Of a stretch of 64,000 nt of DNA, positions 1-64,000 are shown piece by piece. Below the pieces are notes generated by a model. It did not search any database. It worked only from the letters and a program-made list of their open reading frames with translations, and was not told the DNA's origin. Origin of the DNA: Methylobacterium variabile. Its GTDB lineage: Bacteria > Pseudomonadota > Alphaproteobacteria > Rhizobiales > Beijerinckiaceae. The DNA is taken from the NCBI RefSeq assembly GCF_001043975.1, contig NZ_LABY01000055.1:1-64000 (forward strand), in the 5' to 3' direction. A program made the translations under genes and the position numbers. Each line of letters starts with the position of its first letter. Position 1 is the first letter of the stretch.

Positions 1-3
1 CTT

Positions 4-121
4 ATACCCTCGCGCCTTCGCATCGACACGTCGATGCGAAGGCGTCCGGCGCATCAGCGCCGGCGCCCGTTCGGGCTTGCCTTGCGCCTCCGAACGGGTC
101 CGTTCGAAGGCGCGGCGGTAT
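4..121. repeat. 118-bp palindromic MITE-like element, copy A
   Basis: This 118-bp sequence recurs without a single difference at 50189-50306. Its ends are imperfect inverted repeats: ATACCCTCGCGCCTTCG at the left and, read on the other strand, ATACCGCCGCGCCTTCG at the right (15 of 17 identical). Inside are a perfect 14-bp hairpin stem (13-26 with 31-44, loop CACG) and a second 9-bp stem (66-74 with 90-98). No coding function is apparent. It looks like a non-autonomous palindromic intergenic element. The target-site duplication is unclear. Confidence 0.85.
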
Positions 122-287
122 TACGGTGTCGCTGGCAGATTCGGAGTGGGGGAGCGCTGCCGACGAGCCTCCTCGCGGAAGACGGTTCGGCTGCGCCCGG
201 TCCCTGCGGGGGATCAGGCCGATCGCTGCACGCGGTTGCCGTGCGGGTCCCGATCTCGCCCGGCGGCGGCTCCGGGGCCGCCGGGTC
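122..287. other. Intergenic stretch downstream of rnd
   Basis: The stretch lies between repeat copy A and the stop codon of rnd. The only structure I see is the hairpin at 259-285. Open frames that cross it have no recognisable content. Confidence 0.6.
259..285 (-). terminator. Hairpin downstream of rnd
   Basis: A 9-bp perfect stem (CCCGGCGGC with GCCGCCGGG) and a 9-nt loop lie directly beyond the rnd stop codon on the minus strand. There is no clear T tract, so it may be a 3' stabiliser rather than a strong intrinsic terminator. Confidence 0.5.
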
Positions 288-1451
288 TCACCGGTCCTCC
301 GGCAGCTCCCGCACCACCACGCGCCCTCTCTCCGCCGACAGCGCCAGGCGCCCGGCCTTGAGCGCCAGGGCCTTCTCGCCGAACAGGCCGCGGCGCCAGC
401 CGTGCAGCACCGGCACGTCGGCGGCGTCGTCCTCCGCCAGAGCCTCGAGGTCGTCGACGGTGGCGATGATCTTCGGGGCCACGCGCTCCTCCTCGCAGAC
501 CGCCTTGAGCAGCACCTTGAGGAGCTCGACCAGCGCGCCGTTGCCGCCGCTGCGGGGGCGGCCGCGCTCGGGCATCGGCACCGTCGAGGGATCGCGGGAG
601 AGGCCGCGCTCGACGGCGGCCAGGATGTCCGCCCCGGTGCGCGAGCGCTCGAACCCGGCCGGGATCGTGCGCAGGCGGCCGAGCGCCTCGACGCTGCGCG
701 GCGCGGCTGTGGCGATGTCGATCACCGCCTCGTCCTTCAGGATGCGCCCGCGGGGCACGTTGCGGGTCTGCGCCTCGCGCTCGCGCCAGGCCGCCACCTC
801 CATCAGCACGGCGATCTCGCGCGCCTTGCGCATCCGGCTGCTCAGGCGCCGCCAGGCCTGGTCCGGGTCGGCCCGGTAGGTGTCGGGGGAGGTGAGGACG
901 GCCATCTCCTCGTCGAGCCAGGCGCCGCGGTCGGTGGCGAGGAGTTCCTTCCCCAGGACCTCGTAGACCTTGATCAGGTGGGTGACGTCCGACAGGGCGT
1001 AGCTGAGCTGCGCGTCCGAGAGCGGCCGGCGCGACCAGTCGGTGAAGCGCGAGGACTTGTCGATCTTCGCCTTGGCGACGTCGTTGACGAGCTGCTCGTA
1101 GGAGACCGAGTCGCCGTAGCCGCAGACCATCGCGGCGACCTGGGTGTCGAAGAAGGGCTGGGGCAGCAACCCGCCGAGCAGCCAGATGATCTCGAGATCC
1201 TGCCGGGCCGAGTGGAAGACCTTCAGCACCCGCTCGTCGCCCATCAGGGCGAAGAACGGCGCGAGATCGATGTCGGCGGCCAGCGGATCGACGAGCGCGG
1301 TCGACCCGTCCGGCGCCGCGATCTGGATCAGGCACAGCTTCGGATAGTAGGTCGTCTCGCGCATGAACTCCGTGTCGACGGTCACGAAGGGTTGCGTGGC
1401 GAAGCGCGCGCAGGCGGAGGCGAGTTCTTCCGTCGAAGTAATCAGCTTCAT
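288..1451 (-). CDS. rnd: Ribonuclease D
   Basis: This 387-aa protein is a DEDD-family 3'-5' exoribonuclease that trims tRNA and other structured RNA ends in the cytoplasm. The three exonuclease motifs are visible: [10 protein letters not shown] near the N-terminus (Exo I), [10 protein letters not shown] (Exo II) and [10 protein letters not shown] (Exo III, Tyr plus Asp). The HRDC-type region follows. The length is usual for alphaproteobacterial RNase D. The ATG at 1451 (MKLITS...) was preferred to one at 1508 because family members begin about there. A TATAGC hexamer 7 nt upstream of it also suggests a leaderless start. The frame stays open far upstream, but that part is a shadow of aspS. Confidence 0.95.
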
Positions 1452-1458
1452 AGGTTCG

Positions 1459-1464
1459 GCTATA
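1459..1464 (-). promoter_or_regulatory. Candidate -10 box of rnd, leaderless arrangement
   Basis: TATAGC on the minus strand ends 7 nt before the rnd ATG, so transcription would begin at or next to the start codon. The -35 region is weak. No Shine-Dalgarno could fit in a transcript this short. Confidence 0.4.
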
Positions 1465-1615
1465 ACGGAGCCGGCCGCCGAGGGCGAGACGCCGACGGCG
1501 TGAGTCATGGGGATTGGGCGGCGTGGTGAACGAGAGTGTTCGCCGCGGCCCAGGACGGCGCCGCGCTCAACGCAGTGCGCCCAAAGGCACCGCGCCCATG
1601 CGCCGCACGCGCCCG

Positions 1616-2095
1616 TCAGGCCGCGCGCGATCCGCCGTCCCGGCGCGCCGCCTTGCGCAGGGCCGTCGCCCGGGCGCGCCGCGTCGCCTCGGCCCGGCGG
1701 GTGAGCCAGTCGAGGATGTTGCGCTCCACCCGCTCGCCGGAATCCCGGTCGGTCAGGCGGTGGATGCGATCGGCCCGGAAGCCCCGGTAACCGTCGCGGT
1801 CCCGGTCGGTGCCGCCGACCAGCACCCGCCCTGGGCCGATCTTGAGCTCGTGCGCCTGCAGCCGGCGCACGCTCCAGGCGCCGTTGCCGTCCTCGTAGAC
1901 GAGCTCGAACCGGCCCTCGATCGGCAGGACGCGCCAGGCGCCGTCCTGGCGCTCGAGGAACGTGTCCTGCCGCTGGACGGGCTCGTCCTCGCGCATGGCG
2001 GGCGACGCGCGGCCCGTCGCGGCGGTGCCGCCGGGCGGGTCGGGCAGGGTATCGGACGGGGGCTCGAACGAGCCGAAAAAGCTGTGCTGATCCAT
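1616..2095 (-). CDS. WYL-domain-like small protein, putative damage-responsive
   Basis: The 159-aa product has a disordered N-terminal third and then a segment that reads like a WYL domain. It has [17 protein letters not shown], then [18 protein letters not shown] and [13 protein letters not shown], the usual Y-D-G, LVG-D and R-F-R-D-R-I pattern. WYL domains bind nucleic acid or nucleotide signals and occur in regulators of the DNA-damage response. This protein has no helix-turn-helix and a short basic tail ([11 protein letters not shown]), so it may act as a sensor or partner rather than a classical regulator. A LexA-like box lies inside its promoter. It is divergent from aspS. The WYL assignment is by eye. 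Confidence 0.7.
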
Positions 2096-2101
2096 GGGGA
2101 T

Positions 2102-4112
<2,011 letters not shown>

Positions 4113-4125
4113 CCGGCGCGCCCGG

Positions 4126-5031
4126 GTGCCCGGTCTCGTCGCGGTCGTCGTCGCCCATGACAGTGCCGGCGTGCTGCCGGCCTGCCTGGCGGCGCTCGCC
4201 CGCGAGCACGTCCCGGCGCTGGTCGTCGACAATGCCAGCCGCGACGGCTCGGCGGACCTCGCCGCCCGGCTCGGTGCGCGGGTGCTGCGGCTGCCCCGCA
4301 ACGAGGGCTACGGCCGGGGCAACAATGCCGGGATCTGGGCGGCGGGACGGGCCGAGTACGCGCTCATCGTCAACCCCGACGTCGAGCTCCAGCCCGGCGC
4401 CGCCGACGCGCTGCTCGCCGCAGCCGAGGCCTATCCCGACGCGGGATTGTTCGCGCCCCGCATCGTCGAGGCCGACGGGCGCTTCTTCTACCAGCCGCGC
4501 TCGCTGCTCGCGCCCTACCTCACCAACCCGCACGGGCGCCTGACCCCGCCCGAGGGCGACGCCTGCGCGCCGTTCCTGTCCGGCGCCTGCCTGATGGTGC
4601 GCCGCGACCTCTTCCTGTCGCTGGGCGGGTTCGACCCCAACATCTTCCTGTTCTACGAGGACGACGACCTCTGCCGCCGGATCGCCGACGCGGGCAGGGC
4701 GCTCGTCCACGTCCACGGCGCGGTGGCGCTCCACGGGCGCGGGGCCTCGAGCGCGCCCGAGCCCGGCCGGGTGCGCCGCTCCCGCTGGCACCAGGCCTGG
4801 TCGCGATCTTACGTCTCGCGCAAGTACGGCCTGCCCGACCCGACCGGCGCCATGCTGGCGAAGAACGGCGTGAAGGCGCTGCTGGCGGCGCTCGCCTTCC
4901 GGCGGTCCGGGATCGAGCGCTACGGCGGTTCGGTCGCCGGCGCCTGGGCGGCGCGGCGCGGCCGCAGCGCCCTGGCGCGGGAGGGGCTGGAGGAGGAGCC
5001 GGCGGCGCGGCCGGATGGGGCATCATGGTGA
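4126..5031 (+). CDS. Family 2 glycosyltransferase (rhamnosyltransferase-like)
   Basis: The product is 301 aa with a GT-A fold. [11 protein letters not shown] and [12 protein letters not shown] near the N-terminus bind the nucleotide-sugar, NPDVEL supplies the DxD-type metal site, and [32 protein letters not shown] follow as in rhamnosyl- and related transferases. The start is GTG at 4126, 13 bp after aspS. Its end overlaps the acyltransferase start by 7 bp, so the two are probably translated together. They may build or decorate a surface polysaccharide. The acceptor is unknown. Confidence 0.85.
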
Positions 5032-6089
5032 AGGGCATCACCGTCGCGGCCGGCCTCGCCCGGCCGCACAACGCCTTCGGCGCGGCAAGGCTGGCGCTGG
5101 CCCTCCTCGTCGTGGTGTCGCACGGCTTCAGCGTCACCACCGGCCTCGTCCTCGACGAGCCGCTGGCGCGGGCGACCGGCTACACGCTCGGCGAGCATGC
5201 GGTGAACGGCTTCTTCGCCGTCTCGGGCTTCCTCGTCACCATGAGCCTGATGCGCCGCGGCGCCCGCGACTACGTCGTCGCCAGGGCCTTGCGCATCGTC
5301 CCCGGGCTGGTGGCGGCGACGCTCGCCGTGGCGCTCGGCCTCGGCAGCCTGATGACGAGCCTGAACCTCTCCGCCTACTGGGGCGATCCGGCCCTGTGGC
5401 GGTTCATCCAGGGCACGCTCACCACCTTCAAGAGCAACGCCGCCCTGCCGGGGGTCTTCTCCGAGAACCCCTTCCGCTTCCCGATGGGGACGGTCTGGAC
5501 GCTCAAGTACGAGGTTCTGTGCTATCTCGGCCTCCTGGCGGCGGGGCTCCTCGGGACGCTCCGCTGGCGCTGGCTCGCCCCCCTTCTGGTCGCCGGCCTC
5601 GCGGTGGCGCTCGCCGCCGCCGGCCTGCGCGAGGGCGAGATGCCCAAGGGCCTCGAGACGTCCTTGCGCCTGCCGCTGATCTTCGCCGCCGGCGCGGCCC
5701 TGTTCCTCTACGCCGACCGCGCCACCTTGAGCTGGCCGCTGGCGCTCGCGCTCCTGGCCCTGGCGGCGCTCGTGCATGGCACGGCCCTCTACCCGCCCGT
5801 GCTCTTCCTCGCCGAGGCCTACGGCGTGCTCTGCCTCGGCCTCGCCCCGCCGATCCGCCACCCCGTCCTCGACCCGCGGGCGGACCTCTCCTACGGCACC
5901 TACCTGTACGGCTGGCCGGTGCAGCAGAGCCTGCACGCCCTGTTCCCGACGGCCTCGGCCTGGCTGCTGCTGGGGCCGTCGCTCGTCCTCACCCTCGCGG
6001 TGGCGGCCCTGTCCTGGCGCTTCGTCGAGCGGCCGGCGCTGGGGTGGAAGGCCAGGGTGATGGGGAAGCGGCGCGAGGCGCTGGCCTGA
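5025..6089 (+). CDS. Acyltransferase 3 family membrane protein
   Basis: This 354-aa integral membrane protein has about ten hydrophobic segments. The family signs are NAFGAARLALALLVVVSHGF with the catalytic-type His near residue 30, NGFFAVSGFLVTMSLMRRG, and LSYGTYLYGWPVQQ near the C-terminus. Relatives O-acetylate exopolysaccharide or lipopolysaccharide sugars using cytoplasmic acetyl-CoA. The start codon lies inside the end of the glycosyltransferase gene, which argues for joint action on one glycan. Confidence 0.85.
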   Translation: MVKGITVAAGLARPHNAFGAARLALALLVVVSHGFSVTTGLVLDEPLARATGYTLGEHAVNGFFAVSGFLVTMSLMRRGARDYVVARALRIVPGLVAATLAVALGLGSLMTSLNLSAYWGDPALWRFIQGTLTTFKSNAALPGVFSENPFRFPMGTVWTLKYEVLCYLGLLAAGLLGTLRWRWLAPLLVAGLAVALAAAGLREGEMPKGLETSLRLPLIFAAGAALFLYADRATLSWPLALALLALAALVHGTALYPPVLFLAEAYGVLCLGLAPPIRHPVLDPRADLSYGTYLYGWPVQQSLHALFPTASAWLLLGPSLVLTLAVAALSWRFVERPALGWKARVMGKRREALA

Positions 6090-6126
6090 GCGCCGTCCGG
6101 CCGTGGCCTGTCGCCCGGGCGCGCGG

Positions 6127-6132
6127 TATCAT
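6127..6132 (+). promoter_or_regulatory. Candidate -10 box of the mntA-like gene, leaderless arrangement
   Basis: TATCAT lies exactly six bases before the ATG at 6139. The -35 is poor. The short distance implies a leaderless or nearly leaderless mRNA, as for rnd, the WYL-like gene and tetR. Confidence 0.4.
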
Positions 6133-6138
6133 GAGTGC

Positions 6139-6435
6139 ATGACTCGCGACGACGCCATTGCTCGACTCAAGGCCCATGCCGACGGCGTGCGGGCGATGGG
6201 CGCGACGTCGCTCCACCTGTTCGGCTCGACCGCCCGGAACGAAGCCCAGGTCGACAGCGATCTCGACCTGTTCATCGACTACGATCCCGAGAGCCGGTTC
6301 AACGGCTTCGACCTCGTCGGCATCAAGCTCTTCCTGGAGGACAGGCTCGGCACGCCGGTCGACGTGACTACCCGCGACAGCCTGCACCCGCGGCTTCGCG
6401 AGCGCATCGAACGATCGGCGATCAGGGTTTTCTGA
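6139..6435 (+). CDS. MntA-like minimal nucleotidyltransferase, putative antitoxin
   Basis: The 98-aa protein is a minimal nucleotidyltransferase with the motif GS-X10-DXD at residues 29-43 (GSTARNEAQVDSDLDL). In characterised MntA/HepT pairs this enzyme adds AMP to a tyrosine of the HEPN partner and silences it. The gene overlaps the following HEPN gene by one base (TGATG), the usual arrangement of such pairs. The ATG at 6139 is preferred to an upstream start at 6103 because the family begins with this helix and a -10 box sits just before it. Confidence 0.85.
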   Translation: MTRDDAIARLKAHADGVRAMGATSLHLFGSTARNEAQVDSDLDLFIDYDPESRFNGFDLVGIKLFLEDRLGTPVDVTTRDSLHPRLRERIERSAIRVF

Positions 6436-6803
6436 TGGCTCCGCGTGAGTACCGGCACGCTCTCGACGACATGCTGACCGCGATCGATGGCATTCTGCGC
6501 GCGACAGCAGGCAAGGACCTCACGGATTACGCGGGTGACTGGCTTCTGAAGCACGGCGTTCAACGCGGCATAGAGATCATCTCGGAAGCCAGTCGTGCGG
6601 TACCGGCGGACATCCAGGCGCGACGGCCGGAAATCCCATGGCGCAAAATTCGCGGGATCGGGAACGTGCTGCGGCACGAGTATCACAGCCTCGCCGACCC
6701 TATCATCTGGGGCATCGTCGTCGATGAGCTTCCACCATTGCGGACTGCCGTCGACGCGCTGCTGTCCGAGACGGATCCAGGCCGTGAAACGGAGGCACGC
6801 TGA
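6435..6803 (+). CDS. HEPN/DUF86 protein, putative HepT-type toxin
   Basis: This 122-aa helical protein belongs to the HEPN DUF86 family, whose active members are ribonucleases inhibited by AMPylation. The C-terminal motif reads GIGNVLRHEYH near residues 74-83. The H-x-Y part of the R-X4-H-X-Y motif is intact, but the position of the catalytic Arg is Gly. An Arg lies immediately before the His instead. The toxin may therefore be altered, weak or of a divergent subgroup. It is translationally coupled to the nucleotidyltransferase gene. Confidence 0.8.
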   Translation: MAPREYRHALDDMLTAIDGILRATAGKDLTDYAGDWLLKHGVQRGIEIISEASRAVPADIQARRPEIPWRKIRGIGNVLRHEYHSLADPIIWGIVVDELPPLRTAVDALLSETDPGRETEAR

Positions 6804-9374
<2,571 letters not shown>

Positions 9375-9406
9375 AAAACGGCGCCTTCGCTGGGAAAAGC
9401 GCCGGC

Positions 9407-10276
9407 ATGACCAGCCTCCGCACCCTCGCGATCGACTTCGAGACCGCCAACGAGCGCCGCGACAGCCCCTGCGCCGTCGGCCTCGCCTGGATCGAGGGCG
9501 GGCGGGTGGTGCGGCGGGAAGCGCGGCTGATCCGCCCGGCGGAGATGCGCTTCTCGCCCGGAAACATCCGGGTCCACGGCATCCGGCCGCGGGACGTGGC
9601 GAACGCGCCGTCCTTCCCCGAGGCGATGGCGCCGTTCCTGCCGGAGATCGCCGGCAGCCTCGTGCTCGCCCACAATGCGAGCTTCGACGTCGGGGTGCTC
9701 GCCGCGACGCTCCAGGCCTATGGGCTGTCGCAGCCGGCCTACACCTCGCTCTGCACCGTGCAGCTCGCCCGGCGGCACTGGCCGGGGGAGGGCGGACAGG
9801 GGCAAGGGACCTACCGGCTCTCGGCGCTGGCCGCCCGGGTCGGCGTGACCTTTCGCCACCACGATGCCGGCGAGGACGCCTATGCGTGCGCCGAGATCGC
9901 GCTGGCGGTGACGCGCGAGGCCGGGGCACCGGACATCGCCAGCCTCGCTCGGCGCCTCGGCCTCGTCCGGGAGCGGGCCGGGCAGGGGGCGCCGTCGCCG
10001 GACGGCATCGCGGCCCGGGCCCTGCGGGCGGTGGCGCCGATTCGCAGCCGAACGCCGCTCCTGCACTTCGTCGTCCGGGGCAGCACCGGTACGCCCTACG
10101 ACGTGCGGCTGATCGAGGGACGCGACGGGCCGCGCCTGCGCTGTTCCTGCGCCGGGGCGCGGTTCCGGCCCGATTGCCGGCACGTCCGGGCGCTGGCCAA
10201 CGGCGAGGTCGATGCACTCCTGTCGGGCAATCCGGGAGACGTGGCGGCTCTGGCCGGGCTGCTGCGGCAGGCTTGA
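9407..10276 (+). CDS. DEDDh 3'-5' exonuclease with C-terminal SWIM-like zinc cluster
   Basis: The 289-aa protein begins with a DnaQ/RNase T-type exonuclease. AIDFETAN is Exo I, HNASFDVGVL (about residue 89) is Exo II, and HHDAGEDAYA (about 152-160) is the Exo III His and Asp. The C-terminal part carries LRCSCAGARFRPDCRHVRAL (about 242-262). This fits the CxC...CxH pattern of SWIM zinc fingers, which bind DNA or protein. ATG 9407 was chosen because residues upstream fall inside ligA and lack family similarity. The gene follows ligA by 32 bp, suggesting a DNA-processing role. Confidence 0.8.
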   Translation: MTSLRTLAIDFETANERRDSPCAVGLAWIEGGRVVRREARLIRPAEMRFSPGNIRVHGIRPRDVANAPSFPEAMAPFLPEIAGSLVLAHNASFDVGVLAATLQAYGLSQPAYTSLCTVQLARRHWPGEGGQGQGTYRLSALAARVGVTFRHHDAGEDAYACAEIALAVTREAGAPDIASLARRLGLVRERAGQGAPSPDGIAARALRAVAPIRSRTPLLHFVVRGSTGTPYDVRLIEGRDGPRLRCSCAGARFRPDCRHVRALANGEVDALLSGNPGDVAALAGLLRQA

Positions 10277-10352
10277 GGCCGCCGCACCGATCTCTCCCGC
10301 CCCGCCCGTTCCGGGCCGGGACGCTTTCGAGGCCGAGCCCTGGACATGACAA

Positions 10353-10383
10353 AGGCGGGTCCGCACTCGCGTGCGGCCCGCCT
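10353..10383. terminator. Bidirectional hairpin between convergent genes
   Basis: The stem AGGCGGG/CCCGCCT plus CCGCAC/GTGCGG has one bulged T and a TCGC loop. It lies between the exonuclease gene and the convergent 82-aa gene, so it can serve both. Confidence 0.6.
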
Positions 10384-10418
10384 CGTACGGTGACGGCGGA
10401 TGATGTCCCGCTCAGCCC

Positions 10419-10667
10419 TTAATGGGCTTCGCGTAGGGCCACCGCGTTCGGCTTCAGGCCGAAGCGCTCGGCGAGATGCCAACGCAGCTCGCGGGACGAG
10501 TGATAGCCGTAGCTACGGTCGATCAGGTGGCTGACGTCGGTCGGGTTCTTGCCCTCGCCGAAGCGGCTGATCTGGTCGACGTGAAAAGTGGTGCCGTCGT
10601 TGAAGACGGTCGGCGCGCCGTCGCGCCGGGTAAACTCGAACAACATGGATGTCTTTTCTTCTATCAT
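10419..10667 (-). CDS. Small conserved-looking protein of unknown function, sigma-EcfG promoter
   Basis: I do not recognise this 82-aa protein. It is hydrophilic, without signal peptide or membrane segment, and contains YGYHSSRELRWHLAERFGL, an amphipathic helix-rich C-terminal half. ATG 10667 was chosen because GAGGAG lies at good Shine-Dalgarno spacing upstream; the later ATG at 10646 is possible. Upstream are an exact sigma-EcfG promoter and a CtrA-type box. It is probably a stress- or cell-cycle-regulated accessory protein. Confidence 0.7.
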   Translation of the reverse strand: MIEEKTSMLFEFTRRDGAPTVFNDGTTFHVDQISRFGEGKNPTDVSHLIDRSYGYHSSRELRWHLAERFGLKPNAVALREAH

Positions 10668-10751
10668 TGCGCCGCTCCTCATCGGAGCGACTGTGCGTGG
10701 CAGGCGGCCGGGTGGCCGCCAGCGGAGCATGCGATGAGCCCGCGGGCTCAC

Positions 10752-10776
10752 AACGCTCCAGTACGGCCAAGGTTCC
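10752..10776 (-). promoter_or_regulatory. Sigma-EcfG promoter (GGAAC-N17-GTT) of the 82-aa gene
   Basis: On the minus strand GGAAC (10776-10772) and GTT (10754-10752) are separated by 17 nt. This matches the general-stress sigma factor EcfG promoter of alphaproteobacteria exactly. It would give a leader of roughly 80 nt. Confidence 0.65.
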
Positions 10777-10781
10777 GTAAC

Positions 10782-10802
10782 CTTAACGGTAGACCCGTTA
10801 AG
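10782..10802. promoter_or_regulatory. Inverted repeat CTTAACGG/CCGTTAAG
   Basis: A perfect 8-bp inverted repeat with a 5-nt spacer lies just upstream of the EcfG -35 and shares one TTAA with the CtrA-type box. It may be an operator or help paired binding. Confidence 0.5.
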
Positions 10803-10812
10803 ATCACGTTAA
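10798..10812 (-). promoter_or_regulatory. CtrA-type box (TTAA-N7-TTAAC)
   Basis: The minus strand reads TTAACGTGATCTTAAC, which fits the CtrA consensus TTAA-N7-TTAAC exactly. It lies about 22 bp upstream of the EcfG -35 element. In DNA this GC-rich the motif is rarely met by chance. Confidence 0.55.
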
Positions 10813-10829
10813 CCTAGGCCGTGGCCGCC

Positions 10830-11042
10830 TCAGGCGACCTGCAGGTTCACGGCAGACATCTTCGTGCTGTCGCGCCGGTCGGCCTGCAGCTCGTAAGAGA
10901 CCTTCTGGCCCTCGACGAGGCCGCGCAGGCCAGCCCGCTCCACCGCGGAGATGTGGACGAAGACGTCCTTGCCTCCGTTATCCGGCTGGATGAAGCCGAA
11001 GCCCTTCTGGTCGTTGAACCACTTGACAGTACCAGTATTCAC
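10830..11042 (-). CDS. cspA: Cold-shock domain protein
   Basis: This 70-aa protein is a single cold-shock domain, an RNA and single-stranded DNA chaperone. Both RNA-binding motifs are present, KGFGFIQ (RNP1) and VFVHIS (RNP2). The protein starts with the typical [11 protein letters not shown]. The next gene on the same strand, 160 bp downstream, has its own stress promoter. Which of the several Csp paralogues of the genome this is cannot be told. Confidence 0.93.
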
Positions 11043-11265
11043 GCGGTCGTCCTCGTCTCGTTAGAAGTCGCGACGGGCCGCCCTCAGGCGAGAGCAGCGC
11101 GGCGCGACGGCGCCAATTGTCCGGGAGGGGGCTGTGTCGCGGGGCCCGAAAAGCCCACGCGGGGCTTAATCGCCCGAGGCCGTCCGCCCGTTGTCGCTGA
11201 ACCCCATGTAGGAACCCAGTCTGTCCGGAACAAGGCAGGGCGGCCTCGAATGCGCGGAAGGCGTG
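11043..11265. other. Leader and promoter region of cspA
   Basis: The spacer between cspA and the next small gene probably holds a long cspA leader, common in this family. I see no convincing promoter hexamers, no EcfG motif and no strong terminator. CGCGACGG/GGCGCGACGG runs near 11070-11115 could pair with the leader only weakly. Confidence 0.4.
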
Positions 11266-11472
11266 TCAGCGGTTGGTGCGCCCGCGCTGGTTGGGGTCGA
11301 CGCCGCCCTGCGGCGTGGTGTCGTTGGCCACGTCGCCCTCGGCGGTGTTGGCGCCGGCGAGATCCTCCGGATCGCCGCCGGACATCCTCATGCCCTTCGA
11401 GGTGCCGATGCCAGGATTGCCCTTCAGGTCGGCGTCGGTCGGTGTCGTGGTCTTCGGCTGCTTGGAGGTCAT
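11266..11472 (-). CDS. Small hydrophilic disordered protein
   Basis: The 68-aa product is rich in Gly, Asp, Thr, Asn and Pro and has no hydrophobic core (KGNPGIGTSKGMRMSGGDPE, then NTAEGDVANDTTPQGG). It is probably intrinsically disordered. It follows the DUF6496-like gene by 26 bp on the same strand, so the two are likely cotranscribed. I do not recognise a family. Confidence 0.65.
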   Translation of the reverse strand: MTSKQPKTTTPTDADLKGNPGIGTSKGMRMSGGDPEDLAGANTAEGDVANDTTPQGGVDPNQRGRTNR

Positions 11473-11498
11473 GCGGGGCTCTCCTCGAGTGAGCCCGC

Positions 11499-11819
11499 TC
11501 AACGGTTGAGGGCCTGCTCCAGTTCGCTGCGGCTCATCCGCGAGCGGCCCTTGATGTCCCGGCGCTTGGCCTCGTCGTAGAGCGCGGCGCGGGTAGCCTG
11601 GGACCGCGTGTCGCGCTCCTTGGCGCGGGTCCGGCGGAAGTGCGCCCGGTTGTCCGCCGGACTCTCCTGGTTCGATGCGCCGGCCTCCCGCAGGGCGATG
11701 GCGATCGCCTGCTTTCGGTCCTTCACCGGCTCGCCGTCGCGGCGCTCCAGCTCGCCTTCCTTGAACTCGTGCATCACCCGGGCGATCGTGCCCTTCTGGG
11801 CCTCGGTGGTCCTGGCCAT
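11499..11819 (-). CDS. DUF6496-like protein with Rho_N-like C-terminal segment
   Basis: The product is 106 aa and highly charged. The first half (IARVMHEFKEGEL, then KDRKQAIAIALREAG) resembles DUF6496 proteins, where K-x-A-I-A-I recurs. The last 30 residues (ALYDEAKRRDIKGRSRMSR then ELEQAL) resemble the Rho N-terminal/SAP-type helix-extended-loop-helix that binds nucleic acid. Together they suggest a small nucleoid- or RNA-associated stress protein. The upstream region has a near-match to an EcfG promoter. Confidence 0.7.
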   Translation of the reverse strand: MARTTEAQKGTIARVMHEFKEGELERRDGEPVKDRKQAIAIALREAGASNQESPADNRAHFRRTRAKERDTRSQATRAALYDEAKRRDIKGRSRMSRSELEQALNR

Positions 11820-11865
11820 CGGCCTGCTCCGTCCGCGGGCGCCGTGCGCGCCCTCTCGCACGATC

Positions 11866-11890
11866 AACGCCGCCGATGCCGGCGCGTTTC
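11866..11890 (-). promoter_or_regulatory. Near-consensus EcfG promoter (GAAAC-N17-GTT)
   Basis: The spacing equals that of the exact EcfG promoters nearby, but the -35 reads GAAAC instead of GGAAC. It lies about 47 bp before the DUF6496-like gene. Confidence 0.35.
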
Positions 11891-11982
11891 GGGGTATGCA
11901 GGACGGGCTTGCGTGGAATTCCCTGTCGCGTCCGGCAGATTGCTCCCATATACGGGCGACATCGTGCAGTTTCGGACGCTCC

Positions 11983-12369
11983 ATGGCGGGTATCTCGGTC
12001 TCCCTCGAAGGTTCCAACATCCAGCTCTCGTTCCAGAAGGACGATCAGGCCACCGCGGTCATCATGGATGCCAGCGCGGCCCGCGCCCTCGTGCGCGCAG
12101 TCGGCCAGCTCCTCACGGTCATGCACGAGCCGGACGAGGCCGACATGGACGACCTCGGCGACGAGGAGGCGGCGATGCTGGACGTGACCTCCGCGGCGAT
12201 CGAGGTCGGCACCGACGAGCAGGGCCAGGCCGTCGTCGCCCTCCAGGCCGGAGGACTGCCCCCGTTCCAGCTCCGCCTCACCGACGAGGAGGCGCGGCAC
12301 GTCGCCACCAGCCTCAACGAGATCCTGAACGCGCCGCGGGATGTGCGCAGCTCGCACGGCGGCCACTGA
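11983..12369 (+). CDS. Acidic protein of unknown function
   Basis: This 128-aa protein is strongly acidic and has no signal or membrane segment. It alternates predicted strands (ISVSLEGSNIQLSFQKDD) and helices, with an Asp/Glu-rich centre (HEPDEADMDDLGDEEAAML). LRLTDEEARHVATSLNEIL closes the fold. I do not recognise it. The start is uncertain: an ATG at 11895 in the same frame would add 29 residues, but the residues before 11983 look unstructured. Confidence 0.65.
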   Translation: MAGISVSLEGSNIQLSFQKDDQATAVIMDASAARALVRAVGQLLTVMHEPDEADMDDLGDEEAAMLDVTSAAIEVGTDEQGQAVVALQAGGLPPFQLRLTDEEARHVATSLNEILNAPRDVRSSHGGH

Positions 12370-12388
12370 CGACGGGACCCGACAGCGA

Positions 12389-12415
12389 GAAGGGCGCCCC
12401 GAGCGGGCGCCCTTC
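12389..12415. terminator. Hairpin terminator after the acidic protein gene
   Basis: GAAGGGCGCC pairs with GGCGCCCTTC around a short loop, 20 bp beyond the stop at 12369. Repeat copy C follows immediately. Confidence 0.6.
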
Positions 12416-12430
12416 GTGCGTCTCATCCCG

Positions 12431-12520
12431 GAGCGCTCACGCGTCGACGCGTGAGCGCTCGGCGCCCGTTCAGGCTCATCCCGCGCCGCGGAACGGCTCC
12501 GTTCGGCGGCGCAGCAGACT
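12431..12520. repeat. Diverged copy C of the palindromic element
   Basis: The last 60 bp (12461-12520) align without gaps to the last 60 bp of copies A and B at about 45 identical positions. The 30 bp before it (12431-12460) form a perfect palindrome, as in A and B, but the stem sequence is entirely different. The 17-bp linker present in A and B is missing. As in copy B, the final T of the element is the first base of the stop codon (TCA read on plus) of the adjacent minus-strand gene. Confidence 0.7.
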
Positions 12521-12741
12521 CAGAAGCGTGTGCCGGGATTGGTCGGGCCGCCCGGCAGGTAGTCCGGCTCGGAGCCGGGCCCGGTCGGGTCGGTGATGCC
12601 CGGATCGTTCACCGGATAGGGCGAGCGCGGCCCGGTCGGGCCGGTATCGGGCAGCTCGTCGGGTGCGACGGGCGGCGGGATGTCGCCCGGAATGCCGCCG
12701 CCGGGGTTCGGCTCGTGCCCGGGCATGCCTGGATTGGCCAT
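12520..12741 (-). CDS. Small Pro/Gly-rich disordered protein, sigma-EcfG promoter
   Basis: The 73-aa product consists mostly of Pro, Gly, Asp and Thr with loosely repeated motifs (GPTGPRSPYP, DPTGPGSEPD). No signal peptide or folded domain is visible. The ATG at 12741 lies about 37 bp from an exact EcfG promoter that is back-to-back with the one of the DJ-1 gene. It is probably a stress-induced disordered protein. I cannot assign a family. Confidence 0.65.
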   Translation of the reverse strand: MANPGMPGHEPNPGGGIPGDIPPPVAPDELPDTGPTGPRSPYPVNDPGITDPTGPGSEPDYLPGGPTNPGTRF

Positions 12742-12777
12742 GGTCGTGCCTCCTCTCGGGTTGGGGGTATGAGAGTC

Positions 12778-12802
12778 AACCGGCCCGGCGCGGCGCAGTT
12801 CC
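12778..12802 (-). promoter_or_regulatory. Sigma-EcfG promoter of the Pro/Gly-rich small gene
   Basis: Minus strand GGAAC (12802-12798), 17 nt, then GTT (12780-12778). The -10 is about 37 bp from the start codon. Confidence 0.65.
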
Positions 12803-12818
12803 GTCGCGGCAGGCGGCC

Positions 12819-12843
12819 GGAACCGGCCTGACCCAAGGTCGTT
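12819..12843 (+). promoter_or_regulatory. Sigma-EcfG promoter of the DJ-1/PfpI gene
   Basis: GGAAC (12819-12823), 17 nt, then GTT (12841-12843), 36 bp before the ATG at 12880. It diverges from the preceding EcfG promoter, with 16 bp between their -35 elements. Confidence 0.7.
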
Positions 12844-12879
12844 GCCAGGGCATCCCATACTCCCGCGGAGAATAAGCCG

Positions 12880-13425
12880 ATGCCCAGCATCACGCAGGCG
12901 AAGATCCTCATCATGGCGACCGACGGCTTCGAGCAGGCCGAGCTCGAGGTCCCGAAGGCCAAGCTGGCCGAGGCCGGCGCCCAGGTGACCGTAGCGGCGC
13001 CGAGATCGCGCCAGAAGCCGGAGAGCATCCGCGGCTGGGACAAGACCGACTGGGGCCGCCCGGTGACGGTCGACGCCGACATCGAGAGCCTCGATGCGGC
13101 CGCCTACGATGCCCTGGTGCTGCCGGGCGGGCAGATCAACCCGGACAAGCTGCGCCTTGAGCCCAAGGCCCTCGAGATCCTGCGCGGCTTCCTGGCGAGC
13201 GGCAAGGTCGTCGCCGCGATCTGCCACGCGCCCTGGCTGCTGGTCGAGGTCGGTGCCGCCAAGGGCCGCAAGATGACCTCCTTCGCCTCGATCAAGACCG
13301 ACGTCATCAATGCCGGCGCCGAGTGGCACGACCAGCCGGTCGTCACCGACAAGGGAATCATCACGAGCCGCAACCCGGGCGACCTCGACGCCTTCTCGGC
13401 CAAGATCATTGAGGAGGTTCAGTAA
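12880..13425 (+). CDS. DJ-1/PfpI family protein (deglycase/protease-like)
   Basis: This 181-aa protein of the type I glutamine-amidotransferase-like fold has the nucleophile elbow AICHAPWLL (Cys about residue 115), the paired acid in GFEQAELEVP and the strand YDALVLPGG. Relatives such as PfpI and YhbO are stress-induced and are reported to act as proteases or glyoxal-damage repair enzymes. The exact EcfG promoter directly upstream fits a general-stress role. The chemical activity cannot be decided from sequence. Confidence 0.92.
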   Translation: MPSITQAKILIMATDGFEQAELEVPKAKLAEAGAQVTVAAPRSRQKPESIRGWDKTDWGRPVTVDADIESLDAAAYDALVLPGGQINPDKLRLEPKALEILRGFLASGKVVAAICHAPWLLVEVGAAKGRKMTSFASIKTDVINAGAEWHDQPVVTDKGIITSRNPGDLDAFSAKIIEEVQ

Positions 13426-13456
13426 GGCCGCCACGACCGCGCGGCGGCGTGACGGC

Positions 13457-13487
13457 GAAGGGCGGGACGCTTGGCGCCCCGCCCTTC
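13457..13487 (+). terminator. Terminator hairpin of the DJ-1/PfpI gene
   Basis: GAAGGGCGGG pairs with CCCGCCCTTC around an 11-nt loop, 32 bp after the stop codon. There is little T tract. Confidence 0.6.
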
Positions 13488-13563
13488 GCTCGCATCCCGG
13501 TTGCCGTGTGCTGTTTACCGCGTGCCCCCGGACGCCGGTTCGGGGGCACGTTTCGCCTGGTGA

Positions 13564-16500
13564 TCAGGCGGTGGCGAAGGGATCGATCCGGGCGTCGTTG
13601 AAGGCCTGACGGCCCTCCACGGCGCCGAACATCAGGTAATGCACCATCGGGTCCACCTTGGCCGACGCCACATCCGGGTTCGCCGCCAGGTAGTCGGTGG
13701 TGTCGAAGCCGGCGGAGGGGTCGCGGCCCTCCTTGTAGCCGTACAGGTCGTAGTGCAGCAGCGGGTCGACGTTCGCCTTCGCCACGTCCTGGTAGGCGTT
13801 GAGGTAGCCCTTGGTGTCGAACACTGCGTTCGGGTTGCGGCCCTCCTTCCAGCCATACAGCTGGTAGTGCTGGCGCGCGAAGGTCGCCCCGTCCGCCCCC
13901 AGCACCAGTGCCGCCGCCGCCACGTCGGTGTTTGACAGCAGGTAGTACTCGGCGTCGAAGCCGCCGGCGGTGCCGACGTCGGCGGCCTTGCCGATCGCGG
14001 CGTAGGCCTGGCGTCCCTCGTCCTGGCCGTAGGTCAGGAAGTGAGCGAGGGGATCGACGCCGGCGGCGCGCACGTCGGGGTTGCGGGCGAGGTAGAGCTC
14101 GTTGTCGAAGGCGGCGGAGGGGTCGCGGCCCTCCTTCCAGCCTGACTGGTCGTAGTGCTCGAGCGGGTTGACGCCGGCGGTGCGCACGTCGCGGTTCGCG
14201 GCGAGGTAGCCGGTGGTGGAGAAGAAGGCGCTAGGGTCGCGGCCCTCGCGCCAGCCGAAGGCGGCGTAGTGGGCGTCGGCATCGACGCCGGCGCGGAACA
14301 CGTCCTGGTTCCGGGACAGGTAGTGGAGGTCGTCGACCAGGCGGTTGGCGTCGTCGACCGCGATGGTGGCGTCGTTGAAGCGGAAGCGCTCGAAGCCGCT
14401 GACCAGGTCACGGCCCTGCGGTCCGCTGATGAGCGTCAGGCTGTTGGCCTGCGAGACCGTGACGTCGGCGAAGTTGGCGTTGATCACGAGGGTGTCCGTG
14501 CCGCCGCGGCCGGACAGGCGGTCGTCATACGGCGTGCCGGTGATGACGTCGTCACCGTTGGTACCGACCCGGTTGATGCCGCGGGCCAGCACCGTGTCGC
14601 CGCGGGCGGCGACGTTCTGGATCCGGGTGTCGCCGGCCGGCGTAGTGTCGGCGGTGCCGAACGGCGTGGTGGCGTAGAAGGCGCGCAGGTACTCGGCCAT
14701 CGCGTCCTGCTCGGTGCCCTGCGCCGCGAAGGTCGCGGAGTTCGGCAGCGAGGAGCCCGGGGTGGCGGAGGCGAGCGCCACCTTGTTCTCGCCGTAGGCC
14801 GGGAACGGGTAGTTGTCGCCGCCCAGGCCCGGCGCGGCCGCGGTGCCGGTGGCCAGGAAGTCGAGGGTGACGGTGCGGATGCCGCGGTTCGGGTCGCCGA
14901 CGAGCTGGCCGTTCTGCACCAGCGTGTCGAGGATCCGGCCGTTCTCGTCGACGATCGCCGCGTTGAGGATGCGCTGACCCTCGCGGGTGACGTTGCCGTT
15001 GGCATCGACGGTCTGCGACTGCTTCGTGGCGTCGAAGGAGAAGCTCAGGCCGCCGATCTGCGGGAACTGGCCCGGGGTCGCGCCGGCGGCGGTGGCCGAG
15101 ACCGCGTGCTCGAGGATCCGCTTCATCTCCAGCGCCGAGACCGTGGTGACGGCGAGCGCGTTGTTGAAGCGCAGCGAGTTGGTGACGTCGAGCTGGGAGA
15201 TGTCGCCCGCCTGCTTGCCCGCGGAGGGATTGGCGGCCGGGGGCAACTCGGCGGTGCCGCCGCCGGAGGTCGAGAACGAGCCGATCGAGTCGCGGATGCC
15301 GCCGCCGTTCTTGATCGAGACAGCGACCGAGCTGTCGTACTGCTTGGCGTACCAGAGGTTCGCGTCGGCGCTGAGGTCGCCGAGGTTGGTCTCCTCGGTG
15401 CGGACCTCACCGCGGCGTCCCTCAAGGTAGACGCTGGTGCGGCCCAGGATGTTGCCGTCCTGCTGGCGGATGATGTCGGCGACGCCGGCGGTCTCCTGCA
15501 CGCCGTCGTTGTTGACGTCGAGACCCTCGATCATCTCGCGGACGAGGAAGCCCTTGCTGCCGGGGGTGAAGGCCGCGGCGGTGGACCCCCAGAGCTGCGC
15601 CACGGAGGTGTCGTCGACCGCGACCGCGCCCGAGTTCTGCGGCGTGACCGAGTCGCGGATGACGTTGCCCTGGTCGTCGAAGGTGACGGTCAGGCGGCCG
15701 ACATAGGAGTACTCGGAAGCCGTGTTGACCAGGGCCAGGGTCTGGCCGGTGGCGTTGGTGAAGAACTGCGGGTAGGCGCCGCCCGAGGTGTCGCCCGGCA
15801 GGAGCCGGTCGTTCGAGTCCGACAGCAGGGTGTGCGAGCCGCCGCCGATCAGCACGTCGACGTTGCGCAGCAGGGGAGCGAGCGCCTGCTCGTTGGCGAG
15901 CTGCTGCAGGTGGGTGCCGACGATGACCTTGTTGAGGCCCGGATTGGCCGCGAGCACCCGGTCGACCTCGGCGTTGATCTGCTGGGCGAGCAGCGCGATC
16001 TCGTCTTTGCCGGTGAAGCCCTCGAGGGTGACGTTGCCGAGCGTCGTCAGCAGCGGCTCGAGCTGGGTGGTGGCGCCGATGAAGGCGATCTTCTCGCCGT
16101 TCTCGGTGATGATCGTCGACTTGGCGATCTTGTCGGCGCCGGTCCCGGTCTGGGTCGAGGTCGGGCCGGTCTGGGCGAAGGTGGCGGCGTCGCCGTCGGC
16201 GTGGACGAGGCCCGAGAGGGCCGATTCCTTCGAGAAGTTCAGGTTCGCCGACAGGTAGGGGAACTGCGCCCCGACCCAGGTATCGTCCGCCGCGCCGGCC
16301 GCGGTGCCGAGGTTGGCCCCGATGATGTTGGCGACCTCGGTCGGGCCGGAATCGAACTCGTGGTTGCCGAACACCGCGGCCTGGACGCCGATGATGTTCT
16401 GGATCGTGATGTCGGCCCGGCCCGGCGAGGCGGTGAGCCGGCTGTAGGCGCCCGCGCCCGACAGCCCGTAGAGCTGGTTGTAGACGCCGTTATAGGTCGC

Positions 16501-19500
16501 GTTGAGCTGCGGGTCGGCGCCGGCGATGAAGAACGGGCTCGGGATCCAGCCGTCACCGGTCGAGAGAGTAATCGAGTTCGGGGTCGCGTCCTCGAGCTTG
16601 TCGACGATCGCCGCGAAGTTCGCGGCGCGCTGGGTCGCCAGGAGGCCGGCCTCCCAGTCCGAGGCGTGCAGGATCTGGAGCGTGTAGGTCATCGGGGCAG
16701 CCTGCTGCGTGGTGAAGTCGAGCTGGTCCTGCGCCAGGCCCGCGAAGGCGTTGCCGGCCGCGTCCGTAATCGCGCCCGTCGGCACGATGACGTCGTAGGC
16801 CTTGCCCGCCCCGAGGTCGGCGCTCGGGTTGATCGTCACGGTGTCGCCGCTGACGGCGACCTGAGCGGTATCGGAGACCGCAATGGTGCGGGTGTCGCCC
16901 GCCCCGTCGGTGATGGTGATCGAGCCGGTGCCGGCCTTCACCGCCTCGCTGAAGCGTAAGGTGATGTTGGCGCCGGGTGCGACCCCGGTGGCGTTGTCGG
17001 CCGGGGTGGCCGAGACCAGCGTCGGCGCGGTCTGGTCGAGCTTGAGGCCGACCAGGATCGGGTCGTGGTCGGATTCGCGCGCCGCGACCCGGCCGTCGAA
17101 GTACGAGGGGGACCGGCCGAAATCGAGGTTGTAGTCGATCGCGTCCGCCTCGTCGGCGTTGACGTGCCACTCGGTCACGCCCGTCACCTGGCCGTTCAGG
17201 CTGCCATTGGCGAAGGCGTGGTCGAGGGCGCCGTAGGCCCCGTCGAAGACGTAGGAATACGGGTCGGCGAGGCGATCCTCGGCGAGGTTGGTGAAGCCCC
17301 CGGCCTTGATGGTGTCGAGGGCGTCCTCCTTGATGTAGGCGTTGAAGTCGCCGAGCAGGATCGTGTCGGAATCCTGAGTGCCGGTCGGCTTCGTCGCCAC
17401 CCACTCGGTCAGCGCCTTGGCGGCGAGCTCGCGCTGCTGCTGCCAGGCGCCCTGGCTGTCGCCCTGGTCGGCGTCGGCCCCGGTGCCGCTGCCGCTCTTC
17501 GACTTCAGGTGGTTGATGACCGCCGTAAAGTCCTCGCCCGTCGCAGTCTCCCGGAAGGTCACCGCCAGGGACGCGCGGCTGGTGTTCACCCCGTTGAAGA
17601 TGTGGCCGACCGTGCTCTGCTGCAGCAGGGCGGGGTCGATCTGCGCCACGTCGGCGTCGTCGAGCTTCTCGATCGTGGTGTTGAGCGCGACGCTCACCTT
17701 GCTCGGCTTGTAGATGAAGCCGACCGCGATGGCGTCGCCGCCGAGGAACTGGCCCTGGTCGAGCTGGCTGCCCGGATTGACGTGGGCGTAGGTGCCGGCA
17801 CCAGTTCGGGCGTTGAGCTGGCCGACGAGGTATTCGAGCGCGTTGCCCGGGTTGCCCGGCTGGAACTGGTTCTCGAGCTCGGTCAGGCCGAGGACGTCGG
17901 CCCCGGTGCCGATCAGCGTCGTGACGAGCTTCTCGGTCTGGCGCGCCAGCTCCTCGCTCGTGTTGGCGCCCCGCGGCGCCTGGCCGATCGCCGTCAGCGA
18001 GCTCGACGAGGCGTTGAGCGTCGTGAAGTAGTTGAGGACGTTGAGGCTGCCGACCTTCAGCGTGCCGCCGACCGCGTCCGGGGTCGCCGGGCGCGGGTTG
18101 GCCTTCACGAAGGTGTTGTCGCCGTCGTTGATCGCCCGCACCCGGAAGGCGCCGGTCGGGCCGTAGCCCAGGGTGCCGGTGAGCCCGGTCACGGTGTCGC
18201 CCATCCGCGGCGCCGTGGCGGTGGAATAGGTCGGGCCGAAGCCGTCGAGGTTCTCGATCGGCAGGTTCTGCGAGTTCTGCCCGTCGTCGTAGGTGATCGA
18301 GCGCGCCGCGGTCTGCGCGAGGTAGGCGGCGTAGTTGGCCGCGTTCGGCTCGAACGCGTTGGTGAAGGTCTCGGGCCGCCCGCCCGCGGCGAGGCGGATC
18401 TCGTTGAAGCGGTCGAGGTTGAACTGCTCGGTGATCGAGAGGGTCTGGGGCAGGCGGACCAGCATGCCCTCGTAGCGCTCGAGGTCCGGCTGCGCGGTGG
18501 TGCCGGTGCCGACGACCCCGGCGGCCGTCAGGGTGACGTCGACCGCCTGCGCCTTGACCTCGGCGGCGGACAGCGCCCCGGCCTGCACGACCTGGATGCC
18601 GGAGGCGGCGTTGACGGTCACCTGCGTCTCGCCGTTGAACTCGGTGACCGTGCCGGTGACCCGCACCCGGTCGCCCTCGTTGACGTCGACGAGGCGGTTG
18701 CCGGTGCCCTCGTAGACGAACACGCCCTCCGAGGTCAGCGGGTTGGAATCCTGGTCGGCCCGCTCCTCCTGCAGGTAGAAGCCGCCGATGCTGCGCTTGG
18801 CGTCCGCGTCGCCGTTCTGGAAGTCGCCGACGACGAGCGCCTCGATCGTGACGGTCTGGCCGACGAGCAGGCTGGCGCTGCCGGTGCCCTGCACCGCCGA
18901 GATCAGCGTGACGTCGTCGTTGAGGATGGTGCCGGTCGCGGTGCCGGCGCTGGTGCTCACCGCCGCGGTGACGCCGGCCTGGTTCGAGGTGGCGCTGCGG
19001 AGCGTCAAGCCGAAGGTCTCGTTCGGCTCGGGGGTCGCGTCGCCCTGCACGGTGACGTTCACCACCGCCGAGGCGGCGCCCGCCGGGATCGTCCCGGTGA
19101 TGGTCAGCGGCAGGCCGGGAGCGCCGGCGAAGTCGGCGGCGTTCGCTGCGCTGGGGCCGGTGCCGGTGAGCTCGGCGGTGAAGGTGACCGCGCCGAGGGT
19201 GCCGTTGCTGCGCTGGACCGTGAAGCTGACGGTCGTGGTGCCGCTGTTGCCTTCCGCCTGGCTCACGTTCAGCGAGTTCGGGGCGAAGGAGATCTCCTGG
19301 GTGTAGCCCTGCGGCAGCGCGGCGTAGAGCGTGGCGCCGCCATTGGCCACCTCGTTGGCCGAGATCACCAGGGGCGTGCCGGTCGGGTTGCGGTCGGCGG
19401 CGATGAAGGTGAGCACCTCCGGGCCGAGATCCGCGGGGGAGCCGGCGAGCGGCGGCACGTAGGAGACGTAACTGGCGTTCGCCGGATCGGTCACGTCGTA

Positions 19501-21891
19501 GACGAGGACGCCGCTCTGGCGCTCGAGGCCGACGAAGGCGTAGGTTCGGCCGTTCACCGTGCCGACCGTGATGCCCTCGGGCTCCGGGCCCTTGTTGTCC
19601 GAGCGGTCGTCCGGCGTGTTGGCGACGGTCTGGTCGTTGTTGAAGCGCTCGGGGGCGATCTGGGCGAAGATCTTCTCGAACTCGCCGCCGGTCTCGCGCA
19701 CCTTGGTGATGGTGCCGTCCTGGTTCTGCCGGAAGATCGAGATGCCGCGGCCGCCGAGCGTGTTGAGCTGGTCGATCACCCCGTCGCCGTTGGTGTCGCC
19801 GGTGCGCAGGAGCACGTTGAGGCGCGCATAGGCCGGATCGGCCTTGAGCGCCTGCAGTTCGGGCGTCAGCCGGCTGTTGGCGATCGTGCTCAGGCGGGCG
19901 ACGTCGCCCGTGTCGTCGGCGCCGCCGATGACGCGCTGGTCGCCTTCGTTCGCCGTGACGAAGTAGGTCGCGCCGCCGGCGGTGAACGAGGCCACCGCGT
20001 CCGGCTGGAGCAGGCCGTAGATCGGGGCGTTCGCCGGCGTCGAGGCGATGCGGATCGAGGCGGTGCCGCCCGTGCCGTCGCGGTCGGAGGCGTCGAACTC
20101 GTTGCCGGGCAGCGAGTGGTTGACCGCGCCGAGCGGCTGGATCGCGATCGGCGCCGTGCCCGGGTTGGCGAGGTCGATCACCGCGACGCCGTTCACCTCC
20201 TGCAGGGTGACGTAGGCGAAGCGGTTGTCGGGTGAGATCGCGATGTATTCGGGCTCGATGTCGGCCGCGGCCGCGTTGCCGGGGGTGATGGCGAGGCCGC
20301 GGGCCCGCAGGGTCGCCTCGGCGCCGTTCAGCCCCTCGAACCCGACCGTCCCGGTGACGGCCGCCGAGGCGGCCCCGCCCGAGACGTCGATGATCGAGAC
20401 GCTGCCGACCGGGTTGCTTCCGGCGCTCGCCTGCTCGCCCTCGTTGGCGACGAGGAGGCGGCTGCCGTCGCGGGTGAAGACGATCTGGTCGGGGCCGACC
20501 CCGACGGTGAGCGAGCGCAGCAGCGTGCCGTCGGCGTTGAACAGCGCGACGCGGCCCGCCGCGTCCCCGGTCGTGTTGGCGTAGGCGACCGCCACGAGGC
20601 CGTTGAAGACCGCGACCGAGTTCACCGCGCCGTACTGCTCGAGGCCGGAGAGCAGGATCTCGCCGGTCTTGGTGAGGGCGCCGGCGGCATCCAGCGCCAC
20701 GATCTCGATCCGGTTCTCGTTGGTGTTCTGGACGTAGAGCCGGCTGGTCGTCGAATCGTAGGCCACGACCTCGGCGTTGGGGGCGGCCGACGTCGCCGCA
20801 TCGTTGGTGGTCGCATAGGCGCCGAGCCGCACGAGCTGGAGCGCGTTCGTCGCCGTGGGCGGCGTCGTGGCGGTGGCGCCGGACAGGCCCTGCAGCGAGG
20901 GCGCCACGTCGTAGATCGCGGTGCCGTTGATCCGGGTGCCGGCATCGTCGTTGAGGATCGTGCCGGTGCCCTGGCCCTTCGCCACCGTGGCGCCCGAGAC
21001 GTTCGCGACCGTCACCGTGAAGGTCTCGGTCGGCTCGACGACCGTGTCGCCGGCGACGTCGACCGCGAAGGTGGCGCTGGTCTGGCCGGCGGCGATGGTC
21101 TGGCGGGTCAGGCTGCGGGCGGTGTAGTCGCTGCCGGCCGTCGCGCTGCCGTCGGCGGTGGCGATGTCGAAGGTGACGCCGCCGGCGGGGGCCGCAGCGC
21201 TCAGCGACACCGTGAAGGTGAGCTGCCTGGTACCGGAATCGCCCTCGGTCGCCTGGACGTCGTCGATCGACAGGGTCGGCAGGGGCTGGGCTGCGGTCAC
21301 CGTGAAGCCGTCGTAGCTGCCGGCGCCGATGCGGGTCGTGTTGTTCTGCGTCCAGGACGAGGTCGACCCGACGGAGGCCAGGATCTGCTCGCGGGTGCCC
21401 GAGGTCGGGCCGGCGTAGCGGCCGTTGGTGGAGGGGAGGGCCACCGCGGTCTGGCCGAGGGTCAGGCCCGGCGGCAGGGCCGAGGTGCTGGCGGTGGTGG
21501 CATTGGCGGCGAACGTGGTGCCGCCGTCGGCGAAGTTGATCGCGTACAGGAAGGTCGGGCTCGCGGCCGTCCCCTGGTAGGCCAGGATCTGGTCGCCCGA
21601 GGCGTTCAGCGCGAAGTTCGGCGCCGTGAACACCGGCGAGTTGGTGCCGCCGGCGGCCGTGTCGGTGGTCGGCCGGATCACCGTGCCGGCGGCGAGCGCC
21701 GTCGGTGCCGTGTAGGTGTAGGTGCCCTCGCCGGTCCGGAACGCGTTGGTCGCGGAGTTCCAGCCGTTGTCGGTGAAGCTGATGGCCGTGCCGGCCTCGA
21801 CGTCCCTGAGGACCACGAAGGCGAAGTCGTCGGGGTTGGTGGCATCGTAACCGACGATGGCGATGTCGCCGGCGGCAAGCGTCGTGGCCAT
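13564..21891 (-). CDS. Giant secreted multidomain nuclease/5'-nucleotidase, probably type I secreted
   Basis: The 2775-aa protein chains at least eight modules. They are an N-terminal beta domain (1-203), a Calx-beta unit (about 205-315), a beta-propeller of the choice-of-anchor-I type (about 349-863), a second Calx-beta (about 872-990), and a YhcR-like OB fold (about 999-1180). An ExeM/NucH-type endonuclease/exonuclease/phosphatase domain (about 1278-1620; SLNVLNYF, LTELEN, SDHDPILVGL) is followed by an SbsA-like Ig domain. Then come a metallophosphatase/5'-nucleotidase (about 1733-2430; HASDWEAG, GNHEFD, KNGGGIRDS), one RTX-like stretch (NGDDVITGTPYDDRLSGRGG) and six 37-aa repeats. No Sec signal is evident, so type I export is inferred; no transporter is nearby. 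It could turn extracellular DNA into nucleosides and phosphate. ATG 21891 is preferred; 22002 would add 37 residues. Confidence 0.85.
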   Translation of the reverse strand: MATTLAAGDIAIVGYDATNPDDFAFVVLRDVEAGTAISFTDNGWNSATNAFRTGEGTYTYTAPTALAAGTVIRPTTDTAAGGTNSPVFTAPNFALNASGDQILAYQGTAASPTFLYAINFADGGTTFAANATTASTSALPPGLTLGQTAVALPSTNGRYAGPTSGTREQILASVGSTSSWTQNNTTRIGAGSYDGFTVTAAQPLPTLSIDDVQATEGDSGTRQLTFTVSLSAAAPAGGVTFDIATADGSATAGSDYTARSLTRQTIAAGQTSATFAVDVAGDTVVEPTETFTVTVANVSGATVAKGQGTGTILNDDAGTRINGTAIYDVAPSLQGLSGATATTPPTATNALQLVRLGAYATTNDAATSAAPNAEVVAYDSTTSRLYVQNTNENRIEIVALDAAGALTKTGEILLSGLEQYGAVNSVAVFNGLVAVAYANTTGDAAGRVALFNADGTLLRSLTVGVGPDQIVFTRDGSRLLVANEGEQASAGSNPVGSVSIIDVSGGAASAAVTGTVGFEGLNGAEATLRARGLAITPGNAAAADIEPEYIAISPDNRFAYVTLQEVNGVAVIDLANPGTAPIAIQPLGAVNHSLPGNEFDASDRDGTGGTASIRIASTPANAPIYGLLQPDAVASFTAGGATYFVTANEGDQRVIGGADDTGDVARLSTIANSRLTPELQALKADPAYARLNVLLRTGDTNGDGVIDQLNTLGGRGISIFRQNQDGTITKVRETGGEFEKIFAQIAPERFNNDQTVANTPDDRSDNKGPEPEGITVGTVNGRTYAFVGLERQSGVLVYDVTDPANASYVSYVPPLAGSPADLGPEVLTFIAADRNPTGTPLVISANEVANGGATLYAALPQGYTQEISFAPNSLNVSQAEGNSGTTTVSFTVQRSNGTLGAVTFTAELTGTGPSAANAADFAGAPGLPLTITGTIPAGAASAVVNVTVQGDATPEPNETFGLTLRSATSNQAGVTAAVSTSAGTATGTILNDDVTLISAVQGTGSASLLVGQTVTIEALVVGDFQNGDADAKRSIGGFYLQEERADQDSNPLTSEGVFVYEGTGNRLVDVNEGDRVRVTGTVTEFNGETQVTVNAASGIQVVQAGALSAAEVKAQAVDVTLTAAGVVGTGTTAQPDLERYEGMLVRLPQTLSITEQFNLDRFNEIRLAAGGRPETFTNAFEPNAANYAAYLAQTAARSITYDDGQNSQNLPIENLDGFGPTYSTATAPRMGDTVTGLTGTLGYGPTGAFRVRAINDGDNTFVKANPRPATPDAVGGTLKVGSLNVLNYFTTLNASSSSLTAIGQAPRGANTSEELARQTEKLVTTLIGTGADVLGLTELENQFQPGNPGNALEYLVGQLNARTGAGTYAHVNPGSQLDQGQFLGGDAIAVGFIYKPSKVSVALNTTIEKLDDADVAQIDPALLQQSTVGHIFNGVNTSRASLAVTFRETATGEDFTAVINHLKSKSGSGTGADADQGDSQGAWQQQRELAAKALTEWVATKPTGTQDSDTILLGDFNAYIKEDALDTIKAGGFTNLAEDRLADPYSYVFDGAYGALDHAFANGSLNGQVTGVTEWHVNADEADAIDYNLDFGRSPSYFDGRVAARESDHDPILVGLKLDQTAPTLVSATPADNATGVAPGANITLRFSEAVKAGTGSITITDGAGDTRTIAVSDTAQVAVSGDTVTINPSADLGAGKAYDVIVPTGAITDAAGNAFAGLAQDQLDFTTQQAAPMTYTLQILHASDWEAGLLATQRAANFAAIVDKLEDATPNSITLSTGDGWIPSPFFIAGADPQLNATYNGVYNQLYGLSGAGAYSRLTASPGRADITIQNIIGVQAAVFGNHEFDSGPTEVANIIGANLGTAAGAADDTWVGAQFPYLSANLNFSKESALSGLVHADGDAATFAQTGPTSTQTGTGADKIAKSTIITENGEKIAFIGATTQLEPLLTTLGNVTLEGFTGKDEIALLAQQINAEVDRVLAANPGLNKVIVGTHLQQLANEQALAPLLRNVDVLIGGGSHTLLSDSNDRLLPGDTSGGAYPQFFTNATGQTLALVNTASEYSYVGRLTVTFDDQGNVIRDSVTPQNSGAVAVDDTSVAQLWGSTAAAFTPGSKGFLVREMIEGLDVNNDGVQETAGVADIIRQQDGNILGRTSVYLEGRRGEVRTEETNLGDLSADANLWYAKQYDSSVAVSIKNGGGIRDSIGSFSTSGGGTAELPPAANPSAGKQAGDISQLDVTNSLRFNNALAVTTVSALEMKRILEHAVSATAAGATPGQFPQIGGLSFSFDATKQSQTVDANGNVTREGQRILNAAIVDENGRILDTLVQNGQLVGDPNRGIRTVTLDFLATGTAAAPGLGGDNYPFPAYGENKVALASATPGSSLPNSATFAAQGTEQDAMAEYLRAFYATTPFGTADTTPAGDTRIQNVAARGDTVLARGINRVGTNGDDVITGTPYDDRLSGRGGTDTLVINANFADVTVSQANSLTLISGPQGRDLVSGFERFRFNDATIAVDDANRLVDDLHYLSRNQDVFRAGVDADAHYAAFGWREGRDPSAFFSTTGYLAANRDVRTAGVNPLEHYDQSGWKEGRDPSAAFDNELYLARNPDVRAAGVDPLAHFLTYGQDEGRQAYAAIGKAADVGTAGGFDAEYYLLSNTDVAAAALVLGADGATFARQHYQLYGWKEGRNPNAVFDTKGYLNAYQDVAKANVDPLLHYDLYGYKEGRDPSAGFDTTDYLAANPDVASAKVDPMVHYLMFGAVEGRQAFNDARIDPFATA
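13580..14340 (-). repeat. Six C-terminal ~37-aa repeats in the giant secreted protein
   Basis: Six units share FDxxxYLxxNPDV, then VDPLxHY, then GxKEGRDPSA. Units three and four carry insertions and the last ends in EGRQAF close to the C-terminus. Similar units occur in other type I-secreted proteins and beside some glycosyltransferase domains; their role is not known to me. Confidence 0.8.
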
Positions 21892-22206
21892 GTGTTCCAG
21901 TGTCTCCGGGCGCGCGTGAACGGCGGCGGCGCCAAGGCGGGCGCCACCCTTCAGCGCGAGGGCTGTTAGGGCTTGTCGGTTCAGGGAGGCGCGCAGCGGC
22001 ATTGGGCTCGCCCGCGATCGTTCGACGTGTCGGATCGGACCGGGCGAGACTGCCTTGTTACAGCTTGTTTCGGACTGTGATCGCTCTGTATGGGCGTTTT
22101 GCGACAGTGCTGTGAAGGTTAGCGGGCAGGCCCCCGGGCCTGGGCCCGATCACGCGTCGCGCCTCCTCGCGACCGCGCCGGTCGGGACGGGTGGCTCCAA
22201 CGCGAA
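21892..22206. other. Promoter region of the giant gene
   Basis: This spacer between the giant gene and the dctP terminator holds no other gene that I can support. It is less GC-rich around 22050-22120, where the promoter is likely. No Pho box, EcfG or CtrA motif is convincing. Confidence 0.5.
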
Positions 22207-22240
22207 GCGCCCCGCCATCGGGCTGTCGATGGCGGGGCGC
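22207..22240 (-). terminator. Strong hairpin terminator of the dctP-like gene
   Basis: A perfect 14-bp stem, GCGCCCCGCCATCG with its complement, has a 6-nt loop. It lies 42 bp beyond the stop codon of the dctP-like gene. Confidence 0.7.
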
Positions 22241-22281
22241 GGTCGTGCGGCAGGTCTGTGGGGCGGCTTGCGGTGCGGCGC

Positions 22282-23313
22282 CTACTGCGTCCCGCCCTTC
22301 GCCTCCTTCTGGAACTCCTCGATCACGTCCTTGCCGACGCGCTTGGCCATGTCGGCGGTGACGGGCTCGAGGGCCGCCTTCCAGGCCGCCTTCTCGTCGG
22401 CGGTCAGCTCGATGAAGGTCGTCTTGCCGGACTTCTTCATCTCGTCGAGGGCGTCGGCGTTGTCCTTGCCGGCGACCTCGTTGGCGTAGGTCGTCGCCTC
22501 CTTCATCGCCTTGTCGAGCTCGGTCCGGACGTCGGCCGGCAGTCCGTCCCAGAACTTCTTGTTGGTGATCACTGCGTAGCCGATGTAGCCGTGATCGGAC
22601 AGGGTCACGTATTTCTGCACCTCGTGGTGCTTCTGGGTGAACATGTTCGAGGGCGTGTTCTCCGAGCCATCGACCACGCCGGTCTGCATGCCCTGGTAGA
22701 CTTCCGAGAAGGCCATCACCTGCGGGATGGCGCCGAGCGCCCGGAACTGCGCCTCGAGAACCTTCGAGGACTGGATCCGCATCTTCAGGCCGCGGAAGTC
22801 GGCCGGCATCCGCAGCGGCTTGTTGGCGCTCATCACCTTGAAGCCGTTGTCCCAGTAGGCGAGGCCGGTGATGCCCTTCGACTGGAGCTTGTCGAACAGG
22901 CGCTTGCCGAGCGCCCCGTCCGTGACCCGGCGCAGGGCCGCCTTGTCGGGCAGGATGTAGGGCAGGTCGAAGACCTCGAACTCCTTGGCGCCGAGCGGCC
23001 CGAACTTCGCCAGCGACGGCGCCAGCATCTGCACGGCACCGAGCTGGAGCGCCTCGACCTCCTCCTTGTCCTTGAACAGCTGCGAGTTCGGGTAGACCTC
23101 CACCTTCACCCGGCCGTTGGTGTACTTTTCCGCCAGCTCCTTGAACTTGTCGGCGCCGCGGCCCTTCGGCGTGTCGGGGGCCACCACGTGGCTGAACTTG
23201 ATCAGGATCGGCGCTCCCTGCGCCAGGGCGGCGCCCGACAGGAGCAGGAGGGCGGCGCCGGCCGAGAGGGCGCGGCGGGTCAGCGCTCGGGCGGCGCGGG
23301 ACGACTTCGTCAT
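22282..23313 (-). CDS. dctP: TRAP transporter solute-binding protein, DctP family
   Basis: The 343-aa periplasmic protein begins with a Sec signal peptide (residues 1 to about 31, ending GAALAQ). The DctP fold follows: IKFSHVVAPDTPKGRGAD, LPYILPDKAALRRVTDG and the binding-site Arg in FRGLKMRIQSSKV, which holds the carboxylate of the ligand. Typical ligands are C4-dicarboxylates or related acids. The two membrane partners, DctQ and DctM, are not adjacent, so it is an orphan receptor here. A strong hairpin ends the transcript. Confidence 0.92.
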   Translation of the reverse strand: MTKSSRAARALTRRALSAGAALLLLSGAALAQGAPILIKFSHVVAPDTPKGRGADKFKELAEKYTNGRVKVEVYPNSQLFKDKEEVEALQLGAVQMLAPSLAKFGPLGAKEFEVFDLPYILPDKAALRRVTDGALGKRLFDKLQSKGITGLAYWDNGFKVMSANKPLRMPADFRGLKMRIQSSKVLEAQFRALGAIPQVMAFSEVYQGMQTGVVDGSENTPSNMFTQKHHEVQKYVTLSDHGYIGYAVITNKKFWDGLPADVRTELDKAMKEATTYANEVAGKDNADALDEMKKSGKTTFIELTADEKAAWKAALEPVTADMAKRVGKDVIEEFQKEAKGGTQ

Positions 23314-23393
23314 GGCGTTTCCTCGGTGTCGTTTCTCGTTGGCTCGGTCGCGAGCCTGACAGCTCGGCCCGGCTGCCGCAAGGCGACGATCGC

Positions 23394-24236
23394 CTAAGTC
23401 CCGCTCGCCTCCGCCTCCATGTGAACGGCGCCCTCGGCCTCGGTCCAGGCGCGGACGCCGTCGCCCTCGCGCCGGCCCGCCACCGTGAAGCGCCGGCCGG
23501 CGGTCATCGGCGCCACGCCCCGGTAGCGGAAGCGTCCCGGCGCCCGCCCGAGGCGCACGGCGGCGAGGTTGAGGAGCAGGCTCGCCTGCATCGGCCCGTG
23601 CACCACCAGGCCGGCATAGCCCTCGACCCCGGTGGCGTAGGGGTGGTCGTAGTGGAAGCGGTGGCCGTTGAAGGTCATGGCCGAGTAGCGGAAGAGCAGC
23701 ACCGGGTTCGCCTCGACCGACCACGCCGCCTCCGCCTCCGCGGGGGCCATCCTCGGCGCAGGCAGCGCCTCCCCCGGCCGGCTCGCCTCGCGGTAGACGA
23801 TGTCCTGCCGCTCGCGGATCGCCGGTCCCCGTTCCGTCAGGTACTCGTGCCGCACGGTGACGAAGCACAGCGTGCCGGTGCGCCCCTCCTTCACGGCGAC
23901 GTCCGAGACGGTCTCGCGCCGCGCGACCCGGTCGCCGAGGCGCAAGGGGCCGAGGATCTCGACCTCGCCACCGGCCCACATCCGGCGCGGCAGCGGCACC
24001 GGGGGCAGGAAGCCGCCCTTGGCGGCGTGCCCGTCGGGGCCGAGCGTGTCGGCGGGCGGGGTCTCGGGGGCGAGGCACCAGTGCAGGGCGAGCGGCGCCT
24101 CGCCCTCCGGCACCGGGGCGAGGTGGGGCGCGAGCGTCGCCCGGTACTCGGCCACCAGGCGGGGCGTGACCAGGTCCTCGACCTCCCGGGTGCGGCCGAT
24201 CCAGCCGCGCAGATGGTCGATGTCGATCGGGGGCAT
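23394..24236 (-). CDS. MaoC/HTD2-like acyl-CoA hydratase
   Basis: This 280-aa protein has the double hot-dog layout of FAS1-like dehydratases and mesaconyl/itaconyl-CoA hydratases. The N-terminal half has GGEVEILGPLRLGDRVARRE and RHEYLTERGPAIRERQDIVY. The C-terminal half has LFRYSAMTFNGHRFHYDHPY and GLVVHGPMQASLLL, the usual active-site region. It hydrates an enoyl-CoA or dehydrates a hydroxyacyl-CoA. The exact acid is unknown. It lies 80 bp upstream of dctP on the same strand, so the two might share a substrate route. Confidence 0.8.
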   Translation of the reverse strand: MPPIDIDHLRGWIGRTREVEDLVTPRLVAEYRATLAPHLAPVPEGEAPLALHWCLAPETPPADTLGPDGHAAKGGFLPPVPLPRRMWAGGEVEILGPLRLGDRVARRETVSDVAVKEGRTGTLCFVTVRHEYLTERGPAIRERQDIVYREASRPGEALPAPRMAPAEAEAAWSVEANPVLLFRYSAMTFNGHRFHYDHPYATGVEGYAGLVVHGPMQASLLLNLAAVRLGRAPGRFRYRGVAPMTAGRRFTVAGRREGDGVRAWTEAEGAVHMEAEASGT

Positions 24237-24441
24237 CGAAGGTTCCCTGTCGTGTCTCTCGCCCCATCATGCCGGGCCGGTCGCCGCAGGTCCAACGCGC
24301 GGACGGACCGTCACCGGTGCCCAGCCGGCATGGATGCCCCGCCGGCATGGCACGCCTTCGCGCCCGCACACCTGCCGCCTGGACCGCGCCCCGGCCCGGT
24401 GCTTAACTCGCTGTCAACAAAGACAGGGTGGGAGACGTCAC

Positions 24442-26472
24442 GTGGCTGCGCAGCACAGGTGCATCGCGATCGTCGGTCCGTTCCAGAGCGGCAAGACCGC
24501 CCTGCTCGAGGCCATCCTCCACCGCACCGGCGCCATCGACCGGCCCGGCCGCGCGGGGGCCCGCGTGGGAGACACCTCCCCCGAGGCGAGGGCCCACGGC
24601 ATGAGCGTGGAGCCGGCCTTCGCCACCACCCGGTTCCTCGGCGAGTCCTTCACCTTCGTCGACTGCCCGGGCTCGATCGAGTTCGCCCACGACCTGCGCG
24701 CGATGCTGCCTGCCTGCGACGCCGCGGTCGTGGTCTGCGAGGCCGACGAGCGCAAGCTGCCGGCCCTGGAGCTGACGCTGCGCGAGCTCGAGGCCGCCGG
24801 CCTGCCGCGCCTCCTCTTCATCAACAAGGCCGAGACCGCGCCGGGCTCCCTGCGCGACGCCCTGGCCCTGCTCCAGCCCGCCTCCCGGGTGCCGCTGCTG
24901 ATGCGTCAGATCCCGCTGATCGAGGGCGAGGCGGCGGTGGGCTTCATCGACCTCGCCCTTGAGCGGGCCTTCATCTGGCGCGAGCAGGCGCCCAGCGAGG
25001 TGGTGGCGCTGCCGACGGGCGAGCTGCCGCGGGAGAAGGCCGAGCGCTTCACCATGCTGGAGCGCCTGGCCGACCACGACGACGTGCTGATGGAAGACCT
25101 GATCGCCGAGGTCGAGCCGGCGCGGGACCGTGTCTTCGCCGACCTCGCCCGGGAGCTGCGCCAGGGCCAGGTGGTCTCGGTGCTGTTCGGCTCGGCCGAG
25201 CACGGCCACGGCGTCACCCGCCTGCTGAAAGCGCTCCGGCACGAGGCGCCGGGCCTCACCGAGACGCGGGCGCGCCTCGGCGTCGCGGCCGAGGGCGGGC
25301 CCCTCGTCCAGGTGATGAAGACCCTGCATACCGGCTTCGGCGGCAAGCTCTCGGTCGGCCGGGTGCTGCGGGGCGCCGTCCGCGAGGGCGAGTCGGTGAC
25401 CGGTTCAGGCAGCGGCAGCGCCCGGGTGGCGGGGCTGACCCTGCTCACCGGCGCCTCCGGCAGCCGCCTGCCGGAGGCGCGGGAGGGCGAGGTCGCGGGC
25501 TTCGCCAAGCTCGACCCGGTCGCCACCGCCGAGACCCTGGCGGTGGGCGCCGAGGCGCCGCCCGCCCTCGCGGCCCTGCCGCCGCCCGAGCCGGTCCACG
25601 CCCTCGCGCTCCGGGTACGCGACCGCAAGGACGAGGTGCGCCTCTCGGCGGCCCTCGCCAAGCTCGCCGACGAGGACCCGGCCCTCGCCGTCGAGCAGCG
25701 GGCCGAGCTCGGCGAGCTGCGCCTGTCCGGCCAGGGCGAGATGCACCTGCGCGTGGCGGTGGAGCGCCTCGCCTCCCGGTTCGGCATCGGCGTCGAGACG
25801 GAGCCGGCCCGGGTGGCCTACCGGGAGACGATCCGGGGCCCGGCGGAGGCGCGGGCGCGGCACAAGAAGCAGACCGGCGGCCACGGCCAGTTCGCCGACG
25901 TCGCGCTCGCGGTGCGGCCGCTGCCGCGGGGCGAGGGGTTCCTGTTCGAGGACGAGGTGGTGGGCGGCGCGGTGCCGCGCCAGTACATCGCCTCCGTCGA
26001 GGCCGGCGCCCGGGCGGTGACGGCGAAGGGGCCCCTCGGCTTTCCCGTCGTCGACATCGCGGTCACCCTGAAGGATGGCGCCGCCCACGCGGTCGATTCC
26101 TCCGACGCCGCCTTCCAGGCCGCCACCCGCCTCGCCCTCGAGGAGGCGCTGACCAAGGCCGGGCCGGTCCTGCTCGAGCCGATCCTGGCGGTCTCGATGG
26201 CGGTGCCGAGCGGCGCCACCGCCCGGGCCACCGGCCTCGTCACCGCCCGCCGCGGCCAGATCCTCGGCTTCGACGCGCGGCCCGGCTGGGCCGGCTGGGA
26301 CGTGGTCGAGGCCCTGATCCCAGAGGCCGAGATGACCGACCTCATCGTCGAGCTGCGCTCGGCCACCGCCGGAGTCGGCACCTTCACCACCCGCTTCGAC
26401 CACCGGGCCGAGCTGACCGGCCGCGCCGCCGACGCGGTGCTAGCGCGCCAGCCGGTGCGCAAGGTGGGGTGA
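24442..26472 (+). CDS. Elongation factor G-like GTPase paralogue
   Basis: The 676-aa protein has the five-domain layout of EF-G. G1 is GPFQSGKT (residues 12-19), G3 DCPGS (about 74) and G4 NKAE (about 128; NKxD in EF-G). The switch I region lacks the ERGITI block of true EF-G (SPEARAHGMSVEPAFATT instead). Domain IV begins RARHKKQTGGHGQFADV. Such paralogues accompany the canonical fusA and are thought to act in special translation or recycling. The GTG at 24442 has GGGAG at Shine-Dalgarno distance. The adjoining gene is convergent with a 7-bp gap. Confidence 0.85.
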   Translation: MAAQHRCIAIVGPFQSGKTALLEAILHRTGAIDRPGRAGARVGDTSPEARAHGMSVEPAFATTRFLGESFTFVDCPGSIEFAHDLRAMLPACDAAVVVCEADERKLPALELTLRELEAAGLPRLLFINKAETAPGSLRDALALLQPASRVPLLMRQIPLIEGEAAVGFIDLALERAFIWREQAPSEVVALPTGELPREKAERFTMLERLADHDDVLMEDLIAEVEPARDRVFADLARELRQGQVVSVLFGSAEHGHGVTRLLKALRHEAPGLTETRARLGVAAEGGPLVQVMKTLHTGFGGKLSVGRVLRGAVREGESVTGSGSGSARVAGLTLLTGASGSRLPEAREGEVAGFAKLDPVATAETLAVGAEAPPALAALPPPEPVHALALRVRDRKDEVRLSAALAKLADEDPALAVEQRAELGELRLSGQGEMHLRVAVERLASRFGIGVETEPARVAYRETIRGPAEARARHKKQTGGHGQFADVALAVRPLPRGEGFLFEDEVVGGAVPRQYIASVEAGARAVTAKGPLGFPVVDIAVTLKDGAAHAVDSSDAAFQAATRLALEEALTKAGPVLLEPILAVSMAVPSGATARATGLVTARRGQILGFDARPGWAGWDVVEALIPEAEMTDLIVELRSATAGVGTFTTRFDHRAELTGRAADAVLARQPVRKVG

Positions 26473-26479
26473 CGGCGGA

Positions 26480-28288
26480 TCACTCCGCCGTGGCGGTGAC
26501 GGTCAGGCGGTCGAAGATCTTGCCCGGGCTCGGGGCGGTGCTGAAATCCACGAGGCCGAGCCCGGCCGGGTCCTTGGCGGCGGCGCTGACCGAGAGTCGG
26601 CCGGGCTTGACCACGAACCGGGACACCGCCTGGCCGAGGGCCTTGGCGGCGGGCGAGTTGCCGAGCACCGCCGGGATGCCGAGCAGCGCGGCGGTGCCGT
26701 ATTCCCGCTGCAGCTCCTCGGGCTTGAGGCTCTGGGCCTTGGCCTGCTGGTCGACGAAGCGCTGGAAGAGGCCGCCATTCTCCAGGGTGAGGGCCAGGGA
26801 CTTGGCGCTGGCGCCGAGCAGCGCCAGGGACGAGATCATCGGCTCGGGGTCGAACACCTCCTTGCCGATGCCGCCGATCGTGCCGGTGATCCGGGCGGTG
26901 CCCATGTCCTTGCCGGAGAGCGTCACCTCCCGCAGCGTCACCTCCCGGGCGGCCTCGTTCCAGCGGGCGTCGATCAGGCCGGAGAGGTCGAGGGCGGTGT
27001 AGCCGAGCCCGGCGAGGTCGGCGAGGACCGGCGCCGTGGTGCCGGGCGCGACCGCGCAGGTGAAGCCGTCGACGGCGAGGCGCGAGGCGGTCGGCACGCC
27101 GTCGCGCGGCTCGCTCATGTCGAGGGCGCTGCTCCGCACGGCGAAGCGCAGCGGGCCCGAGGCCGCGAGCGGGTCCGGGCCCGGGGCCTGCGCCGGCAGG
27201 TCGACGTCGAGGTTCTCCAGGGCGATGCGGCCGAGGGCGGGGGCGTAGCGGCGCAGGTCGGCCCGGTCGAGCGGGCCGGCGGCGGCGCGGCGCAGGCCCT
27301 CCAGCACCGGCTTGAGCGAGAGGCCGGACAGGGTCAGCCCCTTGAGGGCGAAGCGGCCGGCGGGAGCGTCGACCGCCAGGCCCTCGGCCCGCACCTGGCC
27401 GCTCCCGGCCTCGGGAGCGTAGGTCAGGCGGGCGAGGCTCGCCTGGACCGGCGCCGGCCGGGCGCCGGGCCCTCCGGGCGCCGCGAGGGTGAGGCCGCTG
27501 ATCTCGAGCCCGCCGACGCTGATCCCGTCGATCAGGTCGGCGGCCAGGGCGGCGCGGCGGGCCCGCTCGGGCCCCTCGGCCGGGCCAGGCCCCTCGGCGA
27601 GGACCCGGGCCGCGTCGCCCCAGGGCGTCGCGGTCGGCCGGCCGGTGAGGTCGCGGGCGTCGATGCGGGCGATGCGGAAGGCCGCCCCGTCGGGGCCGGT
27701 CAGCGCGATGTCCTCGGCGGTGACGCCGCCATAGACCCGGACCGGCACGGCGTCCGGGCCGCCGGCCTCGGTGAACAGGCGGGCGAGGCCGGGCAAGTCG
27801 ATCTCGCGGACGCTCAGGCGGCCGTAGGCGCCGGCGGCGTCCGGGCCCGGCCCCTCGACGGTCAGGGTGGCGCCACCGGCCTCCACGATTCCGATGCGGC
27901 CCGCGGCCACGTCCCGGGCGGCGACGTCGTGGTAGACCGCGACCTGTACCCGCCCGCCCGACGGCTGCTCGACCCGCAGCACCGGGATCACGATCTCGCG
28001 GGCGGAGAGCCGCTCGAGCCGGGTCCGCCACGGCGCCGGCCCGGCGGGATCGAGGATCGCCCGCGCCTCGTCCCGCGACAGGGCGGTGCCGCGCAGCTCG
28101 AGCTTGGGCGCCTTGAGGGTGACGGGGCCGAGGGGCAGCACCACCTCGTCGAGGGCGACCGTGGCGTCCTGTGCCAGCGCCGGGCCCGCGAGAAGCGGCA
28201 GGCCGGCCGGCAGGGCGGCGGACAGCGTCGCGCAGGCGAGAACCCCGAGCGCAGCCCGGGCCACGCCCGTTGTCGAGAAGCGGGTCAT
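26480..28288 (-). CDS. Large periplasmic protein of unknown function
   Basis: The 602-aa protein starts with a signal peptide (cleavage near GPALAQ, about residue 40). It is built largely of short beta strands with repeated L-x-L-x-x-L patterns such as ISGLTLAAPGG and LKGLTLSGLSLKP. That suggests a long beta-helix- or AsmA-like periplasmic structure, but I do not recognise a named family. It is 34 bp upstream of erpA on the same strand as erpA's end, read in the same direction, so it may be downstream in an operon with it. Confidence 0.7.
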   Translation of the reverse strand: MTRFSTTGVARAALGVLACATLSAALPAGLPLLAGPALAQDATVALDEVVLPLGPVTLKAPKLELRGTALSRDEARAILDPAGPAPWRTRLERLSAREIVIPVLRVEQPSGGRVQVAVYHDVAARDVAAGRIGIVEAGGATLTVEGPGPDAAGAYGRLSVREIDLPGLARLFTEAGGPDAVPVRVYGGVTAEDIALTGPDGAAFRIARIDARDLTGRPTATPWGDAARVLAEGPGPAEGPERARRAALAADLIDGISVGGLEISGLTLAAPGGPGARPAPVQASLARLTYAPEAGSGQVRAEGLAVDAPAGRFALKGLTLSGLSLKPVLEGLRRAAAGPLDRADLRRYAPALGRIALENLDVDLPAQAPGPDPLAASGPLRFAVRSSALDMSEPRDGVPTASRLAVDGFTCAVAPGTTAPVLADLAGLGYTALDLSGLIDARWNEAAREVTLREVTLSGKDMGTARITGTIGGIGKEVFDPEPMISSLALLGASAKSLALTLENGGLFQRFVDQQAKAQSLKPEELQREYGTAALLGIPAVLGNSPAAKALGQAVSRFVVKPGRLSVSAAAKDPAGLGLVDFSTAPSPGKIFDRLTVTATAE

Positions 28289-28322
28289 GGCGGAGCGTCC
28301 CGGATCGTGAGGAGCTGGAAGT

Positions 28323-28649
28323 CTACAGGGAGAACGAGGTGCCGCAGCCGCAGGAGGCGGTCGCCTGCGGGTTCTCGATCTTGAAGGACTGGCCGATCAG
28401 GTCGTTGACGAAGTCGATCGTCGCGCCCTCCATGTACGGGAGGGACATGGGATCGACCAGCACGGTGGCGCCGTCCTGCTCCACCGCCAGATCGTCCTCG
28501 GCGCGATCCTGAGCGATGTCGAAGGCGTACTGGAACCCGGAGCAGCCGCCGCCATTCACGCTGATGCGCAGCATCGAGCCGGGCGGCTCGGCGCCCATGA
28601 TCTCGTTGATGCGGCGGGCGGCGCGGGACGTCAGGGTGATCGGGGTCAT
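28323..28649 (-). CDS. erpA: Iron-sulfur cluster insertion protein ErpA
   Basis: This 108-aa A-type carrier delivers iron-sulfur clusters to apoproteins. The three cluster-binding cysteines are Cys36 (GGGCSGFQY), Cys100 and Cys102 (SCGCGTSF at the C-terminus). The length and fold are those of the ErpA/IscA group; ErpA is preferred over IscA because no isc genes adjoin. It is divergent from dgt with an 86-bp spacer, as in several alphaproteobacteria. Confidence 0.92.
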   Translation of the reverse strand: MTPITLTSRAARRINEIMGAEPPGSMLRISVNGGGCSGFQYAFDIAQDRAEDDLAVEQDGATVLVDPMSLPYMEGATIDFVNDLIGQSFKIENPQATASCGCGTSFSL

Positions 28650-28735
28650 CGACGGCTTCTCGGGTAGGGGTCCGGCGTGCGATGGCAACATAGGAATGGA
28701 CGGCCTGCGCTGCAACAGCCGCGGCCGGCCGGGGG

Positions 28736-29992
28736 ATGGCAGGGGGGATCTGGAACGTGAGACGGACAGGCGAGCGCTGGCGGGCCCCCTACGGCAGCGA
28801 CCCCTTCGCGTCGCGCGGGCGGCTGATCCCCGAGGACGCCTCGCCGACCCGCACCGACTTCCAGCGCGACCGCGACCGGATCGTGCACTCGGCCGCCTTC
28901 CGGCGCCTCAAGCACAAGACCCAGGTCTTCGTCCACCACGAGGGCGACCATTACCGCACCCGCCTGACCCACACCCTGGAGGTGAGCCAGATCGCCCGGG
29001 CGCTGGCCCGGGCGCTCGGCCTCGACGAGGACCTCGCCGAGGCCCTGGCGCTCGCCCACGACCTCGGCCACACGCCCTTCGGCCATACCGGCGAGGACGC
29101 GCTCCACGCCTGCATGGCCGACCACGGCGGGTTCGACCACAACGCCCAGGCCCTGCGGCTGGTGACCCGGCTGGAGCGCCGCTACGCCACCTTCGACGGG
29201 CTCAACCTGACCTGGGAGACCCTGGAGGGTCTGGTCAAGCACAACGGCCCGCTCCTCACCCGCGACGGCCGGCCTACGCCGCACTACGAGGCGAGCGGCA
29301 TCCCGGTCGCGATCACCGAGTACAACGCCCTCAACGACCTCGAGCTCGCGACCTTCGCGGGGCCGGAGGCCCAGGTGGCGGCGCTCGCCGACGACATCGC
29401 CTACGATGCCCACGACCTCGACGACGGGTTGCGGGCCGACCTCTTCGGCCTCGACGACCTCCGCGAGGTGCCGTTCCTGCACGGCCTCCTCGCGGAGATC
29501 CGGGGCGCCTATCTGGGCCTGGAGCGCTCGCGGGTGGTGCACGAACTCGCCCGCCGGGTGATCACCCGCTTCGTCGAGGACGTGATCGCCGAGACCGAGC
29601 GGCGCCTCGCGGCGCTGCAGCCCGCGGACGCCGCCGCGGTGCGGCACGCCCCGGGCCCGGTGGCGGCGTTCTCCGAGGCGATGGCCGCGGCCGACCGGGA
29701 CATCAAGACCTTCCTGTTCGCCCGGATGTACCGCCATCCCGGCGTGATGGCGGTGCGTCGCCGCGCCGCCTCGATCGTCGAGGACCTGTTCGCCACCTTC
29801 CGGCGCGACCCGAACCGGATGCCCGAGGAGTGGAGCGCCGGCCTCTCGGGCCCGGACGACCCCCGCACCCCCCGCCGCGTCGCCGACTACATCGCCGGCA
29901 TGACCGACAACTACGCGGTGAGCCAGCACCGCCGGCTGTTTCCCGAGACGCCGGACCTGCACTGGGTGATCTGGCCGGGGCTCGACGGCTGA
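28736..29992 (+). CDS. dgt: Deoxyguanosinetriphosphate triphosphohydrolase-like HD protein
   Basis: The 418-aa protein is a dGTPase of the HD superfamily that removes triphosphate from dGTP and balances dNTP pools. The HD metal site is clear: [21 protein letters not shown], then [19 protein letters not shown], and later [15 protein letters not shown]. The length fits the short alphaproteobacterial type. An alternative GTG start is 21 bp downstream. It is divergent from erpA and convergent with a GNAT gene. Confidence 0.93.
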
Positions 29993-29999
29993 GGGAGTG

Positions 30000-30422
30000 T
30001 CACGCCTTCGCGATGACCTTCTGCAGGCAGACCGAATTGGTGTCGCGGTAGCCGAGGTGGTCGTAGAAGCCGAGCACGGCCTCGTTCTCCCGGCGCACCA
30101 GCAGCTGCACCTTCCAGACGCCGCGCGCGGCGAGCCACGCCTCCGCCGCCTCGACCATGACCCGCCCGAGCCCGGTGCCCTGCTGCGCGGGCGCCACCGC
30201 CACGTAGTAGAGCCAGCCCCGGTGGCCGTCCTCGCCGGCCATCACGCTGGCGACGACCTGCCCCGCGATCTCCGCCACCAGCACGGTGCCGTGCGGCCCG
30301 CGCCGGGCGAAGGCGATGTCGGTGGCCGGATCGTTCCAGGGGCGCGCCACCCCGGCCGCGTGCCACAGGGCGATCACCGCGGGCACGTCGGCATCCCGGA
30401 TCTCGCGGATCGTCGGCGTCAT
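30000..30422 (-). CDS. GNAT family N-acetyltransferase (YpeA-like)
   Basis: The 140-aa product has the GNAT acetyl-CoA site in VAPAQQGTGLGRVMVEAAE and the C-terminal GFYDHLGYRDTNSVCLQK typical of YpeA-like acetyltransferases. The substrate is unknown. It is convergent with dgt and divergent from the cyclase-family gene. A clear GAGAAGGAG precedes the ATG. Confidence 0.88.
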   Translation of the reverse strand: MTPTIREIRDADVPAVIALWHAAGVARPWNDPATDIAFARRGPHGTVLVAEIAGQVVASVMAGEDGHRGWLYYVAVAPAQQGTGLGRVMVEAAEAWLAARGVWKVQLLVRRENEAVLGFYDHLGYRDTNSVCLQKVIAKA

Positions 30423-30539
30423 GCGGGCTCCTTCTCCGGTGCGCCGTCCTGCCGGTGCACTGCCTTGCCAGAGCGCCTTCTTGCCACGCCGGCCCGGCGG
30501 GGCGAACCATGCCGCACCATCATCCGAGGAGCCGCCGGA

Positions 30540-31313
30540 ATGCCCCGCCTGATCGACCTCTCGATCGCGATCGACAACGACGTGCCGGCCGACCCGCCGT
30601 TCCAGCGCCCGACCGTGACCTACGTCGATCACGCCGCCTCGGCGCCGATGGTCGCCGGGCTCTTCCCGGGCCTCAGGCCGGAGGACCTGCCGGAGGGCCA
30701 GGGCTGGGCGGTCGAGAGCGTGCAGCTCTCCACCCACAACGGCACCCACCTCGACGCGCCCTGGCACTACCACCCGACCATGGATGGCGGCGCCCGGGCC
30801 ATCACCATCGACGAGGTGCCCCTCGACTGGTGCTACCGCCCCGGCGTGAAGCTCGACTTCCGCCACCTGCCCGACGGCCACGTCGTGACCCCCGACGAGA
30901 TCGACCGCGAGCTCGCCCGCATCGGCCACGCCCTCCGGCCCCTCGACATCGTGCTGGTGAACACCCGGGCGGGCGCCCGCTTCGGGCAGGCGGACTACGT
31001 CGACAGCGGCTGCGGCATGGGCCGGGCCGCGACCCTGCACCTGACGGGGCAGGGGGTGCGCGTCGTCGGCACCGACGGCTGGAGCTGGGACGCTCCGTTC
31101 TCCCACACCGCCCGGCGCTACGCCGAGAGCGGCGACGCGAGCCTGATCTGGGAGGGCCACAAGGCCGGGCGCGAGGCCGGCTACTGCCAGATCGAGAAGC
31201 TCGCCAACCTGGACGCCCTGCCGGCGACCGGATTCACGGTCGCGTGCTTCCCGGTGAAGATCAAGGGCGCGTCCGCGGGCTGGACCCGGGCGGTGGCGAT
31301 CCTGGACGACTGA
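30540..31313 (+). CDS. Cyclase family protein (kynurenine formamidase-like hydrolase)
   Basis: This 257-aa protein has the metal-binding motif HNGTHLDAPWHYH of the cyclase family. Its best-known members are bacterial arylformamidases that hydrolyse N-formylkynurenine. The Cys- and Gly-rich stretch DYVDSGCGMGRAATLHL and the late GWSWDAPFSHTARRY are shared with plant cyclase-like proteins. Tryptophan catabolic genes are not adjacent, so the substrate stays open. Confidence 0.87.
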   Translation: MPRLIDLSIAIDNDVPADPPFQRPTVTYVDHAASAPMVAGLFPGLRPEDLPEGQGWAVESVQLSTHNGTHLDAPWHYHPTMDGGARAITIDEVPLDWCYRPGVKLDFRHLPDGHVVTPDEIDRELARIGHALRPLDIVLVNTRAGARFGQADYVDSGCGMGRAATLHLTGQGVRVVGTDGWSWDAPFSHTARRYAESGDASLIWEGHKAGREAGYCQIEKLANLDALPATGFTVACFPVKIKGASAGWTRAVAILDD

Positions 31314-31326
31314 CGCCAGGCTCTTC

Positions 31327-32238
31327 TCACCCTGCGGGCGCGAACAGCTCCCGCTCCGCCTCGACCGTCGCGTAGATGTGCTCCGCCACCGCGCGGATGC
31401 GGGCGAGGTCGCGGCTGTCGGCGTGCATCATCAGCCAGAAGCTGCGGGTGAGGGTGACCTCGTCCGGCAGCACGCAGGTGAGGTCGCGGCGCCAGGAGGC
31501 CATGAAGCAGGGCAGCACCGCGAGGCCCAGCCCCGCCACCGTCGCCTGGAGCTGGGCGTTGAGGTTGGCGCTGCGCAGGCGGGCGCCGGCGCCCGGCGCG
31601 ACCTGGTGCAGGTAGTCGAGTTCCGGCGAGTAGAGCAGGTCGTCGATGTAGCCGACGAAGCGGTGGCCCTCGAGGTCGCGCCGGTGCCGGATCGGCGCGT
31701 GGCGGGCGAGGTAGGACGGGGCGGCGTAGAGCTTGAGCGCGTAGTCGGTGAGCTTGCGCCCGACGATCCGCCCCTCCGGCGGCAGGCTCAGCCCGATGGC
31801 GATGTCGGCCTCGCGCTTCGACAGGCTGAACAGCCGGGCGGTCGCGACGAGCTCGATGTCGAGTTCCGGGTGGCGCTCGACCAGGCCGGCGAGGCGCGGG
31901 GCGAGGAAGTAGCTGCCGAAGCCGTCCGGCGTGCCGATCCGTACCGTGCCGACGAGCTGCGACGCCGCCCGGCCGACCGCGGCCTCGCCGTGGATGATGG
32001 CCGATTCGACCGCGTCGGCCGTCGCGGCGAGCGCCAGGCCGGCCTGCGTCGCGGTGTAGCCGGTCGCCCGGCGGTGAAACAGGCGCTCAGCCAGCCGCCG
32101 CTCCAGCCGGTCGATGCGCCGGATCACCGTGGCGTGGTCGACCCCGAGACGGCGCGCCGCCGCCGAGACCGTGCCGGCCCGGTGCACCGCCAGCACGAAG
32201 CGGTAATCGTCCCATCCCGCGCTATCCGGTTCCCGCAT
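31327..32238 (-). CDS. LysR family regulator next to the mmsA operon
   Basis: The 303-aa protein starts with a LysR helix-turn-helix (GWDDYRFVLAVHRAGTVSAAARRLGVD) and continues with the effector-binding domain. It is divergent from mmsA with a 95-bp spacer, so it is a likely regulator of valine degradation. The spacer has an imperfect inverted repeat around 32276-32308 that could be its site. The known MmsR regulators are AraC-type, so this is a different solution. Confidence 0.88.
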   Translation of the reverse strand: MREPDSAGWDDYRFVLAVHRAGTVSAAARRLGVDHATVIRRIDRLERRLAERLFHRRATGYTATQAGLALAATADAVESAIIHGEAAVGRAASQLVGTVRIGTPDGFGSYFLAPRLAGLVERHPELDIELVATARLFSLSKREADIAIGLSLPPEGRIVGRKLTDYALKLYAAPSYLARHAPIRHRRDLEGHRFVGYIDDLLYSPELDYLHQVAPGAGARLRSANLNAQLQATVAGLGLAVLPCFMASWRRDLTCVLPDEVTLTRSFWLMMHADSRDLARIRAVAEHIYATVEAERELFAPAG

Positions 32239-32333
32239 CCGCGCACACCCGTTCCGCTCTCCCGCCCCTTCCGCTATGTGGGCCGCCAGGGCAAGGTGGC
32301 CCCAACACAGATCTGATCCAGGGAGGATCCCCC

Positions 32334-33833
32334 ATGGCGCGCGAAGTCGGGCACTTCATCGGCGGCGAGCACGTCCCGGGCCGCTCGGGCCGTTATTCCG
32401 ACATCTACCAGCCGATGACCGGCGAGGTGATCGGCCGCCTGGCCCTGGCGAGCCAGGCCGAGATGCGCGCCGCGATCGAGAACGCCGCCAAGGCGCAAGT
32501 CGCCTGGGCCGCGACCAACCCGCAGCGCCGGGCGCGCGTGATGATGCGCTTTCTCGACCTCGTGGCGCGGGAGATGGACAGCCTCGCGGATCTCCTCGCC
32601 CGCGAGCACGGCAAGACCATTCCCGACGCCAAGGGCGACATCCAGCGCGGCGTCGAGGTGGTGGAGTTCGCCTGCGGTGTCCCGCACCTGCAGAAGGGCG
32701 AGTACACGGAAGGAGCGGGCCCCGGCATCGACATCTACTCGATGCGCCAGCCGCTCGGCGTCGTCGCCGGCATCACGCCGTTCAACTTCCCGGCGATGAT
32801 CCCGATGTGGAAGTTCGCCCCCGCCATCGCCTGCGGCAACGCCTTCATCCTCAAGCCCTCGGAGCGCGACCCGGGCGTGCCGATGCGGCTCGCCGAGCTG
32901 ATGATCGAGGCAGGCCTGCCGGCCGGCATCCTCAACGTCGTCAACGGCGACAAGGAGGCGGTCGACGCGATCCTCGACGACGACATCATCCAGGCGGTCG
33001 GCTTCGTCGGCTCCTCCGACATCGCCCAGTACGTCTACGCCCGGGCGACCGCGACGGGGAAGCGCGCCCAGTGCTTCGGCGGCGCCAAGAACCACATGAT
33101 CATCATGCCGGACGCCGACATGGACCAGGCCGTCGATGCCCTGATGGGCGCCGGCTACGGCTCGGCCGGCGAGCGCTGCATGGCAGTGTCGGTGGCGGTG
33201 CCGGTCGGCGAGAAGACCGCCGACGCGCTGATGAGCAAGCTGATCCCGCGGGTCGAGAGCCTCAAGATCGGCCTCTCGACCGACCCGAGCGCCGATTACG
33301 GCCCGCTCATCACCAAGGCGGCGCTGGAGCGGGTGCGCAACTACGTCGAGATCGGCATCAAGGAAGGCGCCAAGCTCGCGGTCGACGGCCGGGCCTTCAA
33401 GATGCAGGGCTACGAGAACGGCTTCTACATGGGTGGCTGCCTGTTCGACCACGTGACGCCGGAGATGCGGATCTACAAGGAGGAGATCTTCGGCCCCGTG
33501 CTCTCGGTGGTGCGGGCGAAGGACTACGCCGAGGCCCTGCGCCTGCCCAACGAGCACGAGTACGGCAACGGCGTCGCGATCTTCACCCGCGACGGCGACG
33601 CGGCCCGCGACTTCGCCGCCAAGGTGCAGGTCGGCATGGTCGGCATCAACGTGCCGATCCCGGTGCCGCTGGCCTACTACACCTTCGGCGGCTGGAAGCG
33701 CTCGGGCTTCGGCGACCTCAACCAGCACGGCCCGGACGCGGTGCGCTTCTACACCAAGACCAAGACGGTCACCCAGCGCTGGCCGTCGGGGGTGAAGGAG
33801 GGCGCGCAGTTCTCGATGCCGGTGATGCAGTAG
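32334..33833 (+). CDS. mmsA: Methylmalonate-semialdehyde dehydrogenase (CoA-acylating)
   Basis: The 499-aa aldehyde dehydrogenase converts methylmalonate semialdehyde to propionyl-CoA in valine breakdown. Visible are the cofactor region ITPFNFPAMIPMWKFAPAIA, FVGSSDIAQYVYARA and the catalytic Cys in GAGYGSAGERCMA. The C-terminal GGWKRSGFGDLNQHG is typical of MmsA. GGGAGG precedes the ATG. It heads mmsA, acyl-CoA dehydrogenase, mmsB. Confidence 0.95.
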   Translation: MAREVGHFIGGEHVPGRSGRYSDIYQPMTGEVIGRLALASQAEMRAAIENAAKAQVAWAATNPQRRARVMMRFLDLVAREMDSLADLLAREHGKTIPDAKGDIQRGVEVVEFACGVPHLQKGEYTEGAGPGIDIYSMRQPLGVVAGITPFNFPAMIPMWKFAPAIACGNAFILKPSERDPGVPMRLAELMIEAGLPAGILNVVNGDKEAVDAILDDDIIQAVGFVGSSDIAQYVYARATATGKRAQCFGGAKNHMIIMPDADMDQAVDALMGAGYGSAGERCMAVSVAVPVGEKTADALMSKLIPRVESLKIGLSTDPSADYGPLITKAALERVRNYVEIGIKEGAKLAVDGRAFKMQGYENGFYMGGCLFDHVTPEMRIYKEEIFGPVLSVVRAKDYAEALRLPNEHEYGNGVAIFTRDGDAARDFAAKVQVGMVGINVPIPVPLAYYTFGGWKRSGFGDLNQHGPDAVRFYTKTKTVTQRWPSGVKEGAQFSMPVMQ

Positions 33834-33887
33834 CGCTGTCTCCCCACTCCCGCACGGGAGAGGGGATCCTGCACCCGTGAAACAGCG
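33834..33887. repeat. Intercistronic hairpin of REP type between mmsA and the acyl-CoA dehydrogenase
   Basis: CCCCACTCCC pairs with GGGAGAGGGG (one A-A mismatch) around GCAC, a form common in REP-like elements. CGCTGT and ACAGCG enclose it. It could stabilise the mmsA message or lessen readthrough. Confidence 0.5.
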
Positions 33888-33927
33888 GGGATCAGACCTA
33901 AGAATCAGAACGGGAGGAACCGCCGCC

Positions 33928-35070
33928 ATGACCCTGTTCACCCTCCCCGAGGACCAGGTCGCCATCCGCGACATGGCGCGCAGCTTCGCGGCCGAGCGGA
34001 TCGCGCCGCACGCCCTCGACTGGGACGAGCGCAAGCACTTTCCGGTCGATGCGCTGCGGGAGGCCGCGGGCCTCGGCATGGGCGGCATCTACATCTCGGA
34101 GGAGCACGGCGGATCCGGCCTGACCCGGCTCGACGCCGCCCTGATCTTCGAGGCCCTGAGCCTCGGCTGCCCGACGGTGGCGGCCTTCCTGTCGATCCAC
34201 AACATGGCCGCCTGGATGATCGACAAGTTCGGCTCCGGCGCCCAGCGCGAGCGCTTCCTGCCGTCCCTGTGCCGCATGGACATGATCGCGGCCTACTGCC
34301 TGACCGAGCCCGGCTCGGGCTCCGACGCCGCGGCCCTGCGCACCACCGCCCGGCGCGAGGGCGACCATTACGTCCTCAACGGCGCCAAGCAGTTCATCTC
34401 CGGCGCCGGCGCGGCCGACGTCTACGTCACGATGGTCCGCACCGGCGAGGCCGGACCGCGGGGCATCTCGACCCTGGTGGTGCCGGCCGACGCGCCGGGA
34501 CTGTCCTTCGGCCCGAACGAGCGCAAGATGGGCTGGAACGCCCAGCCGACCCGGGCGGTGATCTTCGAGGAGTGCCGGGTCCCGGTCGAGAACCGCCTCG
34601 GCGAGGAGGGTATCGGCTTCCGGATCGCCATGGCGGGGCTCGACGGCGGCCGGCTCAACATCGGCGCCTGCTCGCTGGGCGGGGCGCAGGCCGCCCTCGA
34701 CAAGAGCCTCTCCTACATGGGCGAGCGCAAGGCCTTCGGGCAGCACCTCGATCAGTTCCAGGCGTTGCAGTTCCGCCTCGCCGACATGGCGACGGAGCTC
34801 GAGGCCGCCCGCGCGCTCCTCTACGGCGCCGCGGCCAGCCTCGATCGCGGCGATGCCGATGCCACTCAGCGCTCGGCCATGGCCAAGCGCTTCGCCACCG
34901 ACATCGGCTTCCGGGTCGCCAACGAGGCGCTCCAGCTCCACGGCGGCTACGGCTACCTGTCGGAATACGGGGTGGAGAAGATCGTCCGCGACCTGCGGGT
35001 GCACCAGATCCTGGAGGGCACCAACGAGATCATGCGGGTGATCGTGGCGCGGGGACTCGTCGCGGGCTGA
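33928..35070 (+). CDS. Acyl-CoA dehydrogenase, probably isobutyryl-CoA dehydrogenase
   Basis: The 380-aa FAD enzyme has AYCLTEPGSGSDAAALRTTA, the QLHGGYGYLSEYGVEKIVRDL segment and catalytic Glu region EGTNEIMRVI typical of short-chain acyl-CoA dehydrogenases. Its place between mmsA and mmsB points to isobutyryl-CoA as substrate. GGGAGG stands at Shine-Dalgarno distance from the ATG at 33928. Confidence 0.92.
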   Translation: MTLFTLPEDQVAIRDMARSFAAERIAPHALDWDERKHFPVDALREAAGLGMGGIYISEEHGGSGLTRLDAALIFEALSLGCPTVAAFLSIHNMAAWMIDKFGSGAQRERFLPSLCRMDMIAAYCLTEPGSGSDAAALRTTARREGDHYVLNGAKQFISGAGAADVYVTMVRTGEAGPRGISTLVVPADAPGLSFGPNERKMGWNAQPTRAVIFEECRVPVENRLGEEGIGFRIAMAGLDGGRLNIGACSLGGAQAALDKSLSYMGERKAFGQHLDQFQALQFRLADMATELEAARALLYGAAASLDRGDADATQRSAMAKRFATDIGFRVANEALQLHGGYGYLSEYGVEKIVRDLRVHQILEGTNEIMRVIVARGLVAG

Positions 35071-35127
35071 GCGCCGCGCCTCCGCCCCCGACGCGAAACC
35101 AGACACCAACGAAGGAAACGCTGAGCC

Positions 35128-36027
35128 ATGACGCAGATCGCCTCGCAGATCGCCTTCCTGGGCCTCGGCAACATGGGCGGCCCGATGGCCGCCAACCTCG
35201 TGGCGGCGGGGCACGCGGTCTCGGGCTTCGACCTCGTGCCGGAGGCCCTGGAGGCCGCCCGCGCCGCCGGCGTCGCGGTGGCGGAGAGCGCCGAGGCGGC
35301 GGTGAAGGGGGCCGAGGTCGTCGTCACCATGCTGCCGGCGGGCAAGCACGTGCTGTCCGTCTACGACGCGGTGCTGCCGCACGTGGCGGAAGGCGCCCTG
35401 CTGATCGACTGCTCGACCATCGACGTCGCGAGCGCCCGGGCGGCGCACGAGAAGGCGCGAGGCCGAGGGCTCGCGAGCCTCGACGCCCCGGTCTCCGGCG
35501 GGGTCGGCGGCGCCAAGGCCGCGACCCTGACCTTCATGGCGGGGGGCACGCCGGAGGCGTTCTCCCGGGCCGAGCCGATCCTCGCCCGGATGGGCCGCAA
35601 GGTCGTGCATTGCGGTGAGGCCGGCGCCGGCCAGGCGGCCAAGATCTGCAACAACATGATCCTCGGCATCTCGATGATCGGGGTCGCCGAGGCCTTCGTG
35701 CTGGCGGAAAAACTCGGCCTGTCGCACCAGGCCCTGTTCGACGTCGCCTCGACCTCGTCGGGCCAGTGCTGGTCGCTCACCACCTACTGCCCGGTCCCGG
35801 GCCCGGTGCCGGCCTCGCCGGCCAACAACGACTACAAGCCGGGCTTCGCCGCCGCCCTGATGCTGAAGGACCTGCGCCTCGCGCAGGAGGCCGCCGCGAG
35901 CGCCAGCGCGGCGACCCCGCTCGGCGCCCATGCGGAGGCGATCTACGCCGCCTTCGAGGCGGCCGGGCAGGGCGGCACGGACTTCTCCGGCATCATCCGC
36001 CACCTGCGCGAGGCCGGGCGCGAGTAG
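35128..36027 (+). CDS. mmsB: 3-hydroxyisobutyrate dehydrogenase
   Basis: This 299-aa NAD-dependent enzyme oxidises 3-hydroxyisobutyrate to methylmalonate semialdehyde. The Rossmann start FLGLGNMGGPMAANLVAAGH, the substrate motif DAPVSGGVGGAKAATLTFMA and the Lys in GAGQAAKICNNMILG are all present. It completes the operon that supplies mmsA with its substrate. Confidence 0.94.
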   Translation: MTQIASQIAFLGLGNMGGPMAANLVAAGHAVSGFDLVPEALEAARAAGVAVAESAEAAVKGAEVVVTMLPAGKHVLSVYDAVLPHVAEGALLIDCSTIDVASARAAHEKARGRGLASLDAPVSGGVGGAKAATLTFMAGGTPEAFSRAEPILARMGRKVVHCGEAGAGQAAKICNNMILGISMIGVAEAFVLAEKLGLSHQALFDVASTSSGQCWSLTTYCPVPGPVPASPANNDYKPGFAAALMLKDLRLAQEAAASASAATPLGAHAEAIYAAFEAAGQGGTDFSGIIRHLREAGRE

Positions 36028-36059
36028 GTCCGGTCCCGGCCGGGCTCAGCGACCGGCCG

Positions 36060-36097
36060 GCTCCCGACGGGAGCGGACGCCCTCCGATCGGGCGTCC
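36060..36097. terminator. Double hairpin between convergent mmsB and shc
   Basis: Two stems stand side by side: GCTCCC/GGGAGC (36060-36074) and GGACGCCC/GGGCGTCC (36075-36097). They fill the gap between the two convergent genes and can stop both. Confidence 0.55.
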
Positions 36098-36110
36098 GGC
36101 CGGCTGCCGC

Positions 36111-38072
36111 TCAGAAGCCGAAGCTGACCTCCCGGCTGTTGCCGCGCTGCAGGTTGTGGAAGCGCGACAGGGCGAAGAGCGGGAAGAACAGCCGGTAGCC
36201 GTGGTACTTGAGGTAGAAGACCCGCGGGAACCCGACCGCGTTGTAGGCCCGCTCCTGCCACTCGCCGTCCGCGCCCTGGCTGCGCTGCAGGTAGGCGGCC
36301 CCCCGCAGGACCGCCGGATGGTCGGCCCGCCCGACCGCCATCAGGCCGAGCATCGCCCAGGCGGTCTGCGACGGAAGGCTCTCCGGGTTCTCGACGTAGC
36401 GGCCGACATCGTAGCTGCGCTCGTCCTCGCCCCAGCCGCCATCCGCGCGCTGGATCGACACCAGCCAGTCCACGGCCCGCCGCACCATCGGGTCGTCGTG
36501 CGGCACGCCGGCGGCGTTCAGGGCGCAGAGCACCGACCATGTCCCGTAGATGTAGTTGGTGCCCCAGCGGCCGTACCAGCTGCCATCCTGCTCCTGCTCG
36601 GCCCGCAGGTAGGCCAGGGCCCACGCGATGGCCGGCCGGTCTTCCGCGTGGCCGAGCTGCGCCAGGAACGAGATGCAGCGGCCGGTGACGTCGGCGGTCG
36701 GGGGATCGAGCAGCGCGCCGTGGTCGGCGAAGGGGATGTGGTTGAGGAACTCGCGGTCGTTGTCCGCGTCGAAGGCGCCCCAGCCGCCGTTGCGGCTCTG
36801 CAGGCCCAGAATCCAGCGCCGCGCCTTCTCGACCGCCCCGGCATGCTCGGGCCGGCCGTTGCGATGGAGCAGCATGCCGACCACGGCCGTGTCGTCCACG
36901 TCGGGGTAGTGGTCGTTGCGGTACTGGAAGGCCCAGCCGCCGGGCTCGGCATCCGGCCGGACCTCGGCCCAGTCCCCGCGCACGGCCGTGACCTGGCGTG
37001 CCACCAGCCAGTCGCAGGCCGCGTCCAGGTTCTTCTGAGCCTCGGCGCCCGCCGGCGTGTCGCCGCCGCCGCTGCGCAGCGCCTCGATCATCGCATGGCC
37101 GGACAGGCTCGTGTCCCAGACCGGCGAGACGCAGGGCTGGCAGTAGACCTCCGCGTCGGTCTCGACGAGCAGCTTGTCGATGGACTTCCAGATCGTGACG
37201 CAGCGCGGGTCGTCCGCCGGACAGCCCAGCACGTCGTACATCATCAGGGCGTAGGCCATGGCCGGGTAGATCGCGCCGAGCCCATCCTCGCCGTTCAGGC
37301 GCTCCTCGACGAAGGCGACGGCCTTCGCGATGGCGCTCTCGCGCGCGACCTTCGAGAAGGCCGGCTCGGTCCAGCGCAGCAGCGTGTCGAGGTGCTTGAA
37401 CACCACGCCCCAGCGCGAGCGGTAGGGGCCGCGGATCCAGTCCCGCACCTGGTCCGGCGGGGTCCGGAAGATCTCGTCGAAGGTCACCCGGCGCGGGTTG
37501 CGGGCGCGGGGCTGGCGTGCCTGCAGCACGAGGAGCGGCACCACGCAGGTGCGGGCCCAGTAGGACATCGCCCAGATGTTGAAGAAGAATCCCTTGGGCA
37601 GGTGCATGATCTCGACCGGCATCACCGGCACGCCGCGCCAGGGGAGGGCGCCGAACAGGGCGAGCTGGATGCGGGTGAAGACGTTGGCGCGCTCGGCCCC
37701 GCCGTGATCGAGGATGGCCTGGCGCGCCCGCGCCATGTGCGGCGCGGAGGGATCGTCGCCGATCGCCTTGAGGGCGCAGTAGGCCTTCACGCTGGCCGAG
37801 AGGTTGAACTCACCCGCATGGAACATCGGCCAGCCGCCGTGCTCGCCCTGGATGCGCCGCAGGTACACGCCGATCTTGGCCTGCCGCTCGGGCGTGATGC
37901 GGTCCATGTAGTGCTCCAGGAGCACGTACTCGGCCGGGATGGTGGCGTCCGCCTCCAACTCGAACACCCAGTGCCCGTCGCGGTTCTGGCGACGCTGCAA
38001 GGCGCGGCCGGCGCCGGCGATGCTGTGCAGGATGTCAGTCGCGGAGAAGCGGGGCTCCGTGTTCATGGTCAT
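36111..38072 (-). CDS. shc: Squalene-hopene cyclase
   Basis: The 653-aa enzyme cyclises squalene to hopene, the first step of hopanoid membrane lipids. The catalytic DVDDTA motif (about residue 391) protonates squalene. Many QW motifs are seen, for example QRRQNRDGHWVF, GGWGAFDADND and QEQDGSWYGRWG. The gene follows a TetR-family gene by 40 bp on the same strand. ATG 38072 is used; 38066 is equally possible and no clear Shine-Dalgarno decides between them. Confidence 0.96.
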   Translation of the reverse strand: MTMNTEPRFSATDILHSIAGAGRALQRRQNRDGHWVFELEADATIPAEYVLLEHYMDRITPERQAKIGVYLRRIQGEHGGWPMFHAGEFNLSASVKAYCALKAIGDDPSAPHMARARQAILDHGGAERANVFTRIQLALFGALPWRGVPVMPVEIMHLPKGFFFNIWAMSYWARTCVVPLLVLQARQPRARNPRRVTFDEIFRTPPDQVRDWIRGPYRSRWGVVFKHLDTLLRWTEPAFSKVARESAIAKAVAFVEERLNGEDGLGAIYPAMAYALMMYDVLGCPADDPRCVTIWKSIDKLLVETDAEVYCQPCVSPVWDTSLSGHAMIEALRSGGGDTPAGAEAQKNLDAACDWLVARQVTAVRGDWAEVRPDAEPGGWAFQYRNDHYPDVDDTAVVGMLLHRNGRPEHAGAVEKARRWILGLQSRNGGWGAFDADNDREFLNHIPFADHGALLDPPTADVTGRCISFLAQLGHAEDRPAIAWALAYLRAEQEQDGSWYGRWGTNYIYGTWSVLCALNAAGVPHDDPMVRRAVDWLVSIQRADGGWGEDERSYDVGRYVENPESLPSQTAWAMLGLMAVGRADHPAVLRGAAYLQRSQGADGEWQERAYNAVGFPRVFYLKYHGYRLFFPLFALSRFHNLQRGNSREVSFGF

Positions 38073-38112
38073 GCTCGTGAGGGTGGCTGGAACTGACTTG
38101 GACGGGGTGGCC

Positions 38113-38670
38113 TCAGGCGCGCGTCATGGCGAGAAGCCGCTCGACCACGGCGCGGCGCTGCTCCGGACCCATGGGGTAGAGGTCGAAGGCGTCCGAGACC
38201 CAGAGACCGTCCGCCGCGAGGCGCAGGATGGTGGCCTGGACCGGGTCGGCCTCGGTCAGGTCCTGCTCGAGCCACCGGGTGGCGACGTCCTGCCACCGGC
38301 GCATCAGGGCCGGATCGAACAGCAGGGCCGCCGCGATGGCGACGCCGAGGCGGTTCTCGTCCGTGGGGGAGTTCGCGGACGCGTTGATGAAGGCGCGGGT
38401 CTGTCGCCCGCGGGAATCCGGGTCGGCCTGGGCGAAACGGCTCAGGTCCGCCTCGAAGCGGGCGATGAGATCGTCCATCAGCGCTTCGAGCAGCTCCGAC
38501 TTGCTGCGGAAATGATGCAGCAGGGCGCCCTTGCTGGCACCGGCTTGCTTCGCGACGGCCTCCAGTGTTAGCGCCTGCACGCCTGCCCGCAGGATGATCT
38601 GCGCCGCGGCGCGAAGCAGGCTCTGCTTGAGATCGGCTGCCTTCTGGATCTGTGCGGCGGAGAGGCCCAT
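38113..38670 (-). CDS. TetR family regulator of the shc operon
   Basis: The 185-aa protein has a TetR helix-turn-helix (LTLEAVAKQAGASKGALLHHF, split by KQ) in residues 30-55 and a helical ligand domain. It is the first gene of a likely two-gene operon with shc. A perfect 14-bp palindrome lies inside its own promoter, so it most likely represses itself and shc. The ligand is unknown; a lipid or hopanoid precursor would make sense. Confidence 0.9.
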   Translation of the reverse strand: MGLSAAQIQKAADLKQSLLRAAAQIILRAGVQALTLEAVAKQAGASKGALLHHFRSKSELLEALMDDLIARFEADLSRFAQADPDSRGRQTRAFINASANSPTDENRLGVAIAAALLFDPALMRRWQDVATRWLEQDLTEADPVQATILRLAADGLWVSDAFDLYPMGPEQRRAVVERLLAMTRA

Positions 38671-38676
38671 GGAGGC

Positions 38677-38705
38677 TCACTACCGTCCAGACGGTCTTTC
38701 GTCAA
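38677..38705 (-). promoter_or_regulatory. Promoter of tetR-shc (TTGACG-N17-TAGTGA), apparently leaderless
   Basis: The minus strand has -35 TTGACG (38700-38705), a 17-nt spacer and -10 TAGTGA (38677-38682), followed by only six bases before the ATG. The mRNA would begin at or next to the start codon. Confidence 0.6.
38682..38695. promoter_or_regulatory. Palindromic operator ACCGTC-CA-GACGGT
   Basis: A perfect 14-bp palindrome fills nearly all of the spacer between -35 and -10. It resembles operators of TetR-family regulators and would block RNA polymerase when occupied. Confidence 0.65.
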
Positions 38706-38895
38706 GCGTAGCCGGACGTCCGGGGCCGTCCGTGGACGCGAGCAAATTGGCGCCCTCTCGACGATCCATCCCACCGCCGTGGGCGATCCCTCGCCGGTGG
38801 CGCGCGGCTGGCTGCCCGGTACCGGAGGGGCTCACGCGTCCGGTCCGGCCGAGCGGGTCGAGCCCCGCTCACTGCTGGGAGGATCGGCAACGAAA
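38706..38895. other. Intergenic region between tetR and the outer membrane protein gene
   Basis: No gene is supported here. The region holds the tetR promoter at one end and the terminator of the outer membrane protein at the other; the middle shows no motif I trust. Confidence 0.5.
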
Positions 38896-38925
38896 ACGGC
38901 CGCCGGGCGGGTGCCCGGCGGCCGT
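38896..38925 (-). terminator. Terminator hairpin of the outer membrane protein gene
   Basis: A 13-bp perfect stem (ACGGCCGCCGGGC with its complement) and a 4-nt loop lie 53 bp after the stop codon; on the minus strand it is followed by TTTTCG. Confidence 0.75.
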
Positions 38926-38977
38926 GGAAGGGGGCGGGCCCGTGAGGCCCGCCGGTCCGGCCAGCTTGATCGGTGGA

Positions 38978-39889
38978 TCAGAGGCCGTTGAACTTGTAGC
39001 TGAACCCGGCGCGGACGAGGTTGCCCTCGGTCTGGAAGCGCGAGGTGTAGGAGCCGCGCGGCTGCGGGCCGACGCCGCCGGCGACCACGAGGCCGGTGTT
39101 GTTCACCAGCACGTTGCGGCTGCCGAGGTCGTAGTGCAGGTACTCGGCCTTGATGGTCACCGCCTCGGACTTCACGCCCAGCAGGTTGAGCAGGCTGAAG
39201 CGGGCCAGGAACGAGTCGGTCGGCAGGGCGTACTCGATGCCGCCGCCATAGGCGTAGCCGGTCTCGAGGTCGTTGTAGCGGCCCGTATAGGCCAGTGCGC
39301 CGGCCGGGGTGTAGAAGTTGGCGCGGTAATCGACGCCGCCATAGGCGAAGCCGCCCATGCCGTAGACGAAGACGCGGTCGAAGGCGTAACCGACGCGGCC
39401 CACGACGGTGCCGAGCCAGGACAGCTCCTGCCGGAAGGCGCTCGGGTCGGGCGTGAAGCCGTTCGCGGCGAGACGCGGCCCGAGGTAGAAGGTGTTCTTG
39501 TGGATGTCGGTCCAGGCCCAGTCGGCCTGGACGCCGACCACGAAGCCCGAGCCCGGCGTGAACTGGTAGTTGTAGCCGAAGCCGCCGCCGATGTTGGCGA
39601 GGCCGTCCTGCTCGTTGCGCACGGACGGCGGACGGCGCAGGCTCGTGACGTTGCCGATCGTGTCGGTGGTGCCGCTGAACGGGCCGTTGTTGCCGCGCGT
39701 GATGATGCGCTGGCGGTCGGTGAAGGTGTAGTCGGTGTGCAGGCCGGCGTAGAAGCCGGTCCAGGTGAAGACCGGCACCGGCGTGAACACCGGCGGCGGG
39801 GCGACGCGGCGCGGCAGGTCGGCGGCGAGGGCCGAACCGGCAACGACGATGCCAGCGAGGGCGGTAGCGCTCTTGAGAAGCGACTTCAT
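38978..39889 (-). CDS. Outer membrane beta-barrel protein (Omp25-like)
   Basis: The 303-aa protein has a Sec signal peptide (residues 1-22, ending GSALAA), then a Pro-rich linker (RRVAPPPVFTPVPVF) and WTGFYAGLHTDY, the standard opening of alphaproteobacterial Omp25/31 porin-like barrels. Alternating strands continue to the C-terminal VRAGFSYKFNGL. A last residue other than Phe is unusual but occurs in the family. Role: membrane integrity, possibly pore formation. Confidence 0.9.
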   Translation of the reverse strand: MKSLLKSATALAGIVVAGSALAADLPRRVAPPPVFTPVPVFTWTGFYAGLHTDYTFTDRQRIITRGNNGPFSGTTDTIGNVTSLRRPPSVRNEQDGLANIGGGFGYNYQFTPGSGFVVGVQADWAWTDIHKNTFYLGPRLAANGFTPDPSAFRQELSWLGTVVGRVGYAFDRVFVYGMGGFAYGGVDYRANFYTPAGALAYTGRYNDLETGYAYGGGIEYALPTDSFLARFSLLNLLGVKSEAVTIKAEYLHYDLGSRNVLVNNTGLVVAGGVGPQPRGSYTSRFQTEGNLVRAGFSYKFNGL

Positions 39890-40210
39890 GGAACTGGTCC
39901 TTCCTACTATGCGGCGGCGATCGCGCCCGTTTGCGGGTCGGCGACCAACCGAAGCAGTGTCTCCGACATACCCCGGCAGCCTTGTGAAAGCTGTGTCCTC
40001 GCGACAACGCTGGTGAGTTTCACCGCAGCCTTAACGGCTGTTCATCGCGAGCATTCCCCTTGGCTCCTTAACCCCTCAACGCATGCGAACGGCCAAGGTT
40101 CACGAACGCACGAATTTTTTTGCTACGCTTGCCTGGCGAATCCTAACGAATGTCGAACGGCGCCCTAAAGGGATGATTCGGGCCGCCCCGAACCGGTCCG
40201 CGGGTCAGCC
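39890..40210. other. Promoter region of the outer membrane protein gene
   Basis: The 321-bp spacer has no gene. It is AT-rich from 40020 to 40160 and contains two TTAAC motifs, a 7-T run at 40114-40120 and an inverted repeat CCTTGGC (40058-40064) with GCCAAGG (40092-40098). The promoter lies on the minus strand; GGAAGGA is the Shine-Dalgarno of the gene. Confidence 0.5.
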
Positions 40211-40978
40211 TCAGGGCGTCAGGGCGATCGCCGAGACGAGGCGGCCGTAATCAGTCTCGGCCCGGTGGGTGGTGCGGCGGTAGCTGAAGAATCGCTCGGG
40301 GTCGCCGTAGGTGCAGAGGCCGAGATCCGCGACCTCGCCGATGCCAGCCCGCTCCAGCCGCGCGACGATGTATGCCGGCAGGTCGAACAGGCTGTGGCCG
40401 TCCCGCTCGCCGCTCGGCACGAAGTAGCGGGCGTTGTCCGGGTCCGCCGCCTCGAAACGCTCGCGGAATTCCGGGCCGACCTCATAGGCGGAGGACCCGA
40501 TGGTCGGCCCCAGCACCGCCACGATGCCGCTGCGCGCGGCGCCCAGATCCTCCATGGCGGAAAGCGTCGCCTCGATCACGCCGGTGAGCGCCCCCTTCCA
40601 GCCCGCATGGGCCGCCCCCAACACCTGGTTCGCGGGATCGGCGAACAGGATCGGCCCGCAATCGGCGGTGAGGATGCCGAGGCCCAAGCCCGGTACCCGG
40701 GTAACCATGGCATCGGCCCGGGGTCGCTCGGCGAAGGGCGCCTCGACCACCACCACCTCGGCCGAGTGGATCTGGTAGAGGCTGACGAGGTTTTCCTCCG
40801 GCAGGCCGAGCTGCGCCGTCATGCGGCGGCGGTTCTCCCGCACCCGGGCGATATCGTCGCCGGAGCCGAGGCCGCCGTTGAGGGAGGCGTAGAGCCCCTC
40901 CGACACCCCGCCCCGGCGGGTGAAGAAGGCGTGGCGGATGCCGGGATGGGAGCTCAGCTCTGGTGCTTCGATGAACAT
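40211..40978 (-). CDS. pgeF: Purine nucleosidase/polyphenol oxidase family protein (laccase-domain)
   Basis: The 255-aa protein is of the YfiH/PgeF family. The conserved His and Cys of the zinc site are in YQIHSAEVVVVE, LTADCGPILFAD and GAAHAGWKGALTGVIEA. Family members hydrolyse purine nucleosides or edit the peptidoglycan precursor UDP-MurNAc-L-Ser. It is the last gene of lgt-midA-pgeF, an arrangement conserved in alphaproteobacteria. Confidence 0.92.
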   Translation of the reverse strand: MFIEAPELSSHPGIRHAFFTRRGGVSEGLYASLNGGLGSGDDIARVRENRRRMTAQLGLPEENLVSLYQIHSAEVVVVEAPFAERPRADAMVTRVPGLGLGILTADCGPILFADPANQVLGAAHAGWKGALTGVIEATLSAMEDLGAARSGIVAVLGPTIGSSAYEVGPEFRERFEAADPDNARYFVPSGERDGHSLFDLPAYIVARLERAGIGEVADLGLCTYGDPERFFSYRRTTHRAETDYGRLVSAIALTP

Positions 40979-41048
40979 CGCGGGGTCGTCCTGACGGCCA
41001 GGGAGGGGCGTCCCGCAGGATCGCCGGGAAATCGTGTCGAAAGCGCGA

Positions 41049-42170
41049 TCAGGGATGGGGCGCCGGGGGCAGGCCGGGCAGGTCCGGCTGGCCAGGCCCC
41101 GTCAGGGCCATGACCTTGAACAGGTTGCCCATGCCGCGGGTGGTGCGGTCGATCAGGCGTTCGGCTCCCGCCCTCACGGCGGCTGCCTGCGCCGGGCTCG
41201 CCCGGGCGGCGAGGCGCTCGGTTCGCTGGGCGAGCCCCAGCGCGAGGAGGAAGTCTGCTTGCGGCACAGGGCCGTGCACCACGGCACCGGCACCTGCAGC
41301 GGCGCGGGCCAGCGCCCCGAAGTCGACCTGGGCGGTGAGGTCGGTCTCGCCCGGGGCGGCGAGGGGATCGGCGAAGCGGTGATGCGCCACGGCCTGGAGC
41401 GTGTCGGCGGTGCCGCCGTAGAGATCGCCGTAATCGATCGCCAGCAGCGCGCCGCCCTCGCGGGCGAGGCGTCCGGCGAGCCGCCGGGTGAGGTCGAGGG
41501 CAACGGCCGGCAGGGTCAGGATCGCGCCGGGCGCGCCTTGCGCGGTGATCTCCGGCGTCGGGTCCGGGCTCAGGCCGAAGGCGAGGGCGTCCTCGGCCGA
41601 GAGGCCGACCCGGCGCTCGCACCAGCCCCGGTCGGTGCGCTGGTACTGGCGCACCGGCAGGGCGTCGAAGAACTCGTTGGCGAGGATGATCGCTGGGCCG
41701 CCCGGCAGGGTGTCGATGCCGTCGTGCCAGGTCGGGATCGCAGCGGCCGGGGTCACGGCCGTCGGCGCGGCGCCCGCGAGGGCCCGCGCCTGCGCGGCCC
41801 GCAGCACCGGGCTGGTCTCGACGAGGTGGAGGTCGGCCGCCGCCAGGCAGCCGGGCGCCGCTGCCCGGAGCGCCCTGAGCGCGTCCGCCATCAGGGTGCC
41901 GCGGCCGGGGCCGAACTCGACGAGGCGAAACGAGGCCGGGCGCCCGAGCCCGTGCCAGACCTCGGCGGTCCACAGCCCCAGGAGCTCGCCGAAGATCTGG
42001 CTGATCTCCGGCGCGGTGGTGAAGTCGCCGGCCGCCCCCAGGGGGTCGCGGGTGCGGTAGTAGCCGTGGACCGGGTGGCCGAGGCAGAGCGCCATGTAGC
42101 GCTCGATGGTGATCGGCCCCTCGACGGCGATGAGGCGCCGCAGCTCGCCGAGGAGCGGCGTCTCGCTCAC
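41049..42170 (-). CDS. Class I SAM-dependent methyltransferase, MidA/NDUFAF7 family
   Basis: This 373-aa enzyme is the bacterial relative of NDUFAF7, which dimethylates an Arg of a complex I subunit. SAM binding is seen in EFGPGRGTLMADALR, and the family signs YYRTRDPLGAAGDFTTAPEI and ILANEFFDALPVRQY are present. The GTG start at 42170 overlaps the lgt stop by 4 bp, indicating coupling. The bacterial substrate is not settled. Confidence 0.92.
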   Translation of the reverse strand: MSETPLLGELRRLIAVEGPITIERYMALCLGHPVHGYYRTRDPLGAAGDFTTAPEISQIFGELLGLWTAEVWHGLGRPASFRLVEFGPGRGTLMADALRALRAAAPGCLAAADLHLVETSPVLRAAQARALAGAAPTAVTPAAAIPTWHDGIDTLPGGPAIILANEFFDALPVRQYQRTDRGWCERRVGLSAEDALAFGLSPDPTPEITAQGAPGAILTLPAVALDLTRRLAGRLAREGGALLAIDYGDLYGGTADTLQAVAHHRFADPLAAPGETDLTAQVDFGALARAAAGAGAVVHGPVPQADFLLALGLAQRTERLAARASPAQAAAVRAGAERLIDRTTRGMGNLFKVMALTGPGQPDLPGLPPAPHP

Positions 42171-43072
42171 GCCGGCCCAGCCCCGGAGGTCGCCTCGGCG
42201 GCGGGACGCTCGTCGAGGCGCGGTCGCGGCCGGGTGTCGCCGCGCAGGGCCCGCACGATGAAGACCGCGCCGACCACCAGCATCGGCACGCAGAGCAGCA
42301 TCCCCATGGTGATGCCGCCGCCCAGCGCCCCGACCTCGGTGCCGAACAGGAAGCCGAGCTGCGGGTCGGGCTCGCGGAAGAACTCGCAGGCGGTGCGGGC
42401 GAGGGCGTACCCGACCACGAACAGGCCGCCGAGGAGGCCGGGGCGGCGGAAGCCGAAGCGCCGGACGGCGAAGGCCATCAGCACGAACAGCACCAGCCCC
42501 TCGGCCACCGCCTCGTAGAGCTGGCTCGGGTGGCGCGGCAGGGGACCGCCATGAGGAAACACGATGGCGTAGGCGAAGTCCGGCGCCGGCCGGCCCCAGA
42601 GCTCGCCGTTCACGAAGTTGGCGAGCCGCCCGAAGAAGAGCCCGATCGGCACCACCACGGCGGCGAGGTCGAGCATCGCGTAGCCGTTGAGGCCGCGGCG
42701 GCGGGCGAAGAGCAGCAGCGCCAGCACCGCGCCCAGGAAGCCGCCGTGGAACGACATGCCGCCGCGCCAGATCGCCAGGATCTCGGCCGGGTTCGAGAGG
42801 TACGCGGCGAGGTTGTAGAACAGCACGTAGCCGATGCGCCCGCCCAGCACGACGCCGAGCGCCACCCAGACGATGAGGTCGTCGATGTCGGCGGCGGTTG
42901 GCCGGCGCACCGCGCCCCACAGCGACGGCGCGGCGACGAGGCGCTTGGCATAGTACCAGCCGCCCACCAGCCCGACGATGTAGGCGAGGGCGTACCACTT
43001 GATCTGCAGCGGCCCGATCGCGACCGCGACGGGGTCGATGGCGGGGAAGGGCAGGGCGAGGAGCAGAGGCAT
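42167..43072 (-). CDS. lgt: Prolipoprotein diacylglyceryl transferase
   Basis: Lgt (301 aa) transfers diacylglycerol from phosphatidylglycerol to the lipobox Cys of prolipoproteins in the inner membrane. About seven transmembrane segments, the signature RLANFVNGELWGRPAP, SFHGGFLGAVLALL, and a YALARTACEFFREPD near the end are seen. It heads the three-gene operon. Confidence 0.95.
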   Translation of the reverse strand: MPLLLALPFPAIDPVAVAIGPLQIKWYALAYIVGLVGGWYYAKRLVAAPSLWGAVRRPTAADIDDLIVWVALGVVLGGRIGYVLFYNLAAYLSNPAEILAIWRGGMSFHGGFLGAVLALLLFARRRGLNGYAMLDLAAVVVPIGLFFGRLANFVNGELWGRPAPDFAYAIVFPHGGPLPRHPSQLYEAVAEGLVLFVLMAFAVRRFGFRRPGLLGGLFVVGYALARTACEFFREPDPQLGFLFGTEVGALGGGITMGMLLCVPMLVVGAVFIVRALRGDTRPRPRLDERPAAEATSGAGPA

Positions 43073-43124
43073 CGGGCGCGAGAGGTGAACCGGCGGCGGG
43101 GTGGCGTCAAGCCGGCATCGGGCA

Positions 43125-43159
43125 CCGGGCCGTCATGCCCCGGCGGGACGACGGCCCGG
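43125..43159 (-). terminator. Hairpin downstream of ilvA
   Basis: CCGGGCCGTC pairs with GACGGCCCGG around a 15-nt loop just beyond the ilvA stop. It could act as terminator on the minus strand. Confidence 0.5.
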
Positions 43160-43170
43160 CGCCTGCGCCG

Positions 43171-44733
<1,563 letters not shown>

Positions 44734-44844
44734 GTCCGAGGGGCGGGCGGCGCCCCCGGGGAGGCGTCGCGACGGCTTTGCGCCGGAGGCGCCGGGATAG
44801 CGGGTTTCGCTGCGGAACGCGAGCTTGACTGGTGCCGAATCGCC

Positions 44845-45930
44845 TCAGCGGGCGGCGTCGCGGACGCTGCGGGAGATCCACTTCGCCACCAGGGGACCGG
44901 TGATCAGCACCACGAGGAGGCGCAGGGTCTGCACCGCGAGGACGAAGGACACGTCGGCGTGGGAGCCGACCGCGATGATCGCGACCGAATCGAGCCCGCC
45001 CGGGCTCGTCGCCAGGTAGGCCGTGAGGAGGTCGATCGGCAGCAGGAAGGTCAGCCCCCAGGCCCAGAGGCCGCACAGCGCGATGAGCCCGAAGGTCGCC
45101 ACCAGCACGCCCGGCAGGGCGAACAGCGTCGCCCGGACGGTGGCGGGGGTGAAGCGCAGGCCGACGCTCCAGCCGATGCCCGCATAGGCGAGCGCCAGGA
45201 GCCAGGACGGCAGCGCCATGCCGGCAAGGCCCGTGGCGTGCAGGGTCGCTCCGATGACCAGCGGGCCGATCATCGCGCCGGCCGGGATCCGCAGCCGCAA
45301 TCCGAGCCAGGCCCCGCCGGCCGCGACCGCCAGCGTGCCGAGGACGGTGAGCGGCGCCGGCTCCATGCCGGCGCCCGGGGCCGCCCCATCACCGACCGCG
45401 AGAAAACGGGCGACCACCGAGGCGGTCAGCGCCACGCAGGCGACCCGGACGTACTGCATGAAGGCGACGAGGCGCGGATCAGCTCCGAACTCCTCCGCCA
45501 TCGTCACCATGGCGGAGGCGCCGCCGGGGGAGGAGCCCCAGGCCGCGGTGGTGCCGGGCAGGAGGCGGATGCGGGTCAGGATCCAGCCGGTGAGGGACGC
45601 CGCCACCACGGTGACCCCGACCACCGCCAGGATCAGGAAGCCGTCCTCCAGCAGCGTCGCGGCGATCGAGGCGTTGACCGCGTGGGCGACGAGGCAGCCG
45701 ATCAGGGCCTGGGAGGCCTGGAAGCCGAGCGCCGGCACCCGGATCGGCGCGCCGCGCACGCCGAAGACGATGCCGGCGAGCATCGGGCCGAGCAGCAGGG
45801 CGGCCGGGAAGCCGGCGAGGTGGAACAGGGCCGCGAGGGCGACGGAGGCCAGCACGAGGCCTGCCCACAGCGCCCCCGCGCGGGTGAGCGAGCGGCGGCG
45901 ATCCGTCGAGGCGGGGTGCATGGCGTCCAT
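44845..45930 (-). CDS. AbrB family membrane protein (duplicated AbrB transporter)
   Basis: The 361-aa integral membrane protein has about ten hydrophobic helices in two repeats. LLPGTTAAWGSSPGGASAMV and TAYLATSPGGLDSVAIIAV are the paired SPGG re-entrant motifs of the AbrB duplication family (once called ammonia monooxygenase). A transport role is presumed; the substrate is unknown. It follows oxyR by 36 bp, so the two may be cotranscribed. Confidence 0.88.
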   Translation of the reverse strand: MDAMHPASTDRRRSLTRAGALWAGLVLASVALAALFHLAGFPAALLLGPMLAGIVFGVRGAPIRVPALGFQASQALIGCLVAHAVNASIAATLLEDGFLILAVVGVTVVAASLTGWILTRIRLLPGTTAAWGSSPGGASAMVTMAEEFGADPRLVAFMQYVRVACVALTASVVARFLAVGDGAAPGAGMEPAPLTVLGTLAVAAGGAWLGLRLRIPAGAMIGPLVIGATLHATGLAGMALPSWLLALAYAGIGWSVGLRFTPATVRATLFALPGVLVATFGLIALCGLWAWGLTFLLPIDLLTAYLATSPGGLDSVAIIAVGSHADVSFVLAVQTLRLLVVLITGPLVAKWISRSVRDAAR

Positions 45931-45966
45931 GATCTCGGGGCGGGCGAGGCTTTCTCGCCCGCGTCG

Positions 45967-46941
45967 CTACACGGGAATCGCGCCGCTGTCGCGACGCGCG
46001 ACCGCCGTGCCGCCCTCGGCCGGCTGACGGCGGGGCAGCGTTGCGTGCGGAGCATGGCGGCGGAAGAACTCGGCGAGGCCGGCGAGACCCTCGCCCCGCG
46101 GGTCGCTGGCGCGCCAGGCCAGGGCGATCGTGCGGCTCGGCCCGTCCGGTCCGAAGCAGCGGCAGACGGTGAGCCCGGTCGGATCGGGGCCCGGCGGTGC
46201 GGCGAGCGCCGGCAGCAGGGTGTACCCGGCGCCCGCCGCCACCATCGAGCGCAGGGTCTCGAGGCTGGTCGCGTGGCGACCGCTGGCCGGGCCAGCCCCG
46301 CAGGCCGCTACCGCCTGGTCGCGCAGGCAGTTGCCCTCGTCGAGCAGCAGCAGGTCGGGACCTGCGAGGTCGCTGGCCCGTGGCGCGGGCCCCGCCGCGA
46401 AGGCATGCTCGGCCGGGCAGGCGAGCAGGAACGGCTCGTCGAACAGCGGCACCACCGTCAGGCCCGAATCGGGGATCGGCAGGGAGATCAGCGCCGCGTC
46501 GGCACGGCCCTCGCGCAGGGCATCGAGGATCTCGGCGGTGCGGCCCTCGCTCAAGCTCAGGGCGAGGTGCGGGAAGGCCTGGCGCAGGCCGCGCAGCACC
46601 TGGGGAAACAGGTAGGGGCCCAGCGTCTGGATCGCCGCGAGGACGAGACGGCCGCTCAAGCCGCTGCCGCCGCCCTCGCGGGCGAGCAGCAGCAGGCGCT
46701 GCGCCTCGGCCAGCACCGCACGGGCCTGGCGCACCACCGCCTGGCCGCTCGGCGTCAGCAGCACCCGGCGGTTCGTGCGCTCGAACAGCACGAGGCTCAA
46801 GGACTCCTCGAGCTTGCGCACCTGCACGCTCAGGGTCGGCTGGCTCACCGCGCAGCGCTCGGCGGCCCGGCCGAAGTGACCCTCCTCGGCGACGGCGACG
46901 ACGTATTCGAGGTCCCGCAGGGACAAACCGGAGACGTTCAT
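45967..46941 (-). CDS. oxyR: Hydrogen peroxide sensor OxyR
   Basis: This 324-aa LysR-type regulator has LRDLEYVVAVAEEGHFGRAA at the start and the two redox cysteines, about residues 205 and 214, in EGNCLRDQAVAACG. They are nine residues apart, as Cys199 and Cys208 of E. coli OxyR. Peroxide joins them in a disulfide and activates the protein. It is divergent from katA, its likely target. Confidence 0.95.
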   Translation of the reverse strand: MNVSGLSLRDLEYVVAVAEEGHFGRAAERCAVSQPTLSVQVRKLEESLSLVLFERTNRRVLLTPSGQAVVRQARAVLAEAQRLLLLAREGGGSGLSGRLVLAAIQTLGPYLFPQVLRGLRQAFPHLALSLSEGRTAEILDALREGRADAALISLPIPDSGLTVVPLFDEPFLLACPAEHAFAAGPAPRASDLAGPDLLLLDEGNCLRDQAVAACGAGPASGRHATSLETLRSMVAAGAGYTLLPALAAPPGPDPTGLTVCRCFGPDGPSRTIALAWRASDPRGEGLAGLAEFFRRHAPHATLPRRQPAEGGTAVARRDSGAIPV

Positions 46942-46954
46942 AGGCTACGCCTAT
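46940..46954. promoter_or_regulatory. Candidate OxyR half-operator (ATAG-N7-CTAT)
   Basis: ATAG-N7-CTAT matches one half of the four-part OxyR site. It begins at the oxyR start codon, so binding could repress oxyR and activate katA. The second pair of tetramers is not recognisable. Confidence 0.5.
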
Positions 46955-47132
46955 CACATGCTTCGCAACGATGCATTTGTTTTCAGGTCATGCAGCGGTC
47001 ATAGCTTGGAGCGAGACCAGTTCCAGGGTGTTGGGGTGAGAGCCCTGCGACCCTATGTGAGCGGTTCCTCGCGCGGGGTCCCCGAGACGTCCCCAACCGG
47101 GCACCCTTCGCCTGCACGCCAGAGGAGATTCC
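46955..47132 (+). other. oxyR-katA divergent promoter region
   Basis: No gene is present. AGAGGAG stands 5 bp before the katA ATG as Shine-Dalgarno. The katA promoter should lie near 46960-47060, but I cannot fix its hexamers. Confidence 0.5.
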
Positions 47133-48722
47133 ATGAGCGACCAACGCCCGATCCTGACGACCCGCCAGGGCCACCCGGTCCGCGACAATCAGAGCATGCG
47201 CACGGTCGGCGAGCGTGGCCCGGCGACCCTCGAGAACTACCAGTTCATCGAGAAGATCACCCATTTCGACCGTGAGCGGATCCCCGAGCGCGTGGTTCAC
47301 GCCCGCGGCGCCGGCGCCCACGGCTACTTCGAGGCCTACGGCAAGATCGGCGACGAGCCGGCCTCCAAGTACACCCGGGCCCGCGTCCTCAACGAGACCG
47401 GCGTGAAGACGCCGATGTTCGTGCGCTTCTCGACCGTGGCCGGCGCCAAGGAGAGCCCGGAGACCGCCCGCGACCCGCGCGGCTTCGCGGTGAAGTTCAA
47501 GACCGTCGACGGCAACTGGGACCTCGTCGGCAACAACCTGAAGATCTTCTTCATCCGGGACGCCATCAAGTTCCCGGACATGATCCACGCCTTCAAGCCT
47601 GACCCTGTGACCAACCGCCAGGAGGCTTGGCGCTTCTTCGATTTCGTGGCGGCTCACCCCGAGTCGATCCACATGGTGACCTGGCTGAAGTCGCCGTGGG
47701 GCATCCCGGCCAACTATCGCGAGATGGAGGGCTCGGGCGTCAACACCTACAAGCTGGTCAACGACCAGGGCGTCGCCCATCTCTGCAAGTTCCACTGGAT
47801 CCCGAAGCAGGGCGTCCGCAACCTGACCTCGGCCCAGGCCGCCGAGATCCAGGGGCGTGACGTCGGCCACGCGACCAAGGACCTGTACGACAACATCGCG
47901 GCCGGCAACTTCCCCGAGTGGGAGTTCGCGGTCCAGATCATGCCGGACGGCCCGAACGACCACCTGTCGTTCGACCCGCTCGACGACACGAAGCGCTGGC
48001 CCGAGGACCAGTTCCCGCTCCTGAAGTGCGGCCGCATGGTGCTCGACCGGGTGCCGGACAACTTCTTCGCCGATGTCGAGCAGTCGGCCTTCGGCACCGG
48101 CGTACTGGTCGACGGGATCGACTTCTCGGACGACAAGATGCTCCAGGGGCGCACGCTGTCCTACTCGGACACCCAGCGCTACCGCGTCGGCCCGAACTAC
48201 CTGCAGCTGCCGATCAACGCCCCGGCTCCGGGCGTGAAGACCTCGACCAACCAGCGCGACGGCCAGATGACCTTCTACGTCGACGGCGTCGGCGAGAACA
48301 AGCACATCAACTACGAGCCGAGCACCATCGGCCAGGGCCTGCGCGAGGCGCCGAAGCCCGCGCGTGAGTACCACCAGCCGGTCGAGGGCAAGCTCGGCCG
48401 CTACCAGACCAGCCGCACCGAGGACGACTACGTCCAGGCCGGCGAGCGCTACCGCTCGTTCGAGGACTGGGAGCGTGAGGACCTGATCGCCAACCTCGTG
48501 GCCGACATGAAGGAGTGCCCCGAGGCGATCCAGCTCCGGATGGTCTGGCACTTCTGGCACGCCGACGAGGAGTACGGCCGCCGCGTCGCGGAAGGCGCCG
48601 GCATCGACCTCGAGAAGGCCAAGGCCCTGCCGCCGCTGCCGGGCCGCGCCGCTCCGGGCCAGCGCCTGAAGGCCGAGACCTACACGGACGGCACGCAGGC
48701 CCACAAGGTCGCCGCCGAGTAA
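47133..48722 (+). CDS. katA: Monofunctional haem catalase KatA
   Basis: The 529-aa catalase breaks hydrogen peroxide down. The distal His is in [18 protein letters not shown], the distal Asn lies in [18 protein letters not shown], and the proximal Tyr region follows in the [11 protein letters not shown] segment. OxyR sits divergently upstream with a candidate operator. A terminator with T tract ends the gene. Confidence 0.96.
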
Positions 48723-48755
48723 GGCCGAGGCCGCAACAACTTAGAGAGTGACGAG

Positions 48756-48786
48756 CCCCGCCTGGAGCGATCCGGGCGGGGTTTTT
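48756..48786 (+). terminator. Intrinsic terminator of katA
   Basis: CCCCGCC pairs with GGCGGGG around a 12-nt loop and is followed directly by TTTTT. It begins 34 bp after the katA stop. Confidence 0.85.
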
Positions 48787-48866
48787 GACGTTAGGGAAGG
48801 ATGGAAGCGGAACGGCCGTGGTGCTATGTTCGGCCTGAGGCACGACGACGTGCCCGGATGTTCCGC

Positions 48867-49247
48867 ATGACCGCCGTCGCCTTCGACACCCTGAAGCTCG
48901 CCCGTACCCTGCGGGACAAGGCAAAGCTCCCGCCGGATCAGGCGGAGGGCTTCGCCGAGGCAATCTCGGAGGCGGTACAGGGTGATCTTGCAACCAAAGC
49001 TGACGTGAAGGCGTCTGAATCGGCGCTGAGGGCCGATATAAAGACGGTTGAGACGAGCCTGCGCGCGGAGATCAAGGTCGTGGCCAACGATCTCCGGACG
49101 ACGGAGGCGACCTTGCGGGCCGAGATCAGGTCGCAGGTCGCCGATGCAAAGACCGACATCATCAAGTGGATGGTCGGTGTGGTCGGCTTGCAGACTGTGG
49201 CTATCATCGGTGCGATCATCGCCCTGATCCGCATCCTGAAACCCTGA
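48867..49247 (+). CDS. DUF1640/CCDC90-type coiled-coil membrane protein
   Basis: The 126-aa protein opens with AVAFDTLKLARTLRDKAKLP, as DUF1640 proteins do. A long coiled coil follows (KADVKASESALRADIKTVE, then repeats of SLRAEIK), and one C-terminal transmembrane helix (WMVGVVGLQTVAIIGAIIAL) anchors it. Eukaryotic relatives (CCDC90/MCUR1) lie in the mitochondrial inner membrane. ATG 48867 was chosen over 48858 since the family starts MTAVAFDT. Confidence 0.85.
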   Translation: MTAVAFDTLKLARTLRDKAKLPPDQAEGFAEAISEAVQGDLATKADVKASESALRADIKTVETSLRAEIKVVANDLRTTEATLRAEIRSQVADAKTDIIKWMVGVVGLQTVAIIGAIIALIRILKP

Positions 49248-49290
49248 ACCGGCGTTATTCCGGCGTGCTCATCAACGAGGAGCAAGCGCC

Positions 49291-49758
49291 ATGGACACGG
49301 CCCCCGAACCCGGCACCGGCGTCACGATCGGCGGGATGCAGGTGCGCTACCTCGCCCGCAGCGACGCCACTGGCGACGCGATCGGCATCTACGCCGTGAC
49401 CCTTGCGGCGCGCTCGCCCGGCGCGGGGCTGCACCGCCACGCCCGGCTCACCGAGGCGTTCGAGGTGCATGCGGGGGCACTCACCCTGCGGCTGAACGAT
49501 CGCGACGTGACGGCGGGGCCGGGCGACTTCGTGCTGGTGCGCCCCGGCGAGGCGCACGCCTTCGCCAACCGCGGCGATGAACCGGTCCGGTTCACCCTGA
49601 CCTTCACCCCGGCGCTCCACCGCGAGGGCTTCTTCGAGGGATTGGCGGCGCTCGCCGCCGAGGACCGCCTGCGCGACGAGGGCGCGATGCGGGCCCTGAT
49701 GGCGGCCTACGACCAGGAGCCGCTCGCCGGCTTCGCGGGCTGGAGCGAGGTCGGCTGA
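49291..49758 (+). CDS. Cupin domain protein
   Basis: This 155-aa protein has the two cupin motifs: GLHRHARLTEAFEVHAGAL (His, His, Glu metal ligands) and GPGDFVLVRPGEAHAFANRG (His). A helical tail with EDRLRDEGAMRALMAAYDQE follows. It may be a dioxygenase, isomerase or small-molecule sensor. ACGAGGAG precedes the ATG. It is followed by RidA at 40 bp. Confidence 0.85.
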   Translation: MDTAPEPGTGVTIGGMQVRYLARSDATGDAIGIYAVTLAARSPGAGLHRHARLTEAFEVHAGALTLRLNDRDVTAGPGDFVLVRPGEAHAFANRGDEPVRFTLTFTPALHREGFFEGLAALAAEDRLRDEGAMRALMAAYDQEPLAGFAGWSEVG

Positions 49759-49798
49759 CGGCTATGCTCTGCCCGGCAGCGAATCGGGAGGGCAGGGG

Positions 49799-50185
49799 AT
49801 GCGGCGGCGGATCGACGGCGGCTCGAGCTTCGAGCGCGATTACGGCTATTCCCGCGCGGTGGTGCAGAACGGCTTCGTGTTCGTCGCCGGCACCACCGGC
49901 TACGACTACGCGGCGATGACGATGCCGGAAGACGCCGCCGCCCAGGCCGAGGCATGCTGGCGCACCATCGCGGGCGTGCTGGCGGAGGCGGGCTCGTCGC
50001 TGGAGCGGGTGGTGCGGGCGACCTACTACGTCACCGACCGGGCCGAGGCCGAGGCGGTGCTGACGGTCCGCGGCCGGGTGCTGCGGGAGATCCGCCCGGC
50101 CGCGACCCTGGTGGTGGTCGCCGGATTGCTGCGGCCCGAGATGAAGGTGGAGATCGAGGTCACGGCGGCGCTGCCCGCGGCGTGA
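49799..50185 (+). CDS. RidA family protein
   Basis: The 128-aa product is of the RidA/YjgF family, which hydrolyses reactive enamines and imines from PLP enzymes. The family Arg is in ATYYVTDRAEAEAVLTVRG, and the end RPAATLVVVAGLLRPEMKVE fits. Its stop is directly followed by repeat copy B. It may work with the cupin gene 40 bp upstream. Confidence 0.9.
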   Translation: MRRRIDGGSSFERDYGYSRAVVQNGFVFVAGTTGYDYAAMTMPEDAAAQAEACWRTIAGVLAEAGSSLERVVRATYYVTDRAEAEAVLTVRGRVLREIRPAATLVVVAGLLRPEMKVEIEVTAALPAA

Positions 50186-50188
50186 CTC

Positions 50189-50306
50189 ATACCCTCGCGC
50201 CTTCGCATCGACACGTCGATGCGAAGGCGTCCGGCGCATCAGCGCCGGCGCCCGTTCGGGCTTGCCTTGCGCCTCCGAACGGGTCCGTTCGAAGGCGCGG
50301 CGGTAT
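50189..50306. repeat. 118-bp palindromic MITE-like element, copy B
   Basis: This copy is identical to 4-121. It fills the whole gap between the RidA gene and the convergent metallophosphoesterase gene: it starts 3 bp after the RidA stop, and its last T opens the TCA (stop, read on the minus strand) of the other gene. The two strong hairpins can end transcription from both sides. Confidence 0.85.
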
Positions 50307-51151
50307 CACTCCTCGGCCGCACAGCGCGCCGCGCCCGACTCCGCCGCGTCGCACCAGTCCGTCCCGGTCCACAGCCGCACCTGCACGGTGGCGACGCCGT
50401 CGGCCACGGTGATGCGGTTGTAGGCGTTGGGCTCGTTGCCGCGCAGGCGCGTCGAGGTGGCGGAGCCGGCCTGGACCGCGAGCAGGCGCCGGCCGGTGGC
50501 CTTGGCTTCCGGCCGGTCGATCTCCGCCCGCGGTCCCTCCGGCGTCGGCTCGGCGAAGCAGGCGTAGCCGCGGTGAAGGTGGCCGGCCAGCGTCAGGCCA
50601 ACGCCGTGGCGCTGGAAGGCGTCGAGGGCCTCGTCGGCCCGGCCGACCAGGCGCGCCTCCTCGTCCCAGGGCGGCGGCATGAAGGGATGGTGGCCGACCA
50701 CGATGCGAAACAGCCCCGGCGGCAGGGCGTCGAGCCGGGCCTCCGTCCGCTTGATCTGCCCCCGGGTGATCTTGCCCTGCGACCAGTCGGTTTCCGGCGC
50801 CCAGGTCCGCACGGTGTTGAGGCAGATCACCGCGATCTCGTCGTCCTGGTAGACCGGCTCGGTCTCGGGCGCGACGTAGCGGCGGTAGCGCCGGAACGGA
50901 TGGAAGAAGCGCTGCCAGAGACGGAACGGCGAGATGTCGTGGTTGCCCGGTACGGCGATCCACGGCTCGGGCAGCCGGGCGAGGAACGCCTTCGCCTCCT
51001 CGTATTCCCGGGTGCGGGCCCGCATGGTGAAGTCGCCCGAGATGATGATGAGGTCCGGGCGGTCGCGGACGAGCTCCGCCACCAGACCTTCCACCACCGC
51101 CGGATCGGTGCGGCCGAAATGCAGGTCCGAGATGTGGGCGATCCGCTTCAC
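50306..51151 (-). CDS. Metallophosphoesterase (CpdA-like)
   Basis: This 281-aa protein has all five calcineurin-like motifs: HISDLHFG, ISGDFT, VPGNHDIS, VVGHHPFM and LAGHLHRGYA. Relatives include cAMP phosphodiesterase CpdA and other two-metal phosphoesterases. The start is GTG at 51151, overlapping the stop of the lipid kinase gene by 4 bp. The substrate is not determined. Confidence 0.9.
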   Translation of the reverse strand: MKRIAHISDLHFGRTDPAVVEGLVAELVRDRPDLIIISGDFTMRARTREYEEAKAFLARLPEPWIAVPGNHDISPFRLWQRFFHPFRRYRRYVAPETEPVYQDDEIAVICLNTVRTWAPETDWSQGKITRGQIKRTEARLDALPPGLFRIVVGHHPFMPPPWDEEARLVGRADEALDAFQRHGVGLTLAGHLHRGYACFAEPTPEGPRAEIDRPEAKATGRRLLAVQAGSATSTRLRGNEPNAYNRITVADGVATVQVRLWTGTDWCDAAESGAARCAAEE

Positions 51152-52080
51152 CGGTCGTCCTCCGCGGGCACGAGGACCCGGAGGGCGTCGGGGCGGATGC
51201 GGTAGCGCAGGGGCGGGGCGATCAGCACGACCTCTCCGTCATTCATGACCCGCAGCGCGCGTCTGCGGGCGTCGAGGGTCAGCGCGTCGGTCTCGTGCCG
51301 CTCGAGGTCCGGCAGGCGGCGCCACTCGCCGACCGCGAAGCCGAGCCTGAGGCGCACGAGCCGCGCCGCCGACAGGGTCTCGACGAGGTAGAGCGTGAGG
51401 TGCCCGCCGTCGACGCCCACTCGCGACAACACCTGGCCTAAACCTTCCCGATAGTCACCGCAGACCACCGCCAGCGCCCGGAAGCGGACCCGCCGGGTTC
51501 GCCCCGCGAGGGTGAGCTCCGCCCGCTCCCGCGGGTAGCGGCCGAGATGGCGCAGGAGTCCTGAGGCCATCCGCAGGAGGTCGAGGGCGCCCATCCGGCT
51601 GCGCCTCGCCTCGCGATGGCGCGCCATCCGGGCCGGCATGCCGAGCACCGAGTTGATCAGGAAGACGTGGCCGTTGACCTCGCCGGCATCGATCGCGCGG
51701 ACGATGCCGGTCGCCAGCACCGCCACCGCCGCGTCGAGATCGAGGGGCAGGCCGAGATCGTTGGCGAGCAGGTTCATGGTGCCGAGGGGCAGGATGCCGA
51801 GCGGCACGTCCTGCCCGGCCAGGGCCTGCGCCGCGCAGGCCAGCGTCCCGTCGCCGCCGGCGACCGCCACGGCATCGATGCCCGGCATCGCGGCGGCGGC
51901 CTTGAGCCGCTCCGGCAGTGGCGCGTCGGGCTGAGGCTCCGGCACGACGTGCAGGCCTGCGCCTTCCAGGTGGGCATGAAGGGCCTCCGGCGTCACGCCC
52001 CCATCGATCAGGGAGCCCGCCGCCCCATTCGCCACCAGCACGATCCTGCGGGCCGGCGCCTCACCATCCTGTCTCGTCAC
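51148..52080 (-). CDS. Diacylglycerol kinase family lipid kinase
   Basis: The 310-aa product shows the lipid-kinase ATP site AVAGGDGTLACAAQAL and PLGTMNLLANDLGLP, followed by a beta-rich C-terminal domain. It belongs to the DgkB/YegS group that phosphorylates diacylglycerol or related lipids. The GTG at 52080 is used because the fold begins soon after; the frame is open upstream without family similarity. It is coupled to the metallophosphoesterase gene. Confidence 0.9.
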   Translation of the reverse strand: MTRQDGEAPARRIVLVANGAAGSLIDGGVTPEALHAHLEGAGLHVVPEPQPDAPLPERLKAAAAMPGIDAVAVAGGDGTLACAAQALAGQDVPLGILPLGTMNLLANDLGLPLDLDAAVAVLATGIVRAIDAGEVNGHVFLINSVLGMPARMARHREARRSRMGALDLLRMASGLLRHLGRYPRERAELTLAGRTRRVRFRALAVVCGDYREGLGQVLSRVGVDGGHLTLYLVETLSAARLVRLRLGFAVGEWRRLPDLERHETDALTLDARRRALRVMNDGEVVLIAPPLRYRIRPDALRVLVPAEDDR

Positions 52081-52162
52081 GCGATTGTCCCGGGCGGCGA
52101 AGCGCCGCCCGGGCAGGATGCCGGCCCCGCATCTCAGGACGATGGCAGGGCCGGTCCCTCGA

Positions 52163-54364
52163 TCACGCCGCCTGCCTAGCTGCCTCGCCGTAGAAGGTGC
52201 CGCCCTTCTCCGCCATCGCCACCAGCGTCGCCGGCGGGCTGAAGCGGGCGCCGTGCCTGGCCTCGAGCGTCCGGCACAGCTCCACGAACCGGGCCGCCCC
52301 CATGAAGTCGATGTAGGACAGGGCGCCCCCGGTGAACGGCGCGAAGCCGAAGCCGAGGATCGAGCCGACATCGGCCTCGCGCGGGTCGGTGACGACGCCC
52401 TCGCCGAAGGTCCGGGCCGCCTCCAGCGCCTGGGTGACGAGGAGGCGCTGCTTCAACTCCTGGAAGTCCACCGCGTCCGGGTCGAGCCGGGTCTCCTGCA
52501 GGTCGCGCAGACCCGGCCAGAGCTTCTTCTGGCCCTGCTCGGGATAGTCGTAGAAGCCCTTGCGGTTCTTGCGGCCGAGCCGGCCCTCGCCCTCGACGAG
52601 GGCGGTGAGCAGGCGCTCCTGGGTCGGGTTGACGGCATTTTCGCCGGCCTGCGCCTTCGTCGCCTTGACGATCTTGAGGGCGAGGTCGACCCCGACCTCG
52701 TCGTTGAGCGAGAGCGGGCCCACCGGCATGCCGGCCTGGCGACCGGCATTCTCGATCATCGCCGCCGGCACGCCCTCGGCCAGCATCAGGTGGCCTTCGA
52801 GGATGTAGGCGCCGACGCAGCGGTTGGCGAAGAAGCCACGGGCGTCGTTGACGACGATCGGCGTCTTCTTGATCGCCCGGACGTAGTCGAGGGCGGCGGC
52901 GAGCGCCCGCTCGCCGGTCGCCTTGCCCCTGATGATCTCGACCAGCATCATCTTCTCGACCGGCGAGAAGAAGTGGATGCCGATGAACTGCTCGGGGCGC
53001 CCCGAGGCCTTGGCGAGGCCGCTGATCGGCAGCGTCGAGGTGTTGGAGGCGAAGACCGCGTCCGGCCCGATCACCGCCTCGACCTTGGCGATCACCTCGG
53101 CCTTGACCTTCGGGTCCTCGAACACCGCCTCGATCACGAGGTCGCACGCCGCGAGGTCGGCGTAGTCGGCACTCGCCGCGATGCGCGAGAGGAGCGCGTC
53201 CCGGTCCGCGGTCTTGGCCCGGCCCTTCATGATCTGGTCGGAGACGAGCTTGTGGGCGTAGGCCTTGCCCTTCTCGGCCGCCTCGGTCGACTGGTCGACC
53301 AGCACGACCTCGAGGCCGGCATTGGCCGAGACGTAGGCGATGCCCGCGCCCATGAAGCCGGCGCCGACGACGCCGACCTTCTTCAGCGGCACCGCGCCGA
53401 CATCCTTCGGCCGACGGGCGCCCTTGTTGAGTTCGCCCATCGACAGGAACAGGGTGCGGATCATCGCCGCCGCTTCGGGCGAGCGCAGGATCTTGGCGAA
53501 GTACCGGCTCTCGACCTTGAGCGCGAGGTCCATCGGCAGCTGCAGGCCCTCGTACACGGCCTGCAGGATCGCCTTCGCGGCGGGATAGTTGTCGTGGGTC
53601 TCGCGGCGGTAGATCGCGTTGGCCGGCGGCCAGGTCATCATGCCGGCGGGTGAGTAGACCTTACCCGACGGCGCCTTGAACTTCGGCTGGTCCCAGGGCG
53701 CGACGGCCGAGCCGCCGGCCTTGAGCCACTCCTTCGCCTTCTGGACGATCTCACCGCGTGGCGCCACCGCGTGGACGAGGCCCATGTTGCGGGCCATCAG
53801 CGGGCGGATCTGCTCGCCCTTGAACAGCATCTGCAGGGCGTCGCCGGTCTGCATCAGCCGGGCGACGCGCTGGGTGCCGCCGGCGCCCGGAAACAGCCCG
53901 ACCTTGATCTCCGGCAGGCCGACCCGGGTCTTGTCGTCGTCCGACACCACCCGGTGGTGGCAGGCGAGCGCCAGCTCGAAGGCGCCGCCGAGGCAGGTGC
54001 CGTGCACGGCGGCCGCGAACGGCTTCCCGCAGGTCTCGAGCTTGCGGTAGAGCAGGGTGAGCCGGCGCGACTCCTCGAAGAAGAAGGTCATCGCCTCCTC
54101 CTCGCCGCGCTCGCGCGACAGCCGGGCGTACTCGGCGCCGAGCCCCTGCAGCATCGTCAGGTCGGCCCCGCCCGAGAAGGTATCCTTGCCGGAGGTGATC
54201 ACGCAGCCCTTGATGGCGGAATCCGCCACCACGGCGTCGATGATCCGGTTCAGGTCGTCCATCACCTCCGGGGTGATGACGTTCATCGAGCGGCCCGGCA
54301 TGTCCCATGTGGCCAGCGCCACGCCGTCGGCATCGGTCTCGAAGCGGAAATTCGTGAGGTTCAT
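52163..54364 (-). CDS. Fatty-acid oxidation multifunctional enzyme (enoyl-CoA hydratase/3-hydroxyacyl-CoA dehydrogenase)
   Basis: The 733-aa protein joins an N-terminal crotonase domain (FSGGADLTM, GTCLGGAFELALAC and GLPEIKVGLFPGAGGTQR) and a C-terminal NAD dehydrogenase (VGVVGAGFMGAGIAYVSA, HFFSPVEKMMLVEIIRG). It carries out two steps of beta-oxidation. It is the last gene of the MerR, acyl-CoA dehydrogenase, thiolase, DUF2059 cluster. FadB or FadJ cannot be told apart here; the lone operon with thiolase suggests FadB. Confidence 0.94.
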   Translation of the reverse strand: MNLTNFRFETDADGVALATWDMPGRSMNVITPEVMDDLNRIIDAVVADSAIKGCVITSGKDTFSGGADLTMLQGLGAEYARLSRERGEEEAMTFFFEESRRLTLLYRKLETCGKPFAAAVHGTCLGGAFELALACHHRVVSDDDKTRVGLPEIKVGLFPGAGGTQRVARLMQTGDALQMLFKGEQIRPLMARNMGLVHAVAPRGEIVQKAKEWLKAGGSAVAPWDQPKFKAPSGKVYSPAGMMTWPPANAIYRRETHDNYPAAKAILQAVYEGLQLPMDLALKVESRYFAKILRSPEAAAMIRTLFLSMGELNKGARRPKDVGAVPLKKVGVVGAGFMGAGIAYVSANAGLEVVLVDQSTEAAEKGKAYAHKLVSDQIMKGRAKTADRDALLSRIAASADYADLAACDLVIEAVFEDPKVKAEVIAKVEAVIGPDAVFASNTSTLPISGLAKASGRPEQFIGIHFFSPVEKMMLVEIIRGKATGERALAAALDYVRAIKKTPIVVNDARGFFANRCVGAYILEGHLMLAEGVPAAMIENAGRQAGMPVGPLSLNDEVGVDLALKIVKATKAQAGENAVNPTQERLLTALVEGEGRLGRKNRKGFYDYPEQGQKKLWPGLRDLQETRLDPDAVDFQELKQRLLVTQALEAARTFGEGVVTDPREADVGSILGFGFAPFTGGALSYIDFMGAARFVELCRTLEARHGARFSPPATLVAMAEKGGTFYGEAARQAA

Positions 54365-54395
54365 CTCAGGAGGCCTCGTGGATGCGTGGGCGATG

Positions 54396-54911
54396 TCAGG
54401 GCTTGGCCGGCGCAGGCACCGGTGCCGGTGCGGGCGCACCCTGCGGGGCGGGCGTCTGCCCGTTGCCCTGCTGCGACAGGACCGCGAGGGTCAGCAGGTT
54501 CATCATCTTGGTCACCGCGTCCTTGGTGATCGAGGTGACCATCGAGGTCGGGTCGGCGTTGAGCGCCTGGAACTTCTGGTAGGTCGGGTCGTCGTAGATC
54601 GCCGCGAGGCGCTTCAGCTCGCCGGTATCGAACTTCTGGGCGTATTCCTTCGAGAGCTGGTCGACGAGGGTGTCGCGCTCCTGGCCGAAGGACTTCTCCA
54701 GCTCCGGGCGCAGCTTCGCGGCCTGCTCGGCGCTCATCGAGGCGAGGGTCTTCTCCTCCGCCTGCGCGAAGGCGGAGGTCAGGTTGCGGGCCACCGTCTT
54801 GGCCACGATGTCGCGGGCGAGCGCCACGCGCTCGTCCTGGGCGAAGGCCGCACCCGCGAGGGAGAGGCCGAGGGCGAGTCCGGCGACGAGGAGGGAGAGG
54901 GCGCGGCGCAT
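54396..54911 (-). CDS. Periplasmic DUF2059 protein
   Basis: This 171-aa protein has a Sec signal peptide (residues 1-24, ending GAAFAQ) and a helical DUF2059-like body (EEKTLASMSAEQ, LSKEYAQKFDTGELKRLAA, YDDPTYQKFQALN). It ends in a Pro/Ala-rich tail (APAPVPAPAKP). Its function is unknown. It is placed between thiolase (5-bp gap) and the multifunctional enzyme, an unexpected place for a periplasmic protein. Confidence 0.85.
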   Translation of the reverse strand: MRRALSLLVAGLALGLSLAGAAFAQDERVALARDIVAKTVARNLTSAFAQAEEKTLASMSAEQAAKLRPELEKSFGQERDTLVDQLSKEYAQKFDTGELKRLAAIYDDPTYQKFQALNADPTSMVTSITKDAVTKMMNLLTLAVLSQQGNGQTPAPQGAPAPAPVPAPAKP

Positions 54912-54916
54912 CGGCC

Positions 54917-56125
54917 TCACACCCGCTCGATGATGGTGGCGGTGCCCATGCCGGCGCCGATGCACAGGGTGACGAGGGCCGTCTGCTTGCCGGTGCGCTC
55001 CAGCTCGTCGAGCACCGTGCCGAGGATCATCGCCCCCGTCGCGCCGAGGGGATGGCCCAGCGCGATGGCGCCCCCGTTGACGTTCACCCGGGCGGGATCG
55101 ACCTCGAAGGCCTGGAGGAAGCGCAGCACCACCGCCGCGAAGGCCTCGTTGACCTCGAACAGGTCGATGTCATTGACGCTCATCCCGGCGCGCTTGAGCA
55201 CCTTGCGGGTGACGTCGACCGGGCCGGTGAGCATCAGGGCCGGGTCCGAGCCGATATTGGCGAAGGCGCGGATGCGGGCGCGGGGCTTGAGGCCCGCCGC
55301 CGACCCGGCCTCCTTCGACCCGATCAGCACCGCGGCGGCGCCGTCGACGATGCCCGAGGAGTTGCCGGCGTGGTGGACGTGCTCGACCGCCTCGACGTCC
55401 GGATGCGCGTCGACCGCGACGGCATCGAACCCGCCCATCTGGCCCATCTGGACGAAGGAGGGCTTCAGGCTGGCGAGCGACTGCATGTCGGTGCTCGGCC
55501 GCATGTGCTCGTCACGGGCGAGCAGCGTCAGGCCGTTGACGTCGCGCACGGGCACGACCGCGTTGCTGAACCGGCCGTCCTCCCACGAGCGCGCGGCCCG
55601 CTTCTGCGATTCGACCGCGTAGGCGTCGCACTCGTCGCGGGAGAAGCCGTACTTGGTGGCGATCAGGTCGGCCGAGACGCCTTGCGGCATGAAGTACGAC
55701 TTGATGGCGATGGCAGGATCCACCGGCCAGGCGCCGCCCGAGGCGCCGATGCCGATGCGGCTCATCGACTCGACGCCGCCGCCGACCGCCATGTCGTGCT
55801 GGCCGCTCATCACCTGGGCGGCGGCGAAGTTCACCGCGTCGAGGCCCGAGGCGCAGAACCGGTTGATCTGCACGCCCGGCACGTGGGTGCCGTAATCGGC
55901 CACCAGGGCGGCGGCGCGGGCGATGTCGCCGCCGGCCTCGCCAACCGGATCGACGCAGCCGAGGACGACGTCGTCGACGAGGGTCGTGTCGAGGGCGTTG
56001 CGGTCCTTGAGCGCGCGGAGCGCCGTCTCGGCGAGGCGGAGCGCCGTCACCTCGTGCAGCGAGCCGTCGGGCTTGCCGCGGCCGCGGGGCGTGCGGACGT
56101 GGTCGTAGATGTAGGCGTCGGGCAT
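54917..56125 (-). CDS. fadA: Acetyl-CoA acyltransferase (thiolase)
   Basis: The 402-aa thiolase has the acyl-accepting Cys about residue 91 (INRFCASGLDAVNFAA), the His in NGGAIALGHPLGATG and the second Cys in CIGAGMGTATIIE. It cuts 3-ketoacyl-CoA in the last step of beta-oxidation. The symbol is based on operon context. Confidence 0.92.
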   Translation of the reverse strand: MPDAYIYDHVRTPRGRGKPDGSLHEVTALRLAETALRALKDRNALDTTLVDDVVLGCVDPVGEAGGDIARAAALVADYGTHVPGVQINRFCASGLDAVNFAAAQVMSGQHDMAVGGGVESMSRIGIGASGGAWPVDPAIAIKSYFMPQGVSADLIATKYGFSRDECDAYAVESQKRAARSWEDGRFSNAVVPVRDVNGLTLLARDEHMRPSTDMQSLASLKPSFVQMGQMGGFDAVAVDAHPDVEAVEHVHHAGNSSGIVDGAAAVLIGSKEAGSAAGLKPRARIRAFANIGSDPALMLTGPVDVTRKVLKRAGMSVNDIDLFEVNEAFAAVVLRFLQAFEVDPARVNVNGGAIALGHPLGATGAMILGTVLDELERTGKQTALVTLCIGAGMGTATIIERV

Positions 56126-56229
56126 GGGCGTCTTCCCGGAAATGTCTCGCGGGCGGCCCAGTCGCGGACCGCGGGCACGTCGGGCCGCCCCGGCCAGGGA
56201 CCGGGACGGCGTTCAGGTGTTGGAAGAGG

Positions 56230-58023
56230 CTAGAACAGCTCCGCCGGCACCGCCATGACGGCGTCGGACCCGGCCGAGATGCGGGCGAGGCGGGTGCCGG
56301 TCTCGGGCAGCACGCGCTCGACGTAGAAGCGGCCGGTGGCGAGCCGGGCGTCGAGGCGCTCGGCGATGCCCTCGCCGGCTTCGCGCTTCGCCGCGACGGC
56401 CTTGGCGATCCGGCCCCACATGTAGCCCATGGCGACGAGGCCCATCAGGTGCATGTAGTCGGTCGCCGCCGCCCCGGCATTGTCGGGCTTCGCCATGGCG
56501 TTCTGCATCAGCCACATCGTCGCCTGCTGCAGGTGGCCGAGGCTCTTCGCCAGCGGCGCGCAGTACGCCTTCAGCGTCGGATCCTCGGCGTTCTCCTTGC
56601 AGAAGCCCTCGACCTCCGCGAGGAAGCGCATCATCGCCCGGCCGCCGTCGCGGGGCAGCTTGCGGCCGACGAGGTCCATGGCCTGGATGCCGTTGGCGCC
56701 CTCGTAGATCTGGGCGATGCGGGCGTCGCGCACGAACTGCGACATTCCCCATTCCTCGATGTAGCCGTGGCCGCCGAACATCTGCTGGGCATCGACCGCG
56801 TTGGCGAAGCCCCGGTCGGTCAGCACGCCCTTCACCACCGGGGTCATCAGGCTCATGTGGTCCTCCGCCGCCTGTCGGGCGGCCGGGTCCTCGGAGCGGT
56901 GGGCGACGTCGGCCTGGAGCGCGGTCCAGACCACGAGGGCACGGGCGGCCTCGTTGAAGGCCCGGATGGTCATGAGCGTCCGGCGCACGTCCGGATGGAC
57001 GATGATCGGGTCGGCGGGCTTGTCGGGCGCGGCGGCGCCGGTGAGCGCCCGGCCCTGGAGCCGGTCGCGGGCGTACGAGACTGCGTTCTGGTAGGCGACC
57101 TCCGACTGGCCGAGGCCCTGGATGCCGACGGCGAGGCGGGCCTCGTTCATCATCACGAACATCGCGTTGAGGCCGCGATTGGCCTCGCCGACGAGCCAGC
57201 CGGTGGCGCCGTCGTAGTTCATCACGCAGGTCGCGTTGCCGTGGATGCCCATCTTGTGCTCGATGGCGCCGCACGACACCCCGTTGCGGGCCCCGAGCGT
57301 GCCGTCCGGGCCGACCAGGAACTTCGGCACCACGAAGAGCGAAATGCCCTTGGTCCCCGCGGGCGCGCCTTCGATCCGGGCGAGCACCAGGTGGATGATG
57401 TTCTCCGACAGGTCGTGCTCGCCGGCCGAGATGAAGATCTTGGTGCCGGTGATCGCGTAGGAGCCGTCGCCGTTCGGTGTCGCCTTGGTCTTCAGCAGGC
57501 CGAGATCCGTGCCGCAGTGCGGCTCGGTCAGGTTCATCGTGCCGGTCCAGGTCCCTTCGACCATCCTCGGCAGGTAGGTGCGCTTCTGCTCCTCCGAGCC
57601 GTGGACCAGCAGGGTCGCCATCGCGCCCTGGGTCAGGCCCGGATACATGCCGAGCGCGATGTTGGCGCCTGACACGAATTCCTGCATCACGCTGTTGAGC
57701 GTGTGGGGCAGGCCCTGGCCGCCGTACTCGGCGGGCATCGACAGGCCCATCCAGCCGCCCCCTGCATAGGCGTCGTAGGCGGCCTTGAAGCCCTTCGGTG
57801 TGGTGACGCTGCCGTCCGGATGGCGCGTGCAGCCCTCGAGGTCGCCGGTCCGGTTGAGGGGTGCCAGCACCTCCTCGCACAGCTTCGCGCCCTCGGTGAC
57901 GACCGCCTCGATCAGGTCGGGGGTCGCCTCGGCGAAGCCGGGCAGGTTGTTGTAGCGATCGATCCCGAACACGTCGTTGAGGAGGAACAGCACGTCCTCC
58001 ACGGGCGCCTTGTAGCTCGGCAT
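56230..58023 (-). CDS. Acyl-CoA dehydrogenase, DmdC/FadE-type
   Basis: This 597-aa flavoenzyme is longer than classical acyl-CoA dehydrogenases since it has an extra C-terminal helical domain. TMNLTEPHCGTDLGLLKTKA, ISAGEHDLSENIIHLVLARI, QQMFGGHGYIEEWGMSQFVR and YEGANGIQAMDLVGRKL are diagnostic. Relatives include methylmercaptopropionyl-CoA dehydrogenase DmdC, but most act on fatty acyl-CoA. With the thiolase and the multifunctional enzyme it forms a full beta-oxidation operon. Confidence 0.92.
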   Translation of the reverse strand: MPSYKAPVEDVLFLLNDVFGIDRYNNLPGFAEATPDLIEAVVTEGAKLCEEVLAPLNRTGDLEGCTRHPDGSVTTPKGFKAAYDAYAGGGWMGLSMPAEYGGQGLPHTLNSVMQEFVSGANIALGMYPGLTQGAMATLLVHGSEEQKRTYLPRMVEGTWTGTMNLTEPHCGTDLGLLKTKATPNGDGSYAITGTKIFISAGEHDLSENIIHLVLARIEGAPAGTKGISLFVVPKFLVGPDGTLGARNGVSCGAIEHKMGIHGNATCVMNYDGATGWLVGEANRGLNAMFVMMNEARLAVGIQGLGQSEVAYQNAVSYARDRLQGRALTGAAAPDKPADPIIVHPDVRRTLMTIRAFNEAARALVVWTALQADVAHRSEDPAARQAAEDHMSLMTPVVKGVLTDRGFANAVDAQQMFGGHGYIEEWGMSQFVRDARIAQIYEGANGIQAMDLVGRKLPRDGGRAMMRFLAEVEGFCKENAEDPTLKAYCAPLAKSLGHLQQATMWLMQNAMAKPDNAGAAATDYMHLMGLVAMGYMWGRIAKAVAAKREAGEGIAERLDARLATGRFYVERVLPETGTRLARISAGSDAVMAVPAELF

Positions 58024-58197
58024 GTTTCCCCCGCTCCCGCGAACCCTCCGCGGAAGCCCCGCGGCGAGATAGTTCATATGTAAACTATCAAGGTGCGGGA
58101 CGGAAGGGGGGGCCGCGCGGTGCCGCGCCGGTACCGCCGGGCCAGCCGGAATCCGGGCGGCGCCCACCCCCGCGGGCGCCGCCGGAAAGCCGGCGCC

Positions 58198-58659
58198 TCA
58201 GGCGCTCGCGACCGTCTTGCCGTAGCCCCGGAGCGCCTCGAGCGCCCGCTCGATCTCCGCCTTCTGGTTCTCGAGGTGGGCGATCTGCTCGGCGACCTGA
58301 GCCGGGGAGAGGGCGAGGGTCGCGCCCGCGCCGGCCTCGGCGAGCTCGTCGCCATCGACCATCGCGGCGATTTCCCGCAAGGTGAAGCCGAGCTCCTTGC
58401 CGCGCAGGATGGTGGCGAGCCGCGAGCGATCGTCCTCGGTGTAGAGTCGGGTCGTGCCGCGACGTTGCGGGTGCAGCAGGCCCTTCGCCTCGTAGAAGCG
58501 CAGGGCGCGCAGCGTCACGCCGAACTCCTCGGCGAGATCGCCGATCGTCAGGGTCGCCGGTGCGGTGGAGCGGCCGGTCGGCCGTCCGGTGCGCGAAGCG
58601 GCTCCGCCCGAGCGGGCGGTCGCCGCCTTGCCGCTCTCGATTTGCCGATCATAAGCCAT
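58198..58659 (-). CDS. MerR family regulator of the beta-oxidation operon
   Basis: The 153-aa protein has a disordered N-terminal 35 residues, then a MerR winged helix (TIGDLAEEFGVTLRALRFYE, then GLLHPQRRGTTRLYTEDD) and a coiled-coil dimer helix (AQVAEQIAHLENQKAEIERA). No metal-binding Cys is present. Upstream of acyl-CoA genes such regulators (LiuR-like) sense acyl-CoA. Its spacer contains TTGACGTTACC, similar to LiuR-type sites. GGGGAAA precedes the ATG. Confidence 0.9.
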   Translation of the reverse strand: MAYDRQIESGKAATARSGGAASRTGRPTGRSTAPATLTIGDLAEEFGVTLRALRFYEAKGLLHPQRRGTTRLYTEDDRSRLATILRGKELGFTLREIAAMVDGDELAEAGAGATLALSPAQVAEQIAHLENQKAEIERALEALRGYGKTVASA

Positions 58660-59150
58660 GCCGTTTCCCCCGTCTGAGACACGCACCACTGCTCGTCCAG
58701 CGGCGTCTCGTGACGCCCTGTGACACAAAGAAGGTCAAATGACCTACCTAAGGGAAAGGTAACGTCAACTTGAGCGTGTGTTACTTACGGTAAAACATGT
58801 TTTGTATCAGCCCTTTAGGCGTAAAATCACATTACCGTTACGCCTCATATGGGCGGCAAATTTCGTCAAAAACGCCCGTCCGGCGTGCGGCAGCTCGCCC
58901 ATGAGTTGTGAACACAAATCGCCCAATACTAAGTTGCGCACGCAACGATTGGGGGGCGACCGACCGTGGTTCCGAGGCCGGAACGTTGCTTAACGGCTTG
59001 TTTACCGTGCCGATCGAAAGTGCCGGCAGGAACCTTTCAGGCTGCGGCTGCTGACCGAATCTTCAGATCGAGCAGGGCGCGGGGTTTCCGCCGGTCAGTC
59101 GACCAGCGCCTTTCCGCGAGTTCCTTTTTGCCCCTTTCGCAGAGCCCGCC
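58660..59150. other. AT-rich, palindrome-dense spacer between merR and the PodJ-like gene
   Basis: No gene is supported in this 491-bp spacer. It is the least GC-rich part of the window and has several perfect palindromes: GGTCAAATGACC (58733), AAAACATGTTTT (58792), TTGTGAACACAA (58906) and GTTGCGCACGCAAC (58933, enclosed by CCCAAT/ATTGGG). Inverted repeats AGGCGTAA/TTACGCCT (58817, 58838) and ACGGTAA/TTACCGT (58787, 58832) add to this. It must hold both divergent promoters and probably several operators. Confidence 0.65.
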
Positions 59151-62100
59151 ATGAGACGGACCGCTCCTACACTCGATTCCTTCGATCCGGACCTGCGTGA
59201 CGCCGCTCGGGAAGCGGCGCGGCGCGCCGGATTGTCGGTGGACGAGTGGCTCGCGGAAGCGATCAGCGAGGGCTCGGCGCGGGCGGGCGTAAGACAGCAA
59301 TCCCGGCGCGCCGCCGCGCGCCGCGCGCGTCACGACGGGTTCCCGGGCCCGGAGAGCCCCGAAGGCAGGCGACCCGAGCGGACCTGGCAGCCCGACATGC
59401 CGCGAGCCCAGCGCCCGCGCCCGTCCCGGCCGGCGGCAGCGGAGCCCGCCCCGGCGCGGCCCGACCCCGCCGGCGCCGACCCCCGGCTGCTCGAGGCGGT
59501 GGCGGCGATCGGCCGGCGGCTCGACGCCATCGACCGTCGCATCAGCGAGACCCGCGAGGCCTCGGACGAGGCCGTCGCCAAGGCCGTGCAGGGCATCGAG
59601 ACCCGCCTCGCCGACACCACCCCCCGTCCGGCGGGCCGGCGCACCCGCCCGGCGCCCGACAGCCTTGCCGCCGCGGTGGCGGAGATCCGCCAGCGCCAGC
59701 AGCAGCTCGACGAGGGCGGTCCCGACGATGACCGGGATCTCCTGGTCGACGGCCTGCGGCGCGACCTCGCCCGGGTGATGGAGACGACCGCGGCCGACGC
59801 GCTCTCGCCGGCCATCGCGGGCCTTCAGGCCGAGACGACGCGCCTGCGCGAATCGATCGGGGCGCTTGCCACCAGCGGCGACCTCGTGACGCTCGAGCAG
59901 GCGGTGCGCACCCTCGCCGACGAGGTGCAGCGGGCCCGCGACCCGGCCGACCTCGTCGCCGTCGCCGGACCGATCGACCTGATGCGGGTCCAGGTCGGCC
60001 GCCTGGCCGAGGACGTGGCGGCCAACGTGCACGCCCGGGTGGCCCAGGACGTCGAGCGCCTCGCCCGTCAAGTCGACGGGGCGCTGGGCACCGACCGGAC
60101 CGGGCTCGCGGACCGCGACGCGGTCGCCAAGCTGTTCGGCGAACTCGACGAGATCCGCGGCCAGCTCGCCGCGCTCGCCGAGCCTTCCCGGGTGCAGAAT
60201 CTCGCCCGGTCGGTGGACGAGCTCACCGAGACCGTGACCCGGCTCGGCAACGGGATGTTCGACAGCCCGGCGCTGATGCACGAGCTGCGGCCGCTGCTGG
60301 AGGAGATCCGCCAGGGCGTCCGGGCTCCGTCCGCCGAGGCTCCGGCCCTGGCGCAGGGCATCGCCGACCTCGATCGCAAGCTCGACGACCTGCGGGCCGA
60401 GCGGCGGGAGCGGCCGGACGCGGCGGGCGACATCCTGGGCCGCATCGACGCCCTCTCGGCCAAGGTCGACCAGGTCGCGGCGGTGAACACCGTCGGCGAC
60501 GTGATGGAGCGGCTCGAGCAGATCGGCGACGCCCTGCGCCAGCCGGCGCTCCCGAGCGGCGACCTCGCCTCGATCCACGGCATGCTGCGCAACCTCGCCG
60601 ACAAGCTCGACCGGGTCGGGCAGGGGGCGGGCGGCGAGGCTCTCGACGGCCTCGAGCGCCAGGTCCTGGCGCTGGCGAGCCGGATCGACACCCGCGGCAG
60701 CGACCCGGCCCTCGCCGGGCTCGAGCGCACCATGGGCGACCTCCTGGCCCAGGTGGCGCTCCTGCGCGACGAGGCACCGATCCAGGCCGCGGCGGAGCGG
60801 GCCGCCCGCAGCGTCGCCGACTCGATCGGGGCCGAACGGCAGGGCACCGCGGCGGCGGAGGGGCTGGGCGGCCTCCAGGCCGTCCTGGCGGACATGCGGT
60901 CGCAGCAGGCCGCCGCCGACAAGCGCCTGCAGGCCACCATGGAGGGCGTGCATTCCGTCCTCGAGCAGCTGGTCACCCGGCTCAACCACCTGGACGGCGA
61001 TCGCCGGGGCGAGAGCGCGCCTGCGGCCCTCGCCGCGCCGCCGCGCCGGGCGGCCCGCAGCCTGCGCGAGACGCTGCGCGAGTCCACGGCGGCACCCGAG
61101 CGGTCCGCCCGCCGCCCGGAGGCGCCCCGGGCCGCGACGCCGAGCCCCGCCGACGAGATGCTCGAGCCCGGCGCCGTCCGTCCGCGCAGCCCGCAAGGAG
61201 AGTCCGGTCCGGCTCCGGAGATGCCGGCCGGCGACATCAAGGCGAGCTTCATCGCGGCGGCCCGCCGCGCCGCCCAGGCGGCGGCAGCGGAGGCGGCCGA
61301 TACCGGCCAGGGCCCGCCGGCGGCCGAGCGGAGCGCCGGCTCCCAGGGCAGCCTGGTCGAGCGACTGCGGGCCGGGATCGAGCGCCGCCGCCGCCCGCTG
61401 CTCCTCGGGCTTGCCGCGATCGTGCTGGCCCTCGGGACGCTGCAGGCCCTGCACGGCTCCGGCGTGCGTACCGGTGCGCCGACGATCTCCCGCGAGGCGA
61501 CGGCGCCGGTCGAGCCGGCCACGACCCAGGCCTTCGCGGCGCTGCCCGCCCCGAAGCCGCCCGGGAGCGTGCCGCCGGCAGCCGACACGGCCACCGCGAA
61601 GCCGGAGGCCGGCGGTCCGAAAGGGGCCGACGCCGGTGCCCAGAAAGGTGCTGAAGCCGGCTCCCAGAAAGGCGCCGAGGCCGGCGGCGAGCGGGCTTCG
61701 GACGTCAAGGCCGCGGCCAGGCCGGCGCCGCCGCGCGTGTCCGACATGGCCTCCCTCGGCAACGAGATGGCGGGCATTCCGGCCGGTGCCGCCGCCCTGC
61801 GCCAGGCGGCGCTCGAGGGCGACGGGGCGGCGATCTACGAGCTCGCCAGCCGCGCCGTCGACGGCCGCGGCCTGCCGCGGGACGCGGCGCTCGCCGCCAA
61901 GCTGTTCGACCGCCTGGCCGGGGCCGGCTACGCCCCGGCGCAGTACCGCCTCGGCAGCCAGTACGAGAAGGGGCTCGGCCTCGTCCGCGACCAGGACAAG
62001 GCCCGGCTCTGGTATGGCCGCGCGGCGATCCAGGGCCACGTCCGGGCGATGCACAACCTCGCGGTGATGCTGGCCGAGTCCGGCGCCGCCGGCGGCAAGC

Positions 62101-62483
62101 CCGATTACGCCTCCGCCGCGAACTGGTTCCGCAAGGCCGCCGAGTACGGGGTTCGCGACAGCCAGTACAACCTCGCGGTGCTGCTCGCCCGCGGGCTCGG
62201 CATCAACCAGGACCTGGGCCAGGCCTATGGCTGGTTCGCCGCCGCCGCCGCGCAGGGCGACGACGATGCCGGACGCAAGCGCGACGAGGTGGCGGGCAAG
62301 CTGGCACCGAAGGATCTGGCGGCGGCCCGCGCCGCCGCCGAGGCCTGGAAGGCGAAGACCCCCGATCCGGCGGTGAACGATCCCCCGGCCGCACGCGTCG
62401 AGACCGCGGCGACTCCGGGCGCCATGTCGCTCATCGGCGCGCCGCCGCCTCTCAGCGTCGGCCGGGGCACCGGCAAGGTGTAA
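59151..62483 (+). CDS. PodJ-like localisation factor with Sel1 repeats
   Basis: This 1110-aa protein opens with LRDAAREAARRAGLSVDEWL, the helix common to PodJ-like polarity proteins. A long coiled-coil cytoplasmic part follows. One membrane span lies about residues 745-765 (RPLLLGLAAIVLALGTL), then a linker with three KGAxAGxQ-type repeats (about 822-848). Sel1 repeats close the protein (about 880-1030; AQYRLGSQYEKGLGLVRDQD, DSQYNLAVLLARGLGINQD). PodJ organises a cell pole and its envelope, so a role in polarity or division is inferred. Confidence 0.85.
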   Translation: MRRTAPTLDSFDPDLRDAAREAARRAGLSVDEWLAEAISEGSARAGVRQQSRRAAARRARHDGFPGPESPEGRRPERTWQPDMPRAQRPRPSRPAAAEPAPARPDPAGADPRLLEAVAAIGRRLDAIDRRISETREASDEAVAKAVQGIETRLADTTPRPAGRRTRPAPDSLAAAVAEIRQRQQQLDEGGPDDDRDLLVDGLRRDLARVMETTAADALSPAIAGLQAETTRLRESIGALATSGDLVTLEQAVRTLADEVQRARDPADLVAVAGPIDLMRVQVGRLAEDVAANVHARVAQDVERLARQVDGALGTDRTGLADRDAVAKLFGELDEIRGQLAALAEPSRVQNLARSVDELTETVTRLGNGMFDSPALMHELRPLLEEIRQGVRAPSAEAPALAQGIADLDRKLDDLRAERRERPDAAGDILGRIDALSAKVDQVAAVNTVGDVMERLEQIGDALRQPALPSGDLASIHGMLRNLADKLDRVGQGAGGEALDGLERQVLALASRIDTRGSDPALAGLERTMGDLLAQVALLRDEAPIQAAAERAARSVADSIGAERQGTAAAEGLGGLQAVLADMRSQQAAADKRLQATMEGVHSVLEQLVTRLNHLDGDRRGESAPAALAAPPRRAARSLRETLRESTAAPERSARRPEAPRAATPSPADEMLEPGAVRPRSPQGESGPAPEMPAGDIKASFIAAARRAAQAAAAEAADTGQGPPAAERSAGSQGSLVERLRAGIERRRRPLLLGLAAIVLALGTLQALHGSGVRTGAPTISREATAPVEPATTQAFAALPAPKPPGSVPPAADTATAKPEAGGPKGADAGAQKGAEAGSQKGAEAGGERASDVKAAARPAPPRVSDMASLGNEMAGIPAGAAALRQAALEGDGAAIYELASRAVDGRGLPRDAALAAKLFDRLAGAGYAPAQYRLGSQYEKGLGLVRDQDKARLWYGRAAIQGHVRAMHNLAVMLAESGAAGGKPDYASAANWFRKAAEYGVRDSQYNLAVLLARGLGINQDLGQAYGWFAAAAAQGDDDAGRKRDEVAGKLAPKDLAAARAAAEAWKAKTPDPAVNDPPAARVETAATPGAMSLIGAPPPLSVGRGTGKV

Positions 62484-62622
62484 GCCCCGCGCGGCCAAGA
62501 ACGATCGACGGGCGCGGGCCGGGGCCGGTTCGCGCCCGTCGGCATTCGGGCGGGCCACGGTTTCCCGTGCGGCGAAAACTGGTCTAGATCGGGATCCCGC
62601 ACCGCACCGGACCGTCCCGTCG

Positions 62623-63546
62623 TTGCAGATCTACCTTCCGATCGCCGAGATGCCCGTGAGCGTCCTGGTCCTGCTCGGGCTCGGCGCGGCGGTCGGCTTC
62701 GTGTCGGGGCTGTTCGGCATCGGCGGCGGCTTCCTGATGACGCCGATCCTGATCGTCATGGGGATCCCGCCGGCGATCGCGGTGGCGACCCAGACCGCGC
62801 CGATCGTCGCCTCCTCGACCACCAGCGTGCTGGCGGCCCTGCGGCGCAACGCCCTCGACCTGCGCCTCGGCCTCGTCCTGGTCCTCGGGGGCTTCGTGGG
62901 CACGAGCCTGGGGGTCTGGTTCTTCGCCGCCGTGCGGCGGGCGGGCCAGCTCGACCTCATCATCACGGTCGCCTACGTCACCCTGTTCACCGTGGTGGGC
63001 GGGCTCATGCTGACGGAGAGCCTGCGCGGCTTCTGGGCGAGGCGGCGGGGCCGGGCGCGCCCGGCCCGTCTCGGCGGCGACCACGCCGCCTACATGGCCT
63101 GGCCGCTGCGGATGCGCTTCCCGCGCTCGCGCCTCTACGCCAGCGTGATCCCGATCCTCGGCCTCGCGCTGTTCGTCGGCTTCACCGGCGCGGTCCTCGG
63201 CATCGGCGGCGGCTTCATCCTGGTCCCGGCGCTCCTCTACCTGATGCGCGTGCCTACCGGCGTGGTGGTGGGCACCTCGCAGTTCCAGATCCTCTGCACC
63301 AGCTTCGTCGCCCTGGTGCTGCACGCGGTGCAGAACCAAGCGGTCGACATCGTGCTGGCGGTGATCCTGATCGCCGGCGGGGTGTTCGGGGCCCAGTTCG
63401 GGGCGCGGGCCGGGCGCAACCTGCGCTCGGAGTATTTCCGGTTCCTGCTGGCGATCCTGGTCCTGGCGGTGGGTCTGCGCTTCGCGGTCGAGCTCGTCCT
63501 GCGCCCGGAGGAACCGTTCTCGATCGTGGTCCAGGAGGCGCGCTGA
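62623..63546 (+). CDS. TauE/SafE family sulfite/anion exporter
   Basis: The 307-aa membrane protein has two repeats, GLFGIGGGFLMTPILIVM and AVLGIGGGFILVPALLYL, that define the TSUP family. About eight membrane spans are expected. It likely exports sulfite or organosulfonate. The start is TTG at 62623 because relatives begin MQ-YLPIAEM; the next ATG (62650) would remove these residues. It is followed by an Alph_Pro_TM gene, a typical pair. Confidence 0.88.
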   Translation: MQIYLPIAEMPVSVLVLLGLGAAVGFVSGLFGIGGGFLMTPILIVMGIPPAIAVATQTAPIVASSTTSVLAALRRNALDLRLGLVLVLGGFVGTSLGVWFFAAVRRAGQLDLIITVAYVTLFTVVGGLMLTESLRGFWARRRGRARPARLGGDHAAYMAWPLRMRFPRSRLYASVIPILGLALFVGFTGAVLGIGGGFILVPALLYLMRVPTGVVVGTSQFQILCTSFVALVLHAVQNQAVDIVLAVILIAGGVFGAQFGARAGRNLRSEYFRFLLAILVLAVGLRFAVELVLRPEEPFSIVVQEAR

Positions 63547-63586
63547 TGCGCACCGTCCTGGGTCCTCCGCCCGGTGGAGGGCGCTG

Positions 63587-64000
63587 ATGCGCGCCCTCGC
63601 ACCCGGCCTCCTCGCCCTCCTGCTCCTGGCGGGGCCGGCCCGGCCGGAGGCCCTGGTGGTGAGCCTGTCGTTCAACCGGCTCGCCGTCACCTCGACCTAC
63701 GCGGGAACCTCGGTGGCGGTGTTCGGCGCCATCGAGCGCGACGGCCAGGCGGCGTCGCGCGCCGGCGGCTACGATGTGGTGGTGACGATCCGCGGGCCGC
63801 GCCAGTCCCTGACGGTGCGCGAGAAGGAGGCCCTGGGACCCGCCTGGGTCAACCGCAGCCAGCAGAAATTCGCCGAGGTGCCGAGCTTCCTGGCGGTCCT
63901 GTCCTCGCGCCCCCTGGCGGAGGTCGCGGACGAGGCGACGCGCCGCCGCCTGCGCCTCGGCCTTGCCTCCATCATCGCCTCGCCCGACCTGACCTTGACG
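63587..64000 (+). CDS. TIGR02186/Alph_Pro_TM family protein, truncated by window end
   Basis: The visible 138 codons give a signal peptide (LLALLLLAGPARPEA) and the family pattern ALVVSLSFNRLAVTSTYAG, SVAVFGAIERDG and AGGYDVVVTIRGPRQSL, then WVNRSQQKFAEVPSFLAVLS. The protein is cut off at the end of the window. Family members lie next to TauE exporters in alphaproteobacteria, as here, 40 bp downstream. Its function is unknown; a membrane partner of the exporter is likely. Confidence 0.85.
   Translation, partial: MRALAPGLLALLLLAGPARPEALVVSLSFNRLAVTSTYAGTSVAVFGAIERDGQAASRAGGYDVVVTIRGPRQSLTVREKEALGPAWVNRSQQKFAEVPSFLAVLSSRPLAEVADEATRRRLRLGLASIIASPDLTLT

Follow-up and report, generated by a model that had tools for sequence, protein, structure and literature searches.

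The locus at positions 10419-13425 raises the question of whether a run of small genes beside a DJ-1/PfpI gene belongs to the general stress response (GSR), and which of its genes do. It lies in a 64-kb stretch of Methylobacterium variabile DNA, which was analysed as a whole and is here called the window. Under stress, phosphorylated PhyR removes NepR from sigma-EcfG, and to our knowledge many alphaproteobacterial GSR genes have no known action. Judging from the conservation described below, it is highly probable that the island is a genus-wide GSR locus of Methylobacterium, in which EcfG would read a divergent promoter pair serving DJ-1/PfpI and a 73-aa protein (p73). Within the clade of 20 genomes to which the window belongs, a 68-aa gene would join, probably together with the DUF6496 gene and possibly with a 75-aa gene.

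EcfG-type motif matches in the window

Three exact GGAAC-N17-GTT sites had been predicted, at 10752-10776 (minus strand), 12778-12802 (minus) and 12819-12843 (plus). All three were recovered there, and at spacers 16-18 no other exact GGAAC-GTT match occurs in the window. The original estimate of one or two random matches per window was about right: dinucleotide shuffles (n = 100, spacers 16-18 pooled) gave a mean of 2.16 and permuted motifs with N17 (n = 89) an average of 0.72. Since 35 of the 100 shuffles contained at least three matches, the count by itself is not significant; with the permuted motifs, three or more were reached by 6 of 89. Three matches inside 2.1 kb were obtained with none of the 89 permuted motifs and with none of 55 other spacers. 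The fourth predicted site, at 11866-11890 (minus), differs at one base as described, GAAAC replacing GGAAC.

The consensus of EcfG targets in M. extorquens is GAAC-N16,17-C/GGTT according to the published account (PMC4814048), in which 490 genes were down in a sextuple ecfG mutant. This form matches the window seven times, four of them inside the island. One of 35 permuted controls also placed four matches in 2.1 kb (a control with 13 matches in total), and seven random positions did so in 0.4% of trials. A fifth site, at 11501-11525 (minus), fits the same consensus and had been overlooked in the original prediction. Over the whole genome, the exact N17 motif was found 181 times versus 90 for a reversed-pattern control, an excess of only twofold, and the same count in 109 genus genomes showed some with no excess (among them G069, 85 versus 125, and G007, 91 versus 116).

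The sigma-EcfG regulon of M. extorquens AM1, a member of the same or a sister genus, has the same consensus, spacing and upstream position as the island, and PhyR and NepR are likewise present; that regulon was defined by expression (PMC4814048), whereas membership of the island rests on conservation. In a literature search covering article texts, no paper was found naming p73, DUF6496 or a PfpI gene as an EcfG target. In the portion of the R. etli literature covered, ThiJ was not found as a gene; the string occurred solely within the surname of a cited author, Thijs.

Conservation of the predicted divergent p73 and DJ-1/PfpI promoters

The genes for p73 (12520-12741, minus) and the 181-aa DJ-1/PfpI protein (12880-13425, plus) start at 12741 and 12880, and the sites at 12778-12802 and 12819-12843 are correctly placed before them. 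The former can be written as GAAC-N16-GGTT and the latter as GAAC-N16-CGTT; they are divergent, with -35 boxes 16 nt apart. Conservation was counted in 111 genomes of one genus, hence not independent, as GGAAC-GTT with a spacer of 16-18 in the 150 nt upstream. The site precedes p73 in 105 of 109 genomes and DJ-1 in 86 of 90, the exact form being absent at these spacers before four genes in each case, and where a genome has both p73 and DJ-1 (n = 90), the site precedes each of them in 83 cases. Spacers of the p73 site peak at 17 (68) and 18 (31), with six at 16 and another six at 22; those of the DJ-1 site peak at 17 (75) and 18 (11). Between fixed boxes, mean pairwise identity of the spacers is 0.415 for p73 (61 distinct N17 sites) and 0.37 for DJ-1 (73 distinct N17 sites).

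Permuted -35 controls (n = 87) gave a median of 0 genomes and a 95th percentile of 7 for either gene. We interpret the largest, CGGAA-GTT (47 genomes for DJ-1, 64 for p73), as the same site shifted by one base, given that GGAAC usually has a C in front of it; GGCAA-GTT reached 21/109 for p73. A narrower census at spacers 16-17 yielded 75/90 for DJ-1 and 74/109 for p73 (best of 89 controls, 14 and 35, respectively), and was recounted with wider spacers because the published GAAC-N16,17-SGTT equals GGAAC-N17,18-GTT. The strict GAAC-N16,17-C/GGTT form was found before 70/90 DJ-1 and 67/109 p73 genes.

DJ-1 is missing from part of the genus; of the 19 genomes in which p73 has no adjoining DJ-1, 18 retain the p73 site. 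At named loci, a site precedes DJ-1 in 17 of 18 Methylobacterium, 4 of 4 Microvirga and 36 of 58 other Alphaproteobacteria, the remaining 22 of these 58 having none. The divergent site (spacers 16-17) is present at 11 of 18 Methylobacterium loci versus 4 in controls. In Microvirga it occurs at 4 of 4, which is not above controls (one control also gave 4), and among the other Alphaproteobacteria at 6 of 58 against 5 in the control, no clear excess; in two of these six, the match is the DJ-1 site itself as seen from the opposite strand.

That the matches arose by chance, given the high GC content of the genome, as the non-significant count and the 90 genomic control matches might suggest, is barely credible against boxes fixed over diverged spacers in so many genomes and a spacer peak at 17-18. 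By this pattern of conservation the divergent pair is real, and the same pattern strongly supports the predicted EcfG-type control of p73 and DJ-1/PfpI.

The genes for PhyR and NepR were found in the same genome, at C81 (PF18557 and PF22233/PF22029 above cut-off). Their intergenic region carries two exact sites back to back (C81:5873-5897, minus, and 5908-5932, plus), in the same divergent layout as the p73/DJ-1 pair. The former pair drives regulators with 10 nt in between, whereas the island pair would drive a Pro/Gly-rich small protein and an enzyme with 16 nt in between. AAC-type -35 elements are often common to ECF promoters, and a different ECF sigma factor that recognises similar promoters might serve the island pair in place of EcfG. 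This is improbable, since the boxes and spacing are those of the sites between nepR and phyR as well as those of the M. extorquens consensus given in PMC4814048. The same source counts six EcfG proteins in M. extorquens, any one of which may be the type that reads the pair. With EcfG as the preferred reader, freed EcfG-RNA polymerase would transcribe DJ-1/PfpI and p73 in opposite directions, and on sequence evidence both would be new members of the already known EcfG regulon. Motif, placement, conservation and gene order are direct observations; transcription and EcfG dependence we infer.

Less widely conserved sites and remaining genes of the island

The 68-aa gene (11266-11472, minus) occurs at this position only in the window's 20-genome clade, where it adjoins, in the same 20 genomes, the gene for a 106-aa DUF6496 protein (11499-11819, minus; profile match to Pfam PF20106). 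Searching the genome with PF20106 revealed no copy besides that of the window; in G013, a DUF6496-like gene lies between p73 and DJ-1. The site at 11501-11525, GAAC-N17-CGTT, is embedded in the DUF6496 gene: it spans the last eight codons plus the stop, with the -35 in a GAA codon and the -10 formed by the last codon, CGT, and the T of the stop. A GAAC-N16,17-C/GGTT site is conserved here in 19 of the 20 genomes, compared with 0 of 20 for all other variants in a set of 36 patterns. In 16 of the 20, the 68-aa gene starts 25-40 nt past the last DUF6496 codon.

As this stretch lies within the DUF6496 gene and its stop, its residues are conserved and the 20 genomes are closely related, it could merely be coding sequence whose GAA and CGT are maintained by the demands of translation near the end of the gene. 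This we regard as rather unlikely. GAA is used in 20/20 and CGT in 19/20 genomes, against a DUF6496 background (aligned, minus the last 15 codons) of 26/178 Glu codons and 6/298 Arg codons, respectively. The last 75 codons include 52 columns with a conserved residue; apart from these two, none has a codon ending in A or T that is fixed in at least 18 of 20 genomes, while adjacent synonymous sites vary (GCC/GCG/GCT, GAG/GAA, CTG/CTC), as does the stop (TGA/TAG). The spacing and the position of the 68-aa start are also right for a promoter. Through it the 68-aa gene would join the regulon in this clade, a compact example of a promoter and a stop codon that overlap.

The element before the DUF6496 gene (11866-11890), GAAAC-N17-GTT followed by GA, is present in 19 of 20 clade genomes, as GAAAC in 16 (the window and 15 more) and as CGAAC in 3, so that a GAAC core occurs in 3/20. 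Its spacers are 0.64 identical over 10 GAAAC-N17 sites, and an exact GGAAC site (spacers 16-17) precedes DUF6496 in 0 of 21 genomes. The predicted fourth site is thus a conserved element without the EcfG form of the -35. A genome-wide class of GAAAC-N15-17-CGTTG promoters found no support (16 matches versus 10 in the control).

For the gene predicted to encode 82 aa, the start at 10667 is not conserved; homologues share a Met at 10646, resulting in a 75-aa protein (10419-10646, minus) with a homologue in 111/111 genus genomes. Its exact site (10752-10776) stood up in the window and is lineage-specific instead of genus-wide, occurring in 12 of 20 clade genomes and six of another group (18/111). 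The eight clade members without it include two with CGTC and one with GAAAC. Spacer identity in the clade is 0.816, higher than for DJ-1 (0.521) or p73 (0.605).

It is an even call whether the latter two sites are EcfG promoters at all: the DUF6496 element may serve another sigma factor, and the 75-aa site may be conserved DNA of the interval between the cold-shock and 75-aa genes. The missing enrichment of GAAAC, the high spacer identity of the 75-aa site and the altered boxes would fit this alternative, whereas the first element recurs over varied spacers, three times with a GAAC core, and the boxes of the second are retained in G010, G049 and G054 despite spacer divergence. In the favoured GSR reading of the island, DUF6496 would probably and the 75-aa gene possibly belong to the regulon of this clade.

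EcfG control of the whole island, as originally proposed, fails at the genes for a 70-aa cold-shock domain protein (10830-11042, minus) and a 128-aa protein with a PUR-repeat-like model (11983-12369, plus): both are part of the conserved gene order, and each has an EcfG-type site in 0 of 110 genomes. The description of its proteins as mostly disordered suits p73 and also, judged by inspection, the protein of 68 aa. It does not suit the 128-aa protein, which resembles PUR-repeat proteins, or the 75-aa protein, which is predicted to be folded (mean pLDDT 84.5; no Foldseek match at E ≤ 0.001, best VIA-align Z 3.3). Scanning 10200-13700 gave no sigma-70 promoter and two terminator-like sites versus 1.4 expected, and Rfam (9900-14000, E ≤ 0.5) returned six matches, none reaching gathering.

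The p73 and DJ-1/PfpI proteins

p73 contains 21 Pro and 14 Gly, with a core near PYPVNDPGI..PGSEPDYLPG, and matched no Pfam or NCBIfam profile at E 0.1, the KGG family included. In an alignment of 32 genus sequences, 32 of 73 columns are invariant. A comparison of 11 distinct sequences, full-length and ungapped, shows differences at third codon positions roughly sevenfold more often than at first or second ones. By these counts, p73 is under strong selection, which together with its genus-wide EcfG-type promoter makes it a good candidate for direct tests. The KGG stress proteins and other small proteins of the GSR are short, like p73, which differs in having no KGG Pfam match; one such protein lies behind an EcfG-type site adjoining phyR in the same genome. 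A class-wide p73 family was not borne out (a sample of 387 genomes yielded two with p73, each a Methylobacterium); order-wide, p73 was found in 15 of 397 genomes, and a relative outside the genus (L272) has no promoter site.

p73 is a conserved and probably disordered candidate effector whose small, disordered chain most likely serves as a protectant or as an interaction peptide, and it may be a new stress effector, as had been suggested for the island. Tied to an EcfG-type promoter genus-wide, it appears to be a component of the stress response that has so far escaped notice. We lean slightly towards a joint claim. In it, p73 founds an undescribed family of intrinsically disordered Pro/Gly-rich GSR effectors; its EcfG promoter persists in almost every Methylobacterium genome examined, also where the PfpI neighbour is missing, and p73 has relatives in Microvirga and in one or more further genera of the Hyphomicrobiales. 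Beside it, the final codons and the stop of DUF6496 would double as a GSR promoter that drives a second small protein.

The DJ-1/PfpI protein matched PF01965 (165.4 bits) and TIGR01382 (165.4 bits, above cut-off), and its Cys115-His116 aligned to the catalytic Cys112-His113 of P. aeruginosa PfpI. It shares family and conserved Cys-His pair with known methylglyoxalases (P. aeruginosa PfpI, 8r3n; E. coli YhbO, 1oi4) and differs from them in its upstream EcfG-type promoter and in that its activity is predicted. We infer that it probably removes methylglyoxal and related carbonyls through this pair. According to PMC11987610, P. aeruginosa PfpI is a methylglyoxalase and deletion of pfpI gave none of the earlier reported stress phenotypes. 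In M. extorquens, phyR, ecfG1 ecfG2, quintuple and sextuple mutants are methylglyoxal-sensitive and single ecfG mutants are not (PMC4814048); the present PfpI gene could explain the sensitivity of the phyR and multiple ecfG mutants.

Among solved chains, the nearest to this DJ-1/PfpI protein is 2vrn, 'Protease I'. We take its source organism to be Deinococcus.

Gene content and order of the island

The island is predicted from sequence to be a general stress response (GSR) locus found across the genus, and the divergent pair of promoters that it contains is conserved; some of its genes would be new targets of a known regulon, that of sigma-EcfG. Its minus strand encodes a 75-aa protein (10419..10646), a cold-shock protein (csp, 10830..11042), a 68-aa protein (11266..11472), a DUF6496 protein (11499..11819) and a 73-aa Pro/Gly-rich protein, p73 (12520..12741). 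The plus strand encodes a 128-aa protein (11983..12369) and a 181-aa DJ-1/PfpI protein (12880..13425). The first gene, originally predicted at 82 aa, was present, but its start codon is missing in most relatives while a Met seven residues later is present in them, making 75 aa the better reading. Between csp and this gene (10690-10720) lies a GC-rich inverted sequence, GGCGGCC...GGCCGCC, which could be a terminator or leader structure and by eye is present in much of the clade.

The window, from a genome of 7.43 Mb, was compared with the corresponding island of 110 other genomes of the genus. In 109 of the 111, the genes for the 75-aa protein, csp, the 128-aa protein and p73 come in this order; the stretch of genome G008 stops at a contig end after csp and that of G004 lacks p73. 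DJ-1 follows p73 in 90 genomes, with a DUF6496-like gene in between in G013. The pair of 68-aa and DUF6496 genes is confined to a clade of 20 genomes, window included. The named loci closest in DJ-1 (92% identity) come from Methylobacterium and have the gene order of the window, which is why its genome was assigned to this genus. Beyond DJ-1, a 2812-aa protein (13564-22002, minus) gave choice-of-anchor I, Calx-beta, Big_5 and 5'-nucleotidase C-terminal matches, and an RTX repeat match below cut-off.

EcfG-type sites in the window and across the genus

Three exact GGAAC-N17-GTT sites were confirmed at 10752-10776 (minus), 12778-12802 (minus) and 12819-12843 (plus); the window has no other exact match with a spacer of 16-18. 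The original prediction had called three well-placed sites in one cluster telling. By count they are not significant, as 35 of 100 shuffles give at least three. Their clustering is rarer: none of 89 permuted motifs and none of 55 other spacers placed three matches within 2.1 kb. A further sequence at 40078-40102 (minus) reads GAAC-N16-CGTT and then G, in agreement with the EcfG consensus from the literature, with an ATG about 190 nt further on; it has CTTGGCCGT in common with the site of the 75-aa gene.

The region upstream of each gene was scanned in all genomes. At spacers 16-18, a site precedes p73 in 105/109 and DJ-1 in 86/90; using the strict published form, GAAC-N16,17-C/GGTT (PMC4814048), counts were 67/109 and 70/90. 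Boxes were unchanged although spacers had diverged (mean pairwise identity 0.415 for p73, 0.37 for DJ-1), and the base after the GTT box was mostly G. Permuted -35 controls gave a median of 0 genomes and a 95th percentile of 7. The top control, CGGAA-GTT (47 genomes for DJ-1, 64 for p73), was taken to be the EcfG-type site itself shifted by one base, since C mostly precedes GGAAC; GGCAA-GTT reached 21 genomes for p73. The 75-aa gene has a site in 18/111 genomes, 12 within the clade of the window at about -98 to -111 and six in another group at -41/-42. Upstream of the csp and 128-aa genes, no EcfG-type site was found (0/110 each).

A fourth site (11866-11890, minus) precedes DUF6496 and, as originally described, is one base off, with GAAAC in place of GGAAC. 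The element recurs in 19/20 clade genomes as GAAAC (16) or CGAAC (3), with spacer 17-18 and CGTTG; the twenty-first DUF6496 gene, of G013, lacks it upstream, and the GAAAC form is not enriched genome-wide (16 vs 10). A fifth site, GAAC-N17-CGTT (11501-11525, minus), is embedded in the end of DUF6496: a GAA codon supplies the -35, and the final codon, CGT, together with the T of the stop codon forms the -10. Against a background of the aligned gene minus its last 15 codons, GAA stands at the -35 codon in 20/20 clade genomes vs 26/178 Glu codons and CGT at the -10 codon in 19/20 vs 6/298 Arg codons, counts that are not independent because the genomes are closely related. Among 52 conserved-residue columns, these two are the sole A/T-ending codons fixed in at least 18/20. 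The 68-aa gene starts 25-40 nt past the last DUF6496 codon in 16/20 genomes and 75-130 nt past it in four.

As a positive control, the best NepR and PhyR of the window's genome were located together on contig C81. Two exact sites stand divergently between nepR and phyR (C81:5873-5897, minus; 5908-5932, plus), and the motif thus marks this locus in the window's own genome. Further exact sites in the vicinity lie ahead of genes for a KGG stress protein and for a 67-aa protein, the latter with no Pfam match. The surrounding stretch (L237, G000:C81:3000-11500) holds five exact sites around nepR-phyR; a small membrane protein behind one of them is presumably DUF1328-like. Genome-wide, the exact motif occurs 181 times vs 90 for the reversed control (twofold); some genus genomes gave no excess over control.

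The divergent partner of DJ-1 in other loci

Among 80 named loci, a site precedes DJ-1 in 17/18 from Methylobacterium, 4/4 from Microvirga and 36/58 others; at spacers 16-17 the counts were 16, 3 and 25 vs control maxima of 4, 0 and 11. A divergent site across from DJ-1 was found in 16/18, 4/4 and 6/58, respectively. At spacers 16-17 these became 11, 4 and 6 vs control maxima of 4, 4 and 5, so that on this count the divergent site is not above controls outside Methylobacterium. In each of the four Microvirga loci, p73 is once more the gene on the divergent side. Four Rhizobium-type loci (L065, L067, L070 and L076) carry sites on both sides and a divergent gene encoding another protein, cupin-like in the two scanned (one above the Pfam cut-off, one just below). 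Two of the six divergent sites, in loci L034 and L085, were rejected as DJ-1's own site read on the opposite strand.

In 19 genus genomes p73 has no adjoining DJ-1 (the stretch of G031 ends 279 bases on), and the site before p73 is retained in 18 of them. For DJ-1 elsewhere in nine of the 19, only 44-48% relatives were found in G031, G053, G059, G082 and G096 and only weak matches in G015, G020, G069 and G081. In G004 and G008, with no p73 in their stretches, a close copy is present on another contig.

Encoded proteins

By profile matches, DJ-1/PfpI is a clear PfpI-subfamily member; in an alignment with P. aeruginosa PfpI, its C115-H116 fall on the catalytic pair. According to PMC11987610, the P. 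aeruginosa enzyme is a methylglyoxalase whose deletion showed none of the stress phenotypes reported earlier; in PMC4814048, phyR and multiple ecfG mutants of M. extorquens, not single ones, are methylglyoxal sensitive. This fits with DJ-1/PfpI as a possible reason for the sensitivity.

From its composition, in which 21 of the 73 residues are Pro and 14 are Gly, p73 is inferred to be disordered; 32 columns are invariant across 32 aligned genus sequences. Of 397 genomes sampled across the order, 15 have relatives: nine belong to the same genus, five to two other genera and one, with a partial match, to a third. Those of genus g83 have an exact site at -50 in two of four and, by eye, GGAAC-N18-GTT in the other two; the relative in locus L272 has no site upstream.

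The 75-aa protein is folded in its predicted structure, and structure comparison gave no clear structural relative. The 128-aa protein, encoded near the cold-shock gene, is possibly a single-strand nucleic-acid binder, judging from its model. This model has a mean pLDDT of 68.8 with two low-confidence stretches; its best match was to Pur-alpha PUR repeats (VIA-align Z 9.3 over 103 residues at rmsd 3.1, compared with Z 7.0 for the first other entry), and the best Foldseek E against known structures was 0.0021.
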